This document shows positions 1-64,000 of a stretch of DNA of 64,000 bases, piece after piece. The notes under the pieces are model-generated. The model searched no databases, was not told the origin of the DNA, and saw only the letters and a program-made list of their open reading frames with translations. How positions within the stretch are numbered: position 1 is the stretch's first letter; the number at the start of each line of letters is the position of its first letter. The translations under genes and the position numbers were made by a program. The DNA comes from Neobacillus paridis (GTDB lineage: Bacteria; Bacillota; Bacilli; Bacillales; Cytobacillaceae), in NCBI RefSeq assembly GCF_016765675.1, contig NZ_JAESWB010000045.1, positions 62,001 to 126,000 of the forward strand, given 5' to 3'.

Positions 1-1162
1 CGGCAAAAAGACGGTTTCTGACACGGTCCAAGTAAAGCTTAGCTTTCAGAGGCGTGCTCATCAGCTGCTTCCTGACCGATTCCGAAAAATAGACCTGACC
101 GAGCCTCTTTAGGCCTGGTATCACTTTTTCCAGAAAAAATGGTATTTTCTCTTGGGAAATCGGCACTTCGTTTGTACCGGAATCTGCGAGCATCTGTTTT
201 AGCTCGATAAGCCTCCCACAGTCTTGAGCTTCTAATTTTTTTAGTTTTCCTGCAAATAAAACGGAACTATAGGAGGCGAGAACCAATAGCCTGTCAAAGC
301 CGTCGACTCGCAGTCGATAACCGGCCCCTTCTTTTTCAAAAAAATGAAATTGTAATGGCAGTGATTCCTCTGTAACCTGTAAGCCATTAAAGACTTGTCC
401 AGCATATTTCAGCTTCACGTGCGGTGTCTTTTGCAACAAAGGCAGAAGCCGGTGCCAAGAGGTCGCTGGAATGAGGAGGATTTGATTATTTACATTGTTT
501 TGCGCTGTCACACCATACACTTTTTCATCCTGAACCACCTGACTCAGCAGACGAATCACAGCGTCGGTTTCAGGTTGAAAGCATTGCAGACTGGGGTCGT
601 ATGTCATTGTCTCGGATAGTTTGATCGTCTTTCCTTCTGTGATCTGTTCAAGAAAAAACCTTAAATGGCCCACTTTCTCTTTCCCGCCAAGGTTCAACTC
701 AATTCCAAATAGATAGCTATCCTTGCCGGCAGAAACTGGTCTACATATCAATTCAACATCAAGGACAGTTCTTTTTTCAAAATGAAGCTGATGACCGCTG
801 GAGCGCACTGGCTGATCATCAAAAAGTGACAATAGCCCCTCTGTCAGTTCCGACTTGGATAGATCCGGTGTGATGCCTTGCTGCCTGTAGTCATGAATGG
901 CGATCAAAACAGCGGCAACGTGCTGACAAGCCTTATCAAAAGAAGCAAGCTTAGGACAGGTACATTCAGTATGAATCTCCCCAGTTGCACCCGCTTCAAC
1001 TGTCACATGAAACTTTTCCTCTCCGATAACCGTTGCCCTGTACCGTTCTGGAAGATATTCTTCAAATGAAACCTTATTCGAATAATAAAAATAATCCCCT
1101 CTTTTGAAAGAGACAGTACCGCACATTTCTTTAATGCGTTTATGAGTTAAGCTTATATTCAC
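1..1162 (-). CDS. SWIM zinc-finger SNF2-type helicase, N-terminal part (cut by window edge)
   Basis: 387 codons are readable without a stop before the left edge. The start is the GTG at 1162, with AAGGAG eight bases upstream. A SWIM-type zinc-binding motif is visible: C67-x-C69 followed by C79-x-H81 (CTCP...ACQH). The rest matches the region that precedes the helicase core in Bacillus SNF2 proteins (SNF2-associated domain; a segment near the edge reads KLYLDRVRNRLFA). The ATPase motifs would lie beyond the edge, so helicase activity is inferred from family architecture and not seen. Such proteins are DNA-dependent ATPases of uncertain physiological role. The gene is transcribed leftward, away from the repeat-rich spacer at 1163-1428. 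Confidence 0.75.
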   Translation of the reverse strand, partial: MNISLTHKRIKEMCGTVSFKRGDYFYYSNKVSFEEYLPERYRATVIGEEKFHVTVEAGATGEIHTECTCPKLASFDKACQHVAAVLIAIHDYRQQGITPDLSKSELTEGLLSLFDDQPVRSSGHQLHFEKRTVLDVELICRPVSAGKDSYLFGIELNLGGKEKVGHLRFFLEQITEGKTIKLSETMTYDPSLQCFQPETDAVIRLLSQVVQDEKVYGVTAQNNVNNQILLIPATSWHRLLPLLQKTPHVKLKYAGQVFNGLQVTEESLPLQFHFFEKEGAGYRLRVDGFDRLLVLASYSSVLFAGKLKKLEAQDCGRLIELKQMLADSGTNEVPISQEKIPFFLEKVIPGLKRLGQVYFSESVRKQLMSTPLKAKLYLDRVRNRLFA

Positions 1163-1282
1163 TTGACAATCTCCTTCTTAAGCAAGATCTTATTGTATAT
1201 TGTACATGTTTCCACCAGCTTTTTAAAACTTTTATTAGGCGTCTGTCCCCCACTTCTAATACTGGCTGTCAGGTGCTAAAAA

Positions 1283-1310
1283 AGGCGCCTGATACTCATA
1301 TCAGGCACCT
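1283..1310. repeat. Inverted repeat of the TCAGGCACC family
   Basis: Arms AGGCGCCTGATA (1283-1294) and TATCAGGCACCT (1299-1310) pair except at one position, with a four-base spacer. It belongs to the dispersed GGTGTCAGGCACC-like elements seen elsewhere in this window, and lies between the broken nuclease gene (minus) and the helicase. There is no T-run, so it is not an obvious terminator. Confidence 0.5.
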
Positions 1311-1428
1311 GATTCAAAGCTTATTTTAAATATGATTAGCAATTTCGTAGGCGTCCCAAATGCCATACATAATATTAGACACTTTGCGGGCGTCCCCTAA
1401 AAGGTAAACGGGCAGCAGGCACTAACTC

Positions 1429-2140
1429 CTATGTTTGTTTTCCTAATTCTTCAATTTCGGCATAATCTAGATTTGTAACTTTGGCGATAAATTCAATTGA
1501 GAATCCTTCTTTTAAAAGATTGAGGGCTATTTTCCGTTGTGCATCGTGTTCGCCTTTTTGCTGTCCTTCCTGTATTCCCTTCTTCATTCCCTCTTTCATT
1601 CCCTCCAATATTCCCCGTTCTCTCCATGAATTTGGTAATTTTAAAATTTGCTCCGATTCGTCCCGTTCTAATTGTTTAATCTCTTCCATCAGTTTTTTCT
1701 CCTCACTTTCATTTAAGGCTAAAAGGAAAGCTAATAGAAAAATCATTTCGTTCGACCCGCTTCTCATCATAGCTGAAAATCGCAATGGGAATGATTGGCT
1801 TTCTATACCTATTATAGAGTAAGCCAAAATAATGATACATTCTCTCATTGAAATCTGACTGACCGTAACTTTGTGGTTCTACATGAATGATAATGAGCGA
1901 ATCCGTCCCTTTAACTTTGGCTTCAATGACGATATCCGCTCCCTTGCTTTCACCTTCAAAAAGATCTGTGAAAACCTCTTCTGACAGCGGTTTAATGAAC
2001 GAAAAATCAATATAATGATGAACTTCCGGGAAAAAGGCTTCTAAAAATTCAGCGAAAAACGTGTGGATTAACTGCTTGAATAATTGATCGTGGTGAATAT
2101 ACTGACTGGGAGCATCTCGTACTAACATTTCTAAAGACAT
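1429..2140 (-). pseudogene. Broken Rpn-family (PD-(D/E)XK) nuclease / putative transposase
   Basis: The N-terminal piece (2140 down to about 1740) has the Rpn/PDDEXK_2 core: GADIVIEAKVKG with a candidate catalytic Asp at residue 69, then IIIHVEPQS (E88, Q90). It runs into a stop at 1709. The C-terminal piece continues in another frame (about 1740 to 1429) with the tail usual for this family: EEKKLMEEIKQLERDE, LKLPNSW, a charged EGMKEG repeat, and a final segment typical of the family end. An intact protein has a middle part of roughly 70 residues between the two, which is missing here. I infer an internal deletion with frame change. Rpn proteins promote RecA-independent recombination and are often found as decayed copies. 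Confidence 0.72.
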
Positions 2141-2296
2141 TTTAACACATCCTTCTTAATTGATTAAGAGGACTGTTCATAGATGTCTAACTGATGTTAG
2201 TATATCACAAAAACATTTAACGAACAAATGTTCTTATTGTTTAATATCATTTCCCTCCAATGTGCCCCATGTATTTGTATTTCCTTACCTTAAAAA

Positions 2297-2407
2297 ATAT
2301 CTACACTAATTGTGACAATATCTATATTTTTTTTGATTATCTCTACACAAATTGTGTCGATACCTACACGTAATAGCGGATATCTACATAAAATGAAGAT
2401 ATCTACA
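2297..2407. repeat. Six degenerate ATATCTACA direct repeats, 19-21 bp apart
   Basis: Variants of ATATCTACA begin at 2297, 2318, 2339, 2360, 2380 and 2399, so the period is 21, 21, 21, 20 and 19 bp. Several are followed by an ACAAATTGTGT-like half palindrome. The array fills most of the spacer (2141-2525) between the permease end and the broken Rpn gene. The role is unknown; protein binding on one face of the helix or a decayed tandem repeat are both possible. Confidence 0.6.
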
Positions 2408-2525
2408 ATTTGCACAAAAGGGAGCAGCAACGATACTTTATTCCAGCCATCCAAAATACATGACAGAAGCGAACAGCAGACACACTGTTCGCCAACGACC
2501 AATTAAAAGTCATAATTTTCAATAA

Positions 2526-4019
2526 TTAGTTGATATTCAATTGACTGTCTGTCGTACCTTTTTTTGATTCGATTGTCTCCAAATGAATTTCAGCTGGATT
2601 ATGAGCCAATCCTCGTTTATGATAAAAAACAAAGTAAGAGCCGATCACTAAGACGGTAAGGATGGAAGTTAGATAGAATTGTAATCGCATTGAATCGATA
2701 AAGGCTTGGGCAATAAAGATTGCAAATATGATGAGAATCGTGGCATGAGTTAAGTAGGGGAACAGCCACATTTTCACTTTCAGCATACCTGGATTTTCTT
2801 TTTCCCTTTTTCTTCGCAAAAGAAGATGGGAGATAGCGATGAATATATACATCACAATGGTCACTCCACCTGAACTATTAGCCAAAAAGGTGAATAATGT
2901 ATCAGGCGAAATAAATTTAAACAAGGTGAATACATAAGCAAAAAATACACTAGCCGCTAAAGCCCAAATCGGCACCCCTCTTTTATTGACATTTGCAAGA
3001 AACTTCGGAGCGGATCCTTTTTTGGCCAGCGAGTACAGCATCCGGGAGCTTGTATACAGTCCTGAATTTAAAACAGAGAGCAATGAGATAAAAATCACCG
3101 CACTCATAATTTGGGCTGCAGCGGGAAGGCCTGCCATATCAAAGACGCTTGCAAACGGGCTCTTCAGTAGGTCTTTTGCCCCCGACGGAATCACCATAAC
3201 CAGGACTGCTACAGAACCAACGAAGAAAAGCAGCAGCCGCCACACAACCGCGTTTATCGCTCTAATAATATTTTTTTCTGGATTTTCAGATTCACCAGCA
3301 GCAATGGCCGCTACTTCACTCCCTGAAAGCGAGAAGGTAATAAAAATCACACCAAGAATCACTGGAATCCAGCCGTGCGGCAAGAAGGTGCTTCCGGACG
3401 TTAAACTGGATAAACTTTGTGTTTCAACCCCGGGAACGAAACCAATAATGATTGCAGTACCAAGTCCAAGAAAAATAACAATCGCAGCTACTTTCATAAA
3501 AGCGAGCCAGTATTCAAATTCCCCATAGGTTTTCACAGAATAAATATTGGTAATTGTCATTAATATAGGAAATAATAGTGTTGCCAACCATGCAGGTATC
3601 GAAGGTAGCCAAGTATTCACCATCTCTCCGAGTAAAGTGGCCTCAATTGTCACAATAATAACCCAATTGAACCAATACAACCAGCCGATTGTATAGCCGG
3701 CCCATGGGCCGATAGCTTGATGTGCATAAGTTGAAAACGAGCCGCTGTCAGGATGTACGGCTGCCATCTCACCAAGCATCCGCATAATCAGAACGATGAT
3801 CACCCCTGCTACGATATAAGACAACAGCGCTCCTGGTCCTGCAGACATAATCATGGTGCCGCTTCCTATAAACAGCCCCGCCCCAATCACTCCTCCAATC
3901 GAGATCATTGTGACATGCCTGTTTTTTAGACCATGTTTCAGTTCACTATTTTGATATTCCATTACTTCATCCCCCACTTTGAAGGTTTGATTTTTTTCCA
4001 TCTCCTTTACTTCAGTCAC
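2526..4019 (-). CDS. gabP: APC-family amino acid permease, GabP-like
   Basis: 497 residues, a typical length for the amino acid/polyamine/organocation family, with about twelve hydrophobic segments. The N-terminal signature RHVTMISIGGVIGAGLFIG and the segments RMLGEMAAVHPDSGSFS and GPWAGYTIGWLYWFNWV closely resemble B. subtilis GabP (GABA permease), so GABA or a related amino acid is the likely substrate; related paralogues prevent certainty. It stands alone, and is preceded by a sigma-54 promoter at 4120-4134 and a divergent sigma-54 activator, which indicates induction by a specific amino acid. The start at 4019 gives a slightly long hydrophilic N-terminus; an ATG at 4001 (MEKNQTF) is an alternative. 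Confidence 0.85.
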   Translation of the reverse strand: MTEVKEMEKNQTFKVGDEVMEYQNSELKHGLKNRHVTMISIGGVIGAGLFIGSGTMIMSAGPGALLSYIVAGVIIVLIMRMLGEMAAVHPDSGSFSTYAHQAIGPWAGYTIGWLYWFNWVIIVTIEATLLGEMVNTWLPSIPAWLATLLFPILMTITNIYSVKTYGEFEYWLAFMKVAAIVIFLGLGTAIIIGFVPGVETQSLSSLTSGSTFLPHGWIPVILGVIFITFSLSGSEVAAIAAGESENPEKNIIRAINAVVWRLLLFFVGSVAVLVMVIPSGAKDLLKSPFASVFDMAGLPAAAQIMSAVIFISLLSVLNSGLYTSSRMLYSLAKKGSAPKFLANVNKRGVPIWALAASVFFAYVFTLFKFISPDTLFTFLANSSGGVTIVMYIFIAISHLLLRRKREKENPGMLKVKMWLFPYLTHATILIIFAIFIAQAFIDSMRLQFYLTSILTVLVIGSYFVFYHKRGLAHNPAEIHLETIESKKGTTDSQLNIN

Positions 4020-4119
4020 CAGCCCATTAAAACTTCGCTGCTATTTTGTAAGCCCTTTCGTTTTTTTCAATCTCTCTCCTTTTCAATTAAATTAACAACA
4101 TGAATATATTGTTTTATTA

Positions 4120-4134
4120 GCAAGATTCGTGCCA
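4120..4134 (-). promoter_or_regulatory. Sigma-54 (-24/-12) promoter of the permease gene
   Basis: Read on the minus strand the sequence is TGGCAC-GAATC-TTGC, a full match to TGGCAC-N5-TTGC. It lies about 100 bp upstream of the permease start and beside a divergent sigma-54 activator gene, so a transcription start near 4108 is expected. The AT-rich stretch 4140-4380 should hold the activator's upstream sites; TTCGGAA (about 4299) and TTCCGAA (about 4364) are possible half-sites, weakly supported. Confidence 0.9.
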
Positions 4135-4431
4135 AAAAAATTAGTTGTTATTTCAGAATTTGTACACCAAGCAGGTAGAGTAACGATTCAATTTCGAATT
4201 AAATACAGTATTTATCAATTCATTTGTTGATTATTGATTCATTTCTAAATCAAATTATAATTATGGCCAAAAATATTTCCCCATGATTATGAAGAAACTT
4301 CGGAATCATCGCTTTTCACTTTCGGATGAAAAAAATGACTGGTTCGCTTACCAATTATCTAATTTCCGAATTATGTTATAATTGGGAATAGAAAATTAAT
4401 TTTAGGAAGAATGTCAACAAAGGAGATTCCA

Positions 4432-5820
4432 ATGTCCATTACAGAAAAGATATTAGAAAAAATTATCGAAACTTCCAATAACAACATCACCATTACAGAT
4501 GGAGATGGCATTATTTTGTATACCAACCCTGAACATTGGTCGGTTTATACAGATGACCCCGAGCCATTTATTGGAGCGTCTATTTATGAACTGCAAAAGC
4601 AAGGAATTCTTTCACCTTCCATAACTGCTCTTGTGCTAAAAGAAAAATCGCCAATCCAAATTATGCAGCATACAAAAAAAGGCAAAATTATCATGTCAAC
4701 TGCCTATCCCCTTTTCAATGAGAAGGGGGAAATTGTCCGCGTCATCAGCTATGCCATTGATCAAACGGAAATTAGCAACCTGCAGGAACAATATGAACAA
4801 TTAGAAAGAAAATTAAAAGGCTATCAGGCGGAAGTAGAGGAATTGAGAGGAAAAGAAGAAACCCTATACCGAAGCAAGAAAATGGAACAAATTGCAAAGA
4901 CTATTCGAAGGTTGGCAAACACAGATGCCACAGTATTAATGCTAGGCGAATCCGGCGTGGGAAAAAGTATGTTCGCCCGAAAACTCCACAACCTTAGCCA
5001 CCGTAAAAATGAACCGTTTATCGAAGTGAATTGCAGCACCATTCCGCCCAGTTTATTTGAATCGGAAATGTTCGGTTATGAATCCGGCTCCTTTACAGGC
5101 GCTCAAAAACAAGGGTTAATCGAACAAGCCCGGAACGGTACTTTATTTTTAGATGAAATCGGAGAACTTCCTTTATCCATCCAGGCAAAGCTATTAAAAG
5201 TTTTACAAGAAAAAAAGTTTATCAGAATTGGCGGCTATAAAGAACGTTATGTCGATTTCAGGCTGGTCACAGCAACCAATAAAAATTTAGAAGAAATGGT
5301 CGAAAAAGGGGAATTCCGCCTTGATTTATATTACCGATTACATGTCATCCCGCTGCATATTCCTCCTTTACGGGAACGAAAGGAAGATATTTCTTTATTG
5401 ATTGACCACCATATGAAACTATTAAACAGGAAATATGAAACCAAAAAAAAATTACACCCTTCCGTATATGAAATCCTCCTTACCTATAAATGGCCCGGAA
5501 ATGTACGTGAGTTGGAAAATTTGATGGAGCGGCTCATCCTAACTACCGAGGACACCATCATCCGTCCGAATTCATTACCTTCCTACATTCTTAACTCAGA
5601 AGCAGCCGCAGATAATAGTACCGCCCTGATGAAACAATTTCTGATTGGGGAACATGATTTAAAAACCGTCATGGAGCGTGTGGAAAAATGGATGATCGAA
5701 AGAGCATACAAAGAATGTAAATCAACGTATGAAATGGCCAAATATCTTGGCATCAGCCAGCCTTCCGTTATCCGTAAACTAAAAAAATATAAGGAAATAT
5801 TATCTTTAGAAAAGGTATAA
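4432..5820 (+). CDS. Sigma-54-dependent transcriptional activator with PAS sensor domain
   Basis: I place the start at ATG 4432, which has AAAGGAG six bases upstream; an in-frame ATG at 4411 has only a crowded ribosome site. The order is: an N-terminal PAS-like domain (about residues 10-115), a short coiled coil (115-145), and an AAA+ domain with GESGVGKS (172-179), the sigma-54 contact loop GSFTGA (219-224, a variant of GAFTGA) and Walker B LFLDEIGE (238-245). A C-terminal helix-turn-helix ends the protein (YLGISQPSVIRKLKKY). It is divergent from a permease with a perfect sigma-54 promoter, so it most likely activates that gene in response to an amino acid or catabolite, as GabR- or RocR-type regulators do. 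Confidence 0.9.
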   Translation: MSITEKILEKIIETSNNNITITDGDGIILYTNPEHWSVYTDDPEPFIGASIYELQKQGILSPSITALVLKEKSPIQIMQHTKKGKIIMSTAYPLFNEKGEIVRVISYAIDQTEISNLQEQYEQLERKLKGYQAEVEELRGKEETLYRSKKMEQIAKTIRRLANTDATVLMLGESGVGKSMFARKLHNLSHRKNEPFIEVNCSTIPPSLFESEMFGYESGSFTGAQKQGLIEQARNGTLFLDEIGELPLSIQAKLLKVLQEKKFIRIGGYKERYVDFRLVTATNKNLEEMVEKGEFRLDLYYRLHVIPLHIPPLRERKEDISLLIDHHMKLLNRKYETKKKLHPSVYEILLTYKWPGNVRELENLMERLILTTEDTIIRPNSLPSYILNSEAAADNSTALMKQFLIGEHDLKTVMERVEKWMIERAYKECKSTYEMAKYLGISQPSVIRKLKKYKEILSLEKV

Positions 5821-6015
5821 AACAACAAATGGGGCTGTCTAGAAAGTCCATTTTTGAGTAATAAGCACCGAAAATAAAAACCCAAGAATGCCGTAAACGC
5901 TGTCGCATTAGTTCACGGTATAAGTTTAGCTCCTTTTCAAAAGCAGCCCATCCATGTAATCGTTAAAATTTCCAACACATTTTTAGCTGCCACTTCCTTG
6001 TGGCAAACGGGCATA

Positions 6016-6071
6016 CTTATGAGAACAGGGCATACTAATTTTACCGTTCCCCGTTCTCATAAGCTTTTTTT
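6016..6071 (+). terminator. Hairpin terminator after the sigma-54 activator
   Basis: CTTATGAGAAC (6016-6026) pairs with GTTCTCATAAG (6053-6063); the stem continues with one bulge (GGG/CCC) and is followed by CTTTTTTTC. It lies about 200 bp past the activator stop. The intervening 5821-6015 holds no gene; near 5831 a GGGGCTGTCTAGAAAGTC stretch resembles an insertion-sequence end but no element could be defined. Confidence 0.65.
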
Positions 6072-6084
6072 CAGCAAGGAAGGA

Positions 6085-6915
6085 TCAAAAAGTGAAAGAC
6101 CTTTTATCTTGTTCCTGAAGAACCGAAGTAACAATATGGATAGAGCTCCACTCTCCCGACGAGAAATAGGAAATCGGGTATTTTTTCGGAAATAAAGTAA
6201 CTGCGATTTCCTTTGACGGCATTCCCCTTCCGTGAAGATCAATGATTTTTCCCTGTAACTCCAGCAAATAGTCCAGCTTTCTTTCTAAAGCTGTACGCCC
6301 TCTCTTCAAGTAACCGGCATGACTGCAAAATACATCGCCAAAATCATAGGTCAAGACCTTTTTCAATGATTCAATAATGGTTGGAACACTTTCTTCGCGT
6401 AAAATCACTTTTGTCCGCTCTTGGCAGTATAAATCACCAGTAAACAGTTGCCCTGTTTCACGATTTAAAAAAGCTGCATGATCGATGGCATGCCCCGGAG
6501 TCTCGATAACATCCCAGACTGCATTGAGGGAGTTAAAGGTTTTTCCAATAGCTATTGCCCGGAATGGCTTCCTCCTGCCCCAAAATATTTTTCGATATAG
6601 TGGGTAATCAGCCTTCCTTCCGCAACATTCAATCATACGATGATTCATAAAAAGAGGAATTTGACGCTTTCGCTGCAGCATTTCTGCGCAACCGGTATGA
6701 TCTTCATGATAGTGGGTGATAACGATTTGTTGGATATCCAGATTTTCAAAAAAAGGGGTAAATTCCTTTTCTAAAGACTTTGCAGCCGTATCGATTAAGA
6801 CACCATCCAAGAAGAAGCAATGAACATTTAATTTAACACTTTTAAACTGAACGGTTCCGTTTCCCATTTGCACCCCATTAACTGTCGTTTGCGAAAAATT
6901 TTTCTTTAATAGCAT
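6085..6915 (-). CDS. Metallo-beta-lactamase-fold hydrolase
   Basis: 276 residues. The metal-binding motif THYHEDHTG gives H68, H70, D72 and H73. A later histidine in ETPGHAIDH, the bridging Asp in LFTGDLYC and a histidine in CSHAGY complete a typical binuclear zinc site. The C-terminal third (about 210-276) looks like the helical tail found in MBL proteins acting on thioesters or small metabolites. The substrate cannot be read from sequence. It stands alone on the minus strand and converges on the sigma-54 activator gene. There is no signal peptide, so it is cytosolic. Confidence 0.82.
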   Translation of the reverse strand: MLLKKNFSQTTVNGVQMGNGTVQFKSVKLNVHCFFLDGVLIDTAAKSLEKEFTPFFENLDIQQIVITHYHEDHTGCAEMLQRKRQIPLFMNHRMIECCGRKADYPLYRKIFWGRRKPFRAIAIGKTFNSLNAVWDVIETPGHAIDHAAFLNRETGQLFTGDLYCQERTKVILREESVPTIIESLKKVLTYDFGDVFCSHAGYLKRGRTALERKLDYLLELQGKIIDLHGRGMPSKEIAVTLFPKKYPISYFSSGEWSSIHIVTSVLQEQDKRSFTF

Positions 6916-7109
6916 GAAAAGCCCCCCACTGATTTCATTTGTTAAATTCTAACATACAGTGAATGATTATTCATTCATTTTTTTAGGTTAAATCCTATTA
7001 AAAAACAATTTAATTGAACATACATTGCATGTTTGATTAGGGGACCTTTCAATTAAAGAACATTTTCCCAGCCAAAAAGCTCGCTTGGCCTTAAGAGCAT
7101 TGAGCGGAT

Positions 7110-7146
7110 AAAAAAGTAAGGCAAACAGTTAGATTGTTCACCTTAC
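7110..7146 (-). terminator. Terminator of the GT8 gene
   Basis: On the minus strand an imperfect hairpin (GTAAGG...CCTTAC outer stem, AACA...TGTT inner stem) is followed by six T. It lies about 50 bases past the glycosyltransferase stop. Confidence 0.7.
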
Positions 7147-7193
7147 CAATTAGATAAATAGTCATCATCATTTCCTTTCGGTTTCGCCCAAAT

Positions 7194-8000
7194 TTATCCT
7201 AAAGCCAATTTTTCATAATGCTTGTATAAAGAATGAAACTTACCGCTATAGTTTTTTTGCCATGGTTTTTTCTTGCCGCAGAAGTGAAGAAATACGGTAT
7301 TATGTATGATAAAATCCATATCACACTTGCCGCTGCTTTTGAGTTTGTAATAGTTGTAAAACCTTGCATCATAGTTGTAAATCGTTTCGTCCAAGGCCTT
7401 GATTTTTTTAGCATAGAGAGCATTCAAGATGTCTTGGTCCGGCATAATTAATCTTGCCCGGTTTTTTTCCACAAACTCATAAATTATCTTTTCATCTATC
7501 GTTTGTCTCTGGAGCTCAAGGTTCATTAAGAGAACGCCGGAATTGTAGTAAACATCTATTTCGTACGGCGTTAATCGCAACTTGTTAATTTCTTTTACAG
7601 AAATCTTGTCGTGGTAGGCGGCGGCAAACAAGTATTCCTCCATGTCCAGTTGATAAAGTTGTCTCACTGAATTAATGACTAAAATATCCGGGTCCAAATA
7701 CAAAATACGGTCAAGCCGAGGTGGCAAAAACTTACATGCCAATAAACGGTAATACATTTCTTTCGTATAGTGAAGGAGCACCGGGGCCTCGTTGAAATGA
7801 GTGTCATCTACATGCACCTCTACTAATTGGCTACCGTGCTCATTAATAAATTGGTCTATTCTCTGAATCTCTTCTTGTTTTATGCTCGAGTGCATTAAAT
7901 AGATTGTAAAGCTTTCATCATCGTTATTTAAAAAAAGGGATGTGAGCATGACCTTTAAAGGTTTCAGATAGTTAGAATTCAATGTGACAAGTATATTCAT
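7194..8000 (-). CDS. Glycosyltransferase family 8 (GT-A fold)
   Basis: The family start MNILVTLNSNYLKPL is at 8000; an upstream in-frame ATG at 8045 would add 15 unconserved residues. The DxD metal motif is YLDPDILV (D103, D105), preceded by the conserved FLPPRLDRILY. NSGVLLMNLE and MPDQDILNAL are typical GT8 acceptor/donor segments, and HFCGKKKPW near the C-terminus holds the metal-binding histidine. GT8 enzymes transfer glucose or galactose from UDP-sugars, often to cell-surface polymers or lipids. There is no membrane segment, and no neighbour indicates the acceptor. Confidence 0.85.
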   Translation of the reverse strand: MNILVTLNSNYLKPLKVMLTSLFLNNDDESFTIYLMHSSIKQEEIQRIDQFINEHGSQLVEVHVDDTHFNEAPVLLHYTKEMYYRLLACKFLPPRLDRILYLDPDILVINSVRQLYQLDMEEYLFAAAYHDKISVKEINKLRLTPYEIDVYYNSGVLLMNLELQRQTIDEKIIYEFVEKNRARLIMPDQDILNALYAKKIKALDETIYNYDARFYNYYKLKSSGKCDMDFIIHNTVFLHFCGKKKPWQKNYSGKFHSLYKHYEKLALG

Positions 8001-8140
8001 TTCACCAACAACTCCTAAGCCGATAAAACTCACCTTGTTTTCCAAACAAAGAAAATCAATACGATCACAACCCTATTATACACTTTTCCAGCAACGCCAA
8101 CAGTGACTGGCCCTAGTCTCATTATTTTTTTATCGCAGCC

Positions 8141-8467
8141 TCACACGATATGAACCGCTGTTTTGCTATTTTCCTGTTGATTAGCCATGCGCTGTCTATG
8201 GATCAATTGATTTATTTTTTTCAACATAATGTTGTTCGTATCCTGACTGACAACGTAAAATCGATCGGTGAGCGGAGTGCTATCTTCATGGTTAAAGGTA
8301 TCGAATTCTTCCTTGTGGTTGAGTTCAAATGTTTGCCATTCTCCAATATGGGACATTTCTTTTAAAGTTAAATATCTAAGCGTTTCCACTTTATAAACAA
8401 ACACAATGTTCGGCTCAATTAAGAAATAAATAAACGGAAAGTAATCCTTCGACTTTATGATATTCAT
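8141..8467 (-). CDS. Small protein of unknown function (108 aa)
   Basis: I do not recognise a family. The N-terminus is hydrophobic and aromatic (YFPFIYFLIEPNIVFVYKV) and could be a short sheet or membrane-associated segment; the remainder is polar and charged. The ribosome site AAAGGGG abuts the ATG closely, so the start may be slightly different. The base composition fits the surroundings. It could be co-transcribed with the GT8 gene 140 bp downstream, though a shared role is not evident. Confidence 0.5.
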   Translation of the reverse strand: MNIIKSKDYFPFIYFLIEPNIVFVYKVETLRYLTLKEMSHIGEWQTFELNHKEEFDTFNHEDSTPLTDRFYVVSQDTNNIMLKKINQLIHRQRMANQQENSKTAVHIV

Positions 8468-8559
8468 CCCCTTTTTCTGCTATAAAACTATGATAAAACA
8501 TAAGGATATGATTTCCTAGTAGGTTATCAACAAGATAATTACTCAAAGGCGTCTGAAGC

Positions 8560-8616
8560 TGGTGGTATTCGCGAAGAATTCCAAATAAATTTTCGAAATA
8601 ATTGAAAATACCACCA
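8560..8616. repeat. Perfect 10-bp inverted repeat in spacer
   Basis: TGGTGGTATT (8560-8569) and AATACCACCA (8607-8616) are perfect complements separated by 37 AT-rich bases, which contain a smaller TTCG/CGAA pairing. It lies about 100 bp upstream of the 108-aa gene. It could be a regulator site pair or an RNA hairpin. Confidence 0.45.
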
Positions 8617-8739
8617 AAACAATTTGGATATTTATGTTAATATTATGATAGAAATTATGGGGAAATGCGCAATTCAGAGAAGTCAGATTCTATACTTAGC
8701 GAATTGTATTCTAAAATATTTGATAAAGGGGGTTTTATT

Positions 8740-8775
8740 ATGCGTCCAAAGTGGTCAATATGGGGTTTGAAATAA
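8740..8775 (+). CDS. Possible 11-residue peptide (MRPKWSIWGLK)
   Basis: ATG at 8740 is preceded by AAAGGGGG at a good distance (seven bases), and the frame closes at TAA 8773-8775. The peptide is short, basic and tryptophan-rich. Nothing in the flanks identifies it. It may be a leader peptide for the nucleotidyltransferase gene at 8956 or a remnant of a longer gene. The only support is the ribosome site. Confidence 0.2.
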   Translation: MRPKWSIWGLK

Positions 8776-8955
8776 CCATTGTCGTGGGGTTATTTGAAGG
8801 AAATCGACCATCAAAAAATGAAAACTCCTCATAACAGGCCTTTTAATAAAAGCTTTCAGCAAGCTATGGGTGCTGTTATACGGGGAGATATTTAATCAAG
8901 TTCATCTGACATAGTATCACTAAGCTTATTACATTCTACGAGGAGCAATTTTCAA

Positions 8956-9522
8956 ATGGAAATGAATGAGGAAAATATTATCTCACTTATTAAGGAAGAT
9001 ATTTGGATGATGGATATCTTGAAATCAGTAAAAACACTTAACTTGCCTGATTGGTGGGTTTGCGCCGGTTTTGTTCGTTCAAAAATATGGGATACATTAC
9101 ATCATTTCAGCGAGAGAACCCCTAATCCAGATATCGATGTCATTTATTTTGACCCAGCAAACATGGAGGAAGCGACGGAAAAGATCCTTGAGGAAAAACT
9201 CAGAACCTTAAACCCTCATATTCCTTGGTCGGTAAAAAACGAGGCCCGGATGCATATTAAAAATATGATCCCCCCTTATTTATCTTCTGTTGACGCGATA
9301 TCAAAATTTCCGGAAACCGCTACAGCTTTAGGTGTTAAACTAGATGAAAAGGATCATGTTATTCTCACGGCCCCATGTGAAATTCATGATGTTGTCAATA
9401 TGGAGGTAAAACCAACCCCATTTTTCACAGAAACTAAGGAACGGATCGACATTTACAAAGACCGAATTTCAAAAAAGAATTGGAGATCAATCTGGAGCAA
9501 TTTAAATATTCACCATATCTAA
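8956..9522 (+). CDS. Nucleotidyltransferase-like protein (NTP_transf_6 / COG3575 family)
   Basis: 188 residues. The segment LPDWWVCAGFVRSKIWD followed by NPDIDVIYFD is the hallmark of this family: a G-x-R segment and a paired-acid motif like those of the nucleotidyltransferase superfamily. The C-terminal EIHDVVNMEVKPTP segment is also typical. The biochemical substrate is not established for the family. The start is the ATG at 8956, with GAGGAG about ten bases upstream; an internal ATG at 8962 is an alternative. It is a single gene on the plus strand. Confidence 0.75.
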   Translation: MEMNEENIISLIKEDIWMMDILKSVKTLNLPDWWVCAGFVRSKIWDTLHHFSERTPNPDIDVIYFDPANMEEATEKILEEKLRTLNPHIPWSVKNEARMHIKNMIPPYLSSVDAISKFPETATALGVKLDEKDHVILTAPCEIHDVVNMEVKPTPFFTETKERIDIYKDRISKKNWRSIWSNLNIHHI

Positions 9523-9635
9523 GCTTCATATTAAGTAGTTTTAATGTCTTTATAAATGATACATTTTGCCTTGACTTATAGGGAAAAACTAAAATGCGAC
9601 CCGGGAATTCTTTTTGCAAAAGAAGGGTTGATTAT

Positions 9636-9680
9636 TTGAAATTTTACCGGAAATATTCATATAATACCCATATAGGTATT
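9636..9680 (+). promoter_or_regulatory. Promoter of the glutaredoxin gene with CstR/CsoR-like operator
   Basis: -35 TTGAAA (9636-9641), an 18-bp spacer and -10 TATAAT (9660-9665). An inverted repeat AATACC-CATATA-GGTATT (9663-9680) overlaps the -10 box and start region. Its form, ATACC(C)...(G)GGTAT, resembles operators of the copper/persulfide sensors CsoR and CstR. CstR controls sulfur-transfer and thiol proteins in Firmicutes, so persulfide- or metal-responsive control of the glutaredoxin is plausible, but inferred. Confidence 0.6.
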
Positions 9681-9703
9681 ATTAATAAAAGGAGGCAGAC
9701 GCA

Positions 9704-9934
9704 ATGAACGATATTACAGTTTATTCAACCAATACTTGACCTTACTGCACTATGATGAAACAATTCCTTGAGGCTCAAGGATTAACCTACAAAGAAGTAA
9801 ATGTGCAGTCAGACCCAATTGCCGCTCAAAAGCTGGTCCGGGAAACTGGACAAATGGGCGTACCGCAGACAAAGATAAATGGCCACTGGGTCCTCGGCTT
9901 TGACCCCGAAGAACTGATGAAATATGTAAAATAA
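9704..9934 (+). CDS. Glutaredoxin-like protein, probable selenoprotein (UPYC active site)
   Basis: ATG 9704 has AAAGGAGG eight bases upstream. Codon 12 is TGA (9737-9739); the frame otherwise runs to TAA at 9932-9934, giving 76 residues. The N-terminus is VYSTNT-[TGA]-PYC, so TGA takes the place of the first cysteine of the CPYC redox motif. Downstream features are intact: cis-proline in GQMGVPQT, then INGHWVLGFDPEEL, as in small Grx/NrdH-like proteins of Bacillus. Nothing else is decayed. A SECIS-like hairpin lies at 9766-9780. I read this as selenocysteine at position 12. The alternative is a nonsense mutation or sequencing error, in which case translation would at best restart at ATG 9752 without an active site. 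Glutaredoxins with Sec at this position are known in some Clostridia. Confidence 0.7.
9766..9780 (+). promoter_or_regulatory. Candidate bacterial SECIS hairpin in the glutaredoxin mRNA
   Basis: CCTTGA (9766-9771), loop GGC (9772-9774), TCAAGG (9775-9780): a perfect 6-bp stem. The loop begins with G, and 32 bases separate it from the TGA, inside the 16-37 range generally given for bacterial SECIS elements. Confidence 0.55.
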
Positions 9935-9941
9935 GTTAGGT

Positions 9942-10060
9942 AAATGAAAACTCGCTGATTGGCGAGTCCTTAAGGACGAAGACAGAGGCGTAGTTGAATT
10001 TATGCGACATAAGAAAGCATAAAATTCGGAAAAATTTTATGCCTTCTTATTAGCCAAAAA
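9942..10060 (+). repeat. 119-bp structured repeat, copy A
   Basis: About 91% identical, without gaps, to 17894-18012. It begins just past the glutaredoxin stop. Features: a 5' hairpin ACTCGC-TGATTG-GCGAGT, the palindrome GTCCTTAAGGAC, a conserved middle (GAAGACAGAGGCGTAG), and a 3' hairpin of 18 pairs (starts ATAAGAA, ends TTCTTAT) with one mismatch. Two pairs in the 3' stem are changed on both sides relative to copy B. It is in the same orientation as the gene before it, as in copy B. Confidence 0.85.
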
Positions 10061-10076
10061 AGGATTGACCTTTTTT

Positions 10077-10125
10077 AGCTTGCAGTCAACGTCTTGACTT
10101 TCTAGACGAGTCTGCAAGCTTTTTA
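10077..10125 (+). terminator. Terminator downstream of the glutaredoxin gene
   Basis: AGCTTGCAG (10077-10085) pairs with CTGCAAGCT (10112-10120); an inner pairing CGTCT/AGACG extends the structure, and TTTTT follows. Confidence 0.75.
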
Positions 10126-10184
10126 TATAATTTAGAAAAAATAGCATAAAAGTTGAGTGCCATCAGTACAGGAAAGATTTGTTG

Positions 10185-10736
10185 TTATGAAATATATTCT
10201 TTCCATTCGCTTGCTAACATCCCATAAACGACATGGTCAACATAATGATCATAGAGCCATTCTGCTTGCCTGATCATTCCTTCATTTACAAAACCTAATC
10301 TTTCAGGAACACTCCTGCTTTTTTTATTCTCCACAGCGGCTCTAATCTCTACCTTATTTAAATTCAGATGATTGAAAGCATAGTTGGTCAATGCTTTCGC
10401 CGCTTTGGTCATAATTCCCTTTCCTTGGTATTCTTCCCCCAACCAATAACCAATGTATGCGGTCTCATTTGACCAATTTATACTGTTGAAGCTTGCGACT
10501 CCAACGATCTCTCCTTTGTATAAAATAACGGTTGTCATACTTTTAGTTTCGGCATAACCTTTTAAACAGCCATGGATATACTCTTTTGTATCTTCTGCAT
10601 TCTTGGTGAAGTCGAGCCAGGGCAGCCATTCTCTTAAATGCTTTCTTGATTTGTCTGTTAACTCAAAAACTCGTTCAGCATCTTTTAATTCAATTAATTT
10701 TAAGGAAACATCTTCGTCTATTTGATATAAAAACAT
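10185..10736 (-). CDS. GNAT acetyltransferase, RimJ/RimL type (YdaF-like)
   Basis: 183 residues spanning a complete GNAT domain. The acetyl-CoA binding loop is visible as GYWLGEEYQGKGIMTKAA (Q/R-x-x-G-x-G/A pattern in YQGKGI), and the C-terminal ERLGFVNEGMIRQAEWL is typical of the RimJ/RimL branch. The N-terminal LIELKDAERVFEL and HLREWLPWLD match the YdaF group of ribosomal-protein-serine-acetyltransferase-like enzymes. The actual acceptor is unknown. A ribosome site GGGGCGAGG precedes ATG 10736. It stands alone on the minus strand. Confidence 0.85.
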   Translation of the reverse strand: MFLYQIDEDVSLKLIELKDAERVFELTDKSRKHLREWLPWLDFTKNAEDTKEYIHGCLKGYAETKSMTTVILYKGEIVGVASFNSINWSNETAYIGYWLGEEYQGKGIMTKAAKALTNYAFNHLNLNKVEIRAAVENKKSRSVPERLGFVNEGMIRQAEWLYDHYVDHVVYGMLASEWKEYIS

Positions 10737-10935
10737 AACCTCGCCCCTTATTTGAAATTTTTATAATTTTACCACAAAACTTTAAGATTTGTTTTAACAA
10801 GGTTCAACTTTTAAAAGAAAGAATAATTACATGTATGGAAATTTGGAATCTCTAAAGTGGACGCATGCAGATATCACAGCGGCTTAACAATTAATCAATG
10901 AATATGGGGGCTTATTTTACTGCCCCCGCTGATCA

Positions 10936-13900
10936 CTAAAGAATATTCTTATTGGCCTTCGGAACAAGATAGGAAGGCATTTCCTCTCTCAGCCTCCAGA
11001 CAAAGCTCATTGGCTTGCTGCCGGAATGGCTGATATAATCGGCTGTACCAAGGAACACAAACGGAGAAGTGTAGCCATTTTCTTTTTTATACTCCCTTAC
11101 AAACAAGGCAATTTTATGGTTACGCTCTTTATGATGGATATATCGCTCTGCAGTCTTACTTCCCTCCGCCACCCGGCTTTGCGTTTGCCAATGGAACAGC
11201 CGATCATTAATCGCATAATCATCATATAGGGTTGACGGTGAAAAGTCCTTTTCCGATTTATTTAAGGTTATAAAAAAGATATCGAGATTTTTGTCTTCAA
11301 AGTGTTTAACCCCTTCCCGGAAAGCCGGGCTTTTCGTTTCATTATAATAATCCAAAGCAGCCAGCACTTGAGATGTATTGTAATTACAATGGACCCCCAA
11401 TGGACAAGGAAAGTCAAAGTCATTTTCGAGCTCCATTGTTTCTAAAGATTCATAAAGATAATGTAAAATTTCTAAAATCTCTTCTCTAAATTCAGGCCGA
11501 GTTAATATTCTAATAATTCCTTTTTCAAGAGAGACGAACCCCTCCTTTGTTGGGTGGCTATTATAAAAGGAATAATAAAATATCCCAAGCATTAATTGAT
11601 CTTCTTTATTGCGAATGGAACATTCTTTCATATACCTAATCATAAACTGAAGTAGCTTTTTCGAATTAATATGAAACAAATTAGGCAAACGCTTCGTTAA
11701 CCATTTCTCGTCTGCAAACTCAAAGGTAGGCGCAACACCTGCCTCTACCTTCATCCTGCTGAAGCTGCGGTCACCATTTTTACCATAAAAATCGTAGATG
11801 GAAAGGTGATAATGATTTAAAAAGTTGGATAACGTTAATGAACGCCCCGTATCCTCCTCAAAATACTTCATTTTTGCAAGAAGATTCCCCTTTGTGTTGG
11901 TACTGGCTTTAATATTTCTTAAAATATATTCCTTTGCCCGTTTTTCCAACTGAAGGAAACAACCTTTTGGCAGGTGCACAAAACCGTTTTCTATATAGTG
12001 CTGCACGGAATGCTTCGTTTTACCAATTAATGCCCGAAACTTTTCCTCAAAATTATAATTTCGATGGGCTTGTCCAACAAAATCAAGGACCGTTAGGCAC
12101 TCTTTTCCCTCTGCTAACCGCAATCCACGCCCTAGCTGTTGTAAAAAAACAGTCAAGCTCTCTGTTGGCCGTAAAAATAAAATTGTATTAACGTCAGGAA
12201 TATCGACTCCTTCATTATAGAGGTCAACGACAAAAATAAACTTAATATCCCCTTGTAAAAGGTGGCGCTGTGCTTCCCTTCGTATTTTTGTGTCAACATT
12301 TCCATATAATGCTATCGAAGGAATATCCACCTTATTAAAGAAGTCAGCCATATACTTTGCGTGTTCAATAGAAACGCAGAAGCCAAGTCCTTTTACTTGT
12401 TCAACATCCGTTACATATTTATAAACACTTTTAACAACTTGACTGCTCCTAAGGTCATTGGAGGTATAAACATTCTCTAAATCTTTTATCCCGTAACCCC
12501 TTCGACTCCATTTTAATTTGGATAAATCAACCGTGTCAGTTACACAAAAATATTGAAATGGACTAAGCAGTTTGCGATTAATGGCCTCTGTTAAACGCAT
12601 CTCGGCGGATATTGTATCATCAAAATAAGTTAAAATATTTTTTCCGTCCATCCGCTCAGGTGTTGCGGTTAGACCAAGGAGAATTTTTGGCTGATAATGA
12701 TGAAGCAGCCTCTGATAAGACTCTGCCGCAGCATGATGAAATTCATCTATGATAATAAAATCATAGTAATCACTCGAAGTCATTTCATAGAGCCTTTTGC
12801 TATTAAAACTTTGAATGCTGACAAATAAGTGATCAAGTGATTGGGGTTGGTAGGTTCCAACTAACATTTCACCAAAGTTTGGATCTTTCAAAATAGCCCG
12901 AAAGGTATCGAGACTCTGCTTTAGGATTTCTTCACGGTGAGCTACAAACAAGAGCCTTGCAGACTTATTTTTATTCCAAAATCGCTTATAGTCAAACGCT
13001 GAAATGACAGTCTTTCCCACACCTGTTGCTGCAACAAGCAAATTCCGCATGCGTCCAAATACTTCTCGATCTACCTGAAGCTTTTCAAGTATTTCTTTTT
13101 GGTAGTAATACGGCTGGATATCGAAAATGAAGTAATGCTCATTCTCTTCTTTAATCTTACTTTTTGATAAAGCGTATTTTAAGGTCTCCTGATCCTGCTT
13201 ATTACCATGGCTATACACTTTAAATTCATTGTCATTCCAGTAGCTTTCAAACGTAGCCTCAAACTTTCTTAGAATATCAAACGAGTCTTTTTCCGTGACT
13301 TTAATATTCCATTCCAAACCAGAAGTTAAAGCTGGATTCGATAAATTGGAGGATCCAATATAGGCTGTGCTAAAGCCTGTTTCCCTTTTAAAAAGATAGG
13401 CCTTTGCATGCAGTCTCGTTCGATCCACATCATAGGATATCTTGATTTCTGTATTGGGAAGCTGACTTAATTCCTGAATTGCTTTATAATCTGTCGCTTC
13501 CATATAGGAAGTAGTAATCACCCTAAGCTTATGATTCGGTTGATCGGTAAAAGTTCTAAGTTCCTCAATTATGCATCTTAGCCCACTCCACTTAATAAAG
13601 GATACAAGCATATCTATGGAATCAGCCGTTAAGATTTCTTTTTTTAACTCTCCCAGCATGTTTGGTTCATAATTAGATCCAGTAAAAAGTGAGCTTTGTG
13701 ATAGTGGGGTAATGGGGCGGATCACATCACCTTTTCCAATACTTCGAACAGAATTAATTCTTGAATAGATGGAAGTCAGAATCTCTCCTTCTTCTTCAAT
13801 CCTCAGCTGCCGGAACTCCTCTTCATCCAGTTGAACGCTTAAAGTCGAAATAATTTCATTACAGGTACGAATCTGATTGATTAACGCCTGCTCGTCATCG

Positions 13901-14142
13901 GCTTCATTTTCACGGACAAATTTAAGAGCCTTTCTGGTTACTTGAGATATGTATGATGACAATAATTTTCGTGCTTCCTCTACATCGATGCGTTCTTTCT
14001 CAATATTGTAGGTGTTAACATCTAATCCTGTAAGATCCTCTTTCAGCCTTTGGTTGATAATTTCCTCATAGATTCCTTGTTTTAGCATCAGCAAATACCT
14101 CAATTTTTCATGAAATAAATGGTATGAGTATCTCATTACCAT
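10936..14142 (-). CDS. Superfamily 2 helicase with N-terminal PLD nuclease domain and C-terminal DUF3427
   Basis: 1068 residues. After a helical N-terminus, a phospholipase-D-type domain carries LHAKAYLF (H245, K247) and GSSN (263-266). Helicase motifs follow: Walker A AATGVGKT (371-378), DEFHH as the DEAD/H motif (466-470), GLTATPERMDG, and motif VI QQLGRGLRL. The remaining 450 residues match the DUF3427 region of such proteins. The single HKD half-site suggests a dimeric nuclease, as in related PLD enzymes. A role in DNA repair or defence is plausible but unproven. The start is unclear: ATG 14142 and ATG 14136 both lack a good ribosome site, and a TAG lies 24 bases upstream. The gene lies alone between ordinary genes. 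Confidence 0.88.
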   Translation of the reverse strand: MVMRYSYHLFHEKLRYLLMLKQGIYEEIINQRLKEDLTGLDVNTYNIEKERIDVEEARKLLSSYISQVTRKALKFVRENEADDEQALINQIRTCNEIISTLSVQLDEEEFRQLRIEEEGEILTSIYSRINSVRSIGKGDVIRPITPLSQSSLFTGSNYEPNMLGELKKEILTADSIDMLVSFIKWSGLRCIIEELRTFTDQPNHKLRVITTSYMEATDYKAIQELSQLPNTEIKISYDVDRTRLHAKAYLFKRETGFSTAYIGSSNLSNPALTSGLEWNIKVTEKDSFDILRKFEATFESYWNDNEFKVYSHGNKQDQETLKYALSKSKIKEENEHYFIFDIQPYYYQKEILEKLQVDREVFGRMRNLLVAATGVGKTVISAFDYKRFWNKNKSARLLFVAHREEILKQSLDTFRAILKDPNFGEMLVGTYQPQSLDHLFVSIQSFNSKRLYEMTSSDYYDFIIIDEFHHAAAESYQRLLHHYQPKILLGLTATPERMDGKNILTYFDDTISAEMRLTEAINRKLLSPFQYFCVTDTVDLSKLKWSRRGYGIKDLENVYTSNDLRSSQVVKSVYKYVTDVEQVKGLGFCVSIEHAKYMADFFNKVDIPSIALYGNVDTKIRREAQRHLLQGDIKFIFVVDLYNEGVDIPDVNTILFLRPTESLTVFLQQLGRGLRLAEGKECLTVLDFVGQAHRNYNFEEKFRALIGKTKHSVQHYIENGFVHLPKGCFLQLEKRAKEYILRNIKASTNTKGNLLAKMKYFEEDTGRSLTLSNFLNHYHLSIYDFYGKNGDRSFSRMKVEAGVAPTFEFADEKWLTKRLPNLFHINSKKLLQFMIRYMKECSIRNKEDQLMLGIFYYSFYNSHPTKEGFVSLEKGIIRILTRPEFREEILEILHYLYESLETMELENDFDFPCPLGVHCNYNTSQVLAALDYYNETKSPAFREGVKHFEDKNLDIFFITLNKSEKDFSPSTLYDDYAINDRLFHWQTQSRVAEGSKTAERYIHHKERNHKIALFVREYKKENGYTSPFVFLGTADYISHSGSKPMSFVWRLREEMPSYLVPKANKNIL

Positions 14143-14226
14143 TTTACAACATTTTACAACGAAGGAATCCTATAAAATGCAGTGAAAAAAACAGCAGTAA
14201 AATTCCTAAGTTTGTGAATTCCTTCA

Positions 14227-14673
14227 TTAAATTGCTTGTGCAATTGCTATTTTAAAAACCTTCCTAAACTGCTCCCTGTCTTCCTGAGTAAAAGGCTTTG
14301 GTCCCTTGGTACGCTTGCCGCCTTTTCGGGCCATTGCACTTAAATATCGCGTGGTTAATAATTGGTCAATGTTCTCATTTGTATAGGTAAACCCTTTATG
14401 GTGAAGCACTAGGCAGCCTTTTGCCAAACCGAGCGATGCCAGTCCGTAATCCTGGGTTACAATAATATCTCCTGATTCTGCTAGCTTCATGATCCGATAA
14501 TCGGCAGCATCTGCCCCGCTGTCGACATAAATAGTTTCCACCCCAGGAGGCTGTTCCGCATTCGAAAAATGCGAAAAACTCGTCACCAAAATGACAGGAA
14601 TATCCTCCCTCACGGCTTCAGAAATGATAATGTCTTTAACTGGACAAGCATCTGCATCAACATAAATTTTCAT
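14227..14673 (-). CDS. yqxD: YaiI/YqxD family protein (DUF188)
   Basis: The start is ATG 14673, with AAAGGAGAG upstream; a longer reading from 14721 is not conserved. 148 residues begin [14 protein letters not shown], the family hallmark, and continue with [29 protein letters not shown] and the basic [12 protein letters not shown]. The acid cluster and fold resemble PIN-like nucleases, so an RNA- or DNA-processing role has been suspected, but none is established here. In B. subtilis yqxD lies next to dnaG; that linkage is absent here. The downstream partner in this window is the helicase, 84 bp away, in the same direction. Confidence 0.88.
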
Positions 14674-14824
14674 TTTTCTCTCCTTTTTAAAAAAAAGCAC
14701 TCCTAATATTAATATACTCAAGAAACCAACTTAATCCAATTTTTCATTTATCAATAGCCATGCAAGACCAATGAGAAAATAATGGTATAATTAGAACATT
14801 CATTACATTTAAAGGAGCGAAAAG

Positions 14825-15580
14825 ATGAATAATCATTATACAGACATAAATTCATCGATAATTGATAGCTGGGTGGAAAACAATTGGAAATGGGGAGTAC
14901 CTATTTCACATGAAACATATGAAAAAGCGTTACAGGGTGAGTGGAATGTCTTGCTTACACCGACAAAACCAGTTCCTAAATCGTGGTTTCCAGATTTTAA
15001 AGGACGGAAGATTTTGGGATTGGCTTCGGGCGGCGGACAACAAATGCCTATATTTTCAGCCTTAGGGGCAGAATGTACCATTATGGACTATTCACAAAAA
15101 CAGTTAGATAGCGAATTATTGGTGGCTAGCCGTGAAGGCTATTCAATTAACATTGTTAAAGCTGATATGACACAACCTTTTCCTTTTGAAAAGGAGTCAT
15201 TTGATTTAATTTTCCATCCTGTTTCGAACTGTTATATAGAGGATGTTTTCCACGTTTGGGAAGAATGTTTCAGGGTACTGAAAAAAGGGGGATTACTGAT
15301 AGCTGGTTTGGATAATGGCGTAAACTATCTATTCGATGAAAATGAGACGGTCTTAACCTATCGGCTTCCCTTTAATCCCTTGAAAGATCCCGAACTGTAC
15401 CAAGAGTGTTTAAATAAGGATCTCGGAATTCAATTTTCACATTCGATTGAAGAACAGATTGGTGGCCAGTTAAAGGCAGGTTTTATGTTGACTGACTTAT
15501 ATGAGGATACAAACGGAAGCGGCAGATTGCATGAGTATAATGTTCCCACCTTTATCGCCACCAGGGCAATTAAAAAATAA
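14825..15580 (+). CDS. Class I SAM-dependent methyltransferase
   Basis: 251 residues with a Rossmann-type methyltransferase core: motif I ILGLASGGGQQMP (about 62-74), an acidic residue at the end of strand 2 (IMDYS), VKADMT as motif II, and FDLIFHPVSNCYIEDV as motif IV region, then LKKGGLLIAGLDNG. The N-terminal WVENNWKWGVPISHE is typical of a Bacillus group of uncharacterised methyltransferases. The acceptor is unknown. Ribosome site AAAGGAG precedes ATG 14825, and a -10-like TATAAT lies about 40 bp upstream. It is a single-gene unit closed by the terminator at 15628-15649. Confidence 0.85.
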   Translation: MNNHYTDINSSIIDSWVENNWKWGVPISHETYEKALQGEWNVLLTPTKPVPKSWFPDFKGRKILGLASGGGQQMPIFSALGAECTIMDYSQKQLDSELLVASREGYSINIVKADMTQPFPFEKESFDLIFHPVSNCYIEDVFHVWEECFRVLKKGGLLIAGLDNGVNYLFDENETVLTYRLPFNPLKDPELYQECLNKDLGIQFSHSIEEQIGGQLKAGFMLTDLYEDTNGSGRLHEYNVPTFIATRAIKK

Positions 15581-15627
15581 AATAGTAAAAATTAATCCGC
15601 CTTTCACAAGACGCACATAAAGAAAAT

Positions 15628-15649
15628 GCTCAGGGAACTGAGCGTTTTT
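15628..15649 (+). terminator. Terminator of the methyltransferase gene
   Basis: GCTCAG-GGAA-CTGAGC followed by GTTTTTG. Confidence 0.8.
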
Positions 15650-15672
15650 GTGTTAAAATGGCCGATTCAGTG

Positions 15673-15702
15673 AAAAAGCGAACAATACCAGCCATTGTTC
15701 GC
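15673..15702 (-). terminator. Terminator of the HPr-kinase-like gene
   Basis: GCGAACAAT (15678-15686) and ATTGTTCGC (15694-15702) form a perfect 9-bp stem; on the minus strand five T follow. Confidence 0.8.
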
Positions 15703-15727
15703 TTTCATTTAAGTAAGATGATTAGAG

Positions 15728-16666
15728 TTATGATTTAGCAGAATTTGCAATATCGGCTTCGATTCTGCTCATAAAGTCTTCGACTGCACTGTATCCCTGC
15801 TGCCTTAAATACCAGTTATTCGCTGCAGCTTCGATTAATCCAGCTACATCTCGGCCGGGCTGGAGTTGAATTTCGAAGGACGGAACCTTCACACCCATAT
15901 AATCAATATAGTGAGGTTCTTGTTCCAATTCGTTATTTAGATCATCCTTCTGCCATTTTGTCAGAAGAATATCAAGAGCAATCCGTGTTTCATCTTGAAA
16001 CGCTTTGCGGCCGTATATCCGAACTACATTCAACAGTCCAATACTGCGAAGAGCCAGGAATTCCTTGTTTTTTTCATCATGCGTCCCAAGAATCGTTTGC
16101 GGACTCAGTTTCTTTAGAACCACGATATCGTCTGCGACCAAGCGGTGTCCGCGACGAATTAATGTATGGGCTGTCTCGCTTTTTCCAACGCCTGAATCGC
16201 CTCGAAGTAAGATTCCAATGCCGGATACATTCATACATACACCATGCACTGCTATTTCCGGTGCGAGTTCCTTCACCAAATAGGCATCTAATTTTTTGAT
16301 AAACTCGGAAGTGATCTCAGTCCCGCTTGTTACCAGCAAAGGTATCCCCTGTTCATTGCAATGACGGCAAAGGTAGGAGAGTCCGCCTTCCCCTGCCGTG
16401 ACAATAAAACATGGCGGATGATAGTAAACAATATTTTCTATTTGTGATTTCCGTTCCTCTTCGCTTAATGTATGTAAATAGGTTATTTCTTTTTTACCTA
16501 ATATAAGAATTCGTCCGGATTGAAAAAAATCAAACTGCCCAATAAACTCCAGACCCGGGCGATGGACCTGTGAATGCGTTATCATTTTTTGGAGTTGATT
16601 TTCACCAGCCGCTACCTTAAATGAAAACTTTCGAACCAAGTCTTCGACTGTTATGCTTTTCACCAT
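15728..16666 (-). CDS. hprK: HPr kinase/phosphorylase-like protein, solitary paralogue
   Basis: Start ATG 16666 (312 residues, the HprK length); a GTG at 16675 is also in frame. The N-terminal domain is followed by AVHGVCMNVSGIG (catalytic-site His, about H141), the P-loop GDSGVGKSE (156-163) and RRGHRLVADD, all conserved in HprK, which phosphorylates HPr on Ser46 and dephosphorylates it. After the P-loop it diverges (LLNVVRIYGRKAFQD instead of the usual INVMTLFGAGAV form), and the end VPSFEIQLQPGRDVAGLIEAAANNW keeps the HprK C-terminal pattern. It is not linked to lgt, as hprK normally is, so it is probably a second, specialised copy. Whether it acts on HPr, Crh or another protein is unknown. 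Confidence 0.8.
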   Translation of the reverse strand: MVKSITVEDLVRKFSFKVAAGENQLQKMITHSQVHRPGLEFIGQFDFFQSGRILILGKKEITYLHTLSEEERKSQIENIVYYHPPCFIVTAGEGGLSYLCRHCNEQGIPLLVTSGTEITSEFIKKLDAYLVKELAPEIAVHGVCMNVSGIGILLRGDSGVGKSETAHTLIRRGHRLVADDIVVLKKLSPQTILGTHDEKNKEFLALRSIGLLNVVRIYGRKAFQDETRIALDILLTKWQKDDLNNELEQEPHYIDYMGVKVPSFEIQLQPGRDVAGLIEAAANNWYLRQQGYSAVEDFMSRIEADIANSAKS

Positions 16667-16943
16667 TTTCACCACCCTTGCAGCCTATTTAATTTGGATT
16701 ATACTGAATAATCTTGAAATCGTCATCATTTAAGGTCGTGATGAACTTCTTGTTTTAGCAAAAAAATCATCGACACCATTCACTGGCACAGCGCCTATTC
16801 GCATTGGCGGCCTTTTCTATTTGGCTGTGTTATTCTTCGAAGAAGTTTCTGTAAATCTAAATTTCATAACCTGTTCATGGTAAGAAACATGTTGCATGTG
16901 TATAATGAACAGTTGGAATAATAGAAGACATTTGGAGTTGACG

Positions 16944-17945
16944 ATGATGAAACAACAAGAAGGCTATACTCGTTTCTTGACTAACAGATTTTGGGTCATC
17001 ACGATTGCCGTTTTTTGTTCAATTTTATGGGGAAGTGCTTTTCCGGTATTAAAACTAAGCTATGACGAACTTGGAATGGCAGGAGATGATTTAGCTGCGA
17101 AAATTGTCTTCGCCGGCATCCGTTTTATGCTGGCGGCTTTGTTGCTGCTGATCATTGTATTCTTATTTGATAGACAGGCGTTGAAAATAAGCTGGCGGCA
17201 ATGGCCGGCTGTTATTGGTTTGGGGCTCTTGTCCACGAGTTTGCAATATTTCTTTTTCTATAATGGATTAGCCCATACTTCCGGAATGAAAGCAGCGATT
17301 TTAAATTCGAGCGGAGTATTTTTCGTTGTTTTTCTTGCCCACTTTATTTATGCCGATGACCGCTTGGATTGGCGGAAAATTCTTGGCTTAATTACCGGGT
17401 TTGGGGGAATTGTTGTTGCTAACTGGGGACAGGATACCTCTCTCCATTTTACTTTCTTTGGAGAAGGCTTCATGCTGCTCTCCGGATTGGCTGCGGCGTT
17501 TGGAACCTTCCTATCCAAACGCCTATCGGCTGACATTCATCCCTTTGCCTTAACCGGCTGGCAAATGTTGATTGGCTCGGCACTGATGCTGATAATTGGA
17601 ACACCCAGCCTTAGTCCAGGCGCCATGACGTTCACAGCAAAGGGCTGGCTGTTACTTTTTTATGCAGTCTTTTTATCGGCAGCTGCCTTTGCCCTGTGGA
17701 CCTCTCTGCTAAAGTACAACAAGGCCGGAGAAGTGACACTTTTTAAATTTGTTGTTCCCGTTTCCGGAACGATCCTCTCGGCGATGTTCCTGCCCGGCGA
17801 ACATTTATCAGTCAATACGATGGCAGCACTCCTTCTAGTATCTGCGGGAATTACCGCAGTCAATCAAAAAGGAAGAAAACCAATTATGATGTTAAATGGA
17901 AACTCGCCGACTGACGAGTCCTTAAAGACGAAGACAGAGGCGTAG
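16944..17945 (+). CDS. EamA/DMT-superfamily transporter
   Basis: Start ATG 16944, with TTGGAG upstream; an in-frame ATG at 16896 has no ribosome site. 333 residues with ten hydrophobic segments and two EamA repeats: WGSAFPVLKLSY in the first half, YKxx-type LWTSLLKYNKAGEVTLFKFVVPV near the end of the second. Such proteins export or import small metabolites across the cytoplasmic membrane; the substrate cannot be predicted. The last 18 codons and the stop come from the 119-bp repeat (copy B), so the natural C-terminus has been replaced. An extended -10 (TGTGTATAAT) and the inverted repeat ACATG-TTG-CATGT lie near 16885-16910. Confidence 0.82.
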   Translation: MMKQQEGYTRFLTNRFWVITIAVFCSILWGSAFPVLKLSYDELGMAGDDLAAKIVFAGIRFMLAALLLLIIVFLFDRQALKISWRQWPAVIGLGLLSTSLQYFFFYNGLAHTSGMKAAILNSSGVFFVVFLAHFIYADDRLDWRKILGLITGFGGIVVANWGQDTSLHFTFFGEGFMLLSGLAAAFGTFLSKRLSADIHPFALTGWQMLIGSALMLIIGTPSLSPGAMTFTAKGWLLLFYAVFLSAAAFALWTSLLKYNKAGEVTLFKFVVPVSGTILSAMFLPGEHLSVNTMAALLLVSAGITAVNQKGRKPIMMLNGNSPTDESLKTKTEA

Positions 17946-18012
17946 TTGAATTTATGCGACATAAGGAAGTATAAAATTCGGAAAAATTTTATACTTCCTT
18001 ATTAGCTAAAAA
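17894..18012 (+). repeat. 119-bp structured repeat, copy B
   Basis: Second copy of the element at 9942-10060. Its 3' stem (ATAAGGAAGTATAAAATT with its complement) is 18 perfect pairs. The 5' hairpin is weaker here (ACTCG/CGAGT) and the second palindrome has one change (GTCCTTAAAGAC). It lies across the 3' end of the transporter gene and supplies that gene's stop codon (TAG 17943-17945). Confidence 0.85.
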
Positions 18013-18056
18013 AATGGCAACATGCGGATCAACAAGTAAATAAAACTTAAAATCAT

Positions 18057-18109
18057 GGTGCCTGTTCCCGCTGCATTAATACTTTAATGTGAAAGGGAAC
18101 AGGCAACAC
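18057..18109. repeat. Inverted repeat, GTGCCTGTTCCC type
   Basis: GTGCCTGTTCCC (18058-18069) and GGGAACAGGCAACAC (18094-18108) pair over 11-12 positions around a 24-base loop. No T-run follows. It lies in the 18013-18470 spacer, which otherwise holds only the terminator at 18148 and AT-rich promoter sequence for the L,D-transpeptidase. Confidence 0.5.
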
Positions 18110-18147
18110 CGTTAATTATCCCTCTTTCACCTGCTTTTTTTCTTTCT

Positions 18148-18179
18148 AAACTGCCTTAGCAAAAAGTTGGCAGTTTTTC
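18148..18179 (+). terminator. Terminator downstream of the EamA transporter
   Basis: AAACTGCC (18148-18155) pairs with GGCAGTTT (18169-18176), and the T-run continues to 18178. Confidence 0.7.
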
Positions 18180-18470
18180 TGTAATTATCATATTATAATG
18201 CTTAGACATTATATCATTTGGCCCGAATCAAACCTCCTCATTGCTCACCTAATATTCTTTTTGGCAGCTCAAATTCTTCCAAATTATTACTCAAAGCACA
18301 TTACATATATTTTTAAAATATGGTAAATATATACATCATAAAACTAGTAAAATAATGGTGATAATAGTAGAATAATAGGGTAAACTAGTCGAGGGGTTAG
18401 AAAAAAGATACTCGCTTAAAGCCAGTGGATGCCGATACCATGTTTTTTTACATAGATGGGGGGGAACGTT

Positions 18471-19916
18471 ATGAATAACGCGCAATATGAATTAACGGAA
18501 GAAATGAGTAGAATGAAGAAAAACTCCATTAAATGGTATAAGAATTGGAAATTTATGATAACAAGCACCATTATCGTGTTAGCACTCTTAATTGGAGGAA
18601 TGAGCTATTATCAAGCGACCCGGTTCAATTCGCAAATTACCATAAATGATACTAAAGTGGGCGGGCTGACTGCTGAAAAAGCAGTTAAAAAGTTGAAAAC
18701 CGCTATTTTGGCAAACAGAGTTTATGTTGGAAAACAGCAAATTTTAGATGCAGAAGACACAAAGATGGGGTTTACCGATGATGATTTGCCTGAAGTAAAA
18801 AAAATACTAAAAAGCCAATGGTCTTTCTTTCCTTCCTTTAAGAAAAAAAATTATCTGCTTATTCCCAAAGAAGCTGATCAATATCGCAGCGTCACGCTGA
18901 AAAAGCTTGTTGAAGAAAAGCTTGTCACCATGAATAAATCTTTAAAAGCGCCTGTAAATGCCCAGGCTAAGTTAGAGCAGGGGCAAATTGTTATCAGCAA
19001 AAGCGAGAATGGAGAGCAGTATGATATAGCCAAACTAATGAAGGATTACGAAAAACAGGAATTTAAAAGCGATATTCGTCTGAAACCGGTATTCCTGCAG
19101 CCGATTAAGGAAGACAGTCAGATTGTCAAAAACGAAGAAAAGAAACTGCGAGAACTCCTAAAGCAGACGATTGACTATAAAGTACAGAAAAAAGTCTATT
19201 CATTAAAGGCCAGTGAACTAATCAAAAACGCCACTGTCTCCAAAGATATGAAGATCACTATCGACCCAAGCGAAATCAAAAACAAAATTACGGAAATAAA
19301 TGAAAAACAGGCAACTTTAAATAAAGATATTCCGTTTAAGACCAGTTCAGGTAGAATCGTTACCGTAAAAGCTCAAGGCTACGGCTGGGCCATAGATGTT
19401 GATAAAGAAGCGGCTCTGCTTCAAAAGGCTTTTGTAAAAGGAGATAAATCGGTATCGGCAACAAATATTTATGGCAATGGCTGGAGTAATGAAGGCATCG
19501 GATATGAAAACACCACCAATAACGGGATTGGCGACACCTATGCAGAAGTGTCTATTTCGCAACAGCGCATTTGGCTTTATAAAAATGGAAAAATGGTTCT
19601 GTCCACCCATGTGGTAACGGGAAAACACATCACCGGTGAAGATACAGAAAAGGGGATATGGTATATCCTTTATAAGCGAACACAGTACACACTAAGAGGC
19701 AGTGCAGTTGGTAAATCTGAATATGCGATTAAAGTAAATTACTGGGCACCGTTCACAAACAGCGGTCAAGGATTCCACGACGCCAGCTGGCGCACGAATT
19801 GGTCAAGTAATGCTTATCTTACGGCAGGTTCCGGCGGCTGCGTCAACACGCCACCAAGCGTTATGGGGACAGTGTATAACTATCTCAGCACCTACGAACC
19901 GGTTGTTATTTATTAA
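18471..19916 (+). CDS. Membrane-anchored L,D-transpeptidase (YkuD domain) with peptidoglycan-binding repeats
   Basis: Start ATG 18471 after GGGGGGAACGTT; an in-frame ATG at 18456 overlaps that ribosome site. 481 residues. One N-terminal membrane segment (about 25-45, FMITSTIIVLALLIGGMSYY) leaves the rest outside the cell. Residues 50-330 are a lysine-rich region with two putative peptidoglycan-binding (PG_binding_4-like) domains. The C-terminal YkuD domain begins near YAEVSISQQRIWLYKNGK; its active site is GSGGCVNTP (nucleophile Cys), with HDASW upstream. It should form 3-3 cross-links or attach groups to peptidoglycan. It is a single gene with a strong terminator. Confidence 0.9.
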   Translation: MNNAQYELTEEMSRMKKNSIKWYKNWKFMITSTIIVLALLIGGMSYYQATRFNSQITINDTKVGGLTAEKAVKKLKTAILANRVYVGKQQILDAEDTKMGFTDDDLPEVKKILKSQWSFFPSFKKKNYLLIPKEADQYRSVTLKKLVEEKLVTMNKSLKAPVNAQAKLEQGQIVISKSENGEQYDIAKLMKDYEKQEFKSDIRLKPVFLQPIKEDSQIVKNEEKKLRELLKQTIDYKVQKKVYSLKASELIKNATVSKDMKITIDPSEIKNKITEINEKQATLNKDIPFKTSSGRIVTVKAQGYGWAIDVDKEAALLQKAFVKGDKSVSATNIYGNGWSNEGIGYENTTNNGIGDTYAEVSISQQRIWLYKNGKMVLSTHVVTGKHITGEDTEKGIWYILYKRTQYTLRGSAVGKSEYAIKVNYWAPFTNSGQGFHDASWRTNWSSNAYLTAGSGGCVNTPPSVMGTVYNYLSTYEPVVIY

Positions 19917-19930
19917 AAATATAAAACTTA

Positions 19931-19968
19931 AAAGGAGCAGGAAATCGCAAGTGATTTCCTGCTCCTTT
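19931..19968. terminator. Bidirectional terminator between the L,D-transpeptidase and CueP-like genes
   Basis: AAAGGAGCAGGAAATC (19931-19946) is perfectly complementary to GATTTCCTGCTCCTTT (19953-19968), with a six-base loop and T-rich flanks on both strands. It serves two convergent genes. Confidence 0.85.
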
Positions 19969-19976
19969 ATTATGAT

Positions 19977-20513
19977 TTACATCAGCTTCATCGTTGTTAT
20001 ACAAGTAGGGGCATCTTTGAACGTAGAGATTTCTGCGCCCGCTTTTTTTCCGTCCTGCTCAATCTTTATTTGATACTTTTTATCCCGCGGCAGCCATAAA
20101 TCGATAAATCCATTCTTTTGGGACTTAACCATCTTGTCCAATATAACTTGGCCTTCCGCATCTTTAATGTATACTTTAAACTGTTTATTGGTTAGTTCAC
20201 CTTGACAACCTGTCAAGCTATGAGTCGTTCAAGGATGGGTATTTTTAACATAAGGAGCAATCGAAACAAAGAATTCATCCTTAGGCAAGTTATAAGCCGT
20301 CTCGTTTCCTTTTTTGTCTGTCACAACTAGTTGCTGCGGCGTGATCGAGGCGTTTTCCACCTTTTCGTTACCACCGCTATATTCACTTACCAATTGCTTA
20401 ATGTTAGTCGTTTCCTTTTGCTTTACGGACTTTCCTTCATCTGTACCTGTTCCGCTACAGGCAGTTAATACGGATGCTGTCAATAAAGCAGCCATCATGA
20501 GCTTTAATTTCAT
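19977..20513 (-). CDS. CueP-like metal-binding lipoprotein, probable selenoprotein
   Basis: The frame from ATG 20513 to the stop at 19977 is interrupted only by one TGA (20229-20231) at codon 95; reading through gives 178 residues. The lipoprotein signal is MKLKLMMAALLTASVLTAC (lipid-anchored C19). The body matches CueP: QLVVTDKKGNETAYNLP, FFVSIAPYV, LTGCQGEL, NGFIDLWLPRDK, ISTF and C-terminal CITTMKLM. TGA stands where the family has the first of three conserved metal/redox cysteines: position 95, with C103 and C171 remaining (Salmonella CueP uses C96, C104 and C172). A SECIS-like hairpin lies just downstream. I read residue 95 as selenocysteine. A nonsense mutation or sequence error is the alternative, but nothing else in the gene is decayed. 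It should act on the outer face of the membrane in copper binding. Confidence 0.72.
20201..20217 (-). promoter_or_regulatory. Candidate bacterial SECIS hairpin in the cueP-like mRNA
   Basis: On the minus strand: CTTGACA (20217-20211), loop GGT (20210-20208), TGTCAAG (20207-20201); seven perfect pairs. Eighteen bases lie between the TGA and the loop G, within the usual 16-37 range, and the loop starts GG, as in the glutaredoxin hairpin. Confidence 0.6.
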
Positions 20514-20666
20514 GCAGTTGCCTCAACTCCTTTTCCCTTTCTTCAAACCATTTTACCTTTTTTCTACTTGTCGGGCGCTATTCTCATTGTATTCTTCACA
20601 ATTCTTTCACATTATTTACAATTATTTACTTTCGATTCGTAAAGAAAATATTTCAGTGACTCAACT

Positions 20667-21452
20667 TTAAGCCCACACTTCGTCAAGGGTATTTCTAAAC
20701 AGTAAATCAAGCTGTGGAGAAAAATCTTGTAAGTAAACATTTAGGGTTTTGATCCATTCTCGAAGTCGGGAAATTTCTTCGATAAAAAATTCGTTGATTA
20801 CATCGATTTGCAGTTTTTCAGCTTGTTTTTCCCCGAGCCGTTTTCTTTTTAGCAAGGCTTTGATTTCTCCTTTTACCTCCCCTTCCGCAATGCATTTTTC
20901 CAATAATAGTTGGTAATCCAATGGTGGAAATTCATTCAATTTTTCAATCCAGTTTGCTACCAGTATGGGTCTGAGAACATTTAAATATCTTTTGCTGTTC
21001 ACTTCACCATCTTGTAGTATCCCTTGAAAATTTTTATTTGCCATGTTGAGATAATGATGCAGACATGCCTGCGGAGCAAAGATCTCTCTTGTGAGCTTCT
21101 TCATTTGTGCAATAGTAGGAAATTCTTGGTAATATACTATTCCTGAATGAAGCCATTCCAATAATGGCGGATTGGACTTCCTTAATAACCTTAAGGCTTT
21201 CGTTAATTCCCATCCGGTAATATCCAGCAGGTCATCGATTGGCAGTTCAATGACATCCCGCTTTTTCCCTATTCCTATTGGGTCAATCGTTAAATAATCG
21301 TCTTTCTTATGGACATATATAAAGCGGACATCATAATCACTATCTTTTGATGAGACCCCCCAGGCTCTGCTACCAGCTTCACAGGCATATAGGATTTTCA
21401 CATTATAATCCGACTCGATTTTTTTCAAGGCTTTTAAAATGGTTTCCTTCAA
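20667..21452 (-). CDS. Nucleotidyltransferase-superfamily protein, YcgL-like (COG3541)
   Basis: 261 residues, starting at TTG 21452 with a GGTGA ribosome site. ACEAGSRAWGVSSKDSDYDVRFIYV contains the polymerase-beta-type motif GS-x(9-11)-D-x-D (the paired acids are in SDYDVR). The rest, including NPPLLEWLHSGIVY and NSKRYLNVLRPIL, is typical of the YcgL group, predicted to be nucleotidyltransferases in RNA repair. No ligase or kinase partner lies nearby. It could be co-transcribed with the cueP-like gene 150 bp downstream, but the functions do not obviously connect. Confidence 0.82.
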   Translation of the reverse strand: MKETILKALKKIESDYNVKILYACEAGSRAWGVSSKDSDYDVRFIYVHKKDDYLTIDPIGIGKKRDVIELPIDDLLDITGWELTKALRLLRKSNPPLLEWLHSGIVYYQEFPTIAQMKKLTREIFAPQACLHHYLNMANKNFQGILQDGEVNSKRYLNVLRPILVANWIEKLNEFPPLDYQLLLEKCIAEGEVKGEIKALLKRKRLGEKQAEKLQIDVINEFFIEEISRLREWIKTLNVYLQDFSPQLDLLFRNTLDEVWA

Positions 21453-21946
21453 GTGAAATCACCAACTCTATATTAAATATTTCTTTTTCAAAAAAGGCTT
21501 GTTTTCTTCATTAATTGCAGAACCTATTTATCCTATTTTCAGCATGGCTTGAGCTCAATGTCAATTTTTAGTCATGGTTATCCTTACAGGTATTTATGCA
21601 TTCCTTTTACATTTGGAGCGGTTATCTTACTCGGCTGCTTCTTCCTCACTTTTAGGGGCAAGAAAGAAGAAAACTGTAATGGGACAATAACAATAATTTG
21701 TTCAGCCGACAATTGGCAATGAAGTGAATTGGCTTTTTTTATGGATAATATCCTGTTAAACTTCAAACTTAATATGAATAATCAAAAATTTCACAATTAA
21801 GGTTTACTATATTAAAAAAAAATTGTAGAATGTTTCTATGCCTGTTAATTATTTGTATATTCTAAAAAGAGTAAAGAGTCGACAAAAATCGACAATTCTA
21901 CAGGTGCCCTTCATAAGAACAGAAATCAACAGGGAGGAGGATTGGC
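21453..21946. other. 494-bp AT-rich spacer upstream of glnQ
   Basis: This should hold the promoter of the glutamine transporter operon. The final 120 bp contain several TATAAT/TTGTAT-like boxes, none clearly best. The stretch about 21600-21700 could encode a short hydrophobic segment, but no start or ribosome site supports a gene. I see no riboswitch. Confidence 0.4.
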
Positions 21947-22675
21947 ATGATTCGGTTTAATTCTGTTAACAAGTACTATGGTGACTTTCACGTCCTGAAA
22001 AATATTAATGTAGAGATTAATAAAGGCGAAGTTGTCGTTGTCATTGGTCCTTCTGGATCAGGGAAAAGTACTATGCTTCGTTGTATTAATCGTCTGGAAA
22101 CGATTTCAGATGGGGAATTAATTGTTAATGGCGTGAAGGTAAATGACAAAAAAACAAACATTAATGAGTTAAGGCGAAATATTGGGATGGTTTTTCAGCA
22201 TTTCCACCTATACCCGCACAAAACCGTCTTGGAAAATATAACGATTGCCCCGATGATGGTTTTAAAACAATCAAAAGAGGAAGCAGAAAAGGTGGCAAAA
22301 TACTATCTCGAAAAGGTTGGTATACCTGATAAGGCAAACTCCTATCCATCACAGTTATCAGGTGGACAGCAGCAGAGGGTGGCGATTGCAAGAGGTCTTG
22401 CAATGAAGCCGGAAATTATGCTGTTTGATGAGCCAACATCGGCCTTGGATCCGGAGATGATCGGCGAAGTGCTGGATGTCATGAAAACTCTGGCAAAAGA
22501 AGGAATGACAATGGTTGTTGTAACCCATGAAATGGGCTTTGCCAAGGAAGTTGCCGATCGTGTTATCTTTATGGATCATGGACAAATTCTTGAAGAGGGA
22601 ACACCGGCTGAGTTTTTCGCGAATCCAAAAGAAGAAAGAGCGCGACTATTCCTTAGCCGTATATTAAATCATTAA
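21947..22675 (+). CDS. glnQ: Glutamine ABC transporter, ATP-binding subunit
   Basis: 242 residues with all ABC ATPase motifs: Walker [10 protein letters not shown] (about 36-44), Q-loop, signature LSGGQQQR, Walker [15 protein letters not shown] and the switch histidine in [10 protein letters not shown]. It closely resembles polar amino acid importers (GlnQ, ArtM). A strong AGGGAGGAGG site precedes ATG 21947. The operon order Q-H-M-P is exactly that of B. subtilis glnQHMP, which supports glutamine as substrate, though the specificity lies in GlnH. Confidence 0.92.
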
Positions 22676-22693
22676 AAAACAAGGGGGATTTAT

Positions 22694-23509
22694 ATGTTTA
22701 AAAGTAAATCTAGTAAATTAGCATTAATTCTTTTTTTAGCTATGTCAATGCTGCTTGCAGCCTGCGGCAAAGGTGAAAAAGCAAGTACCGGCGGTTCATC
22801 CAAAAACGCTCTCGAGCAAATTAAAGATAAGGGCAAAATTGTAATCGGCGTAAAATACGACACAAGGTTATTTGGACTTAAGAATCCAACTTCCGGTGAA
22901 GTAGAAGGTTTCGATATTGATATTTCCAAAGAGCTGGCAAAAGCCATTCTTGGTGATGAAAAAAAGGTTGAGTTTAAAGAGGTTACCTCAAAAACTCGGA
23001 TTCCCATGTTAAACAATGGTGATATTGATGCCATTGTCGCTACCATGACCATCTCGGAAGAACGTAAAAAAGAAGTTGATTTCTCTGATGTTTACTTTAT
23101 GGCAGGACAATCACTTCTTGTCAAAAAAGGAAGCCCGATCAAAGGACTGAAAGATTTGAAAAAAGGTACCAAAGTTCTGGCAGTTAAAGGCTCAACTTCT
23201 GCCATTAATATTCGTGAAAAAGCTCCTGAAGCAACTGTTTTAGAATATGAAAACTATACAGAAGCGTTCACTGCCTTGAAATCCGGTCAAGGGGATGCAT
23301 TAACAACGGATGACGCGATCCTTTATGGAATGGTTGACCAAGATCCGAAATATCAGTTAGTCGGCGGTACCTTCACCGAAGAGCCATACGGCATTGCTGT
23401 TAAAAAAGGAAATAAAGAATTAGTTGACGCAATTAATGATGCTTTAAAGAAAATGAAAGAAAGCGGAAAATATGACGAAATTAAAAATAAATGGATCAAA
23501 ACCAACTAA
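22694..23509 (+). CDS. glnH: Glutamine ABC transporter, substrate-binding lipoprotein
   Basis: 271 residues; the lipoprotein signal ends MLLAACGKG (lipobox LAAC). Typical class-II amino-acid-binding domain: IVIGVKYDTRLFG at the N-terminus of the fold, GFDIDISKELAKAIL, IDAIVATMTISEERKKEVDFS and ALTTDDAILYG. The Asp/Arg pair expected to hold the alpha-amino and carboxylate groups is present (SEER, TTDDA). It lies 18 bases after glnQ. The next gene, glnM, is 289 bp away behind a hairpin, which probably lets more binding protein than permease be made. Confidence 0.9.
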   Translation: MFKSKSSKLALILFLAMSMLLAACGKGEKASTGGSSKNALEQIKDKGKIVIGVKYDTRLFGLKNPTSGEVEGFDIDISKELAKAILGDEKKVEFKEVTSKTRIPMLNNGDIDAIVATMTISEERKKEVDFSDVYFMAGQSLLVKKGSPIKGLKDLKKGTKVLAVKGSTSAINIREKAPEATVLEYENYTEAFTALKSGQGDALTTDDAILYGMVDQDPKYQLVGGTFTEEPYGIAVKKGNKELVDAINDALKKMKESGKYDEIKNKWIKTN

Positions 23510-23520
23510 CATCCACTAAG

Positions 23521-23551
23521 ATCAGGATGAGCAAAATTTGCTCATCCTGAT
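23521..23551 (+). terminator. Intercistronic hairpin between glnH and glnM
   Basis: ATCAGGATGAGCA (23521-23533) pairs with TGCTCATCCTGAT (23539-23551). No long T-run follows, so it is probably an mRNA-stabilising or attenuating element that raises glnH relative to glnMP. Confidence 0.6.
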
Positions 23552-23555
23552 ACTT

Positions 23556-23773
23556 CTTATAAGAAAAGCGCAAGCGGCCCTGCTCAGCGGCGTATGGCCT
23601 CCTCGAAAAAGCTATCGCTTTTCCTTCGTGCGATGCTGATGCTGTCGAAGCCTTCCTTGTGAAGCGCTCCAACTGAGATAAAGGAAACACGGTGAGCGCA
23701 AGCGAACCGATGTTGACTTATCGTAGGGCGGAGCGTGAAGGACACTAGCCGCTAGGGAGCTGGAGCTAGACAA
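23556..23773 (+). repeat. GC-rich intergenic element inside the gln operon
   Basis: About 218 bp between glnH and glnM, clearly more GC-rich than its surroundings. It begins near AGAAAAGCGCAAGCGG and ends GGGAGCTGGAGCTAGACAA. It contains small hairpins (GAAAAAGC-TATC-GCTTTTCC) and GCGCAAGCG near both ends. It has no long reading frame. The style matches dispersed GCGCAAGCGC-type intergenic repeats of Bacillus genomes; no second copy is in this window, so membership is inferred. Confidence 0.5.
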
Positions 23774-23798
23774 TGGATAAAAAAGGGGGGAGATCATC

Positions 23799-24452
23799 AT
23801 GATTGATTTTTCAATACTGATCGATAACTGGGATACATATTTGGAAGGATTTAAGAACACGATCTTTGCTAGTTTAATTGGTTTGGTAGGGAGCTTTGTA
23901 ATTGGTGTAATTGTTGCCGTGATGAGAATAGCACCAATTAAACCGTTAAATTGGATTGGCACCGTCTATGTTGAATTCATTAGAAATATTCCTCTTCTTA
24001 TCATAGCCTTTTTCTTTTATGTCGGTCTTCCTGCGATCGGTGTAACGTTACCAGGGTTTGTGGCAGGGACGATTGCCCTTTCCATTTATACGGCTTCCTT
24101 TATCGCCGAAGCGATCCGGGCCGGAATACAATCTGTTCCCAAAGGGCAAATGGAGGCAGCAAGGTCATCAGGTCTCACCTATTTACAGGCAATGAGATTA
24201 ATTATTTTACCGCAAGCGATCAAAATCGTCATTCCGCCAATTGGCAACCAGTTTATTAATCTGGTAAAAAATTCGTCAATTTTAGGGATGATCGCGGGCT
24301 TAGATTTAATGTATTTCGGAGATATCGTTTCCTCGCATACATTCGTTACCTTTGATGTCTACATTTTTGTTGCTTTGTTCTATCTTGTTTTAACAATACC
24401 ATTAAGTCTTGGCGTTGGTTATCTGGAAAAACGCCTGGCTAGAAGTCATTAA
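23799..24452 (+). CDS. glnM: Glutamine ABC transporter permease
   Basis: 217 residues, five hydrophobic segments. The permease signature for contact with the ATPase, EAIRAGIQSVPKGQMEAARS (EAA loop), is complete, and ALSIYTASFIAEAIR precedes it as in the HisMQ family. The ribosome site AGGGGGGAG precedes ATG 23799. It pairs with glnP 11 bases downstream to form the membrane channel. The gap from glnH contains a hairpin and GC-rich element. Confidence 0.9.
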   Translation: MIDFSILIDNWDTYLEGFKNTIFASLIGLVGSFVIGVIVAVMRIAPIKPLNWIGTVYVEFIRNIPLLIIAFFFYVGLPAIGVTLPGFVAGTIALSIYTASFIAEAIRAGIQSVPKGQMEAARSSGLTYLQAMRLIILPQAIKIVIPPIGNQFINLVKNSSILGMIAGLDLMYFGDIVSSHTFVTFDVYIFVALFYLVLTIPLSLGVGYLEKRLARSH

Positions 24453-24463
24453 GGAGGGGAATT

Positions 24464-25114
24464 ATGGATATTGCAGGAGCACTTTCAGCCGATCATTTAA
24501 AATTCCTCGCCGATGGTTTTATGGTGACGTTATACATTGCGTTTATTTCGATTGTTCTCAGCTTTATTGTAGGAATTCTATTAGGTACTTTACGGTATGC
24601 AAAAATTCCCGTCGTATCCAAAATCGTGGCTGTGATTATTGAAACGATAAGGAATACACCGCTGTTGCTAATCATTTTCTTCACTTTTTTTGCCTTACCG
24701 GAAGTAGGAATAAAGCTAAGCGTCACAGTGGCGGCGATTTTAGCATTAACTGTATTTGAATCGGCGATGCTGGCTGAAATTGTCAGAGGTGGTTTGAATT
24801 CGATTGATAAAGGGCAAATTGAAGCAGCCCGTTCATCCGGGTTAACCTATATCCAAACATTATGGCATATTGTCATGCCTCAGGCATTGAGGAGAATGAT
24901 TCCGCCAATTGTCAGCCAATTTATCTCCTTATTGAAGGATACTTCTTTATGCGTGATTATCGCTTTACCAGAATTCATGCATAATGCGCAAATCATTTAT
25001 GCCCAAAATGTCAATTACATTTTCCCAATCTTTTTCGTCGTCGCCCTCATGTATTTTATCGTAAACTATTGTTTATCATTAATTGCACGTCGCCTTGAAA
25101 GTAAGCAGGCATAA
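24464..25114 (+). CDS. glnP: Glutamine ABC transporter permease
   Basis: 216 residues, homologous to GlnM. Hydrophobic segments and the EAA loop AEIVRGGLNSIDKGQIEAAR are clear. Ribosome site AAGGAGGGG precedes ATG 24464. It is the last gene of the operon, followed by the terminator at 25197-25228. Confidence 0.9.
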   Translation: MDIAGALSADHLKFLADGFMVTLYIAFISIVLSFIVGILLGTLRYAKIPVVSKIVAVIIETIRNTPLLLIIFFTFFALPEVGIKLSVTVAAILALTVFESAMLAEIVRGGLNSIDKGQIEAARSSGLTYIQTLWHIVMPQALRRMIPPIVSQFISLLKDTSLCVIIALPEFMHNAQIIYAQNVNYIFPIFFVVALMYFIVNYCLSLIARRLESKQA

Positions 25115-25196
25115 AACATGGGGTTAGATGTTCCCTTCTTCATTCTTGTTATAAAAAAATCGCGGGGAACACTCTTTAAAAACATAATGGGAACCT

Positions 25197-25228
25197 AAAA
25201 AAGACAATTCGTTTGGATTGTCTTTTTT
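25197..25228. terminator. Bidirectional terminator between glnP and the alpha-galactosidase gene
   Basis: AAAAAAGACAAT and ATTGTCTTTTTT form the stem with loop TCGTTTGG; T-runs flank it on both strands. Confidence 0.85.
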
Positions 25229-25305
25229 GTTTATATCTTTAGCAGCCCATTGGCGATTTGCATGCTTCAATTGGCGGTTGCTACGCTCTATTTTGCGGAA
25301 GTCTT

Positions 25306-27513
25306 TCAAAAGCGAAGACTTTCCTCTTCCAGCCTTTGAATCAAAAATATTATTGAGAAATAATCGGATTTTACGAGCGGCATTGTAATCCCTATTTTCA
25401 TCAACTCATCTCCATAAAAAGCCTGCCCGCCATTATTTATTTGATATTTCACTTGCCGATCTAACCCTCGTAATTTTAAACGATAAAAAGGCGGATTAGG
25501 CGTTGCCAGAACTTTATAATAAAAGACGACCGCTTTCGATTTGTCTGGGGCTACGTACATAAATGCTGTGTCCATTCCTTCAAACGGACTAAGCAGCCTG
25601 AATAGATCTCCAAAGCAGACCGAATCCTGAATGTGCTTGTAAAATTGAATTCCCTTCTTTATTTCCATCCCTTCTTCTTTCGTCAGCTGATCAACCTTCA
25701 TTTCAAAGCCTAAATTTGCCGCCATGGCAACGTACAATCTCATTTGTAACGGCGTGTTCCTTCCTGTTTGCTGGTTCGGTACATCAGACACATGAGCCCC
25801 CATTGTTAACGCCGGATAAACAAGGCTCGTTCCATATTGAATTTTTAATCGTTCTACCGCATCGGTGTCATCGCTGGTCCAGGTTTGCGGCATATAATAC
25901 AACATCCCAGGGTCAAAACGTCCACCGCCGCCTGAACAACTTTCGAATAAGATCTCGGGAAATCGTTTAGTTAACGTATCTAAAATTCGGTACAACCCCA
26001 GCATATAGCGGTGGGCGGTTTCTTTCTGCCTTTCCGGCGGTAGTACGGCCGATCCGACCTCCGTCATATTCCGGTTCATGTCCCATTTAACGTAAGAAAT
26101 AGGGGCTTTTGTGAAGACGTTTGTAAACGTGTCAATCAGCCAATCACAAACATCTTCCCGGCTTAAATCAAGAACAAGCTGATTTCTCGACAGTGTCCGC
26201 TTTCGTCCCGGTACATGGAGACACCAATCTGGATGCAGACGATACAGTTCGCTGTCAGGTGAAACCATTTCCGGCTCGACCCACAGGCCAAATTGCATTC
26301 CCTTTGCTTGAACATATTCCGCAATCCCCTTCAATCCATGTGGCAGTTTTTTCCGATTAACGTCCCAATCCCCGAGTGAAGTTTTATCATTGTCACGGTG
26401 CCCGAACCAGCCATCATCAAGGACAAATAGTTCAATTCCAAGGTTAGCGGCTGCATCCGCCAGTTGCTTTAATTTTTTCTCGGAAAAATTAAATCTTGTT
26501 GCTTCCCAATTATTAAAAAGAATCGGACGTGTTCGATCACGGTAAATGCCGCGGCAAACTCTGGTACGCAGTAATTTATGAAACATTCTTGACATCCCGC
26601 CGAGCCCATCCGGTGAATAAACCATTAATGCCTCTGGAGTTTGAAATGTTTCCCCTGGCATTAACAGCCAAATAAAATCGAACGGATTAATCCCAATTGT
26701 CAGCCTTGCAGTTTCAAAAGGATCTACTTCAATCGAGGCTTGGAAATTCCCGCTGTACACAAGACTTACTCCATAAACATCGCCATGCTCCTCCGTTGCT
26801 TCCTTTGAAAGTAGCGCAATAAACGGATTATGCTGGTGGCTACTTGCTCCCCTAGCTGAAGAAATCATTTGGGTTCCATGGTTTAATGGCTGCCGCTCAA
26901 TATGGCATTCCCTCGCCCATGTTCCATGAAGCTGTAACCAATCCCATTTGGAGGAATGAAAGTCAACGGACATACTCATGCATTTATGTATTTCTACTTT
27001 CTGGGAACCTCGATGCTCAAAGGAAACTGACCTGGTGATCACATCGAGGTCGTGGTAAATGGTATAAATGAGATTCAGCCCAATCGCCAGTATCGGATCT
27101 ACTAGGGTGATAACTAAGGTATCTGCCTCCTGATTGTTTTCGACATAGGCAGACGGTAACCCCTCCAACCTGGGCTTTCCTTGTGTTATTTCATGCGAAT
27201 CATAAACAAATTCCGTAATCGTGGAACCATCTTTTGTCCGAAGCTGATATGCCGGTGAGCGGAAATCTCCGTTTCCAAAAGCCGGATATTCCTGCGCTAA
27301 AGTATCAAGTGAGAATTTTGAATCTGTTGGTTCTGTCATTGGTGAAAAAGGTCTGCCCTTATACGGAAGGATTAATGTTGGCTGAAGTGTTTGAATCCGC
27401 TTGCCCCAATACAAATGAGCAGGATACTTGCCATGGACAATTTGAATTAAATAACTGATTTTTTGATTGTAAAGGTGGAAAACTTTGTCTTCTTCGTTCC
27501 ATTCGATCGGCAT
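25306..27513 (-). CDS. Alpha-galactosidase, glycoside hydrolase family 36 (AgaA/AgaB-like)
   Basis: 735 residues from ATG 27513, which has GGGGG six bases upstream (an ATG at 27519 is less well placed). The catalytic nucleophile lies in KWDMNR (D478) and the acid/base in TSDDTDA (D548); both numbers equal those of Geobacillus AgaB. Other family motifs: VLDDGWFGHRDND, GLWVEPEMVSPDSELY and ESCSGGGGRFD. No signal peptide, so it cleaves alpha-1,6-galactosides such as melibiose or raffinose after uptake. It stands alone; no sugar transporter or regulator is adjacent. Repeats at about 27616-27775 lie upstream. Confidence 0.93.
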   Translation of the reverse strand: MPIEWNEEDKVFHLYNQKISYLIQIVHGKYPAHLYWGKRIQTLQPTLILPYKGRPFSPMTEPTDSKFSLDTLAQEYPAFGNGDFRSPAYQLRTKDGSTITEFVYDSHEITQGKPRLEGLPSAYVENNQEADTLVITLVDPILAIGLNLIYTIYHDLDVITRSVSFEHRGSQKVEIHKCMSMSVDFHSSKWDWLQLHGTWARECHIERQPLNHGTQMISSARGASSHQHNPFIALLSKEATEEHGDVYGVSLVYSGNFQASIEVDPFETARLTIGINPFDFIWLLMPGETFQTPEALMVYSPDGLGGMSRMFHKLLRTRVCRGIYRDRTRPILFNNWEATRFNFSEKKLKQLADAAANLGIELFVLDDGWFGHRDNDKTSLGDWDVNRKKLPHGLKGIAEYVQAKGMQFGLWVEPEMVSPDSELYRLHPDWCLHVPGRKRTLSRNQLVLDLSREDVCDWLIDTFTNVFTKAPISYVKWDMNRNMTEVGSAVLPPERQKETAHRYMLGLYRILDTLTKRFPEILFESCSGGGGRFDPGMLYYMPQTWTSDDTDAVERLKIQYGTSLVYPALTMGAHVSDVPNQQTGRNTPLQMRLYVAMAANLGFEMKVDQLTKEEGMEIKKGIQFYKHIQDSVCFGDLFRLLSPFEGMDTAFMYVAPDKSKAVVFYYKVLATPNPPFYRLKLRGLDRQVKYQINNGGQAFYGDELMKIGITMPLVKSDYFSIIFLIQRLEEESLRF

Positions 27514-27615
27514 GACCATCCCCCTTGGTATTTACCATTTTGTTCTATTTTATTTTTAAAGGGGGATTTTCAGCACTATTTGAATTTGGATGGTATTGGA
27601 GAAATGGTTTTAGCA

Positions 27616-27775
27616 GGCTATACAGCTAGTTCGGGCCAACTAGATAGGCTTTACTTTACCCAAACTGCTGAAATTTCTCCAACTCGGGTAACTAGACAGA
27701 CTCTACTTGACCCAAACTACCGAAATTTCTCCAACTCGGGCAACTAGACAGACTTTACTTTACCGAATAAGCCGA
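27616..27775. repeat. Tandem repeat, about 52-bp unit, near three copies
   Basis: GAAATTTCTCCAACTCGGG starts at 27670 and again at 27722 (period 52), each followed by an AACTAGACAGACT-like and TACTT(T/G)ACC segment. A more diverged first copy carries CGGGCCAACTAGATAG at 27632. It lies upstream of the alpha-galactosidase gene and downstream of the small gene at 27804. Confidence 0.75.
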
Positions 27776-27803
27776 AAAGTTCCTCCCCTATAATACGATA
27801 AGT

Positions 27804-27980
27804 CTAAATAACCGGATAATACTGTTCATATCTTGGATTCGTATAGAATGGCGGGCGCTTGCCGATTTGCGGTATCATAAAAGGATGAGGATTTGAATTA
27901 TATAGCAGTTCTTCTTTTTCCTCCGAAAAATCCACTAACAACAGCTTTGCTTCACGGCTGAATTGATAATAATACTGCAC
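27804..27980 (-). CDS. Small protein of unknown function (58 aa, GTG start)
   Basis: GTG at 27980 is preceded by GGAGG nine bases upstream; the frame closes at TAG 27804-27806. The protein is rich in tyrosine and charged residues: it starts MQYYYQFSREAKLLLVDFSE and has GKRPPFYTNPRYEQYYPVI at its C-terminus. I do not recognise a family. The good ribosome site and protein-like composition argue for a real gene. It is divergent from the dehydrogenase gene at 28124. Confidence 0.6.
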   Translation of the reverse strand: MQYYYQFSREAKLLLVDFSEEKEELLYNSNPHPFMIPQIGKRPPFYTNPRYEQYYPVI

Positions 27981-28123
27981 AGCTTAAAACCTCCTTGTTG
28001 ACTTCTTTCTTTACACTATTCCGCATCCCTCCATCTTGAGCCCGTCACAATGGAACTTGACAGGCACTCTATCAGCCCAGATAACATACAGTAACTCGAA
28101 GATTTATTTCGAGGAGGATTGCT

Positions 28124-29053
28124 ATGACACACGATCATCACCAGACGCCGCCAAACCAAGATTATCCGATGTATCCCCATTATGGAAAAATAACCCGCTA
28201 TGAAGATATTCCACTATCTGTTCCCGAACAGCGCCAGCTTCGTCAGCCCGGTGTTGAAAAATTAATGGTTCCCCGGCCAATCATTGAAAATCCAAATTAT
28301 AAAGGAAGCGGAAAATTAAAAGGGAAAGTTGCGCTTATTACCGGTGGTGACAGCGGCATGGGAGCAGCCGCTGCGATTGCTTTTGCGAAAGAAGAAGCCG
28401 ATGTCGCAATTGCTTATTTAGATGAACATGAGGATGCCAACCGGACAAAGGCAAGGATTGAGGAACTCGGGCAGCGCTGTTTATTATTGCCTGGTGACCT
28501 CAGAGAAAAGCAGCAATGCCTTAACATTGTGGAAAGCACCATTCAAACCTTCGGCCGGCTGGATGTCCTTTGTAACCATGTGGGAATCCAGTTTATGCAA
28601 AATAGTCTGCTTGATATTACCGATGAGCAATTCGATGAAACATTCAAGGTAAACATTTACTCTCATTTTTACACGACCCGTGCCGCCCTGCCGTACTTAA
28701 AACCAGGCAGTTCCATTATTAATACTGCTTCTGTTGTGACCTATTATGGGAATGACCAATTGATCGATTATACTGCCACAAAAGGAGCAATTGTTGGATT
28801 CACCCGGGCCTTGGCACGCAATCTGATTGATAAAGGCATCAGAGTCAACGCCATTGCCCCTGGACGGATTTGGACACCACTGATTCCAGCAAGCTTTTCA
28901 GCCGACCAGGTGGCCCTTGCAGACAACCCGATGAAACGACAAGGTCAGCCCTTTGAGGTCGCTCCAACCTTTGTCTACCTTGCCTCTGATGACTCTCGCT
29001 TCGTCACCGGACAAACACTCCATGTAAACGGCGGGCAAATCATGTCTTCCTAA
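28124..29053 (+). CDS. Short-chain dehydrogenase/reductase (YhdF/YdaD stress-protein type)
   Basis: 309 residues. A roughly 50-residue N-terminal extension ([19 protein letters not shown]) precedes the Rossmann fold, as in the Bacillus general-stress dehydrogenases. Nucleotide motif [10 protein letters not shown] (about 74-83), catalytic Ser in [10 protein letters not shown], and YTATKG (Tyr, Lys) are present; the usual NNAG is [17 protein letters not shown] follows. NADP-linked reduction of carbonyls is the expected activity; the substrate is unknown. Ribosome site GAGGAGG precedes ATG 28124. I found no clear sigma-B promoter. Confidence 0.87.
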
Positions 29054-29055
29054 AC

Positions 29056-29079
29056 AAGTGGTACCTGCCACCACTTTTT
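29056..29079 (+). terminator. Terminator of the dehydrogenase gene
   Basis: AAGTGG (29056-29061) pairs with CCACTT (29071-29076), then T-run. It begins three bases after the stop codon. Confidence 0.6.
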
Positions 29080-29191
29080 AAACACTGTTAATGGTTTATT
29101 CATAATTTGGTCATTTATTGGGAGTAAGATCATACATGAAACGGACATGATCTTTTCATTGCCTTTCATCCCCCTTTATATATAATTTTTT

Positions 29192-29218
29192 ATCCGGCAT
29201 ATAGCCGGATATTTTTTT
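29192..29218 (+). terminator. Second hairpin terminator
   Basis: ATCCGGC-ATATA-GCCGGAT followed by ATTTTTTT. It is about 140 bp past the dehydrogenase gene; there is no gene between. Confidence 0.75.
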
Positions 29219-29281
29219 GAATCATAACAAAAATGCCAGGCACCTACCAGTCGGGATAGTGCCTGACACTCGTCAAAAAAG

Positions 29282-30403
29282 TTAAACGAACAACGCCCAG
29301 ATCATCAGCATTCCACAAGGTATCAGCCATAATACCAAAAATGCCAGTCGTTTTCCTTTTACTAGGCTTGTTTCGTTTATGGGCCCGATATTTCTTGTAA
29401 ATGGATGGGTAATAAAGGACTTCCAAATACCATCTTGTATTTTGAAGCCTGCAAAAAGAATGAATGCCAACACAAAAAACTGTACTTTTTCCGGCAATAC
29501 CGCTAAAGCATAGAAAGAAAACAGGACAAAATATAGATAAAACTTTAAATGTCTTCCCTTGCGAAAATGCCATTTCCAATACATTTCAGCCAGTACATGT
29601 TCGGGTGTTCTTTTGGAAAAAATTCCCTGTGATTGTTTATTAAATAACGGATATTTTCTTGTTTTCTTGATTCCTTCGTATTCACCGGACTGAACCATTA
29701 AAAAGACTGCCCATTTCCACTTTTCACTTCTTTCCCGCTCAGCCTCCGCATGAAAGTACCGTAATGGCTGTCTTTCTTTTTTGAGAAAAAATACAACAGC
29801 TCCAAAAATAGGCAGCATCATGCTGAGAAAAACAAGCTGATGATGGAATAGACCATACATTCCAATCCCATACAGCATAAATTCAAAAACGGAAAAAACC
29901 CTCCTTCTCCAGATGATCCCCCGTAAGGAAAACCATCTGGCCGCCAGTTTTCGGAAGAGACTCCAAACGACAACATAGAATAGGATGAGCAGCACAGTAA
30001 AAATTGAAAGTTGATAACCTGTTTTAAATACCGGATAAAAGTAAAAAATGAGGATACTTGCTGCCAACATGGCTTTCAATACAGAAAAGTATTTCCCCAA
30101 CTGTAATAAAGATTGATAATAGTCACCTTTTTGAATAACAAATAATTCGTCTGCCTGTTCTACATATGTTCTGATTGAAAAAAATTGAGCAATATAGAAG
30201 AAAACAAGTCCAAACAAATGAACCGGTATAAATGATGTCCAAGCGGGCGGCGACTGCCACAGCTGATAATCGATGACAGCCAAGGCAATGATAACGGGAA
30301 TGACAAGATAAAGGAAAACTGTCCAGTCAATAACCATCCCAATAACTTTCCGCTGGAATTTTCCTGCCTTTCTCCACCTTTTTATGTATTCAATCCAACC
30401 CAT
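29282..30403 (-). CDS. ABC transporter membrane subunit, EcsB-like
   Basis: Start ATG 30403 (373 residues, MGWIEYIKRWRKAGKFQ); longer readings overlap the ATPase gene. The start overlaps the end of the upstream ATPase gene by 14 bases, so the two are translationally coupled. Eight or so hydrophobic segments; the overall layout matches EcsB/YthQ. In B. subtilis EcsAB affects secretion and intramembrane proteolysis by RasP; here the genes lie away from the usual hit locus, so this may be a paralogous pair. A TGCCTGACAC-type repeat lies just past the stop (29252-29270). Confidence 0.75.
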   Translation of the reverse strand: MGWIEYIKRWRKAGKFQRKVIGMVIDWTVFLYLVIPVIIALAVIDYQLWQSPPAWTSFIPVHLFGLVFFYIAQFFSIRTYVEQADELFVIQKGDYYQSLLQLGKYFSVLKAMLAASILIFYFYPVFKTGYQLSIFTVLLILFYVVVWSLFRKLAARWFSLRGIIWRRRVFSVFEFMLYGIGMYGLFHHQLVFLSMMLPIFGAVVFFLKKERQPLRYFHAEAERERSEKWKWAVFLMVQSGEYEGIKKTRKYPLFNKQSQGIFSKRTPEHVLAEMYWKWHFRKGRHLKFYLYFVLFSFYALAVLPEKVQFFVLAFILFAGFKIQDGIWKSFITHPFTRNIGPINETSLVKGKRLAFLVLWLIPCGMLMIWALFV

Positions 30404-31121
30404 AATTCGGATCCTCATCGATAAGATAATCAAAACAGTCCAGCAAACTGCCATCCGGCAGCTGACATTTTTTTTGCAGGTCAAGTAGTGAACCTGAGGT
30501 ATACATCGTTCCCTTTGAAAGTAGGATAAATTTATCGCAAAGTTTCTCAGCCGTATCCAGTACATGAGTACACATCAGAATTCCCGTTCCCTTTTCCCGT
30601 TCCTGTTCGATGATTCTTAGCAATAATTTCGTTGCCCGGGGATCAAGTCCAATGAAGGGCTCATCAACGATTAATAATTCCGGCGAAGGGAGCAGCGCAA
30701 GAATAATCATTATTTTTTGCTGCGTTCCTTTCGACAAGCTATGTGGCAGCTGGTGAATATAATGCTCGACGCGAAAAGTCTTCACTAGCTCCTTTGCCTG
30801 CCCTTCCCAGTTGGGAATTTCCCGCATCACTCCACAATATTCGATATGCTCCCAAACCGTTAATTCTTCATAAAAAACCGGTCTTTCCGGGACATAACCA
30901 TAAACCGAGCCTTTCGTATGTACCGAAACAGAGCCTTCCATCCACGGGAGTTGTCCCAAAATAGCCTTAATGGTGGTACTTTTCCCCGCACCGTTCTCAC
31001 CGATCAACCCAACAAGTTCACCAGCTTTTACGGAAAAAGAGATATTCTCAATAACCGGATCCTCGATGCTATATCCTGCCTTTTGCAAGTCAATCGTTAA
31101 TCTGTCCATGAAAAAATTCAT
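30390..31121 (-). CDS. ABC transporter ATP-binding subunit, EcsA-like
   Basis: 243 residues with Walker A GENGAGKST (about 41-49), signature LSKGTQQK (a degenerate form typical of EcsA), Walker B LLIVDEPFIGLDPR and switch histidine MCTHVLD. The start is ATG 31121, directly behind GGGGGG, or ATG 31109, which gives a 12-base spacing; I cannot decide. Coupled to the EcsB-like gene. Family knowledge: an exporter-type ABC system influencing secretion; substrate unknown. Confidence 0.82.
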   Translation of the reverse strand: MNFFMDRLTIDLQKAGYSIEDPVIENISFSVKAGELVGLIGENGAGKSTTIKAILGQLPWMEGSVSVHTKGSVYGYVPERPVFYEELTVWEHIEYCGVMREIPNWEGQAKELVKTFRVEHYIHQLPHSLSKGTQQKIMIILALLPSPELLIVDEPFIGLDPRATKLLLRIIEQEREKGTGILMCTHVLDTAEKLCDKFILLSKGTMYTSGSLLDLQKKCQLPDGSLLDCFDYLIDEDPNYGLD

Positions 31122-31279
31122 CCCCCCTACGTCCAGTTCTGCTAATATATATTACTACGAAAATATGGGGATTTGGTTTCATCCATCAGCTTTTGTTGAA
31201 ATCAGAATTAAATTGGAGGCCCGACAAAAAATAAGAACCCCCATAGGCGGTTCATTGTCCTAGTACGATGTTTTTTAAG

Positions 31280-31297
31280 AATTTAGAAAACTTTAAA
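31280..31297 (+). promoter_or_regulatory. Weak CodY-box-like sequence upstream of ilvE
   Basis: AATTTAGAAAACTTT matches the CodY consensus AATTTTCWGAAAATT at about 10 of 15 positions. It is of interest only because branched-chain aminotransferase genes are CodY targets in B. subtilis. Low confidence. Confidence 0.25.
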
Positions 31298-31377
31298 ACC
31301 CAAACTATTGTATTTTTTCTGTATTAGGCGTACTCTCAATTATATAAACTAAATGATTGGGGATTTGGGGTGTAACG

Positions 31378-32466
31378 ATGAAACAAGATATTGCATTTAT
31401 TCAAAGAGAAGAATTAAAGGCTAAACCTGAGCCTGTTTCACTTGGCTTCGGGAACTATTATACGGACTATATGTTTGTCATGGATTATCATATTGACAGC
31501 GGATGGCATGATCCACGAATCGTTCCATATGAGCCAATAACACTTGATCCGGCGGCGATGGTTTTTCATTATGGACAGGCCATTTTTGAAGGGTTAAAGG
31601 CTTATAAAACCGCTGATGGAACCATTCAGCTTTTTCGCCCGGAAAAAAATATGAACCGGTTGAATGAATCATGCGCCCGGCTATGTATTCCACAAATTGA
31701 TGAACAGCTTCTATTAAATGCAATCAAACAGTTGGTCTCAATTGAAAAAGATTGGATCCCTGAGGGCGAAGGAATGTCGCTTTATATCCGGCCGTTTATT
31801 CTCGCCACAGAACCTCACCTTGGCGTCCGTCCTTCCCATCAATATAAATTGCTGGTGATCCTGTCTCCATCAGGTGCCTATTATGGAAGCCAGTTAAGTC
31901 CGGTTAAAATCCATGTTGAAGAGCATTATGTTCGTGCCGTTATTGGCGGAGTCGGTCATGTCAAGACCTCAGGCAATTATGCCGCCAGCTTGAAGGCCCA
32001 AGAAGAGGCAGAGGAAAAGGGGTATGCGCAAATTCTCTGGCTCGATGCAAAGGAAAATAAGTATGTTGAAGAAGTGGGCAGCATGAATATTTTCTTCAAA
32101 ATCAACGGTGAAGTCGTGACCCCTAAATTAAACGGCAGCATCTTACCTGGTGTTACCCGTGATTCGGTTATTCAATTATTAAAACATTGGGAAGTTCCCG
32201 TACGTGAAGCGAGGATTTCGATTGAAGACATTTTCGCCGCCCATGAACGCGGAGAATTGGAAGAAGTCTTCGGCTCCGGAACTGCTGCAGTTATATCACC
32301 GGTTGGCGAGCTAAATTGGAATGGAAAATCCATCGTTATTAACGAGCAACAAATTGGACAACTATCCCAGCGCATTTACGATGCCATTACGGGCATTCAG
32401 CTTGGCAAAGTTGAAGACCCATTTGACTGGACTGTTAAAGTAGACCGAGTGGAATCAGTTCTTTAA
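31378..32466 (+). CDS. ilvE: Branched-chain amino acid aminotransferase
   Basis: Start ATG 31378, with GGGGTG upstream; an ATG at 31357 is in frame but poorly placed. 362 residues, the YbgE/YwaA length of class IV PLP aminotransferases. PLP lysine lies in [16 protein letters not shown], and [21 protein letters not shown] and [13 protein letters not shown] are family signatures. It moves the amino group between glutamate and the keto acids of leucine, isoleucine and valine. It stands alone, with its own terminator. Confidence 0.93.
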
Positions 32467-32470
32467 TGAT

Positions 32471-32510
32471 GAAAACAGCAGCGGGGAGGTCTCCGTTGCT
32501 GTTTTCTTCT
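32471..32510. terminator. Terminator between ilvE and glpC
   Basis: GAAAACAGC (32471-32479) pairs with GCTGTTTTC (32498-32506), with an inner CGG/CCG pairing. It serves convergent genes. Confidence 0.75.
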
Positions 32511-32544
32511 AAATGAGTTTCTTCCTGCCGCAAGAACAATAAAA

Positions 32545-33753
32545 TCAGCGGTAACTGTCATAGGCCTCCGCTAAGATCTGCATTGGATGTTTGACCACTT
32601 TATCTGTCAACTGATCCAGCTGGTTTTTACACATTCCGCACTCTGTAACCGTATAATCAGCATTTACTTCTTTTACCGCTTCGGCCATCGGCTTGCCAAT
32701 TCTCATTGACACATCATATTTTTCCTTTTTAAAGCCAAATGTACCGCATTGCCCGCAACAGCCGGCGCCTACATCTTGAATCTCGTAACCAGGTATTAAT
32801 TCTAAAATGTCCATAGCCGGATTACCGATTCCCTGGGCTTTCATATGACATGGAGCATAATACCCGGCTTTTTCCTTCATTGGTGATAAATCCATATTTA
32901 ACTCGCCGCTGTCTTTTAACAACCGCAGGTATTCATCGGCATCATAAACATGACTGGCCAATTCTTTAGCCCCTGCCGATTTTAAAAACGAGACATATTC
33001 TTTTTTAAGAGCCATTGTACAGCTGGTACAGGTTAAGACGACATCGTAGCCCTGGCGGGTATATTCTAAAAGACTATTAATATTATAATTGGCATTTTTC
33101 AATCCTTGTGTCATTTGCCCGTTAGCGAACATCGGCACCCCGCAGCATTTTTGATCGGGAACGGCTACTTCAATACCATTGTATTTCATGACTTTGATAA
33201 AGCTTTCCGCGACCTCTGGCGCATTGTAAGTGGCATAACAGCCAACAAAATAAGCTACTTTCCGCTTCGTACCGGCTGTCTTCTTATGATAAATCCGCTT
33301 AAAGTTCTTAAAGCGATATTTTGGAAACTGCCGTTCGGCGGGTATGTCCATGACCATTTCCATCACTTTTCTAACCGGCTTCATTCCCATTGCCAAATTG
33401 GTAATCGGTCCAAATGAAGAGGCGAGCTTTCCTACTGTTTCCGCATTACTTAAGACAAAATCACGGAATTTGGTTCCTGATTGGTCAGAATGAATCGCCT
33501 TGGCATAGGCAGTCAATGTGGAAACATGGACATTTTCCGGACAGGACATGTCACAATTTCCGCATAAGGTACATAATTCAATACGTTTATCATCAATCGT
33601 TTGCTGCTGGTTCACCAGCCGTTTTAATTCCGGTCCCAGATGCTTAGGCCCGCCAAAATCCAGGGTTGTATTAGAAACAGGGCAGTTCACCACACATGCA
33701 TTACATTTTAGACATTTTTCATAGGTTTGTTCAAATAAGTCAAAATCAAGCAC
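32545..33753 (-). CDS. glpC: Anaerobic glycerol-3-phosphate dehydrogenase, Fe-S subunit C
   Basis: 402 residues, start GTG 33753 with GGAGG upstream. Two ferredoxin-type clusters near the N-terminus: CLKCNACVVNCP and CTLCGNCDMSCP. Two CCG domains follow, with CCGVPMF and CCGQCGTFGF and their partner cysteines (CTSCT, CGMC). This subunit anchors GlpAB to the membrane and passes electrons to quinone. The start overlaps the glpB stop by 8 bases. GlpABC replaces or supplements aerobic GlpD, which fits oxygen-limited growth. Confidence 0.9.
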   Translation of the reverse strand: MLDFDLFEQTYEKCLKCNACVVNCPVSNTTLDFGGPKHLGPELKRLVNQQQTIDDKRIELCTLCGNCDMSCPENVHVSTLTAYAKAIHSDQSGTKFRDFVLSNAETVGKLASSFGPITNLAMGMKPVRKVMEMVMDIPAERQFPKYRFKNFKRIYHKKTAGTKRKVAYFVGCYATYNAPEVAESFIKVMKYNGIEVAVPDQKCCGVPMFANGQMTQGLKNANYNINSLLEYTRQGYDVVLTCTSCTMALKKEYVSFLKSAGAKELASHVYDADEYLRLLKDSGELNMDLSPMKEKAGYYAPCHMKAQGIGNPAMDILELIPGYEIQDVGAGCCGQCGTFGFKKEKYDVSMRIGKPMAEAVKEVNADYTVTECGMCKNQLDQLTDKVVKHPMQILAEAYDSYR

Positions 33754-34900
33754 TGCGGGTTCCTCCTTCTACTGATGCAAGTTGACAAACCTGATTAATC
33801 GTTTGATAGGCAGACACGATGGAGAATATGCCTCCGGTAATGCCATATTGTGTATTTTGCAATCCATTTGCTGCTCCAACTGGATGGAGGTTAACCGGAC
33901 AATTCAGCAATGCGCCCTCCTCATCCGTTTTTAGTCCAAGGGCCGTTTCCTTAAGCCCACTAGGTGTTGCCTCCAAACCGCCGCCTAAGATTCCACCGGT
34001 TGCCAGCACAAATTGTTTTCCCTGTAATTCTGTTACCTGATTTACCGTTTTAATCATCAATGATTGGATCATTTGGCCATCCGCTTTAAACCCTGTCACT
34101 GTTGTATCGCTGTAAAAGCGAATTCCTAAGCGCACCGCCTGTTTCTTTAACCGTTCATTCAAACGGATCGCTGTTGCATTTGGCGGCATCCCCGGTGCTT
34201 CCGTCACTGCTGTGCCTAGCTCTCTGGTAAACTGCTCTACTGTTTTCCTCCAGTTTTCTATCCCTAATGATGCTGGGAAAATAAATAAGGAAGGACGCCT
34301 TATGTTCTTTTCCGTGAGTTGCTGCTTTATTTGTGTTAAACATTCGTTACGAACTTCCTCTTGATCTAACAGCCGGGCAGCGTCTAACTGTGTCATTGTC
34401 CGCTGTGAATGTTTTCCTAATGAAATCTTCATCGTATCAATGATAAGATCCGGCCGATGCTTGTGAAGATTTCCAGCGACGTAAGCCGGCTGAAAATCGC
34501 TGATCCCTTGGAAGCCGACTACAACAACGTGGCCTCGCTCCGGAACCGGTTTAATCGTCTGTGGATAGAGGGTTGTTGTTTTTACGTGCCCGGCACCGGT
34601 TACAATTTGGACAGGTTTTTCGGGATCACCGGAATATGGGTATCCAAGTCTCTCAGTTAACTCTTTAAATTGTTCCACGGCATCGATGGCGCCTTGTTTT
34701 TGTCCAACTGTCAGCTGGTGAAATTCCATCCACTCTTTTAATCCTCCGTGTGAGCCAGGAATTAAGTCCATGACACCGGTTGACTGGATGATTTTACCGG
34801 AACCAATGGATACTAAAGCGGTTCGAAAGCCTTGTTCTTTAGCCGATATCGCCGATAATAATCCAGATAAGCCTTGACCTATAACAACCACATCAAACAT
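33746..34900 (-). CDS. glpB: Anaerobic glycerol-3-phosphate dehydrogenase, flavin subunit B
   Basis: 384 residues. FAD/FMN-binding N-terminus DVVVIGQGLSGLLSAISA, with LATGGILGGGLEATPSG and GAANGLQNTQYGITGGI at the C-terminus, as in GlpB. It links GlpA to GlpC in electron transfer. It overlaps glpA (8 bases) and glpC (8 bases), so the three subunits are coupled. Ribosome site AGGGAGG precedes ATG 34900. Confidence 0.9.
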   Translation of the reverse strand: MFDVVVIGQGLSGLLSAISAKEQGFRTALVSIGSGKIIQSTGVMDLIPGSHGGLKEWMEFHQLTVGQKQGAIDAVEQFKELTERLGYPYSGDPEKPVQIVTGAGHVKTTTLYPQTIKPVPERGHVVVVGFQGISDFQPAYVAGNLHKHRPDLIIDTMKISLGKHSQRTMTQLDAARLLDQEEVRNECLTQIKQQLTEKNIRRPSLFIFPASLGIENWRKTVEQFTRELGTAVTEAPGMPPNATAIRLNERLKKQAVRLGIRFYSDTTVTGFKADGQMIQSLMIKTVNQVTELQGKQFVLATGGILGGGLEATPSGLKETALGLKTDEEGALLNCPVNLHPVGAANGLQNTQYGITGGIFSIVSAYQTINQVCQLASVEGGTRSA

Positions 34901-36509
34901 TTTGTCGTTCCTCCCTTTCTAATCCTAATGAGACAAGGTAAATGGCTGCCATCATTTGTTGCTGCTTCGCTGTTTCTCCCGTTGCCACTACGCCCATTCC
35001 TTTTTCCCTCTCAATCATCGATTGCTTAAGGGCCCAATCCGCTTCTTCCGATGTTGCTTTCCCTTTTTCCACCGCTAGCGCCGCAGCCCGGTGATGACAG
35101 AAGGTTCCTTGACAAGGTCCCATACCTAAGCGGGTTCTGCGTCGAATATCGCCGAGGTGAAAGCGCCCATCCTCGGGAATCGCTGCCTCCACTTCTGCCC
35201 ATGTTACCTGCTCGCACTCGCAAATAACCGTATTTTCTTCCCGTAAGGCGGATTCAATTTGTACTGCTTTTGTTCCAGCCCAAGATTTTAGTTTATTCCT
35301 TGCCGCCGGGGCCATATCTATCTGATTAAAATATCCTTCAACTTTACGCTGCGGAACTATTTCCTCAGCAGTTGTACATTTAACGTTAACACCAAGCTTT
35401 TCACAAACTAAGTCAACCGTCATTTCGGCCATTAGCCGGAAAGTCGTTAGCTTTCCCCCGGTAATGGTAATAAGGCCTGCCAGTCCATCCCGTTTCTGGT
35501 GATCCAATAAAGCAATTCCACGGGAAACATTTCTTCCACTCTTATCATTGAGATCAGCTGACTCTTGATAAAGCGGACGGCTGCCGGAATAGGCACGGAT
35601 CATACGCATCTCATGAATGGAAGGAATCAATGCTTGTCCTTCTGCCAGCATCCTTTCAAGCTCCTGCCGGTCAAGAGATGTATCATTTGGATCGGTGACA
35701 TTCACACCAGTCGTACCAAAAATCGTGACATCATGGGCGGGGACGAAAATGTCAGCATCTCCCGGGATCCTTAGCCGATTAATGACCTGCCGATTAAACC
35801 GGTGACTAAAAACGGCCAGCATGCCTTTATTATTAATGAGATGAAGCGGAATTCCTGCCATCTGGGCAATCTGTGTTCCCCATGGGCCTGCCGCATTTAT
35901 AACAATATTGGCATAGATGTTTTTTTCCACACCGCTATACACGTCGCGAACCTTTACACCTTTTACCCGGTTTTGATCCAAAAGTACATCGATCACTTCA
36001 TGGTATCTCAGCGCTTTAGCTCCATGGGCAACCGCATCTGCGACAACATCGATCACCAAGGTAAAAACATCCACCGCTCCATCAGGGACACGATAAACCG
36101 CTTGTACTTTTTTATTTAAATAGGGCTCCTGCTTTAGCGCCTGTTCTAGGGTGACTTGTTCAGTAGGGATTCCCACCTTTTTACAAGCTGCCAGCCATTT
36201 TTGAACGTATTCATCTGCATCTTCAGGCACTTTTGCAAATAAACCACCGGTTTCTTCAATGGATCCCGGGATTGTCTTTTTTAAAATTAAGTTTTCTTGA
36301 TAGCTTTCAATCGCTGCTTCTTCATCACGAACAGCATAACGTGCCCCCGAATGAAGTAGTCCGTGATTTCTTGAGGAGGTGCCATGGCCCAAGTCCTGCT
36401 GCTCAATTAATACTGCCTTGATGCCGCGAAGCGCCAGGTCGCGGAGCACTCCTGCCCCCGTTACTCCTCCGCCGATGACCACTACGTCCGTTTCGATCAT
36501 TTCTGTCAT
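34893..36509 (-). CDS. glpA: Anaerobic glycerol-3-phosphate dehydrogenase, catalytic subunit A
   Basis: 538 residues. FAD-binding N-terminus VVVIGGGVTGAGVLRDLALRG, substrate region GTSSRNHGLLHSGARYA, and a C-terminal BFD-like 2Fe-2S domain (CECEQVTWAE ... GPCQGTFCHHR) that distinguishes GlpA from GlpD. It oxidises sn-glycerol-3-phosphate to dihydroxyacetone phosphate. Ribosome site AAAGGTG precedes ATG 36509. A terminator-like hairpin (36541-36601) lies in its leader, about 30 bases upstream of the start, and suggests antitermination control. Confidence 0.92.
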   Translation of the reverse strand: MTEMIETDVVVIGGGVTGAGVLRDLALRGIKAVLIEQQDLGHGTSSRNHGLLHSGARYAVRDEEAAIESYQENLILKKTIPGSIEETGGLFAKVPEDADEYVQKWLAACKKVGIPTEQVTLEQALKQEPYLNKKVQAVYRVPDGAVDVFTLVIDVVADAVAHGAKALRYHEVIDVLLDQNRVKGVKVRDVYSGVEKNIYANIVINAAGPWGTQIAQMAGIPLHLINNKGMLAVFSHRFNRQVINRLRIPGDADIFVPAHDVTIFGTTGVNVTDPNDTSLDRQELERMLAEGQALIPSIHEMRMIRAYSGSRPLYQESADLNDKSGRNVSRGIALLDHQKRDGLAGLITITGGKLTTFRLMAEMTVDLVCEKLGVNVKCTTAEEIVPQRKVEGYFNQIDMAPAARNKLKSWAGTKAVQIESALREENTVICECEQVTWAEVEAAIPEDGRFHLGDIRRRTRLGMGPCQGTFCHHRAAALAVEKGKATSEEADWALKQSMIEREKGMGVVATGETAKQQQMMAAIYLVSLGLEREERQNV

Positions 36510-36540
36510 GATTAGTCACCTTTCCTTCCTATTATTGAAA

Positions 36541-36613
36541 AAAAGCCATAAAAACCTAGGGAAATCACTCTTTAGCTCTTCCCATTGGTTTTTATGGCTT
36601 TCTCCAAGTCTCT
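36541..36613 (-). promoter_or_regulatory. glpABC leader: candidate GlpP antiterminator/terminator
   Basis: On the minus strand AAAGCCATAAAAACC (36601-36587) pairs perfectly with GGTTTTTATGGCTTT (36556-36542), followed by TTTTTTT-like sequence: an intrinsic terminator between the promoter and glpA. Just before it lies AGAGACTTGGAGA (36613-36601), which matches AGAGATGAGGAGA at the same place in the glpFK leader. A possible promoter is TTGTTA-N16-CATAAT at about 36625-36655. It could also be the fabF terminator, as fabF ends 100 bp upstream in the same direction. Confidence 0.6.
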
Positions 36614-36699
36614 AGCCAACTATTATGTTTTCTATCTTAAGCATAACAAATTTATATCTTTTTGCAGGTCCTTCGCATGTCGATTTTGTGAAATTTTCT

Positions 36700-37935
36700 T
36701 TACACCTTTTTAAAAACTAATGTTGCATTATGACCGCCAAATCCAAAGGAGTTCGATAATACTACTTGCACATCTTTTTTCTTTGCCACGTTGGGGACGT
36801 AATCCAAATCAAGCTGTTCATCAGGCGTTTCATAATTAATCGTTGGCGGCATGATCCCTTCTTTAATCGCTAAAATAGAAAAAATCGCTTCGATTGCACC
36901 AGTTGCTCCTAACAAATGACCGGTCATCGATTTTGTCGAACTGACCGAAAGCTTATAAGCATGTTCTTTGAAAACTTCCTTGATCGCCAACGTTTCGTAT
37001 AAATCATTATAATAAGTGGAAGTACCATGGGCGTTGATGTAATCCACTTGTTCCGGAGCAACTCCGGCATCCGCTAATGCCATTTTCATCGCCCGTATTG
37101 CTCCTTCCCCGTCCGGTGCCGGGGTTGTAATATGATGAGCATCACCAGTGCCCCCATAGCCAATCAGCTCAGCATAGATGTTTGCACCTCTGGCTAAAGC
37201 GTGTTCCATTTCTTCCAAAATAATAATTCCGGCCCCCTCACCGATAACAAATCCATCACGATTTTTATCAAATGGCCGACTTGCCGTTTGGGGATCGGGA
37301 TTTTTCGAAAGCGCGGTCATATTGGAAAATCCGGCGATGGTCATTTCAGTGATCGTTGCTTCTGTTCCCCCGGCAATCATTAGTTCCGCATCGCCTTTCT
37401 GAATGACGCGAAAGGCATCGCCGATGGAATTGGCACCTGAGGCACAGGCGGTAACTGAACAATTATTGATCCCTTTTGCACCAAGTTCAATCGAAACTTG
37501 ACCGGCCGCCATGTCCGGAATAAACAATGGAATCGTAAACGGATTAACTCTTCTCTGGCCTTTTTCAATAAACCTGCGGTGTTGTTCCTCGAATTCTGCT
37601 AAACCGCCGATCCCGGAGCCGATCCAAACACCGACACGTTCAGGGGAGATGTCCCTGCCAATTTCAATCCCGGAATCTTTTACAGCCATTTTACTTGCCG
37701 CTACCGCAAATTGGCTGTAACGTCCCATTCTTCTGGCCTCTTTTTTATCAATAAATTGTTCAGGTGCAAATTCCTTTACCTCTGCTGCAATATTAATATC
37801 TACTTTCTCCGTGTCGATACTGGTAGCCGGTCCAATCCCGGATACACCGTTTTTAATGTTATTCCATGTGGTATAGGCATCATTTCCTAAAGGAGTGACC
37901 GCTCCAATACCAGTAATCACTACTCTTTTTCCCAT
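36700..37935 (-). CDS. fabF: 3-oxoacyl-ACP synthase II
   Basis: 411 residues, KAS II length. Catalytic Cys in [15 protein letters not shown] (C164), two active-site His in INAHGTST and [12 protein letters not shown], and [14 protein letters not shown] at the end. It elongates acyl-ACP with malonyl-ACP in fatty acid synthesis. Ribosome site AGGAG precedes ATG 37935. It is not beside fabH, its usual partner, so it may be a second copy; the sequence is that of a normal, active enzyme. Confidence 0.92.
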
Positions 37936-38040
37936 ATAAGTTCTCTCCTGCTCCTTATTTTAAATCAGGGTACAGCTCAAAATCTTTCTGTTTACATTTA
38001 AACTAATCAAAAAAAGGGGGATAAATCAATTGAAATGCCC

Positions 38041-38053
38041 GGTGTCAGGCACC
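38041..38053. repeat. Dispersed near-palindrome GGTGTCAGGCACC
   Basis: Exact 13-mer overlapping the last codons and stop of the sensor kinase gene (read on the minus strand GGTGCCTGACACC, with TGA as the stop). Similar copies lie at 54120, 54935 and 44391-44403. Confidence 0.6.
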
Positions 38054-40123
38054 TTCAAATTGGGTTTCTATGGCTGTTTTCATGATCGGCACGTTAAAAT
38101 AAAAGCAACTGCCCTTACCAGGTTTACTTTCAACCGCTATTGTCCCTTTGTGATATTCAATAATTTCCTTTGCGATTGCCAGCCCCAGCCCCGCTCCGCT
38201 ATGCGGTTTTCCCTTAGTACTGTTCTTAAAGAACCGGTTGAATACCAGCCCAACTTCTTCTCCCTTGATTCCAATCCCATTATCACGTACTTTGATGGTA
38301 ACCTCATTCGTATTTTCCTGGGCGAGCTCCAGAGATATTTTCCCATCTTCTTTGACAAAGCGCTGCGCATTCTTCAATAAGTTGACAATCACCTGTTCAA
38401 TTCGGGTGGTATCGATAAATATGTATTGCGTTTGCGGTGGAAGGTTATCTATCATAATAAATTTTATCCCCTGTTTCTCGATATCCCATTTATATTTTTC
38501 ATATAAACTACGAAAATACTCACGAATATCCGTTTGTTCCAAGGTAAATTTAATCTGGTGGTTTTCTATTTCTGAAATATCATTAAGGTCATGCAACATT
38601 CGTGAAAAGTAGAGACTCTGATCATAAATCAGTTGAATATACTTTTGTTCCGGTGGAATAACCCCATCAAGCATCCCTTTTGTGTAAGAACGAATATTGG
38701 TTAAAGGGGCCGCAATTTCATGGGAAATATTGCGAATCCATTTGTTTTTTGACTGCTGGACTTCGTATAACTTTTGATTGGTAATGAACAGCTCTTCATT
38801 TGCCTGTTTGAGCTCCTGCGTTCTTTCCAGTACCTGCTGCTCCAATGATGCATTCATCCGACTCAAATCTTCTGACAAGCGTTCTGTCTTAGCAAAAGAG
38901 GTTGCATATTTTTTCGAGAGAATAATCGCTTGTGTAAACAAGAAAAAGAACAGAGCGACAGAAGCTAGTTCGGTGGTAGCAATGAGTCTATTAAAATAGA
39001 AGGTGTCATTCAGAATTGCAGCAAACATCACGATAATAGCTGCTGTGTTCAAATAGGAACCTTCACGCTTCGCCCGGACAGCCACATAATAAACGTAAAT
39101 AATATAAAGAAACGTAATGATCATCAGGATTTGAATCAAAAGCATCGCCCTCGTATAAATCACTGCCGGGGTCACAATGATAAATAAACTGTTAACCGTC
39201 CAGACAATCGTGATGATATTCCTCAGTTTCCGATTCATTTCTTGTGGAAATTGTGTATAGGAAAATAAGGCAATGAAGAGGGTGCCCAGCGTTGCCCCAA
39301 GATACTCCAGTTTGCAGGCGATTTCCCAGCTTAAAAAGGACAACAAATAAGAGGCGAGTCCTTCCTCTTGAATAGTTGCCCTAACAGCCACAACGATACA
39401 GACAATCGCAAAGAAGAGAAAGGAATATTCCTTTTTTCGAAATAAAAATAAAGCCGCATGGTATAGTCCGATGATAACAATGCTTATAATGATGATGGTG
39501 CGATAAATAATCGATTTTTCTTTGTAAGCCATAACAGGCTCCGGTTCTCCGATTAGGATCCCCTCTTCCAAGCCTGCCCGGCGCTGATGAAAATTGGATA
39601 TTTGAACGATGAGTTCAATTGGATTAGAGTCGACTTTGAACATAATCACTTTAGGGTTATTATCCGGGATCATTTCCTTTCTATTGGTTGCGACGGTGCC
39701 CACTTTCGACATTTCTTTGCCGTTAATCCATAAACGATAAGCAGATGCTTCGCTTGGCATATAAATCGCCTTCACCGTACCTAGTGCATTTTGGGGAAGC
39801 TGCACTCGTAAACGATAGGTTGCATATCCCGCTAAAGGTAAATGGTTTCCCTGGAAGTTATAGCTCGTCCATTCTTGAGGAACCGTAACAAATTGCCGGT
39901 TTTTAGCGATATCCTTTTGTATGAAGTCCCTTGGCGTATACAGCTTTTGCCAATAAAATTCCCATTCTCCATTCAATTTGATAAGTTGATCCTTAGTGAA
40001 ATGAGAAATTTTAAATTCTCCTGCTACGGCTTTCCCATTGGATGCTGCGTCAACCACAGATGTGATCGAGCACAATCCAATGATGACGATTATCGTTATC
40101 AAACTACGAGATTTCCACTTCAT
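38045..40123 (-). CDS. Sensor histidine kinase with 7TMR-DISM sensor region
   Basis: Start ATG 40123 after AAAGGG; 692 residues. A signal/first membrane segment (SLITIIVIIGLCSIT) leads into an extracellular beta domain (about 40-200, LNGEWEFYWQKL, WINGKEMSKVG: 7TMR-DISM extracellular type 2). Seven hydrophobic segments follow (about 210-400), then a coiled coil and a kinase core: H-box NISHEIAAPLTNIRSY, N-box VNLLKNAQRF, G-boxes DNGIGI and GAGLGLAIA. The extracellular fold suggests a carbohydrate or small-molecule ligand. Divergent from its presumed response regulator at 40284. Confidence 0.9.
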   Translation of the reverse strand: MKWKSRSLITIIVIIGLCSITSVVDAASNGKAVAGEFKISHFTKDQLIKLNGEWEFYWQKLYTPRDFIQKDIAKNRQFVTVPQEWTSYNFQGNHLPLAGYATYRLRVQLPQNALGTVKAIYMPSEASAYRLWINGKEMSKVGTVATNRKEMIPDNNPKVIMFKVDSNPIELIVQISNFHQRRAGLEEGILIGEPEPVMAYKEKSIIYRTIIIISIVIIGLYHAALFLFRKKEYSFLFFAIVCIVVAVRATIQEEGLASYLLSFLSWEIACKLEYLGATLGTLFIALFSYTQFPQEMNRKLRNIITIVWTVNSLFIIVTPAVIYTRAMLLIQILMIITFLYIIYVYYVAVRAKREGSYLNTAAIIVMFAAILNDTFYFNRLIATTELASVALFFFLFTQAIILSKKYATSFAKTERLSEDLSRMNASLEQQVLERTQELKQANEELFITNQKLYEVQQSKNKWIRNISHEIAAPLTNIRSYTKGMLDGVIPPEQKYIQLIYDQSLYFSRMLHDLNDISEIENHQIKFTLEQTDIREYFRSLYEKYKWDIEKQGIKFIMIDNLPPQTQYIFIDTTRIEQVIVNLLKNAQRFVKEDGKISLELAQENTNEVTIKVRDNGIGIKGEEVGLVFNRFFKNSTKGKPHSGAGLGLAIAKEIIEYHKGTIAVESKPGKGSCFYFNVPIMKTAIETQFEGA

Positions 40124-40283
40124 CGCCAACATCCCTTTAATATAGTATCCAGCAATCATTATTATCATACCATTTTTTACACAATAAGGTAATGGTACAG
40201 CGTATGTATTACATTAGATGCTTCTACTATGGTATATTTAGTGTAAGCAGAATTTTCTCCAAACTGCATAGGGAGATGAATCT

Positions 40284-40964
40284 ATGGGTCCCATTACCAT
40301 TTTAATAGTCGAAGATGACGATTCTATTATTGAAATTTTACGACTCTATCTTGAGCGGGAGGGATTTTTGGTCTATTCGGCTGCGACCGCCGCTGATGGC
40401 CTGCAGCTGATGGAAGAGAACATCCCCAATATTGTTTTACTTGACCTCAATCTTCCAGACCAAAACGGGTTTGAGATTGCCCGCAGATATCGTTCACTAT
40501 CAGAAGGAATCCTCATTTTTATTACGGGGGAAAAAACAAAAAATACGATTATTCAAGGGTTTGAAATTGGCTGCGACGATTACATTACAAAACCGTTTGA
40601 TCCTCCTGAAGTAATCGCACGAATAAAAGCTAACCTTAGAAGAATAGGCGTTAACAGTTCCAATGAATTAACCGTTGGCAATTTAACCATCAATTTTTCC
40701 GATAAAACAGTAAAGAAAAAGGGAGAAATGATTGAATTATTTGCCAAGGAACGTATGCTCCTCTTCCACCTTGTTCAACATCCAAACCAAGTATTCAGTG
40801 CAGAACAATTATATGATCTGATCTGGGGAATAGATTCAGAGGCTGAGCTAAAAACGGTCCAAGTCCATTTAAGTACATTAAGGAAAAAAATCGAAATGGA
40901 TCCTAAGAATCCACGTTTTATTCAAACAGTTAGAGGATTCGGGTATAAATTTTCAACAAAATAG
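40284..40964 (+). CDS. OmpR/PhoB-family response regulator
   Basis: 226 residues. Receiver domain with acidic pair EDDD near residue 10, phospho-acceptor Asp in VLLDLNLP (about D54), Thr in IFITGE and Lys in ITKPF. C-terminal winged helix ends IQTVRGFGYKFSTK. It is divergent from the 7TM sensor kinase, with about 160 bp between starts, so the two probably form a pair. Ribosome site GGGAGATG precedes ATG 40284. Targets are unknown; the SinI-like gene downstream is a candidate. Confidence 0.9.
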   Translation: MGPITILIVEDDDSIIEILRLYLEREGFLVYSAATAADGLQLMEENIPNIVLLDLNLPDQNGFEIARRYRSLSEGILIFITGEKTKNTIIQGFEIGCDDYITKPFDPPEVIARIKANLRRIGVNSSNELTVGNLTINFSDKTVKKKGEMIELFAKERMLLFHLVQHPNQVFSAEQLYDLIWGIDSEAELKTVQVHLSTLRKKIEMDPKNPRFIQTVRGFGYKFSTK

Positions 40965-40976
40965 AGCATTTTTAGG

Positions 40977-41003
40977 ATCAGGAAAAAAGTCCTGATTTTT
41001 TTT
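40977..41003 (+). terminator. Terminator of the response regulator gene
   Basis: ATCAGGA-AAAAAG-TCCTGAT followed by a run of T. Confidence 0.85.
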
Positions 41004-41127
41004 AGTATATTTATAAGTTTTTTAACTAGTTTTTAACCTTCGTAGGTTAAGGTAAAGATAGGATATATTTACTGGTTGAAAGATACTTGTTAATAGTTTC
41101 CGGGGATTGTAGAAAGGGAGTGAATTT

Positions 41128-41259
41128 TTGAACGCCGCTATAGATCAAGAGTGGGTCGAACTAATAGCAACAGCCAAACAGCAAGGGTTAACAATCGAAG
41201 AAATCAAGGATTTTTTACAAACAGAAGCGGAAGGCAGCCATAAGCAAAAAACGGGATGA
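41128..41259 (+). CDS. sinI: SinI-like antirepressor peptide (43 aa, TTG start)
   Basis: TTG 41128 is preceded by AAAGGGAG seven bases upstream. DQEWVELIATAKQQGLTIEEI corresponds to the SinR-binding two-helix segment of B. subtilis SinI (DQEWVELMVEAKEA...). SinI binds SinR and releases biofilm matrix genes from repression. The rest (DFLQTEAEGSHKQKTG) is short and polar. No sinR lies beside it. A good terminator follows (41253-41290). Upstream at 41034-41051 the palindrome TTAACCTTCGTAGGTTAA may be a regulator site. Confidence 0.75.
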   Translation: MNAAIDQEWVELIATAKQQGLTIEEIKDFLQTEAEGSHKQKTG

Positions 41260-41290
41260 TCTTGCTGAATAGCAGATAATCCCTTTTTTT
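41253..41290 (+). terminator. Terminator of the sinI-like gene
   Basis: GGGAT-ATC-TTGCT-GAAT-AGCA-GAT-ATCCC hairpin with small bulges, followed by TTTTTTT. The stem begins within the last codons of the gene. Confidence 0.8.
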
Positions 41291-41362
41291 ATTTCATTAA
41301 AAAGCTGCTTTTGTAAAAATAGTTGAACCATGCGAAAAATTCACATGGTTCCATTCACCTCT

Positions 41363-41824
41363 CTAGAATACTTCTGTCCATTCGCTGCGTTTCGCCAGCA
41401 TTTGTTTTGCCAGTTCTTGGGCGCCTTCCAAACTGTGGCTGGCTGCCCAGCCGCATTGGACTTCGTTGCAGGCGGGAACTTCATCGGCAGCTAAAACGTC
41501 CTTCAATGTTTTTTCAAGAATATCGAGGATTTCGTCATAATTGTCATGGTTGATGACCGTTACATAGAAACCTGTTTGGCAGCCCATTGGACTTACATCG
41601 ACAATATGATCAGAATGATTGCGGATATTTTCGGCCATCAGATGCTCAAGTGAATGAAGCGCCGGCATTTCCATATGCTCTTTGTTTGGCTGCTTGAAAC
41701 GAACGTCATATTTATGGATGACATCCCCGTTCTTTCCTTCTTTAATCCCTGCTAAGCGGACGTAAGGCGCTCTTACCTTTGTATGATCAAGGTTGAAGCT
41801 TTCTACATTCATTTTCTTTGTCAT
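41363..41824 (-). CDS. luxS: S-ribosylhomocysteine lyase
   Basis: Start ATG 41824, with AAGGAG eight bases upstream (a GTG at 41833 is less likely). 153 residues. Metal ligands HSLEHL (H57, H61) and C124 in [11 protein letters not shown]; the catalytic Cys in SPMGCQTGF (C82). It cleaves S-ribosylhomocysteine to homocysteine and the autoinducer-2 precursor as part of the activated methyl cycle. Single gene. Confidence 0.95.
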
Positions 41825-41945
41825 TAAAGTCACTCCTTAACTGTTAATATATTATCTTCACTAAACCACTGTTTCTATTTTACACTGATATATCCACTTT
41901 TTCTAAGGAAGAAATTTCAAATTTTTTAGAGAAGCTTCTCTCCCA

Positions 41946-41981
41946 AAATATAAAAGCACCTGACTCATTGGAGCCAGGTGC
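41946..41981 (-). terminator. Terminator of the hsp20 gene
   Basis: GCACCTGACTC (41956-41966) and GAGCCAGGTGC (41971-41981) form the stem with one mismatch; on the minus strand TTTTATATTTT follows. The stem itself resembles the dispersed GGCACC repeat. Confidence 0.75.
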
Positions 41982-41989
41982 CAAAATTA

Positions 41990-42427
41990 TTAATGAATTG
42001 GAATCTGTTTTTGTTCAATTTTGGGGATGTTCGTTTTAGTGCAACGAATTGTTAAAATTCCGTTATTAAAGGTGGCATCAATGGCATTTTCATCAATGTC
42101 CTTTACATAGAACCGACGGACGAATTCACCCATATGTCTTTCTTGACGAATATAGTTTTCCTTTTCTTCCTTAATATCTGCTTCACGGTGCGCAGAAATG
42201 GTTAGATAGTTCCGGTCGTATTCCACCTTGATCTGGTTTTTGTCGAAACCTGGCAGCTCAGCCTCAATCACATAATGATCCCCATCGTCTCTGATATCTG
42301 TGCGTAATAAGTGGGCATCACTTCTCACAGGTTCGAAGAAATTCTCGTTGAAGAAATCACTGAAGGAATCCCACATTTCAGCACTTAAGTCCCTTGCACG
42401 TTTCCTAAACGGCGATAAGTAATTCAT
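41990..42427 (-). CDS. Small heat-shock protein, Hsp20/alpha-crystallin family
   Basis: 145 residues. Alpha-crystallin domain about 45-135 with VIEAELPGFDKNQIKVEYD and GEFVRRFYVKD; the hallmark ATFNNGILTIRCTK is clear, and a C-terminal I-x-I-type motif (EQKQIPIH) is present. It is an ATP-independent chaperone that holds unfolding proteins. AGGAGG precedes ATG 42427. I see no CIRCE element upstream. Confidence 0.92.
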   Translation of the reverse strand: MNYLSPFRKRARDLSAEMWDSFSDFFNENFFEPVRSDAHLLRTDIRDDGDHYVIEAELPGFDKNQIKVEYDRNYLTISAHREADIKEEKENYIRQERHMGEFVRRFYVKDIDENAIDATFNNGILTIRCTKTNIPKIEQKQIPIH

Positions 42428-42638
42428 GGCTGATTCCTCCTTTTCATTCTAAATTTTTTTACACTTATATTTTATACCTTATACGTAATTTGTCAAATAT
42501 TGTAATTTGTAGCATTAGACATGTTTTTATATTTTTAATGTTGTTAATTCAGAAAAATAAGATAGAGGAAGTAAAATATTTGACTTGAAAAAGGGGAATA
42601 CTTCCAGTAACCAATTCGGGATAGGGGGTTCAACAAAA

Positions 42639-44312
42639 TTGCCTGTTAATAAAAATATCCTTTCCATTTTTGCCCTGGGCGGCATCAATGAAATAGGAAA
42701 AAATATGTATGTCCTTCAATATGCTGACGATATCGTCATTGTTGACTGTGGTGGGATGTTCCCCGATGAGAGTCTGTTAGGAATTGATTTAATTATTCCT
42801 GATATTACTTATTTGGAGGAGAATCAAGAAAAAATTCGCGCCCTGATCATTACTCACGGACACGAGGATCATATCGGCGGGATTCCTTATTTTTTGAAAA
42901 AAGTAAATGTACCAATATACGCAACCCGATTTACACTGGGATTAATCCAACTAAAATTGGAGGAGCATAAGCTCAATCGCGGTACCAAACTGGTCACAAT
43001 CGATTCCGAATCAAAGCTCGAATTTGGAGCGTTTGGAGTTTCCTTTTTCAGGGTAAGCCACAGCATCCCCGATTGCCTTGGCATTGTTTTTCATACGCCT
43101 GAAGGAAATGTGGTCCATACCGGCGACTTCAAATTTGATTTAACCCCGGAGAACAATCAATATTCGGATATTCATAAAATGGCGGAAATTGGTACAAATG
43201 GGGTAATCGCCTTAATCTCAGAAAGTACCAATGCCGAGCGAAAGGGCTCAACACCTTCGGAGCAAATGGTCGGCGTTCATTTGGAAGAGGCCTTTATCCA
43301 CGCGCAGGGAAAAATCTTTGTTTCAACCTTCGCTTCAAACGTGAATCGAATCCAGCAAATTGTGGCTGCTTGTATACAGACAGACCGAAAACTGGCTCTG
43401 TTGGGGCGAAGTATGGTGAACGTTGTTTCCGTTGCGATTGAACTCGGGATTTTGGATGTACCAGAGGGAATGCTGATTGAAGCAGGCGAAGTTGAACATT
43501 TCGCTCCTGAAAAAGTAGCCATCCTCTGTACCGGTAGTCAAGGGGAACCCATGGCCGCCCTTGGGCGGCTGGCCAACGGCAATTATCGGGATGTAGCCAT
43601 TTACCCCGGAGATACTGTCATTTTGGCTGCCTCCCCGATCCCCGGGAATGAACACGATGTTTCCCGAATTATTGATAATTTGTTTCAACTTGGTGCCAGG
43701 GTAATATACGGCTCCGGCTCTTCTACAGGGATGCATGTTTCCGGGCACGGCTACCAAGAGGACTTAAAACTCATGCTCACCCTAATAAAACCTACCTATT
43801 TTATTCCGATTCATGGCGAGTTTCGGATGCTCCACCACCACCGCTTGCTCGCTGAATCTGTCGGAGTGGAAAAAGGAAATATATTTATTATTAAAAACGG
43901 AGATGTTGTCGACATTGAAAATGGTATTGCCCGACAAACGAGAGCAATACCTTCAGGGGACACTTACGTTGATGGGATGGGAATTGGCGACATTGGAGAA
44001 ATCGTCCTGCGGGATCGTAAACAATTGTCTGAGGACGGAATGATGGTCATTGTGATTACTTTAAGTAAGGGCGAGCGTAACATCATTCAGGGGCCTGACA
44101 CGATTACCCGCGGCTTTGTCTACGTTAAGGATTCTGAAGATCTTTTAAAAGAAGTCAATAACATTGTCAGAAAAACAGTAAATAACCTGCAGGCAGAAAA
44201 CATTCGTCAATGGAACATCATTAAACAAAACATTAAAAAAGCTGTCGGCCGTTATCTGTTTGAGCAAACCAAACGAAAACCAATGATCCTGCCAGTTATT
44301 ATCGAAATCTAA
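42639..44312 (+). CDS. rnj: Ribonuclease J family protein
   Basis: I place the start at TTG 42639 (MPVNKNILSIFALGG; 557 residues), with GGGGG about ten bases upstream; TTG 42585 is also in frame. The metallo-beta-lactamase motif ITHGHEDHIGG, HSIPD, HTGDFKFD, beta-CASP segment FASNVNRIQQ, and ILCTGSQGEPMAA are all as in RnjA/RnjB, and the C-terminal PMILPVIIEI is conserved. It should be a 5'-3' exo- and endoribonuclease. Bacilli already have RNase J1 and J2, and this lies in neither usual context, so it may be an additional paralogue. Confidence 0.87.
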   Translation: MPVNKNILSIFALGGINEIGKNMYVLQYADDIVIVDCGGMFPDESLLGIDLIIPDITYLEENQEKIRALIITHGHEDHIGGIPYFLKKVNVPIYATRFTLGLIQLKLEEHKLNRGTKLVTIDSESKLEFGAFGVSFFRVSHSIPDCLGIVFHTPEGNVVHTGDFKFDLTPENNQYSDIHKMAEIGTNGVIALISESTNAERKGSTPSEQMVGVHLEEAFIHAQGKIFVSTFASNVNRIQQIVAACIQTDRKLALLGRSMVNVVSVAIELGILDVPEGMLIEAGEVEHFAPEKVAILCTGSQGEPMAALGRLANGNYRDVAIYPGDTVILAASPIPGNEHDVSRIIDNLFQLGARVIYGSGSSTGMHVSGHGYQEDLKLMLTLIKPTYFIPIHGEFRMLHHHRLLAESVGVEKGNIFIIKNGDVVDIENGIARQTRAIPSGDTYVDGMGIGDIGEIVLRDRKQLSEDGMMVIVITLSKGERNIIQGPDTITRGFVYVKDSEDLLKEVNNIVRKTVNNLQAENIRQWNIIKQNIKKAVGRYLFEQTKRKPMILPVIIEI

Positions 44313-44324
44313 ATTTTTTATCGT

Positions 44325-44403
44325 TGTCAGACACCACTAAAACATCGATATCTAGAAGTTTGTTCCCATTAATCTGCTAGATATACTGTTGTGGTGCCTG
44401 ACA
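44325..44403. repeat. Nested inverted repeat between convergent genes
   Basis: Outer arms TGTCAGACACCAC (44325-44337) and GTGGTGCCTGACA (44391-44403) pair at 12 of 13 positions; inner arms ATATCTAG (44348-44355) and CTAGATAT (44377-44384) pair perfectly. The outer arm is the dispersed GGTGCCTGACA element. It may act as a two-way transcription stop between the rnj and PstS-like genes. Confidence 0.7.
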
Positions 44404-44408
44404 CCTGC

Positions 44409-45860
44409 TCAATTCACTGGTATATAGCCTATTTTTTCGACAATTTCTTGGCCTTGTGGTCCCTGCATCCATTTGAGGAACGGCTGAACCTGCTGCTTTC
44501 TGTTATCTTTTAAGGTAATCGCGTAGAGGTTGGCCGTAAAAGGATATTTCCCGCTCCCGATGTTTTTGGGGGTTGGTTCGATGCCATTAATGGCAAGCAA
44601 TTTAATATCCGGATTCGGGCTCATGCCGGTGGCAAAAAAGCGAAATGAAAAGCCGATGGAATTGTCATAATTTCGATAATCTGCCACTTGTTCAATGATA
44701 CCGCCCATTCCTTCAGGAACATCTTCCTTTAATGGCTCGATAATCGGTGTTTCCCCCATAATCTTTTCTAAAAGTGTCTGGCTTCCTGAATTTTTTGGCC
44801 GTTGGAAAGCGATTATCCTTGCTTGTTTTCCTCCCAGCTTTGACCAGTTTTTAATTTTACCGGAGTAGATTCCTTTAATCTCAGCCACTGATAAATCATC
44901 AACGGGATTTTTATGATTGACGAAAAACACAAATGCTTCCTTTCCGATTGGCGTCATAACCAGCTCTTTTCCTGCTTTTTTCGCCATCTCTTGCTGCTCT
45001 TTTGACGGCTCAGCGCCGAAATAGATGTCTATTTCACCTGACAATAAGCGTTCATAGGCATAAATCGTGTTGGTAAAAGTGACGACTTCTTTTTCTGCCA
45101 TCACGTTTTTGATATTTTCATAGGTAGCGTTAGCAAATCCGGAATATACAGGATAGGCTGCCTCTGCTCCATCCAAAATGGGCATTTCATTTGGATTAGA
45201 TATTATAAATGAAGACTTTGCATTTAGCTGAGGCAGTTTATTGTCCGGATTCGTCACCTCGTAGGGTGTTAAGTCTGTACTGGAGTATCCGCCTCCATAT
45301 TTAAATCCATAGGAAGGGAGGACCGTTTTACTGCGATGCCACTCGACAGCTGCCCCAGTTGAAATCGCCAGGGCAAACACAAGCAAAATCGAAAGCAGCT
45401 GCTTCTTATGGAACGCAGGACGTAACTTACCAAAAGCAACGGAAGCCATTATTGCTGCTGCAAAGGCCAGTTCATAGACCAGCGGTGCCCATAGAAAAAG
45501 TCTTCCTTCCCCCATAAACATGGCCATAAAATAGATCGGAGCCATCGCAATATGAGAAATGCCATAATACCACCAAACTTCGGATCCATAAAATCCCCCG
45601 CTAATCAGCATAAAAACAGCCCATAGTACTGCCGTGTAGGCCAGCGGATAAAGAAAAAACAGAACATTATGCCCTGATTTTTCCCATATCTCCTGTTTGA
45701 TCGAGGCGATAAACCCGGCAAGCAGCCCGCCAACGATAAGTGTAGCAAGTGCACCAATCATCAGAGAACTAACATTCATCATAAAAAAGGCAAGGATAGA
45801 AAGAACCAAAGGGATAATGCCAAACCATAAGGACCATAATCGAACCATTTTCTTCAACAT
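44409..45860 (-). CDS. Membrane-anchored PstS-like phosphate-binding-domain protein
   Basis: Start ATG 45860, with GGGGG six bases upstream; a TTG at 45866 is in frame. 483 residues. About six hydrophobic segments fill residues 10-185. The remainder (about 200-483) is a periplasmic-binding-type domain of the PstS class: EIKGIYSGKIKNWSKLGG, RPKNSGSQTLLEKIMG (phosphate-loop-like) and GFSFRFFATG. The typical PstS is a free lipoprotein, so this fusion to a membrane domain is unusual. No pst transporter genes adjoin it. It may sense or deliver an anion; the ligand is inferred only from family. Confidence 0.75.
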   Translation of the reverse strand: MLKKMVRLWSLWFGIIPLVLSILAFFMMNVSSLMIGALATLIVGGLLAGFIASIKQEIWEKSGHNVLFFLYPLAYTAVLWAVFMLISGGFYGSEVWWYYGISHIAMAPIYFMAMFMGEGRLFLWAPLVYELAFAAAIMASVAFGKLRPAFHKKQLLSILLVFALAISTGAAVEWHRSKTVLPSYGFKYGGGYSSTDLTPYEVTNPDNKLPQLNAKSSFIISNPNEMPILDGAEAAYPVYSGFANATYENIKNVMAEKEVVTFTNTIYAYERLLSGEIDIYFGAEPSKEQQEMAKKAGKELVMTPIGKEAFVFFVNHKNPVDDLSVAEIKGIYSGKIKNWSKLGGKQARIIAFQRPKNSGSQTLLEKIMGETPIIEPLKEDVPEGMGGIIEQVADYRNYDNSIGFSFRFFATGMSPNPDIKLLAINGIEPTPKNIGSGKYPFTANLYAITLKDNRKQQVQPFLKWMQGPQGQEIVEKIGYIPVN

Positions 45861-46130
45861 CCACAACCCCCAGTGGGATAAATTACTAATAATACAAGTG
45901 TAATATTACACTATATATTATAGTATTACAACATAAATTTTCAAAAAATTGGCGCTGCTCAAAAAGAGATTTCTAATTGTGCGGAAGTACTCATAACGCA
46001 TACTCGCTACCGTTAAACCTGAAATCGCCAATAGCCATTAAGCATTTCAAACAACTGCTCTTGTCTCGTGCCGGTTAAAGTCACCAAAAAGGGCGTTTCC
46101 CCTTTTTCTCGTAGTACTTTCCTAATTAGC
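45861..46130. other. Spacer downstream of glpK
   Basis: Mostly AT-rich. 46013-46132 (minus) has a protein-like 39-codon frame without ribosome site, probably a remnant. No other feature was seen. Confidence 0.4.
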
Positions 46131-46170
46131 AAAAAAAAGACCACTTCGCAGATAATTAATCTGAAAGTGG
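46131..46170 (-). terminator. Terminator of glpFK
   Basis: On the minus strand CCACTT-TCAGAT-TAATT-ATCTG-GAAGTGG forms a long stem with one mismatch, followed by TCTTTTTTTT. Confidence 0.85.
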
Positions 46171-46200
46171 CCCTTCCTTTTTTCTAAGGCTGCAAAAATA

Positions 46201-47706
<1,506 letters not shown>

Positions 47707-47714
47707 TCAATAGC

Positions 47715-48545
47715 TTATGCACTAATTTTTTCAGTAGTTGAAGTAAACTCTGGTTCAGGTTTTGTGCCCTTTACTTTAGCAACAGCAAGAACAACAATCG
47801 TTACCGCTAAAACAACCCAAAGGCTTGCCGTTGTTTTTCCAAGAAATGCTGCTTTGTAAAATAAACCTCCTAGGCTTCCGCCAAGAATTGGGCCAACAAT
47901 CGGAATCCAAGAATATCTCCAGTTAGAATCTCCTTTTCCTGGAATTGGAAGGAAGGCATGGGCTAATCTCGGACCAAAGTCACGTGCTGGGTTAATCGCA
48001 TATCCTGTTGTTCCACCTAGGCTCAAGCCGATGCTGACAATGAGGAAGCCAACGATTAATGGATTTAAGCCATCGGTAAATTTATTTGCACCAATTGCTA
48101 GTATTCCTAAAACAAGAATGAATGTACCAATCATTTCACTAATCAGGTTTGCAAAAGTATGAGGAATTGCCGGACCAGTCGCAAAAGTTCCTAATTTCGC
48201 ACCTGGATCATCTGTCACTTTCCAATGTGGCAGGTATTGGAAGTAGACGAGTACCGCTCCAATCACAGCACCGATAACCTGGGCAATAATATAAGCAGGT
48301 ACTTGACTCCAAGGAAAGTCCCCTGAGAATGCTAATGCAATCGTCAATGCTGGATTTAAATGCGCGCCGCTAAATTGTCCTACTGCGTAGGCGCCCATTG
48401 CTACCGCAAATCCCCAGCCAAATGTGATGACAATCCAACCGCTTCCGTTAGACAGTGTTTTTTTCAAATTGACACCAGCACAAACACCTGCCCCTAACGT
48501 AATTAGAATGGCTGTTCCGATTAATTCACCCCAAAATGCTGTCAT
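47715..48545 (-). CDS. glpF: Glycerol uptake facilitator (aquaglyceroporin)
   Basis: 276 residues, six membrane segments of the MIP family. The two NPA motifs are GAHLNPALT and YAINPARDFGPR, and the second has the Asp that marks glycerol-conducting members. It lets glycerol diffuse into the cell for phosphorylation by GlpK. GAGGAGGAA precedes ATG 48545. It is controlled by a promoter with a CcpA site and by a leader terminator. Confidence 0.95.
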   Translation of the reverse strand: MTAFWGELIGTAILITLGAGVCAGVNLKKTLSNGSGWIVITFGWGFAVAMGAYAVGQFSGAHLNPALTIALAFSGDFPWSQVPAYIIAQVIGAVIGAVLVYFQYLPHWKVTDDPGAKLGTFATGPAIPHTFANLISEMIGTFILVLGILAIGANKFTDGLNPLIVGFLIVSIGLSLGGTTGYAINPARDFGPRLAHAFLPIPGKGDSNWRYSWIPIVGPILGGSLGGLFYKAAFLGKTTASLWVVLAVTIVVLAVAKVKGTKPEPEFTSTTEKISA

Positions 48546-48606
48546 AAATGTTCCTCCTCTTTTTTCATTGAGATGAAAATATTAAGTAGACTATACAGAA
48601 ATGAAA

Positions 48607-48663
48607 GAGGAGACCACAAAGCTTCCCAAAAAAATCAGGGCATTGCGTGATCTCCTCATCTCT
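48607..48663 (-). promoter_or_regulatory. glpFK leader: GlpP-type antiterminator/terminator
   Basis: GAGGAGATCAC (48657-48647, minus strand) pairs with GTGGTCTCCTC (48617-48607) with one mismatch, followed by TTTCATTT. The hairpin sits between the promoter and glpF. AGAGATGAGGAGA (48663-48651) matches the glpABC leader in the pattern AGAGA-N3-GGAGA. In B. subtilis GlpP with glycerol-3-phosphate prevents termination at such leaders. Confidence 0.75.
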
Positions 48664-48686
48664 TCACTGTTTATCAACTTAGTACC

Positions 48687-48715
48687 AGTATATTTTCTAA
48701 TGTAACCGCTGTCAA
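48687..48715 (-). promoter_or_regulatory. glpFK promoter with catabolite-responsive element
   Basis: Minus strand: TTGACA (48715-48710), 17 bp, TATACT (48692-48687). The cre-like sequence TGTAACCGCTGTCA (48701-48714, plus strand) matches TGWAANCGNTNWCA at every position and overlaps the -35 box, so CcpA should repress the operon when better carbon sources are present. Confidence 0.85.
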
Positions 48716-48913
48716 TAAGGTTCACAATATTGACATATATATTACTATTATTACATTGTTGGTGATTTTCAAGTCAAAAACAAGCCCCAAGAGACATCGG
48801 GCGACAAATGCTTACCCTGCTGCAACCCTTACCGGAATAGGTTTTGATTGCTAATAAATTTTGACAGCAGATCTTTGACATTGCCGCCACGAGAAGCTCT
48901 TGGAAATAATTTT

Positions 48914-50170
48914 TTAATTTTTTTGCGCTCTTGGGAAGATCATTTCAATCGCTGTTCCTTCACCCAGCTTGCTTTGAACCCTTGTTTTGCCGTGATGTTT
49001 TTCAATAATCCATTTGGCGATCGACAGCCCTAATCCGGTTCCTTCCGCTTTCGTTCTTGCTTTATCACTTTGGAAAAACCGGTCAAAAATCTTGGGAATA
49101 TCCTGCTCTGGAATTCCAATGCCATTATCTTCTACCTTTAGAAAAATGGACGAATGGCTTTGGTGACAGGAAAGCTGAATTTTTCCTCCTTCACCCGTGT
49201 ATTTCAAGGCATTATCCAGCAAAATGACGATTAGCTGATGAATTCTTTCTTTATCAGCAACAAAAGTTACAGGCTCAGGCGCGTCCAAAGTAAGCGATTT
49301 TTCTTGATATAAGGCAATTTCCTCGTAATCCCGGACGATCTTTTGCAAGAGTCCGTCTAGGCGAAATACCTGTTTGTTCATCTCTAACTGATTTGAGTCG
49401 GACCTGGCAAGTGTTAACAGGTTCGCCACAAGCTTGGAAAGACGTCTGGACTCATTTGAGATCGTAGAGATATCATGTATTTTATCCTGAACGGTAGCCT
49501 GCGGGCTGCGAAAAAGCAATTCTGTCTTAGCCTGAATAACGGCTAGGGGAGTCCGCAGCTCATGTGAAGCATCAGACACAAATTGCTGCTGTTTTTGCCA
49601 GGCGTTCTTGATCGGAACCAAGGCTCTCCCCGCCAAAAAGTATCCTGACCCAACTGCAAGAATGATGCCCACCCCACAGCCTATTATAATAATGAGAAAA
49701 AGTCTATTTAATAATTCTTTTTCCGAGTTCACATTACGGATAAATTGAACGGTTACTTTCCCTATATCGGTATCTACTTCGAAAGCAATATAACGATAGG
49801 AGAAGTTCCCCACGGATACATCCTCTAAAGAATTCAGCTTTTTCGGACGGATTTTCTTTTCATAATCTTGAAACAATTGAGAATCACGTGTTTGGTCAGT
49901 TATCAGCTGTTGATTCTGATCCCATATTAAGGTCATAATCCGCGGATCTCTACGAATAAACTTGGGTCCCTGAGGCACAATGCTTGGATCATCCATATCA
50001 TCAGGTGAACGCTGTTGAAAATGCTGAATGGAATCTACTAATGAACGGTTTACGTCTTGGTATAATCTACTTTCAGTATAAAAATAAATGATGCTTCCTA
50101 GAATAGCAATCAGGATAATCAGGACGAGTGAATTTAATAATGTAAGCTTAATATGGGTTTTTCGAAACAT
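48914..50170 (-). CDS. Sensor histidine kinase
   Basis: 418 residues. Membrane segments at about 8-30 and 160-183 enclose a roughly 130-residue extracellular sensor. The kinase core has H-box FVSDASHELRTPLAVIQA, N-box VILLDNALKY, and DNGIGIPE plus GTGLGLSIAKW. Nine bases separate it from the regulator gene upstream, so they are one transcript. The locus beyond holds a yknXYZ-like efflux system, which suggests sensing of membrane or peptide stress (inference). Confidence 0.9.
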   Translation of the reverse strand: MFRKTHIKLTLLNSLVLIILIAILGSIIYFYTESRLYQDVNRSLVDSIQHFQQRSPDDMDDPSIVPQGPKFIRRDPRIMTLIWDQNQQLITDQTRDSQLFQDYEKKIRPKKLNSLEDVSVGNFSYRYIAFEVDTDIGKVTVQFIRNVNSEKELLNRLFLIIIIGCGVGIILAVGSGYFLAGRALVPIKNAWQKQQQFVSDASHELRTPLAVIQAKTELLFRSPQATVQDKIHDISTISNESRRLSKLVANLLTLARSDSNQLEMNKQVFRLDGLLQKIVRDYEEIALYQEKSLTLDAPEPVTFVADKERIHQLIVILLDNALKYTGEGGKIQLSCHQSHSSIFLKVEDNGIGIPEQDIPKIFDRFFQSDKARTKAEGTGLGLSIAKWIIEKHHGKTRVQSKLGEGTAIEMIFPRAQKN

Positions 50171-50179
50171 GGACTATCC

Positions 50180-50851
50180 CTACTTTTCATCCAGCATATA
50201 GCCAACACCGCGAATCGTTTTAATATCAGAATGATAGCCAAATGGTTCAAGTTTTTTTCTGAGGTGATGCATAAATACCTCAACAATCGCAATTGTTGTA
50301 TCAGAATCAAAGCCCCATACACGATCATAAATTTGTTCTTTTGTCAAAATAGCACCCTTATTCTGGATTAAATATTCCAGCAATTCATATTGCTTTGCTG
50401 TCAGTTTAATCGATTCTCCATCCACATGAATATCTTTTTCTTTGCCAAATAATTCAATGCCACGATATTGAATCGTTTGATTAGTCGTTAAGCTGCCGCT
50501 CCGTCTTAATAGGGCCCGGATCCTCGCCTTTAATTCAGCGGCCTGAAATGGCTTGACCAAGTAATCATCGCCGCCGCTGTCCAGTCCTTTCACACGGTCC
50601 TCGAGTGAATCGCGTGCGGTCAAAAATAGAATCGGTATTTGCAGCCCTTCCTTACGAATCGTCTGTAACACTTCAAAACCGTCAATTTCTGGGATCATCA
50701 CGTCTAACACGATGGCGTCATGAATATTCTGCCTTGCTAAAAATAAGGCGTCCTCACCGTTTGACGCTTGGTCCACCTCAAATTCATCAGATAAAAGTTG
50801 AACAATTGATTCTAATAAAGGAAGATTATCTTCAACAACCAATAAACGCAT
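50180..50851 (-). CDS. OmpR-family response regulator
   Basis: 223 residues. Receiver with EDN near residue 8, phospho-acceptor in IVLDVMIPE (D51), LTARD and VKPF. Winged-helix domain ends IKTIRGVGYMLDEK. AGGAG precedes ATG 50851. Its upstream region carries four direct repeats ATTCGCTAATAAAT at 20-21 bp spacing, which could be its own binding sites. Confidence 0.92.
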   Translation of the reverse strand: MRLLVVEDNLPLLESIVQLLSDEFEVDQASNGEDALFLARQNIHDAIVLDVMIPEIDGFEVLQTIRKEGLQIPILFLTARDSLEDRVKGLDSGGDDYLVKPFQAAELKARIRALLRRSGSLTTNQTIQYRGIELFGKEKDIHVDGESIKLTAKQYELLEYLIQNKGAILTKEQIYDRVWGFDSDTTIAIVEVFMHHLRKKLEPFGYHSDIKTIRGVGYMLDEK

Positions 50852-50925
50852 GTTTACCGCTCCTCAAAAAATACTAGCTTTATTATATATGAAGTGAGCA
50901 GTTGCAGTATAGGATACTTGTGTTG

Positions 50926-51001
50926 ATTCGCTAATAAATATTCAAGATTCGCTAATAAATCATATAATTCGCTAATATAAGGTTTAAATTCGCTAATAAA
51001 T
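50926..51001. repeat. Four ATTCGCTAATAAAT direct repeats at 20-21 bp spacing
   Basis: Copies begin at 50926, 50947, 50967 and 50988; the third has ATTCGCTAATATAA. The array lies between the yknZ-like stop (51038) and the regulator start (50851), just upstream of the latter. Spacing is two helical turns, so bound proteins would lie on one face. Confidence 0.8.
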
Positions 51002-51037
51002 TGTCAAAATATCTTTATTGAATGTCAGGCATCGATT

Positions 51038-52204
51038 TTATTGATAACGAAGTGCCTGAATTGGATTTAGTTTGGATGCTTTGTTGGCTGGAAATACGCC
51101 AAACACCACTCCGACCACCAGTGAGAATAGGAATGAGTAAAGAATGACTGATGTAGAGAAGGAAATACTCATGCTCGTTAAGGTTGAGACCAGTTCTCCC
51201 AAGCCAAGCCCTGAAAGTATTCCAATAATGCCGCCCAGCGCACTTAGAACAACAGCTTCAATTAAAAACTGCAGCAGAATATCCCGGCGTTTTGCACCAA
51301 TTGCTTTACGGATGCCAATTTCTTTGGTCCGTTCCGACACCGACACAAGCATTATATTCATGATGCCGATCCCGCCGACAAGTAAGGAGATACTGGCAAT
51401 GCCCCCAAGCATCAATGTCATTGTTTCCGATACAGAACTCATCGTATCCATAACGTCCTGTTGATTTGTGACCCCGTAGTCATCACTTTTACCGGGATAG
51501 AGACTGGCCATCTTCATTTTGACTTCATTCATGACGAAGTCCATTTGATCCTCACTTTTCCCTTTTAGATAAACAGTACTAATTGTCGTACTTCCAACTA
51601 ACCGCTCACCCGTACTCAAGGGGACGATTATGGTATTATCGCCGCCTTGCCCCATCGAACTTCCTTTTGAGGCCAAAACGCCAACAACTTTATAAGAAAC
51701 ACCGTCTAACTGAATATGTTCCCCCACTGGGTTACTTGCCCCAAACAAGGTGGAGGTTGTTTCCGAGCCAAGCACGACGACTTTTTGCCGATATTCTACA
51801 TCAAGATCCGTGATAAACCGGCCTTGTTTGACCTTTGCATCGCGAACATCGGAATAAGCTGCGTTTGTCCCTGTTAAACTGACCTGTGATGTGGTCCTAT
51901 CTTTTTTGGCCGTTACCCGTCCGGAAACGACCGGTGATATCGCTTTGACACCGTTCAGGTCCCCTAATTCACTAATTTTATCTTCCGTTAACTCAAGGTT
52001 GGTGCTATAGGTATTTACCGTTAATAGGTTGGTTCCCAATTGATTGATTCGGCTTGTCACATTTTTGGTTGAACCTTGGGCAATCGACACCAGCACGATC
52101 ACCGAAGCCACCCCGATGATAATCCCCAGCATCGTGAGAATGGATCGCAGCTTATTCGATTTAACACTTTTGAGTGCCATTTTAATGGATTGCAAGATTC
52201 TCAA
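51038..52204 (-). CDS. yknZ: ABC transporter permease, YknZ/MacB type
   Basis: Start TTG 52204, with GGAGGTG seven bases upstream (388 residues); an ATG at 52273 would add residues that only overlap the ATPase gene. N-terminal membrane segment MLGIIIGVASVIVLVSI, a roughly 200-residue extracellular domain (MacB_PCD) and three C-terminal membrane segments, with ERTKEIGIRKAIGAKRRDIL as the ATPase contact. It works with YknY and YknX as an export or protection system against antimicrobial peptides. It overlaps yknY by 23 bases. Confidence 0.88.
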   Translation of the reverse strand: MRILQSIKMALKSVKSNKLRSILTMLGIIIGVASVIVLVSIAQGSTKNVTSRINQLGTNLLTVNTYSTNLELTEDKISELGDLNGVKAISPVVSGRVTAKKDRTTSQVSLTGTNAAYSDVRDAKVKQGRFITDLDVEYRQKVVVLGSETTSTLFGASNPVGEHIQLDGVSYKVVGVLASKGSSMGQGGDNTIIVPLSTGERLVGSTTISTVYLKGKSEDQMDFVMNEVKMKMASLYPGKSDDYGVTNQQDVMDTMSSVSETMTLMLGGIASISLLVGGIGIMNIMLVSVSERTKEIGIRKAIGAKRRDILLQFLIEAVVLSALGGIIGILSGLGLGELVSTLTSMSISFSTSVILYSFLFSLVVGVVFGVFPANKASKLNPIQALRYQ

Positions 52205-52892
52205 GGAAATCACCTCCATTCTCCTGCAGCCGGCCATCCTGGATACTAACCATTCGTTTTGCCTGCTTGGCAATAGCTAAATCATGCGTAATTAAAATAA
52301 TCGTATGACCTAATTCATTTAATTCCTGCATCAGTTCGAGGATCTCTCGACTGGTTTTACTATCGAGGGCCCCTGTCGGTTCGTCCGCCAGCAGAATCGA
52401 CGGCTGCCCGACGAGCGCCCGGGCGATGGCGACCCTTTGCTGCTGACCGCCGGAAAGCTGGCTGGGCATATGCCCTGCCCGATCCTTCAATCCGACCTTC
52501 ATGAGACTATCCAATGCCCGCAGACGTCTTTCCCCTGCTGAAACCCCGGAATAGATAAGCGGCAGTTCCACATTTTCCAGTGCCGAAAGTTTAGTTAACA
52601 AATTAAAATTTTGAAAAATGAAACCTATTTTTTGATTACGGATCAAAGCTAATTGATTATCATCCATTTCCTCAATATCTTTTCCATCGAGAAAATAGGA
52701 GCCCTGATCGGGGCGGTCCAGACAACCAAGCATGTTCATCAATGTTGATTTGCCTGAACCTGAGGGTCCAATGATCGCTAGGAATTCACCTTTTTTGATC
52801 TCAAGCGAAACATTATTTAAGGCATGCACCGTTTCACCACCAAGCTTGTACGTTTTCATCATATTCTTGATTTGTATTATAGGAGTGCCCAT
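52182..52892 (-). CDS. yknY: ABC transporter ATPase, YknY/MacB-LolD type
   Basis: 236 residues. Walker [10 protein letters not shown] (about 41-49), Q-loop FQNFNLL, signature [15 protein letters not shown], Walker B ILLADEPTGALDSKT, switch His ITHDLAIA. It overlaps yknX by stop/start fusion (TAATG at 52892), so the two are coupled. It powers the mechanotransmission of the YknZ permease. Confidence 0.9.
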   Translation of the reverse strand: MGTPIIQIKNMMKTYKLGGETVHALNNVSLEIKKGEFLAIIGPSGSGKSTLMNMLGCLDRPDQGSYFLDGKDIEEMDDNQLALIRNQKIGFIFQNFNLLTKLSALENVELPLIYSGVSAGERRLRALDSLMKVGLKDRAGHMPSQLSGGQQQRVAIARALVGQPSILLADEPTGALDSKTSREILELMQELNELGHTIILITHDLAIAKQAKRMVSIQDGRLQENGGDFLENLAIH

Positions 52893-53884
52893 TAATTGCC
52901 GCTCCTTCCATTGCTGTTGCTGCTGGATCCTTTATTTATTCCGCTTGGAGGCATGCCGCCAGTCATACCACCCATACCGCCAAAGCCTTGCATCACACCT
53001 CTTTGTTGACTGGACGATGAGCTGTCTGAAGCCAGCTGTGGTAATTGAACGGTTTCTCCTTCTGTCACCCCATCAGTAATTTCCACATAATCTTCATTGG
53101 CGATACCGGTTTTGACCGTTTGTTTCTGTGTATTGCCGGCAGCAGAAGATGAACCGTTATCAGTTCCCGCATTTGCTGAAGCAACAAGAACATACTTTTC
53201 ATTATTACTGGTGTACACAGCATCAACCGGAACATAAAGGGCGTTTTTCTTCGTTTCCGTCAGTATACTTGCCTCCGTGCTCATGCCCACTTTTAAATTT
53301 TGCGGTTTATTAAAATGTATCGTTACATCAAATGTTGATGTGCCGTTCTCGGAAGAGCCTTCTCTAGCGACACTCGTCACTTTTCCTGCAAAGGTTTGAT
53401 CAGGAAAAGCATTGACGGTTACCGTAGCTGTCTGATTCTTTTTCACTTTTGGAATGTCGAGCTCATCAATTTGTACTACGGTCTCTAAATCACTATAATC
53501 GGTAAGATGGGCCACAGCCTCTCCTTTTGTTATCCGGTCACCGTCTTTAACGGATACAGTAGTGATGGTTCCGTCAGCAGGTGCCGTAATTGGATCGCTG
53601 CCATCTGTGAAGGTGATTAATTCGTCTCCTTCATTTACTTTTTCACCGGCAGAAACTAATACTTCATCAATTTCATTATTATCCTCGTTGGCTGTGATAT
53701 CCTCGCTGGTCACGGCTGCAACTGAACCGGAGCCGCTGACTTTCACCTCCAGCTTTCCTTTTTGAACCACAGCCGTTCGGACCTGCTGAACAGTTTCCGC
53801 GCTGCTCGTTTTCGAGTTATACCACTGGAATCCAACAAACCCAATAACCAGAACACCGATTATGATCCAAATCCACTTTTTCAT
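52892..53884 (-). CDS. yknX: Membrane-fusion/adaptor protein, YknX type
   Basis: 330 residues. N-terminal signal anchor IWIIIGVLVIGFVGFQWY, then an HlyD-like layout: lipoyl half GSGSVAAVTSEDITAN, a short hairpin, the second half PADGTITTVSVKDGDRI and beta-barrel domains. The C-terminus is a low-complexity Gly/Met/Ser tail (GFGGMGGMTGGMPP). AAGGAG precedes ATG 53884. The first gene of yknXYZ here; I do not see a yknW homologue beside it. Confidence 0.88.
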   Translation of the reverse strand: MKKWIWIIIGVLVIGFVGFQWYNSKTSSAETVQQVRTAVVQKGKLEVKVSGSGSVAAVTSEDITANEDNNEIDEVLVSAGEKVNEGDELITFTDGSDPITAPADGTITTVSVKDGDRITKGEAVAHLTDYSDLETVVQIDELDIPKVKKNQTATVTVNAFPDQTFAGKVTSVAREGSSENGTSTFDVTIHFNKPQNLKVGMSTEASILTETKKNALYVPVDAVYTSNNEKYVLVASANAGTDNGSSSAAGNTQKQTVKTGIANEDYVEITDGVTEGETVQLPQLASDSSSSSQQRGVMQGFGGMGGMTGGMPPSGINKGSSSNSNGRSGN

Positions 53885-53902
53885 ATACCTATCTCCTTAT
53901 CC

Positions 53903-53929
53903 GATGGAATAGCCCGGACCTATTCCATC
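53903..53929. promoter_or_regulatory. Perfect palindrome in the yknX leader
   Basis: GATGGAATAG (53903-53912) and CTATTCCATC (53920-53929), 7-bp spacer. It lies about 20 bases upstream of the yknX start, next to the ribosome site. It may form an mRNA hairpin or be a repressor site. The 53930-54207 stretch upstream holds two GTGTCAGGCAC-like repeats (54031, 54118) and no gene. Confidence 0.6.
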
Positions 53930-54207
53930 AGGTTTTATTAGTTCATGAACCCATTATTACGGGCAAACCTTAACTTATCCTTAAAAAAGGCAAAGAATAA
54001 TATTTATTAACCAAAAGCGATATACTAAAGTGTCTGACACTGTCCCTGGTCAATTATCAAAAGGTCTGGTTAATTTGCTATTCCGATAGTGAACGAGTTG
54101 TTTAGCTGTTTCCGAGGGTGTCAGGCACTACCCTTAACATGTTTTTGATGATGTTGTAAATACTAAACTGAAGAGTTGATAGTTTTTTATTTGGGAAGTG
54201 TAAATGG

Positions 54208-54804
54208 ATGCAATATTTGAGTGGTCTCATTGAGCATTATGGATACATAGGCATTATCCTCGCACTAATTGGCGGTATTATCGGTCTGCCGATTCCGGAT
54301 GAGGTGCTCCTGACCTATGTTGGATTTAATGTGTATCAAGGAAGGATGTTGTTTGTTCCTGCCCTCCTTAGCGCGTTTGTTGGAGGATTGGGCGGTATCA
54401 CACTGAGCTATTTGATTGGAATTAAATTAGGCTTGCCGTTTTTAAAAAAATTTGGCCCTAAATTTCATATAACCGAAGAACGAGTAGAACGAACGAGAAA
54501 ATTATTTGTAAAGTTTGGTCCTTTTCTGCTCTTAATTGGCTACTTTATCCCTGGAATTCGTCATGTTGTCGCCTATCTTTCGGGAATGAACGGCTATACG
54601 TATAAAAAGTTTGCCACTTTTGCCTATTTGGGGGCTATGATCTGGTGTTTTACTTTTATTACACTAGGAAGGATTCTGGGGGAAAATTGGACTCAAGTTG
54701 GATTCTTTTTATCAAGATATAGTATCTATTTCGTATTCCTTTTAATTGTTGGCTGCCTTATTTACTATACTTATTGGAAAAAATCACGGGTATTTGGAAA
54801 ATAA
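54208..54804 (+). CDS. DedA-family membrane protein (YngC-like)
   Basis: 198 residues, four to five hydrophobic segments. Family signature: IGGIIGLPIPDEVLL near the N-terminus, and FGPFLLLIGYFIPGIRHVVAYLSGMNGY, with the G-x-[RF]-x-P-G-x-R motif region, in the middle. DedA proteins are lipid flippases or transport lipid carriers and support membrane homeostasis and antimicrobial resistance. It is a single gene on the plus strand beside the efflux system. Confidence 0.87.
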   Translation: MQYLSGLIEHYGYIGIILALIGGIIGLPIPDEVLLTYVGFNVYQGRMLFVPALLSAFVGGLGGITLSYLIGIKLGLPFLKKFGPKFHITEERVERTRKLFVKFGPFLLLIGYFIPGIRHVVAYLSGMNGYTYKKFATFAYLGAMIWCFTFITLGRILGENWTQVGFFLSRYSIYFVFLLIVGCLIYYTYWKKSRVFGK

Positions 54805-54820
54805 TTATAGCAGAAGCACA

Positions 54821-54867
54821 AAGTGCCAACCCCATCATAACGCCGAAGCATAAAGGGATTGGCACTT
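54821..54867 (+). terminator. Hairpin after the dedA gene
   Basis: AAGTGCCAA (54821-54829) and TTGGCACTT (54859-54867), extended by CCC/GGG. A-rich sequence follows rather than T, so termination efficiency is uncertain. Confidence 0.5.
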
Positions 54868-54934
54868 AAAACGCAGCAGAAACTAACTTAATTTTCCATA
54901 TTGTCCACTGGAGACGGACAAATATCCACGAGTG

Positions 54935-54971
54935 GTGTCAGGCACCTAGCCAGTTGGTGTTAGGCACCGTT
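54935..54971. repeat. Two direct copies of GGTGT(C/T)AGGCACC
   Basis: GGTGTCAGGCACC (54935-54947) and GGTGTTAGGCACC (54957-54969), 22 bp apart, at the 3' end of the sigma factor gene; the first overlaps its stop. Confidence 0.65.
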
Positions 54972-55461
54972 TTAGTTGTTTTCGGGCACGGTAGAGTCTG
55001 GTTTTGACGGTTCCCGATTTCAGCTTGAGAAGGCTGGCGATTTCGGTTTCCTTGAGACCGTATTGGATTTTTAGGATGAGGACTTGCTGTGATTCAACGG
55101 ACAGCCTTTCCATCGTTCGGTCCACTTCCTCTTGAAAAAGACGGGCGCAAACCTCTTCCTCAATATTGTCTCTGTTTTCCACAGTTCCTGCCACTGGTTC
55201 TAACATGTCAGAATCGAGTAAATAGCAGCCTTTTCGTTTTTCCGATCTTAGAAAATCAATTGCCGTTCTGACAGTAATCGCGGACAACCAGGCACCGATT
55301 TTTGCGTAATCGTCAACCGAATCAATTTTTTTATAAGCCTTTAAAAAAGCTTCCTGAACGATATCTTCCGCATGGAAAAAATCTCTTGTATATTGATAAG
55401 CAAGATAAAACATTCGCTGCGAATATGTTTGATACAACTGATTAAAATCAATCTTACTCAG
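54946..55461 (-). CDS. ECF-type RNA polymerase sigma factor
   Basis: About 171 residues from a CTG at 55461, which has GGGGGG seven bases upstream (reads LSKIDFNQLYQTYSQRM); TTG 55437 is the first conventional start but lacks a ribosome site and would clip region 2. Region 2: AYQYTRDFFHAEDIVQEAFLKAYK; region 4: LSVESQQVLILKIQYGLKETEIASLLKLKSGTVKTRLYRARK. It is the last gene of the GntR/ABC operon, and I see no anti-sigma gene beside it. The DNA sites are unknown. Confidence 0.82.
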   Translation of the reverse strand: MSKIDFNQLYQTYSQRMFYLAYQYTRDFFHAEDIVQEAFLKAYKKIDSVDDYAKIGAWLSAITVRTAIDFLRSEKRKGCYLLDSDMLEPVAGTVENRDNIEEEVCARLFQEEVDRTMERLSVESQQVLILKIQYGLKETEIASLLKLKSGTVKTRLYRARKQLKRCLTPTG

Positions 55462-55500
55462 GTCGTCACCCCCCTGTGAAACTCTTCTAATTTCTTCTAA

Positions 55501-57459
55501 TTAAAAATGCTTTAATACAAAATCCGGCGCATGTTCCTCATCAAAAGACATGATCTCGTAGTAGCCACCAAATTTATAGTAAAAGATCGCCTTAAATTCT
55601 TTATCGGAACTGGAAGAAGCTTGATCCAGTAGTTCTTTAATTTGCCCGTTCTTCTTAATATTCAAAGAATTGTTTTTACCTTCCAATTCTCGCTTAAGTT
55701 CATCCACTGAATCCGTGTTGGTAGTTTCACCTTTCACTACAAGCACATGAGAAATATCCTCGGCAGTAATCACTGTCCGCTCCAAAAGCTGCTTCTCCTC
55801 TAGCCAGCGAATGAAATGGAGATACACCGGTTTAACTTCGCCAGCATAAACTGTCCCTTCACCCTCTAACGCCAATTCAATACTTGAGCCGCGGCCTTGG
55901 AAATAAAGACTGTCTGCATACGATTCTGCTAATACATCTTCTCGTAATGCGTGAATGGCTTCTTTGATTTCTTGTGGGTCGGATAATACCAACTCTTTGT
56001 TGCTCGGCCCATTTGCCCTGATATTCATCGTCTTAATTCGGCTATCCTTTACCTTAAATAGCGGATTTGCCGCCAGCTTATATTCTTTCGATTCCAAAAT
56101 CGGCTTGAAAAAGTCCTCGTAAAGCCGTTCATTGATTCTGTACTCGCGGGTAACATGACGGCCATTTTTTAATGTATAGCGAATAAAATAATCGCTCTCT
56201 ATTTCGTTGTTAGGACGGTTTAGATTCCGATCATCCAAGATTTGTTGATGCAGCTTGCGCACCGTGGCAATATTGGCTTGTTCCGTCAAAGGTTTCATCC
56301 TATAGTAATAATTCACGCCATCAGCTGATGTATAAAGAGGCCCATTGGTTAGCTGAACACTTTGAATATCGGCGATAGAAGGTACTTTATTTTCATAGAT
56401 CCCAAGTGTTTTAACGCCCATGACCAAGATAGCAACCACTGCCGCATAGACCGCTAAGCCTTTTACCCGGGCAAAAACCCGCCATGTCTTTTGCAGCACC
56501 ATCTCAGCAATAAAGTAACCAAAAACTGCCCCCATAACATAACCAAAAATGAGCCAGGCCAAGCTGTAATTGGATACCTCGTTGAAGTAGGCAGCGCCTA
56601 CAAGCATGGTACAAAAAGTGACACCATATTTAAAAATCGCCCGCAGTTTTGGGATGGCAATTGCCTCCGAGGCCTGCTCAACATTTCTCTTTTGATAAAA
56701 CAAGAGAGCCAACACATAGAAAATGATGGCGGCCACAAGGTAACCCACAGCATCCCCCCACTGAAATACCCTGCCATTCAAAGTGGTGGCATAGGTCAGC
56801 GGTGATATTTTTTCGAGTTGACTCTCTAAATATGTTGTGCTCGGGAAACCATACAGCAATATTTTTAGGTTATAAAACAGCAATTGAATAAACCCAAAGG
56901 GAAAAAATAAAAAAATATATGATAACACCGCATGGACAACCGATATCCCGGTCATCATCGCAATCAATACAGTCGCCGTATATAATAACACCGCAATGGT
57001 GCTGGTTGTGCCTGCCCAGTAAAATAAATCCGTAAGGCTAAATACCTGATCAAAGTCCAAGGCAGCGTGTATCACTATTGTAATCAATGTGATGGCGGCA
57101 ACGGGTGCGAGTAAAAACACCATTCCCGTAAGCGCATAATGGTGAAATATCTTTTCCCTCTTTAATGGCAGACTGTGCATCAGATCGGCGCTCTGCTTCA
57201 CATGCAGGAAACGAAATAAAAACACCGCCAAAATCACTGGCACGCTCACAAGCATGGCAAGTTGAAACTCAAAGGTAAATTGTTGAAACAGAACATGACG
57301 GTTATGATCGTTCAGCCGCCAGTCGTCCAGGTTTAGCGTCAACAGACGAATGGGCAGGATTAACAGCAAACCGAGGAAATACACAATCGAAATCCAGCCG
57401 GTGCTTCTGGCGATTTGCTTCATGATTTCGATATTAAACCACGACACTTTTGATGGCAT
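55501..57459 (-). CDS. ABC transporter permease of a YtrA-linked operon
   Basis: Start ATG 57459, overlapping the ATPase gene by 26 bases, with GGGGGA upstream (652 residues). Roughly ten hydrophobic segments in residues 1-360, then a hydrophilic domain of about 280 residues (from LTNGPLYTSADGVNYYYRMK) that looks extracellular. It resembles the ABC-2-type permeases found after ytrAB in Bacilli. In B. subtilis ytr responds to cell-wall antibiotics; a similar role here is inferred from the GntR regulator and ATPase. Confidence 0.77.
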   Translation of the reverse strand: MPSKVSWFNIEIMKQIARSTGWISIVYFLGLLLILPIRLLTLNLDDWRLNDHNRHVLFQQFTFEFQLAMLVSVPVILAVFLFRFLHVKQSADLMHSLPLKREKIFHHYALTGMVFLLAPVAAITLITIVIHAALDFDQVFSLTDLFYWAGTTSTIAVLLYTATVLIAMMTGISVVHAVLSYIFLFFPFGFIQLLFYNLKILLYGFPSTTYLESQLEKISPLTYATTLNGRVFQWGDAVGYLVAAIIFYVLALLFYQKRNVEQASEAIAIPKLRAIFKYGVTFCTMLVGAAYFNEVSNYSLAWLIFGYVMGAVFGYFIAEMVLQKTWRVFARVKGLAVYAAVVAILVMGVKTLGIYENKVPSIADIQSVQLTNGPLYTSADGVNYYYRMKPLTEQANIATVRKLHQQILDDRNLNRPNNEIESDYFIRYTLKNGRHVTREYRINERLYEDFFKPILESKEYKLAANPLFKVKDSRIKTMNIRANGPSNKELVLSDPQEIKEAIHALREDVLAESYADSLYFQGRGSSIELALEGEGTVYAGEVKPVYLHFIRWLEEKQLLERTVITAEDISHVLVVKGETTNTDSVDELKRELEGKNNSLNIKKNGQIKELLDQASSSSDKEFKAIFYYKFGGYYEIMSFDEEHAPDFVLKHF

Positions 57460-58333
57460 AACCGATATCCCCCATTTCATAAATAAAAATTTCCTCGAGT
57501 GTAAGCGGGAGTATGTCAAAAATGACTGGATTTGTCTCACGAATTTGTTTAGCAATCGAATCTTCTTCGCCCTTTACAATGAAGATGCTGACGCTTCCCC
57601 GTTTTTCACTATGAAGGATTTTCAGGCTTCGTAACAATTTGTTCGGGACAGTATCACGGTAAGCAAGCTGTACCTTGTGGGTGTCACTTTTGAGTTCATC
57701 CAGTTCCTTTTCGATAATAATTGATCCCTTATGGATGATGCCGATATGGTCGCAAAGATCCTCCACTTCCCGCAGATTGTGTGATGAAATGAGAATCGTC
57801 ATTTCCCGTTCGGCGACATCATGTATCAGCAGGTTTTTTACCTTTTTTCTAACGACGGGGTCAAGGCCGTCCAATGGTTCGTCCAAAATCAGAATTTCCG
57901 GATTGCAGGCCAGGGCCAAAATAAAGGAAATTTGCCGCTGCCAGCCCTTTGAAAAGGTTTGAATTTTTTTCTGTAAATTCACTTCAAACAGCTTGGCAAG
58001 TTTTTCAAAACGTTCCTCGCTCCAGCTTGGATAACAGCTTTTATAAAAACGGGCCATTTGCTTCGTTGTATAGTGTGAAAAAACAAAGGGTTGATCGGGT
58101 ATGTAAAAGATGTTTTGTTTCAGGCTGGTATTTTCATAAACCGGTTTGCCGTCAATGCTAATCTTCCCTTTGTCCTGGCGGTAAATCCCTGCAAGCAGTT
58201 TGATCAAGGTCGTTTTTCCGGCACCATTTGAGCCGATCAACCCATATATCGAGCCTTTTTGAATCGAAAGGTTGACGTTTTCCAATGCTTGAAACCGGTC
58301 AAATTGCTTGCTTACATTACTCATCTCAATCAT
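57434..58333 (-). CDS. ABC transporter ATPase, YtrB-like
   Basis: Start ATG 58333 after AGGAGGAGGGG (299 residues). Walker A GSNGAGKTT (about 36-44), a variant signature FSKGWQRQ, Walker B ILILDEPLDGLDPVV, switch His SSHNLRE. The C-terminal 80 residues are a regulatory extension common in YtrB. It overlaps the GntR gene by 8 bases, so it is coupled to it. Confidence 0.86.
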   Translation of the reverse strand: MIEMSNVSKQFDRFQALENVNLSIQKGSIYGLIGSNGAGKTTLIKLLAGIYRQDKGKISIDGKPVYENTSLKQNIFYIPDQPFVFSHYTTKQMARFYKSCYPSWSEERFEKLAKLFEVNLQKKIQTFSKGWQRQISFILALACNPEILILDEPLDGLDPVVRKKVKNLLIHDVAEREMTILISSHNLREVEDLCDHIGIIHKGSIIIEKELDELKSDTHKVQLAYRDTVPNKLLRSLKILHSEKRGSVSIFIVKGEEDSIAKQIRETNPVIFDILPLTLEEIFIYEMGDIGYAIKSVVV

Positions 58334-58715
58334 TCTCGTCCCCTCCTCCTTTTGCACTATCTAACTCTTGGATCGTTTGAATCAATTCATTCACTGAAAT
58401 GCCAATGAAGAGGGCCTCCAAGATTAGTTTTTCCAGCTCCTGCTTAATGGTTTTGATTTTTTCTGAATCCCTTATTTTATGGTTAGGGTTAACAAAACTC
58501 CCTTTTCCTTTAATCGAGTAAATGAAGCCTTGGGTTTCGAGTTCGCGGTAAGCTTTTTGAATCGTATTTGGATTAATGGTCAGTTCCGTTGCTAATGTCC
58601 GGACGGATGGCACTTGTTCATCAGGTTTCAATACTTCATTCATGATTAGCTCCTTCATTTTATCAACCAGTTGCTCATAAATCGGCTTACGGCTCCTCAT
58701 GTCCAGCTCAAACAT
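58326..58715 (-). CDS. GntR-family regulator, YtrA subfamily
   Basis: Start ATG 58715 with GGGGG upstream (129 residues). N-terminal winged helix: MRSRKPIYEQLVDKMKELI, QVPSVRTLATELTINPNTI, YRELETQGFIYSIKGKGSFV. Only a short C-terminal dimerisation tail, as in YtrA. It heads the operon and should repress it through the palindrome at 58753-58770. Confidence 0.88.
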   Translation of the reverse strand: MFELDMRSRKPIYEQLVDKMKELIMNEVLKPDEQVPSVRTLATELTINPNTIQKAYRELETQGFIYSIKGKGSFVNPNHKIRDSEKIKTIKQELEKLILEALFIGISVNELIQTIQELDSAKGGGDEND

Positions 58716-58752
58716 AACGGACCCCCAATCTGTATTAAGTGTACTATGATTC

Positions 58753-58770
58753 ATAATACAGTTGTATTAT
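58753..58770. promoter_or_regulatory. Operator palindrome of the GntR/ABC operon
   Basis: ATAATACA-GT-TGTATTAT, eight perfect base pairs with a 2-bp centre, 38 bp upstream of the GntR start; on the minus strand it overlaps a TATAAT -10 box. Probably the autoregulatory site. Confidence 0.65.
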
Positions 58771-58825
58771 ATGCTATCCATTGGAAAAATGGAAGGCTTA
58801 TTTTAAAATTTTAGTGTCGGGCATC

Positions 58826-58863
58826 GAAAAAATAACAAAGAGGATAGCTTCTTCGCTATCCTC
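58826..58863 (-). terminator. Terminator of the pdu operon
   Basis: GAGGATAGC (58840-58848) and GCTATCCTC (58855-58863) form the stem; on the minus strand TTTGTTATTTTTT follows. Located about 90 bases past pduV. Confidence 0.8.
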
Positions 58864-58951
58864 AAGGGGCTTTTTCTTATAACATTTTATTGAAAAATAT
58901 ACCGTATGTGGTCAAAAATGAAGGAAATAGTATCGACAGTTAAGAAGAATT

Positions 58952-59386
58952 CTATTCTTGGTCAAGATACTGTAGTATTTCGTCTATCCCTTGCCCGGTC
59001 ATGACAGAGATATGAATGATCTTCTCTGCTCCGGCCATACGCAGATATTCTCGGGCAGCTTCAATCTGTTTTGGATCTTTTGCCAAGTCTACCTTTGTTA
59101 CAATTCCAATGATCGGCTTTGGAAACATCGCCGCAAATAGCGGAGGAAACAAACTTGTTTGCTCTGTACAGTCCTGTATCAAACCGATTACATCGGCATC
59201 GGCCGCGGTGATCGTTATGGCATTATAATAGAATCTGTTTTCAATGTATTCACCGGGAGTATCGATGGCATTTTCAAATGTTTGAACGGCTTGCGTCTTT
59301 TGATATTCCATTTGCTCCCCGTGGAGCCTTTGACAAAGGGTTGTTTTTCCGCTGCCTGTTTTACCAATCAAGATGATTTTTCTCAT
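58952..59386 (-). CDS. pduV: PduV/EutP-type small GTPase-like protein
   Basis: Start ATG 59386, with AGGAG six bases upstream (144 residues). P-loop GKTGSGKTTL (about 8-17), DTPGEYIENR as switch/G3-like, TKVDLA as G4. EutP/PduV proteins accompany microcompartments; PduV has been linked to compartment positioning. Last gene of the operon. EutP is the same family; position after a PduU-like shell gene favours pduV. Confidence 0.82.
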   Translation of the reverse strand: MRKIILIGKTGSGKTTLCQRLHGEQMEYQKTQAVQTFENAIDTPGEYIENRFYYNAITITAADADVIGLIQDCTEQTSLFPPLFAAMFPKPIIGIVTKVDLAKDPKQIEAAREYLRMAGAEKIIHISVMTGQGIDEILQYLDQE

Positions 59387-59395
59387 AATCAACTC

Positions 59396-59749
59396 CTATG
59401 TTCTTGTTACCTTGGTAGCAATGGTAAAATCCAAAATCTTGGATAAGCCGGTTAGCACTTCATTCAGCGCATATTCGACGGAGGAGACATCTCCAGTAAT
59501 CACAACTGAACCACTAAAGCGATCCACAAAGCCAATTTTGATATTACCCGATTTTGTCGCAATATCGGCGGCAATTATCGAGGCTTCACTAGGTGTGATC
59601 GTTAATATTCCAATCGCATTATGATAATCATTCGCCAGACCGAGCTTTTTGTATAAGTCCTCGTCCGGATTGGCGATGATATGTGCTAAAGTGACCTGTT
59701 TCCCTGGTACATATTCTTGGATAATTCTTTCTTTTTTTCCTTGTTCCAT
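59396..59749 (-). CDS. pduU: Bacterial microcompartment shell protein, PduU/EutS type
   Basis: 117 residues, a permuted BMC domain: N-terminal [17 protein letters not shown] is the PduU/EutS barrel segment, and [22 protein letters not shown] with [13 protein letters not shown] is the BMC core. Hexamers of this type form part of the shell. Ten bases before pduV. Ribosome site is modest (AGGATGGG). Confidence 0.87.
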
Positions 59750-59823
59750 ATCTAACCCATCCTATTTCCTTCATTAATTACCATTGCTGGGGCATCTCCA
59801 TTGAATGTTTTAACATGAAATAA

Positions 59824-59892
59824 TTAAGCTTTCTTGGCAGTAAGCCATCGGTAAATTAATCTTGGAAGAAATCTTCTAATCCTGATTTTCAT
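59824..59892 (-). CDS. Possible 22-residue basic peptide in the pdu operon
   Basis: ATG 59892 is preceded by TTGGAGGGG at a good spacing; TAA at 59824-59826. The product starts MKIRIRRFLPRLIYRWL, highly basic and amphipathic. It lies between pduQ and pduU on the coding strand. No family recognised. Confidence 0.4.
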   Translation of the reverse strand: MKIRIRRFLPRLIYRWLTAKKA

Positions 59893-59934
59893 CTTACGCC
59901 CCTCCAATTTTATTACTGCTTAACATTCCAAAGA

Positions 59935-61089
59935 CTAACCTTCATACGCCCACTTCAATAAATTTTTGAAGTCTTCCTTGCTGACACTTTTGGGATTGCC
60001 GGTCGTACAAATATCATGGCAGGCTTCCTCGGCAATGACTGGAACATTTTCTTCAAACAACTGTTCATCAATGTTACACTCTTTTAATGTGGAAGGAATA
60101 CCCATCCGTTTGTTTAGATATTTAACCGCCGTTGCCAGACTTAAAACGCCTTCTTCTAATGTAGAACTGGCAAAGCCTAACATCTTGGCAATCTCCGTAT
60201 ATCTTTTGGCTGCCTTGGAAGTATCAACCGTTCCATCACATAATCCGCCGTTAAATTGAATCACATAAGGAAGCAAAATGGCATTGCTTTTTCCATGTGA
60301 TAAATGGAATTTGGCGCCAACAGCGTGTGCTAAACTGTGATTAATCCCTAATGAGGCATTCGTAAAAGCAACCCCCGCCATGCAGGAGGCAACATGCAGT
60401 TTTCCTCTTGCATCAAGGTCTTCACCAAATCTATAGGCTCTCAGTAAATAGGTAAAGATAATTTTTATTGCTCTTTCCGCATAGATATCCGTGAATTCCA
60501 CTGCGTTTGGTGAGACATACGCTTCCAGCGCATGTGTCAGCACATCCATTCCGGTATCAGCCGTAACAGAAGGCGGGACTGTTTTCGTCAGCTGCTCGTC
60601 TAATATGGCAACATCAGGGTACATGCAGTCATCACTCATCGGAATTTTGATGTGGCGGGCTGTATCAGTTATAACCGAATAGGATGTTACTTCCGATCCC
60701 GTTCCACTCGTAGTTGGGATGGCAACAAAAGTAGGTCTGGCAAATTCCATTTTTCCATCGAACTTTTGAGCTGCCTTATCGAAAAATGACAAGATCGCTT
60801 TTGCTGTATCAATTGGTGAGCCGCCGCCAAGTGCAATAAGTAAATCTGGTTTCTCTTCAAGGAAGGAGGAAAACCCCGCTTTAACCGTTTCTAAAGAGGG
60901 GTTAGGTTCAACCTCTGAAAAAACCTTATATTCAGCTCCCGATAATCTGCTGATTATTTTGTCGGCTGTACCAAGTTTCACCATCATTTGATCCGTGACT
61001 ATGAACGCCTTTTTTACTTGCAAGTCACATAAATAGTCTAATGATTGGTTTCCAAAGATAACTTTTGGTTTTACTAAAAAGGTATTCAT
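59935..61089 (-). CDS. pduQ: Iron-containing alcohol dehydrogenase, PduQ type
   Basis: 384 residues, group III dehydrogenase. NAD-binding LIALGGGSPIDTAKAI (about 85-100), metal ligands in GINHSLAHAVGAKFHLSHGKSNAILLPYV. It reduces propionaldehyde to 1-propanol while regenerating NAD for PduP inside the microcompartment. The next gene upstream is a membrane protein. Confidence 0.87.
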   Translation of the reverse strand: MNTFLVKPKVIFGNQSLDYLCDLQVKKAFIVTDQMMVKLGTADKIISRLSGAEYKVFSEVEPNPSLETVKAGFSSFLEEKPDLLIALGGGSPIDTAKAILSFFDKAAQKFDGKMEFARPTFVAIPTTSGTGSEVTSYSVITDTARHIKIPMSDDCMYPDVAILDEQLTKTVPPSVTADTGMDVLTHALEAYVSPNAVEFTDIYAERAIKIIFTYLLRAYRFGEDLDARGKLHVASCMAGVAFTNASLGINHSLAHAVGAKFHLSHGKSNAILLPYVIQFNGGLCDGTVDTSKAAKRYTEIAKMLGFASSTLEEGVLSLATAVKYLNKRMGIPSTLKECNIDEQLFEENVPVIAEEACHDICTTGNPKSVSKEDFKNLLKWAYEG

Positions 61090-61123
61090 TTACTTTATCC
61101 TCCGACCTACACCTCATCACCAA

Positions 61124-61960
61124 TTACATGAGGGTAAAAATAAACAAGCTGCAAAGAAAGATCGTTGTTGCTGGCGGGTCAATATGACTGTCAACATAAG
61201 TGTTTAATGTATAGCCGATGGCTTCGCCCAAGACGCCGGCAATGACAGCAAATAGGGCACCAATCAGGACACTTCCGGTTGCCATAGTTGCATATCCGGC
61301 AACAAGGGTAATATGGTGGGTGATTGGAATATCAAAACCAAACTCTAGGAAGATTAATGTTGCCGCACTAATAACAAAACCAAGTGTAGTAATTTGCGTT
61401 AGATCTATCAAATAAGAAATAACCAAACCAATGCCTAGTGAATTTACGATAACAAAAGCCAATGTTTTGCCGGTAGGAACATATTGTCGTTTTTCACCGG
61501 CTTTTGGTGTGAATTTCCCAGTTAATCCTGAATGACCAAATGCGAAGCGGGCAATCAGACCTGATGTAAACACGGTCATCGCAACTGTATCGACAGGAAT
61601 TTTCAAATATGCATAGAGATAATTAATGAGATAACCCAAGATGCCAAACATTCCGCCAATCAATAAAACTGAATAATCATTGGTTTTTTTCAATGGCGTC
61701 AAAATATCAGCACCATTCTCAAATTCATGTTTCTTGTTAGCTGCGAACGCTGCGGCGGCAACACCGCCGGCAAACGCGATATGCGGGCCAAACAAGGTTC
61801 CAAAGGTAATATCGTTCAAAATGGTTGCAGGTCCGCCGGCTGCGATAACGCCGACGCCGATTAATCCGATAAATCCTGTGAAAATAAAAGCTGGTAATGC
61901 ACCCAGAACTGCGCCAAAAACTCCTCCACCAAATGCAGCTAAAATTAATTCCCAAGTCAT
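61124..61960 (-). CDS. Multi-pass membrane protein of unknown function in the pdu locus
   Basis: 278 residues with about eight hydrophobic, glycine-rich segments (ILAAFGGGVFGAVLGALPAF, IGLIGVGVIAAGG, FVISAATLIFLEFGFDIPI, GSVLIGALFAVIAGVLGEAIG). AAGGAG precedes ATG 61960. It is not PduF (MIP family; no NPA motifs) and is shorter than and unlike EutH. It sits where pduS would be expected between pduP and pduQ. It is likely a transporter for substrate or product; inference only. Confidence 0.6.
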   Translation of the reverse strand: MTWELILAAFGGGVFGAVLGALPAFIFTGFIGLIGVGVIAAGGPATILNDITFGTLFGPHIAFAGGVAAAAFAANKKHEFENGADILTPLKKTNDYSVLLIGGMFGILGYLINYLYAYLKIPVDTVAMTVFTSGLIARFAFGHSGLTGKFTPKAGEKRQYVPTGKTLAFVIVNSLGIGLVISYLIDLTQITTLGFVISAATLIFLEFGFDIPITHHITLVAGYATMATGSVLIGALFAVIAGVLGEAIGYTLNTYVDSHIDPPATTIFLCSLFIFTLM

Positions 61961-62052
61961 AAATACTCTCCTTACTCTGAACTCTTATTTTTAAGAGCAA
62001 ATCGTTTATTTTTATTAGAGGGTATTGCCGTACAACAAGATCTTTCTATTCA

Positions 62053-63447
62053 TTACCTTACAGATAATCCATCTACTAGAACACATTTTCTTCTTCTGGC
62101 AAAGTTTTTAGCAGAAGTTAACCCTTCGCCGGTAGGACCCGCGATCGTAAAAGTGGTATAACCTTCTCCGCCAACTCCAATTCCCGCGTAGGATGGACCA
62201 TTCTTGACAAAAATTGTGGTTTGAATGGCCTTGGCGAAATTCGTTAGATTGTCCACATTCTTAGAGTGCATAATCGCAGTATGACGGAAGCCATGCTCTA
62301 CTTCCACTGCTAATTCAATTGCTTTCTCAACATTTTCAACCCGGACAACCGGAAGGATTGGCATCATTAGTTCTGCCGTTACCAGCGGGTGATCGCCAGG
62401 TACGTCCATAATCGCTACACGGGTACCTGCAGGAACATCAATTCCGATTTGGCCTAAAATATAGGCAACATCTTTACCAACAAACTTTTTATTGGCATGC
62501 CCCTTGTCAACTACTAACTCGGTAAGCTTTTGAATTTGTCCTTTATCGGTAATTTGGAAGGCACCATTTTTCTTCATGTAAAAAATCAGGTAATCAGCGA
62601 CTGATTCAACCACGATGACTTCCTTTTCGGCTACACATGGCAAGTTATTATCAAAACTGCAGCCGTCAATAATATCCTTACCGGCCTTTTCCAGATCTGC
62701 TGTTTCATCGACAACGGCCGGAGGGTTTCCTGCTCCTGCCCCAATCGCTTTCTTTCCGCTCGATAGAACGGCTTTGACAACTCCAGGACCGCCGGTTGCC
62801 ACAAGCATTCTAATCTTTTTATGTTTCATCATGATGTTGGCTTGTTCAATCGACGGATTGACGGTGGTTGAAAGCAGGTTATCCGGCCCGCCGGCTTCCA
62901 CGATCGCTTGGTTCAGCAGTTCAATTGCTTTTAACGAGGTATTCTTGGCTGTCGGGTGCGGACTAAAGACAACCGCATTCCCTGCAGCGATCATCCCAAT
63001 TGAATTACAAATAACTGTTTCAGTTGGATTAGTCGTTGGTGTAATCGAACCAATCACACCGTAAGGAGAAAGTTCGACAACCGTTAATCCATGATCACCG
63101 GAAATGGCCTCCGTTTTTAAATCCTCAATTCCCGGCGTTTTTTCTGCCGCCAGGCGATTCTTGAGCACCTTGTCTTGATAGTTTCCCATGCCTGACTCAT
63201 CAACCGCCATGCGAGCAAACAATTCAGCATTTTCAATGGCTGTCTTACGAATGGCATCAATCAGTTTGCCTCTTTGTTCAAGTGAAAGTTTGACCAGTTC
63301 TTTTTGAGCAGCTTCTGCCGCTTCAATGGCCTCTTCCATATCCTCAAACAAGCCAAAATGCGGTGCTTTTGCCTCGTTATTACTCGAGCTCATTTCCTCC
63401 AAGATTTTTTTAACAAGTTCTTCAACCTTTTGTACATCTACAGTCAT
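62053..63447 (-). CDS. pduP: CoA-acylating propionaldehyde dehydrogenase
   Basis: 464 residues. N-terminal amphipathic helix VQKVEELVKKILEEM is a typical microcompartment-targeting peptide, followed by a linker and the aldehyde dehydrogenase fold. Catalytic Cys in GCSFDNNLPCVAEKEV, NAD region ATGGPGVVKAVLSSGKKAIG. It converts propionaldehyde plus CoA to propionyl-CoA. Overlaps pduO by 4 bases (ATGA). EutE is a close relative; pduO next to it favours PduP. Confidence 0.9.
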   Translation of the reverse strand: MTVDVQKVEELVKKILEEMSSSNNEAKAPHFGLFEDMEEAIEAAEAAQKELVKLSLEQRGKLIDAIRKTAIENAELFARMAVDESGMGNYQDKVLKNRLAAEKTPGIEDLKTEAISGDHGLTVVELSPYGVIGSITPTTNPTETVICNSIGMIAAGNAVVFSPHPTAKNTSLKAIELLNQAIVEAGGPDNLLSTTVNPSIEQANIMMKHKKIRMLVATGGPGVVKAVLSSGKKAIGAGAGNPPAVVDETADLEKAGKDIIDGCSFDNNLPCVAEKEVIVVESVADYLIFYMKKNGAFQITDKGQIQKLTELVVDKGHANKKFVGKDVAYILGQIGIDVPAGTRVAIMDVPGDHPLVTAELMMPILPVVRVENVEKAIELAVEVEHGFRHTAIMHSKNVDNLTNFAKAIQTTIFVKNGPSYAGIGVGGEGYTTFTIAGPTGEGLTSAKNFARRRKCVLVDGLSVR

Positions 63448-64000
63448 TTCAATTTCCTTCTTTCTTCGTCAAACACCTTTAAAGCTGCGGCAGCGATTGT
63501 CATATCTTCTTCCACCGTTCCGCCGCTTACTCCAATACCACCAATTATCTGTTTATCTACTGTAAGCGGATATCCTCCGCCAAAGGTGACGATTTTGTGA
63601 TGATTTGTTAATTGAATGCCGTATAACTCAGCACCCGGCTGGATCAACGGAACTAGTTCATGTGTCGCCATTTTTAACGCCACCGCCGTATAGGCTTTGT
63701 TAGCCGAAATATCCAAACTTGCTAATAGTGATCCCTCCATACGATGGATTAAGGTGATGTTTCCTCCGGGATCAACAACTGAAAAGACAACAGGAACTCC
63801 TAAGGCTGCTGCTGCTTCCTCGACTGCTTTGGCCATTTTCCCAGCCAATTCGAGTGTGACATTTGTCAGCTTTTCTTTCGAACACTCGAGTTTCTCGATT
63901 ACCTTTCCTTTGATTTCAGCTAACATGCTATAGTAAACTTCCGCCCTCGCTAACATGAAGATCGTATCGGATAATCGGTTGACATACTGAATAACTTCAC
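63444..64000 (-). CDS. pduO: PduO-type cobalamin adenosyltransferase, C-terminal part (cut by window edge)
   Basis: 185 codons are readable, with no stop before the right edge. The first visible residues EVIQYVNRLSDTIFMLARAE are the end of an ATP:cob(I)alamin adenosyltransferase domain. After a linker (about 55 residues in), a GlcG/HbpS-type haem-binding-like domain follows (LAGKMAKAVEEAAAALGVPV, SVVDPGGNITLIHRMEGS, GGIGVSGGTVEEDM). This two-domain layout is PduO. It makes adenosylcobalamin for diol dehydratase. An internal ATG at 63956 is not the start. Confidence 0.88.
   Translation of the reverse strand, partial: EVIQYVNRLSDTIFMLARAEVYYSMLAEIKGKVIEKLECSKEKLTNVTLELAGKMAKAVEEAAAALGVPVVFSVVDPGGNITLIHRMEGSLLASLDISANKAYTAVALKMATHELVPLIQPGAELYGIQLTNHHKIVTFGGGYPLTVDKQIIGGIGVSGGTVEEDMTIAAAALKVFDEERRKLK

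Follow-up and report, generated by a model that had tools for sequence, protein, structure and literature searches.

The closest described relative of the protein considered here is CueP of Salmonella, which binds copper and has been proposed to transfer the metal from CopA to SodC. According to the available parts of the same sources, it obtains Cu+ from ScsB/ScsC (PMC13201067, PMC7558416). A plasmid copy of Salmonella CueP carrying the C104S change (equivalent to C103 in the protein below) fails to restore copper resistance, as stated in the accessible portion of a 2026 paper (PMC13201067). Selenoproteins of prokaryotes were inventoried in 2026, and that work counts 119 families and subfamilies. 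In the portion of it available to us CueP is absent, other metal-handling proteins are present, and for some of the predicted ones a metal-ligand role of Sec is proposed (PMC13188914). Likewise, no selenocysteine form of CueP was seen in the accessible parts of the deep-Sep report (PMC12013277) and of a 2022 review (PMC9312934), nor in the titles and abstract openings of literature pairing CueP or copper with selenium or Bacillus, although such a form may already have been reported elsewhere or annotated in a database only. The NCBIfam name of the CueP family model NF038094 makes no mention of selenium.

We analyzed a 64,000-nucleotide stretch of the Neobacillus paridis genome (the window), in which a sequence-only reading had noted a CueP-like lipoprotein gene divided by a TGA codon. 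The coordinates given for this gene, 19977-20513, are correct, and its coding strand is the minus strand (20513 to 19977). The two halves form one open frame when the single TGA, at codon 95 (20231-20229), is translated as a residue. A plain reading with translation table 11 instead ends cueP at this TGA and yields 94 residues. The features of the locus, all on the minus strand, are as follows.

20527-20533, minus strand: ribosome-binding site AAAGGAG, 13 nt upstream of the ATG (identified by eye)
19977-20513, minus strand: cueP gene with one in-frame TGA, encoding 178 residues and ending in TAA
20457-20513, minus strand: signal peptide and lipobox LTAC, with predicted lipidated Cys 19 (read by eye)
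20229-20231, minus strand: TGA codon 95, read as selenocysteine, at the alignment position of the first of CueP's conserved cysteines
20201-20217, minus strand: SECIS-like hairpin with 5' arm CTTGACA (20217-20211), loop GGT (20210-20208) and 3' arm TGTCAAG (20207-20201)
20205-20207, minus strand: codon for C103, the second conserved Cys, within the 3' arm of the hairpin
20001-20003, minus strand: codon for C171, the third conserved Cys
19934-19965, minus strand: inverted repeat with a trailing run of T directly past the cueP stop, a probable intrinsic terminator (identified by eye)

The LTAC motif is one that we take to be a lipobox. Judging from its sequence, the terminator, which lies between cueP and a convergent gene on the plus strand (18456-19916), is probably bidirectional.

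Membership of the product in the CueP family is evident from profile searches, with 155.1 bits for PF21172 (cut-off 27) and 193 bits for NF038094 (cut-off 60). The score for NF038095, which describes the copper metallochaperone in the narrow sense, is 139.8 bits and falls below the cut-off of 195. We therefore assign the window protein to the CueP family but outside the narrow model, and the function of Salmonella CueP need not apply to it. The solved structure of Salmonella CueP (4gqz) is matched with an E-value of 5e-30, and it has a cysteine where the window gene has its TGA, as the earlier reading had stated for the first metal cysteine. The alignment to 4gqz is gap-free from residue 95 to residue 171, which confirms that C103 and C171 are retained with the correct spacing. 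In Salmonella numbering the three cysteines are C96, C104 and C172, and the TGA takes the place of C96. An AlphaFold2 model, built from 56 of the sequences described below and with Cys substituted for Sec, has a mean pLDDT of 85, with most of residues 1-30 below 50. When this model was used as a Foldseek query, the three best hits were chains of 4gqz (E 2e-16 to 1e-15), and by this model the window protein has the CueP fold.

The genome carrying the window (424 contigs, 100% complete, 4% contamination) encodes the machinery for selenocysteine insertion, the absence of which had been named in advance as evidence against a selenoprotein. We found SelA (561 bits), SelB (369 bits), SelD (404 bits, with its own in-frame TGA) and tRNA-Sec (66.2 bits, compared with a gathering score of 47). 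Three other TGA-containing selenoprotein genes are present, namely those for SelD, FdhA (L226; G000 C165:144468-146486, 804 bits) and a SelW-like protein (Rdx), with one in-frame TGA each in the latter two. The SelW-like gene adjoins selD; on contig C371 of this genome (G000), selD (L011, with TGA), the SelW-like gene (L225, with TGA and a CMMU motif) and selA (L001) lie within about 7 kb, at roughly 34-40.8 kb. When the 50 nt past each TGA were folded, hairpin loops of GTT (SelW-like), GGTCT (FdhA) and GGT (CueP) were obtained. The corresponding region of SelD forms two hairpins, of which the one closer to the TGA codon has a TGA loop and the more distant one a GTT loop; either may serve. Each of the four genes thus has a hairpin with a GU-containing loop downstream of its TGA, although in SelD this is only the second of the two. 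The first selenoprotein implied by the earlier reading's word “second” was not found. Among 104 TGA-joined frames examined in the window, three had a SECIS-like element under a relaxed criterion, and the two besides cueP look unconvincing by eye.

Homologues were then compared at the codon in question. A total of 190 intact CueP genes, including that of the window, were assembled, of which 118 have TGA at codon 95, 72 have TGT or TGC, and none has TAA or TAG. Since each gene was ended at its first TAA or TAG and broken copies were excluded, it is partly by construction that the 190 contain no other stops. Left out of the set were two duplicates (L053, L054), copies that are broken, short or at a contig edge (L131, L132, L133, L134, L199, L200, L202, L203), repeat retrievals of copies from the family sample (L169, L171), and weak or fragmentary matches in the family sample (G140, G141, G176 and the second hit of G023) and the order sample (two pieces on G392:C13, G375:C1:888565 and G396:C263). 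TGA at codon 95 and complete pairing of the hairpin are likewise seen in four of these dropped copies (L131, L132, L200 and L202). Within the window's family, a CueP match (E <= 0.001) occurs in 108 of 193 genomes, a few of the matches being fragmentary; with the two duplicates dropped, codon 95 is readable in 108 genes, 91 with TGA and 17 with TGT or TGC. CueP was found in 88 of 397 genomes drawn across the order and in 9 of 398 drawn across the phylum. Only two genomes of the phylum-wide draw have the TGA form, both from the window's own family, and among the sampled genomes the selenocysteine form is therefore seen only in this order, where 112 sampled species carry an intact TGA-containing cueP. 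The 23 plasmid records and 4 phage records matched by CueP include none in which a single place covers 80% of the query.

On the best tree, the selenocysteine and cysteine forms have interchanged at least 20 times, gains and losses being counted together. This number is rough, given the shortness of the tree, its weak support and the fact that no more than 8 such contrasts fall on supported branches. Some genomes carry several copies, such as the three TGA copies in G182 (L074, L090, L115). One selenocysteine and one cysteine copy occur together in G045 (L062, L124) and in G224 (L136, L187), both of which bear SelA.

The surroundings of cueP are variable. Using open-frame clusters in flanks of up to 1.5 kb a side, the most widespread neighbor was present at only 6 of 30 family loci, and a shared cueP operon was rejected on these grounds. 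The convergent gene 3' of the window's cueP has counterparts in 3 close relatives (4 of 30 loci in all), and no copper gene was recognized by eye adjoining cueP in the window. Upstream, the motif TTGTGA occurs within 150 nt in 16% of 189 cueP genes, compared to 5.5% in mononucleotide shuffles, and in 21% of 117 selenocysteine genes and 8% of 72 cysteine genes. This enrichment is too weak to name a regulator. Four loci (L023-L026) share a AAAAAAGGTAMAATGGT-like stretch upstream of the cueP start together with TTGTGA-like half-sites.

Taken together, the machinery, the TGA shared by 118 of 190 genes, and the selection and hairpin conservation detailed below support the selenoprotein interpretation. 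The sequence evidence points strongly to a real selenoprotein, and the product of the window's cueP is almost certainly one. Very probably, it is a full-length CueP lipoprotein whose UGA at codon 95 is decoded as selenocysteine by way of the hairpin, with copper or redox chemistry as proposed here. We infer the steps from selenium insertion through export and lipid anchoring to the chemistry as follows. SelB and tRNA-Sec would decode the UGA, with the hairpin that starts at +11 nt directing insertion, and the lipoprotein would be exported and lipid-anchored on the outer face of the membrane. There, Sec95, Cys103 and Cys171, together with His93 and His98, would most likely form a surface site that binds Cu(I). 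Sec95 and Cys103 might also make a quickly reversible selenenylsulfide, and we propose that the site could in this way be re-reduced after oxidation outside the cell. The protein would thereby buffer or deliver copper, possibly to a lipoprotein-like SodC as a client; a SodC gene with a lipobox-like start is present in the genome. Given the lack of a recurrent neighbor and the homology to Salmonella CueP, the copper role is transferred by homology, and we consider it likely that the site handles copper. That selenium is a direct copper ligand at some stage is a more tentative proposal. Selenols are softer ligands, and their oxidation is faster and reversible; we infer the role of selenium at the CueP site from this general chemistry.

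The most serious alternative accepts the selenoprotein but gives it a different main job, either thiol/selenol redox chemistry (scavenging of peroxide or hypohalite, or disulfide exchange) or the binding of another soft metal, with copper being incidental. Redox functions are ascribed to most selenoproteins (PMC13188914), and Salmonella CueP has been credited with protection against Cu2+/H2O2 (PMC9181168) and is induced by N-chlorotaurine (PMC13201067), in each case according to the portions of these sources at hand. The score below the NF038095 cut-off also fits this alternative. However, the CueP metal residues are invariant in 190 of 190 intact genes (positions 95, 103 and 171, with U counted as C, and H93 and H98). 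Furthermore, the protein lacks a CxxU or UxxC motif, since Sec95 and C103 are spaced as U-x7-C. We regard such a main job as less likely than copper handling by a selenocysteine-containing CueP.

Selection on the two sides of the TGA was assessed by dN/dS (Nei-Gojobori) among the TGA genes, keeping pairs whose dS lay from 0.2 to 1.5 for each of the two parts. This left 446 usable pairs of 6,903 possible, which are not independent. Past the TGA (codons 96-177) the median dN/dS is 0.13, compared with 0.21 for the preceding part (codons 30-94); for codons 107-177, which lie beyond the hairpin, it is 0.15 (866 pairs). The low values past the TGA imply that the downstream half is translated and selected. 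Random decay of this half in relatives sharing the TGA, which the sequence-only reading had offered as grounds for giving up its proposal, is not what the 118 TGA genes exhibit.

These data also bear on the idea that the UGA is a selenium-sensing switch, such that the 94-residue short product or early release is itself functional and the full-length protein is made only when selenium is ample. Conservation of codons 30-94 is in keeping with a useful short product. However, codons 96-177 are at least as constrained, every metal site except H93 lies at or after codon 95, and the 72 cysteine homologues encode the full length without recoding. A switch thus appears quite improbable.

Possession of the TGA form was also compared with that of SelA, which was scored by the best E-value per genome and exceeds the cut-off in 172 of 193 family genomes and 181 of 397 order genomes. 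SelA is present in 110 of the 112 genomes with intact TGA-containing cueP. The two with none over the cut-off are incomplete assemblies (G179, 81%, and G183, 80%), and G183 has a sub-cut-off match with an E-value of 5e-26. Among genomes with only the cysteine form, 24 have SelA and 38 lack it, with 7 further genomes outside this count. The association is strong when kinship is ignored (Fisher p 1.5e-19), whereas kinship-corrected independent pairs give 2.5 in the same direction, 1.0 in the other and 3.4 equal (p 0.6). Because 24 genomes with SelA carry only cysteine CueP, selenocysteine is not indispensable.

The hairpin following the TGA was described by the sequence-only reading as having 7 bp and a GGT loop and as lying 18 bases downstream. 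The stem and loop are real, but the distance needs correcting, since the stem starts 11 nt past the TGA and 18 is the distance to the loop. The minimal element of E. coli fdhF is 17 nt long and starts 11 nt after its UGA. All seven pairs and the GGT loop, starting 11 nt past the TGA, are found in 118 of 118 TGA genes, compared with seven pairs in 4 of 72 and the GGT loop in 22 of 72 cysteine genes. As a measure of chance, the window contains 2,447 TGA trinucleotides when its two strands are counted, and only 3 of them are followed by a 7-bp hairpin with a 3-nt loop at exactly +11, and the loop starts with GG in one of these. Codon use is similarly restricted: Leu100, Thr101, Gly102, Cys103 and Gln104 are each encoded by nearly one codon in the TGA genes of the family sample (n = 89), and several codons are used at these positions in its 17 cysteine genes.

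Two hairpin pairs have been altered on both sides, from U-A to C-G and from A-U to G-C. On a quick tree, with G-U states included, the first changed at least 5 times and the second at least 4. The covariation score is 0.191, compared to 0.114 for shuffled data, with 0 of 500 shuffles as high (29 distinct hairpin sequences), and it ranges from 0.026 to 0.136 when the partner is slid along. Of the five covariation measures, the two based on numbers of pairs or of pair types fail to rise above the shuffled data, 117 and 483 of the 500 shuffles reaching as high a value. When independent pairs were compared on supported branches, 6 associate the hairpin with the TGA, 0 run the other way and 2 are equal (p 0.03). 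An Rfam search of 19900-20600 at lax thresholds gave only sub-threshold matches, mostly on the terminator, and none with E <= 5 that overlaps the hairpin. One cysteine gene (L216 in G520, with TGC) retains an intact hairpin in a genome with no SelA over the cut-off, and this looks like a fossil of recent selenocysteine loss.

The frame that remains open past the TGA would also be expected if the UGA were decoded as cysteine or tryptophan, or leakily suppressed, with no involvement of selenium. However, TGA acts as a normal stop elsewhere in the window, where it ends 8 of the 41 stop-to-stop frames of more than 200 codons. Moreover, it occurs at no other codon in any of the 118 frames, although the broken copies L132 and L202, which have extra TGAs, were left out of this count, and the hairpin persists in the TGA genes but has largely disappeared from the Cys genes. 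We consider such decoding very improbable, and reassignment of the stop codon was rejected on account of the ordinary TGA stops and the tie between hairpin and TGA.

Decayed cueP copies do exist (L199 in G350, L202 in G537), but the chance that the window gene is explained by gene decay with a nonsense mutation, or by an error of sequencing, is negligible, and a pseudogene was rejected, given the same TGA in 118 intact genes of different genera, the purifying selection past it, the lack of TAA and TAG at codon 95, and the fact that the clearly decayed L199 carries its TGA at a different codon and belongs to a genome without SelA among the matches listed. In this decaying second copy, site 95 is Tyr, site 103 is TGA and there is one more stop.

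A selenocysteine-containing CueP would add a selenoprotein family whose fold is not among the usual redox folds and whose selenium sits at a presumed copper site. We suggest, tentatively, that a widespread extracytoplasmic copper protein of Bacillaceae-type bacteria uses selenocysteine as a direct copper ligand or in a Sec-Cys redox pair at the copper site, which would tie the handling of copper on the cell surface to the cell's supply of selenium. Because natural selenocysteine and cysteine forms coexist, even in one genome, the contribution of selenium to copper chemistry is directly testable.

Compared with Salmonella enterica CueP (4gqz; PF21172; NF038094), the window protein has the same fold and the same three metal-cysteine positions with identical spacing, but Sec replaces the first Cys, the protein looks like a Gram-positive lipoprotein, and it scores below the NF038095 cut-off. 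Its hairpin equals the minimal element of E. coli fdhF in length and starting position. With the SECIS-dependent bacterial selenoproteins FdhA, SelD and SelW-like, it shares the UGA, the downstream hairpin and the SelA, SelB, SelD and tRNA-Sec machinery; it differs from them in having, by model, a CueP rather than a Trx-like fold and in the missing CxxU or UxxC motif. Sec is likewise predicted in other putative metal-handling proteins, namely the SO_0444 Cu/Zn efflux transporter, CopZ-family (2Fe-2S) proteins, SaoB/SaoC and MbdU, but CueP belongs to a different protein family, one missing from the table in the available part of that inventory (PMC13188914).
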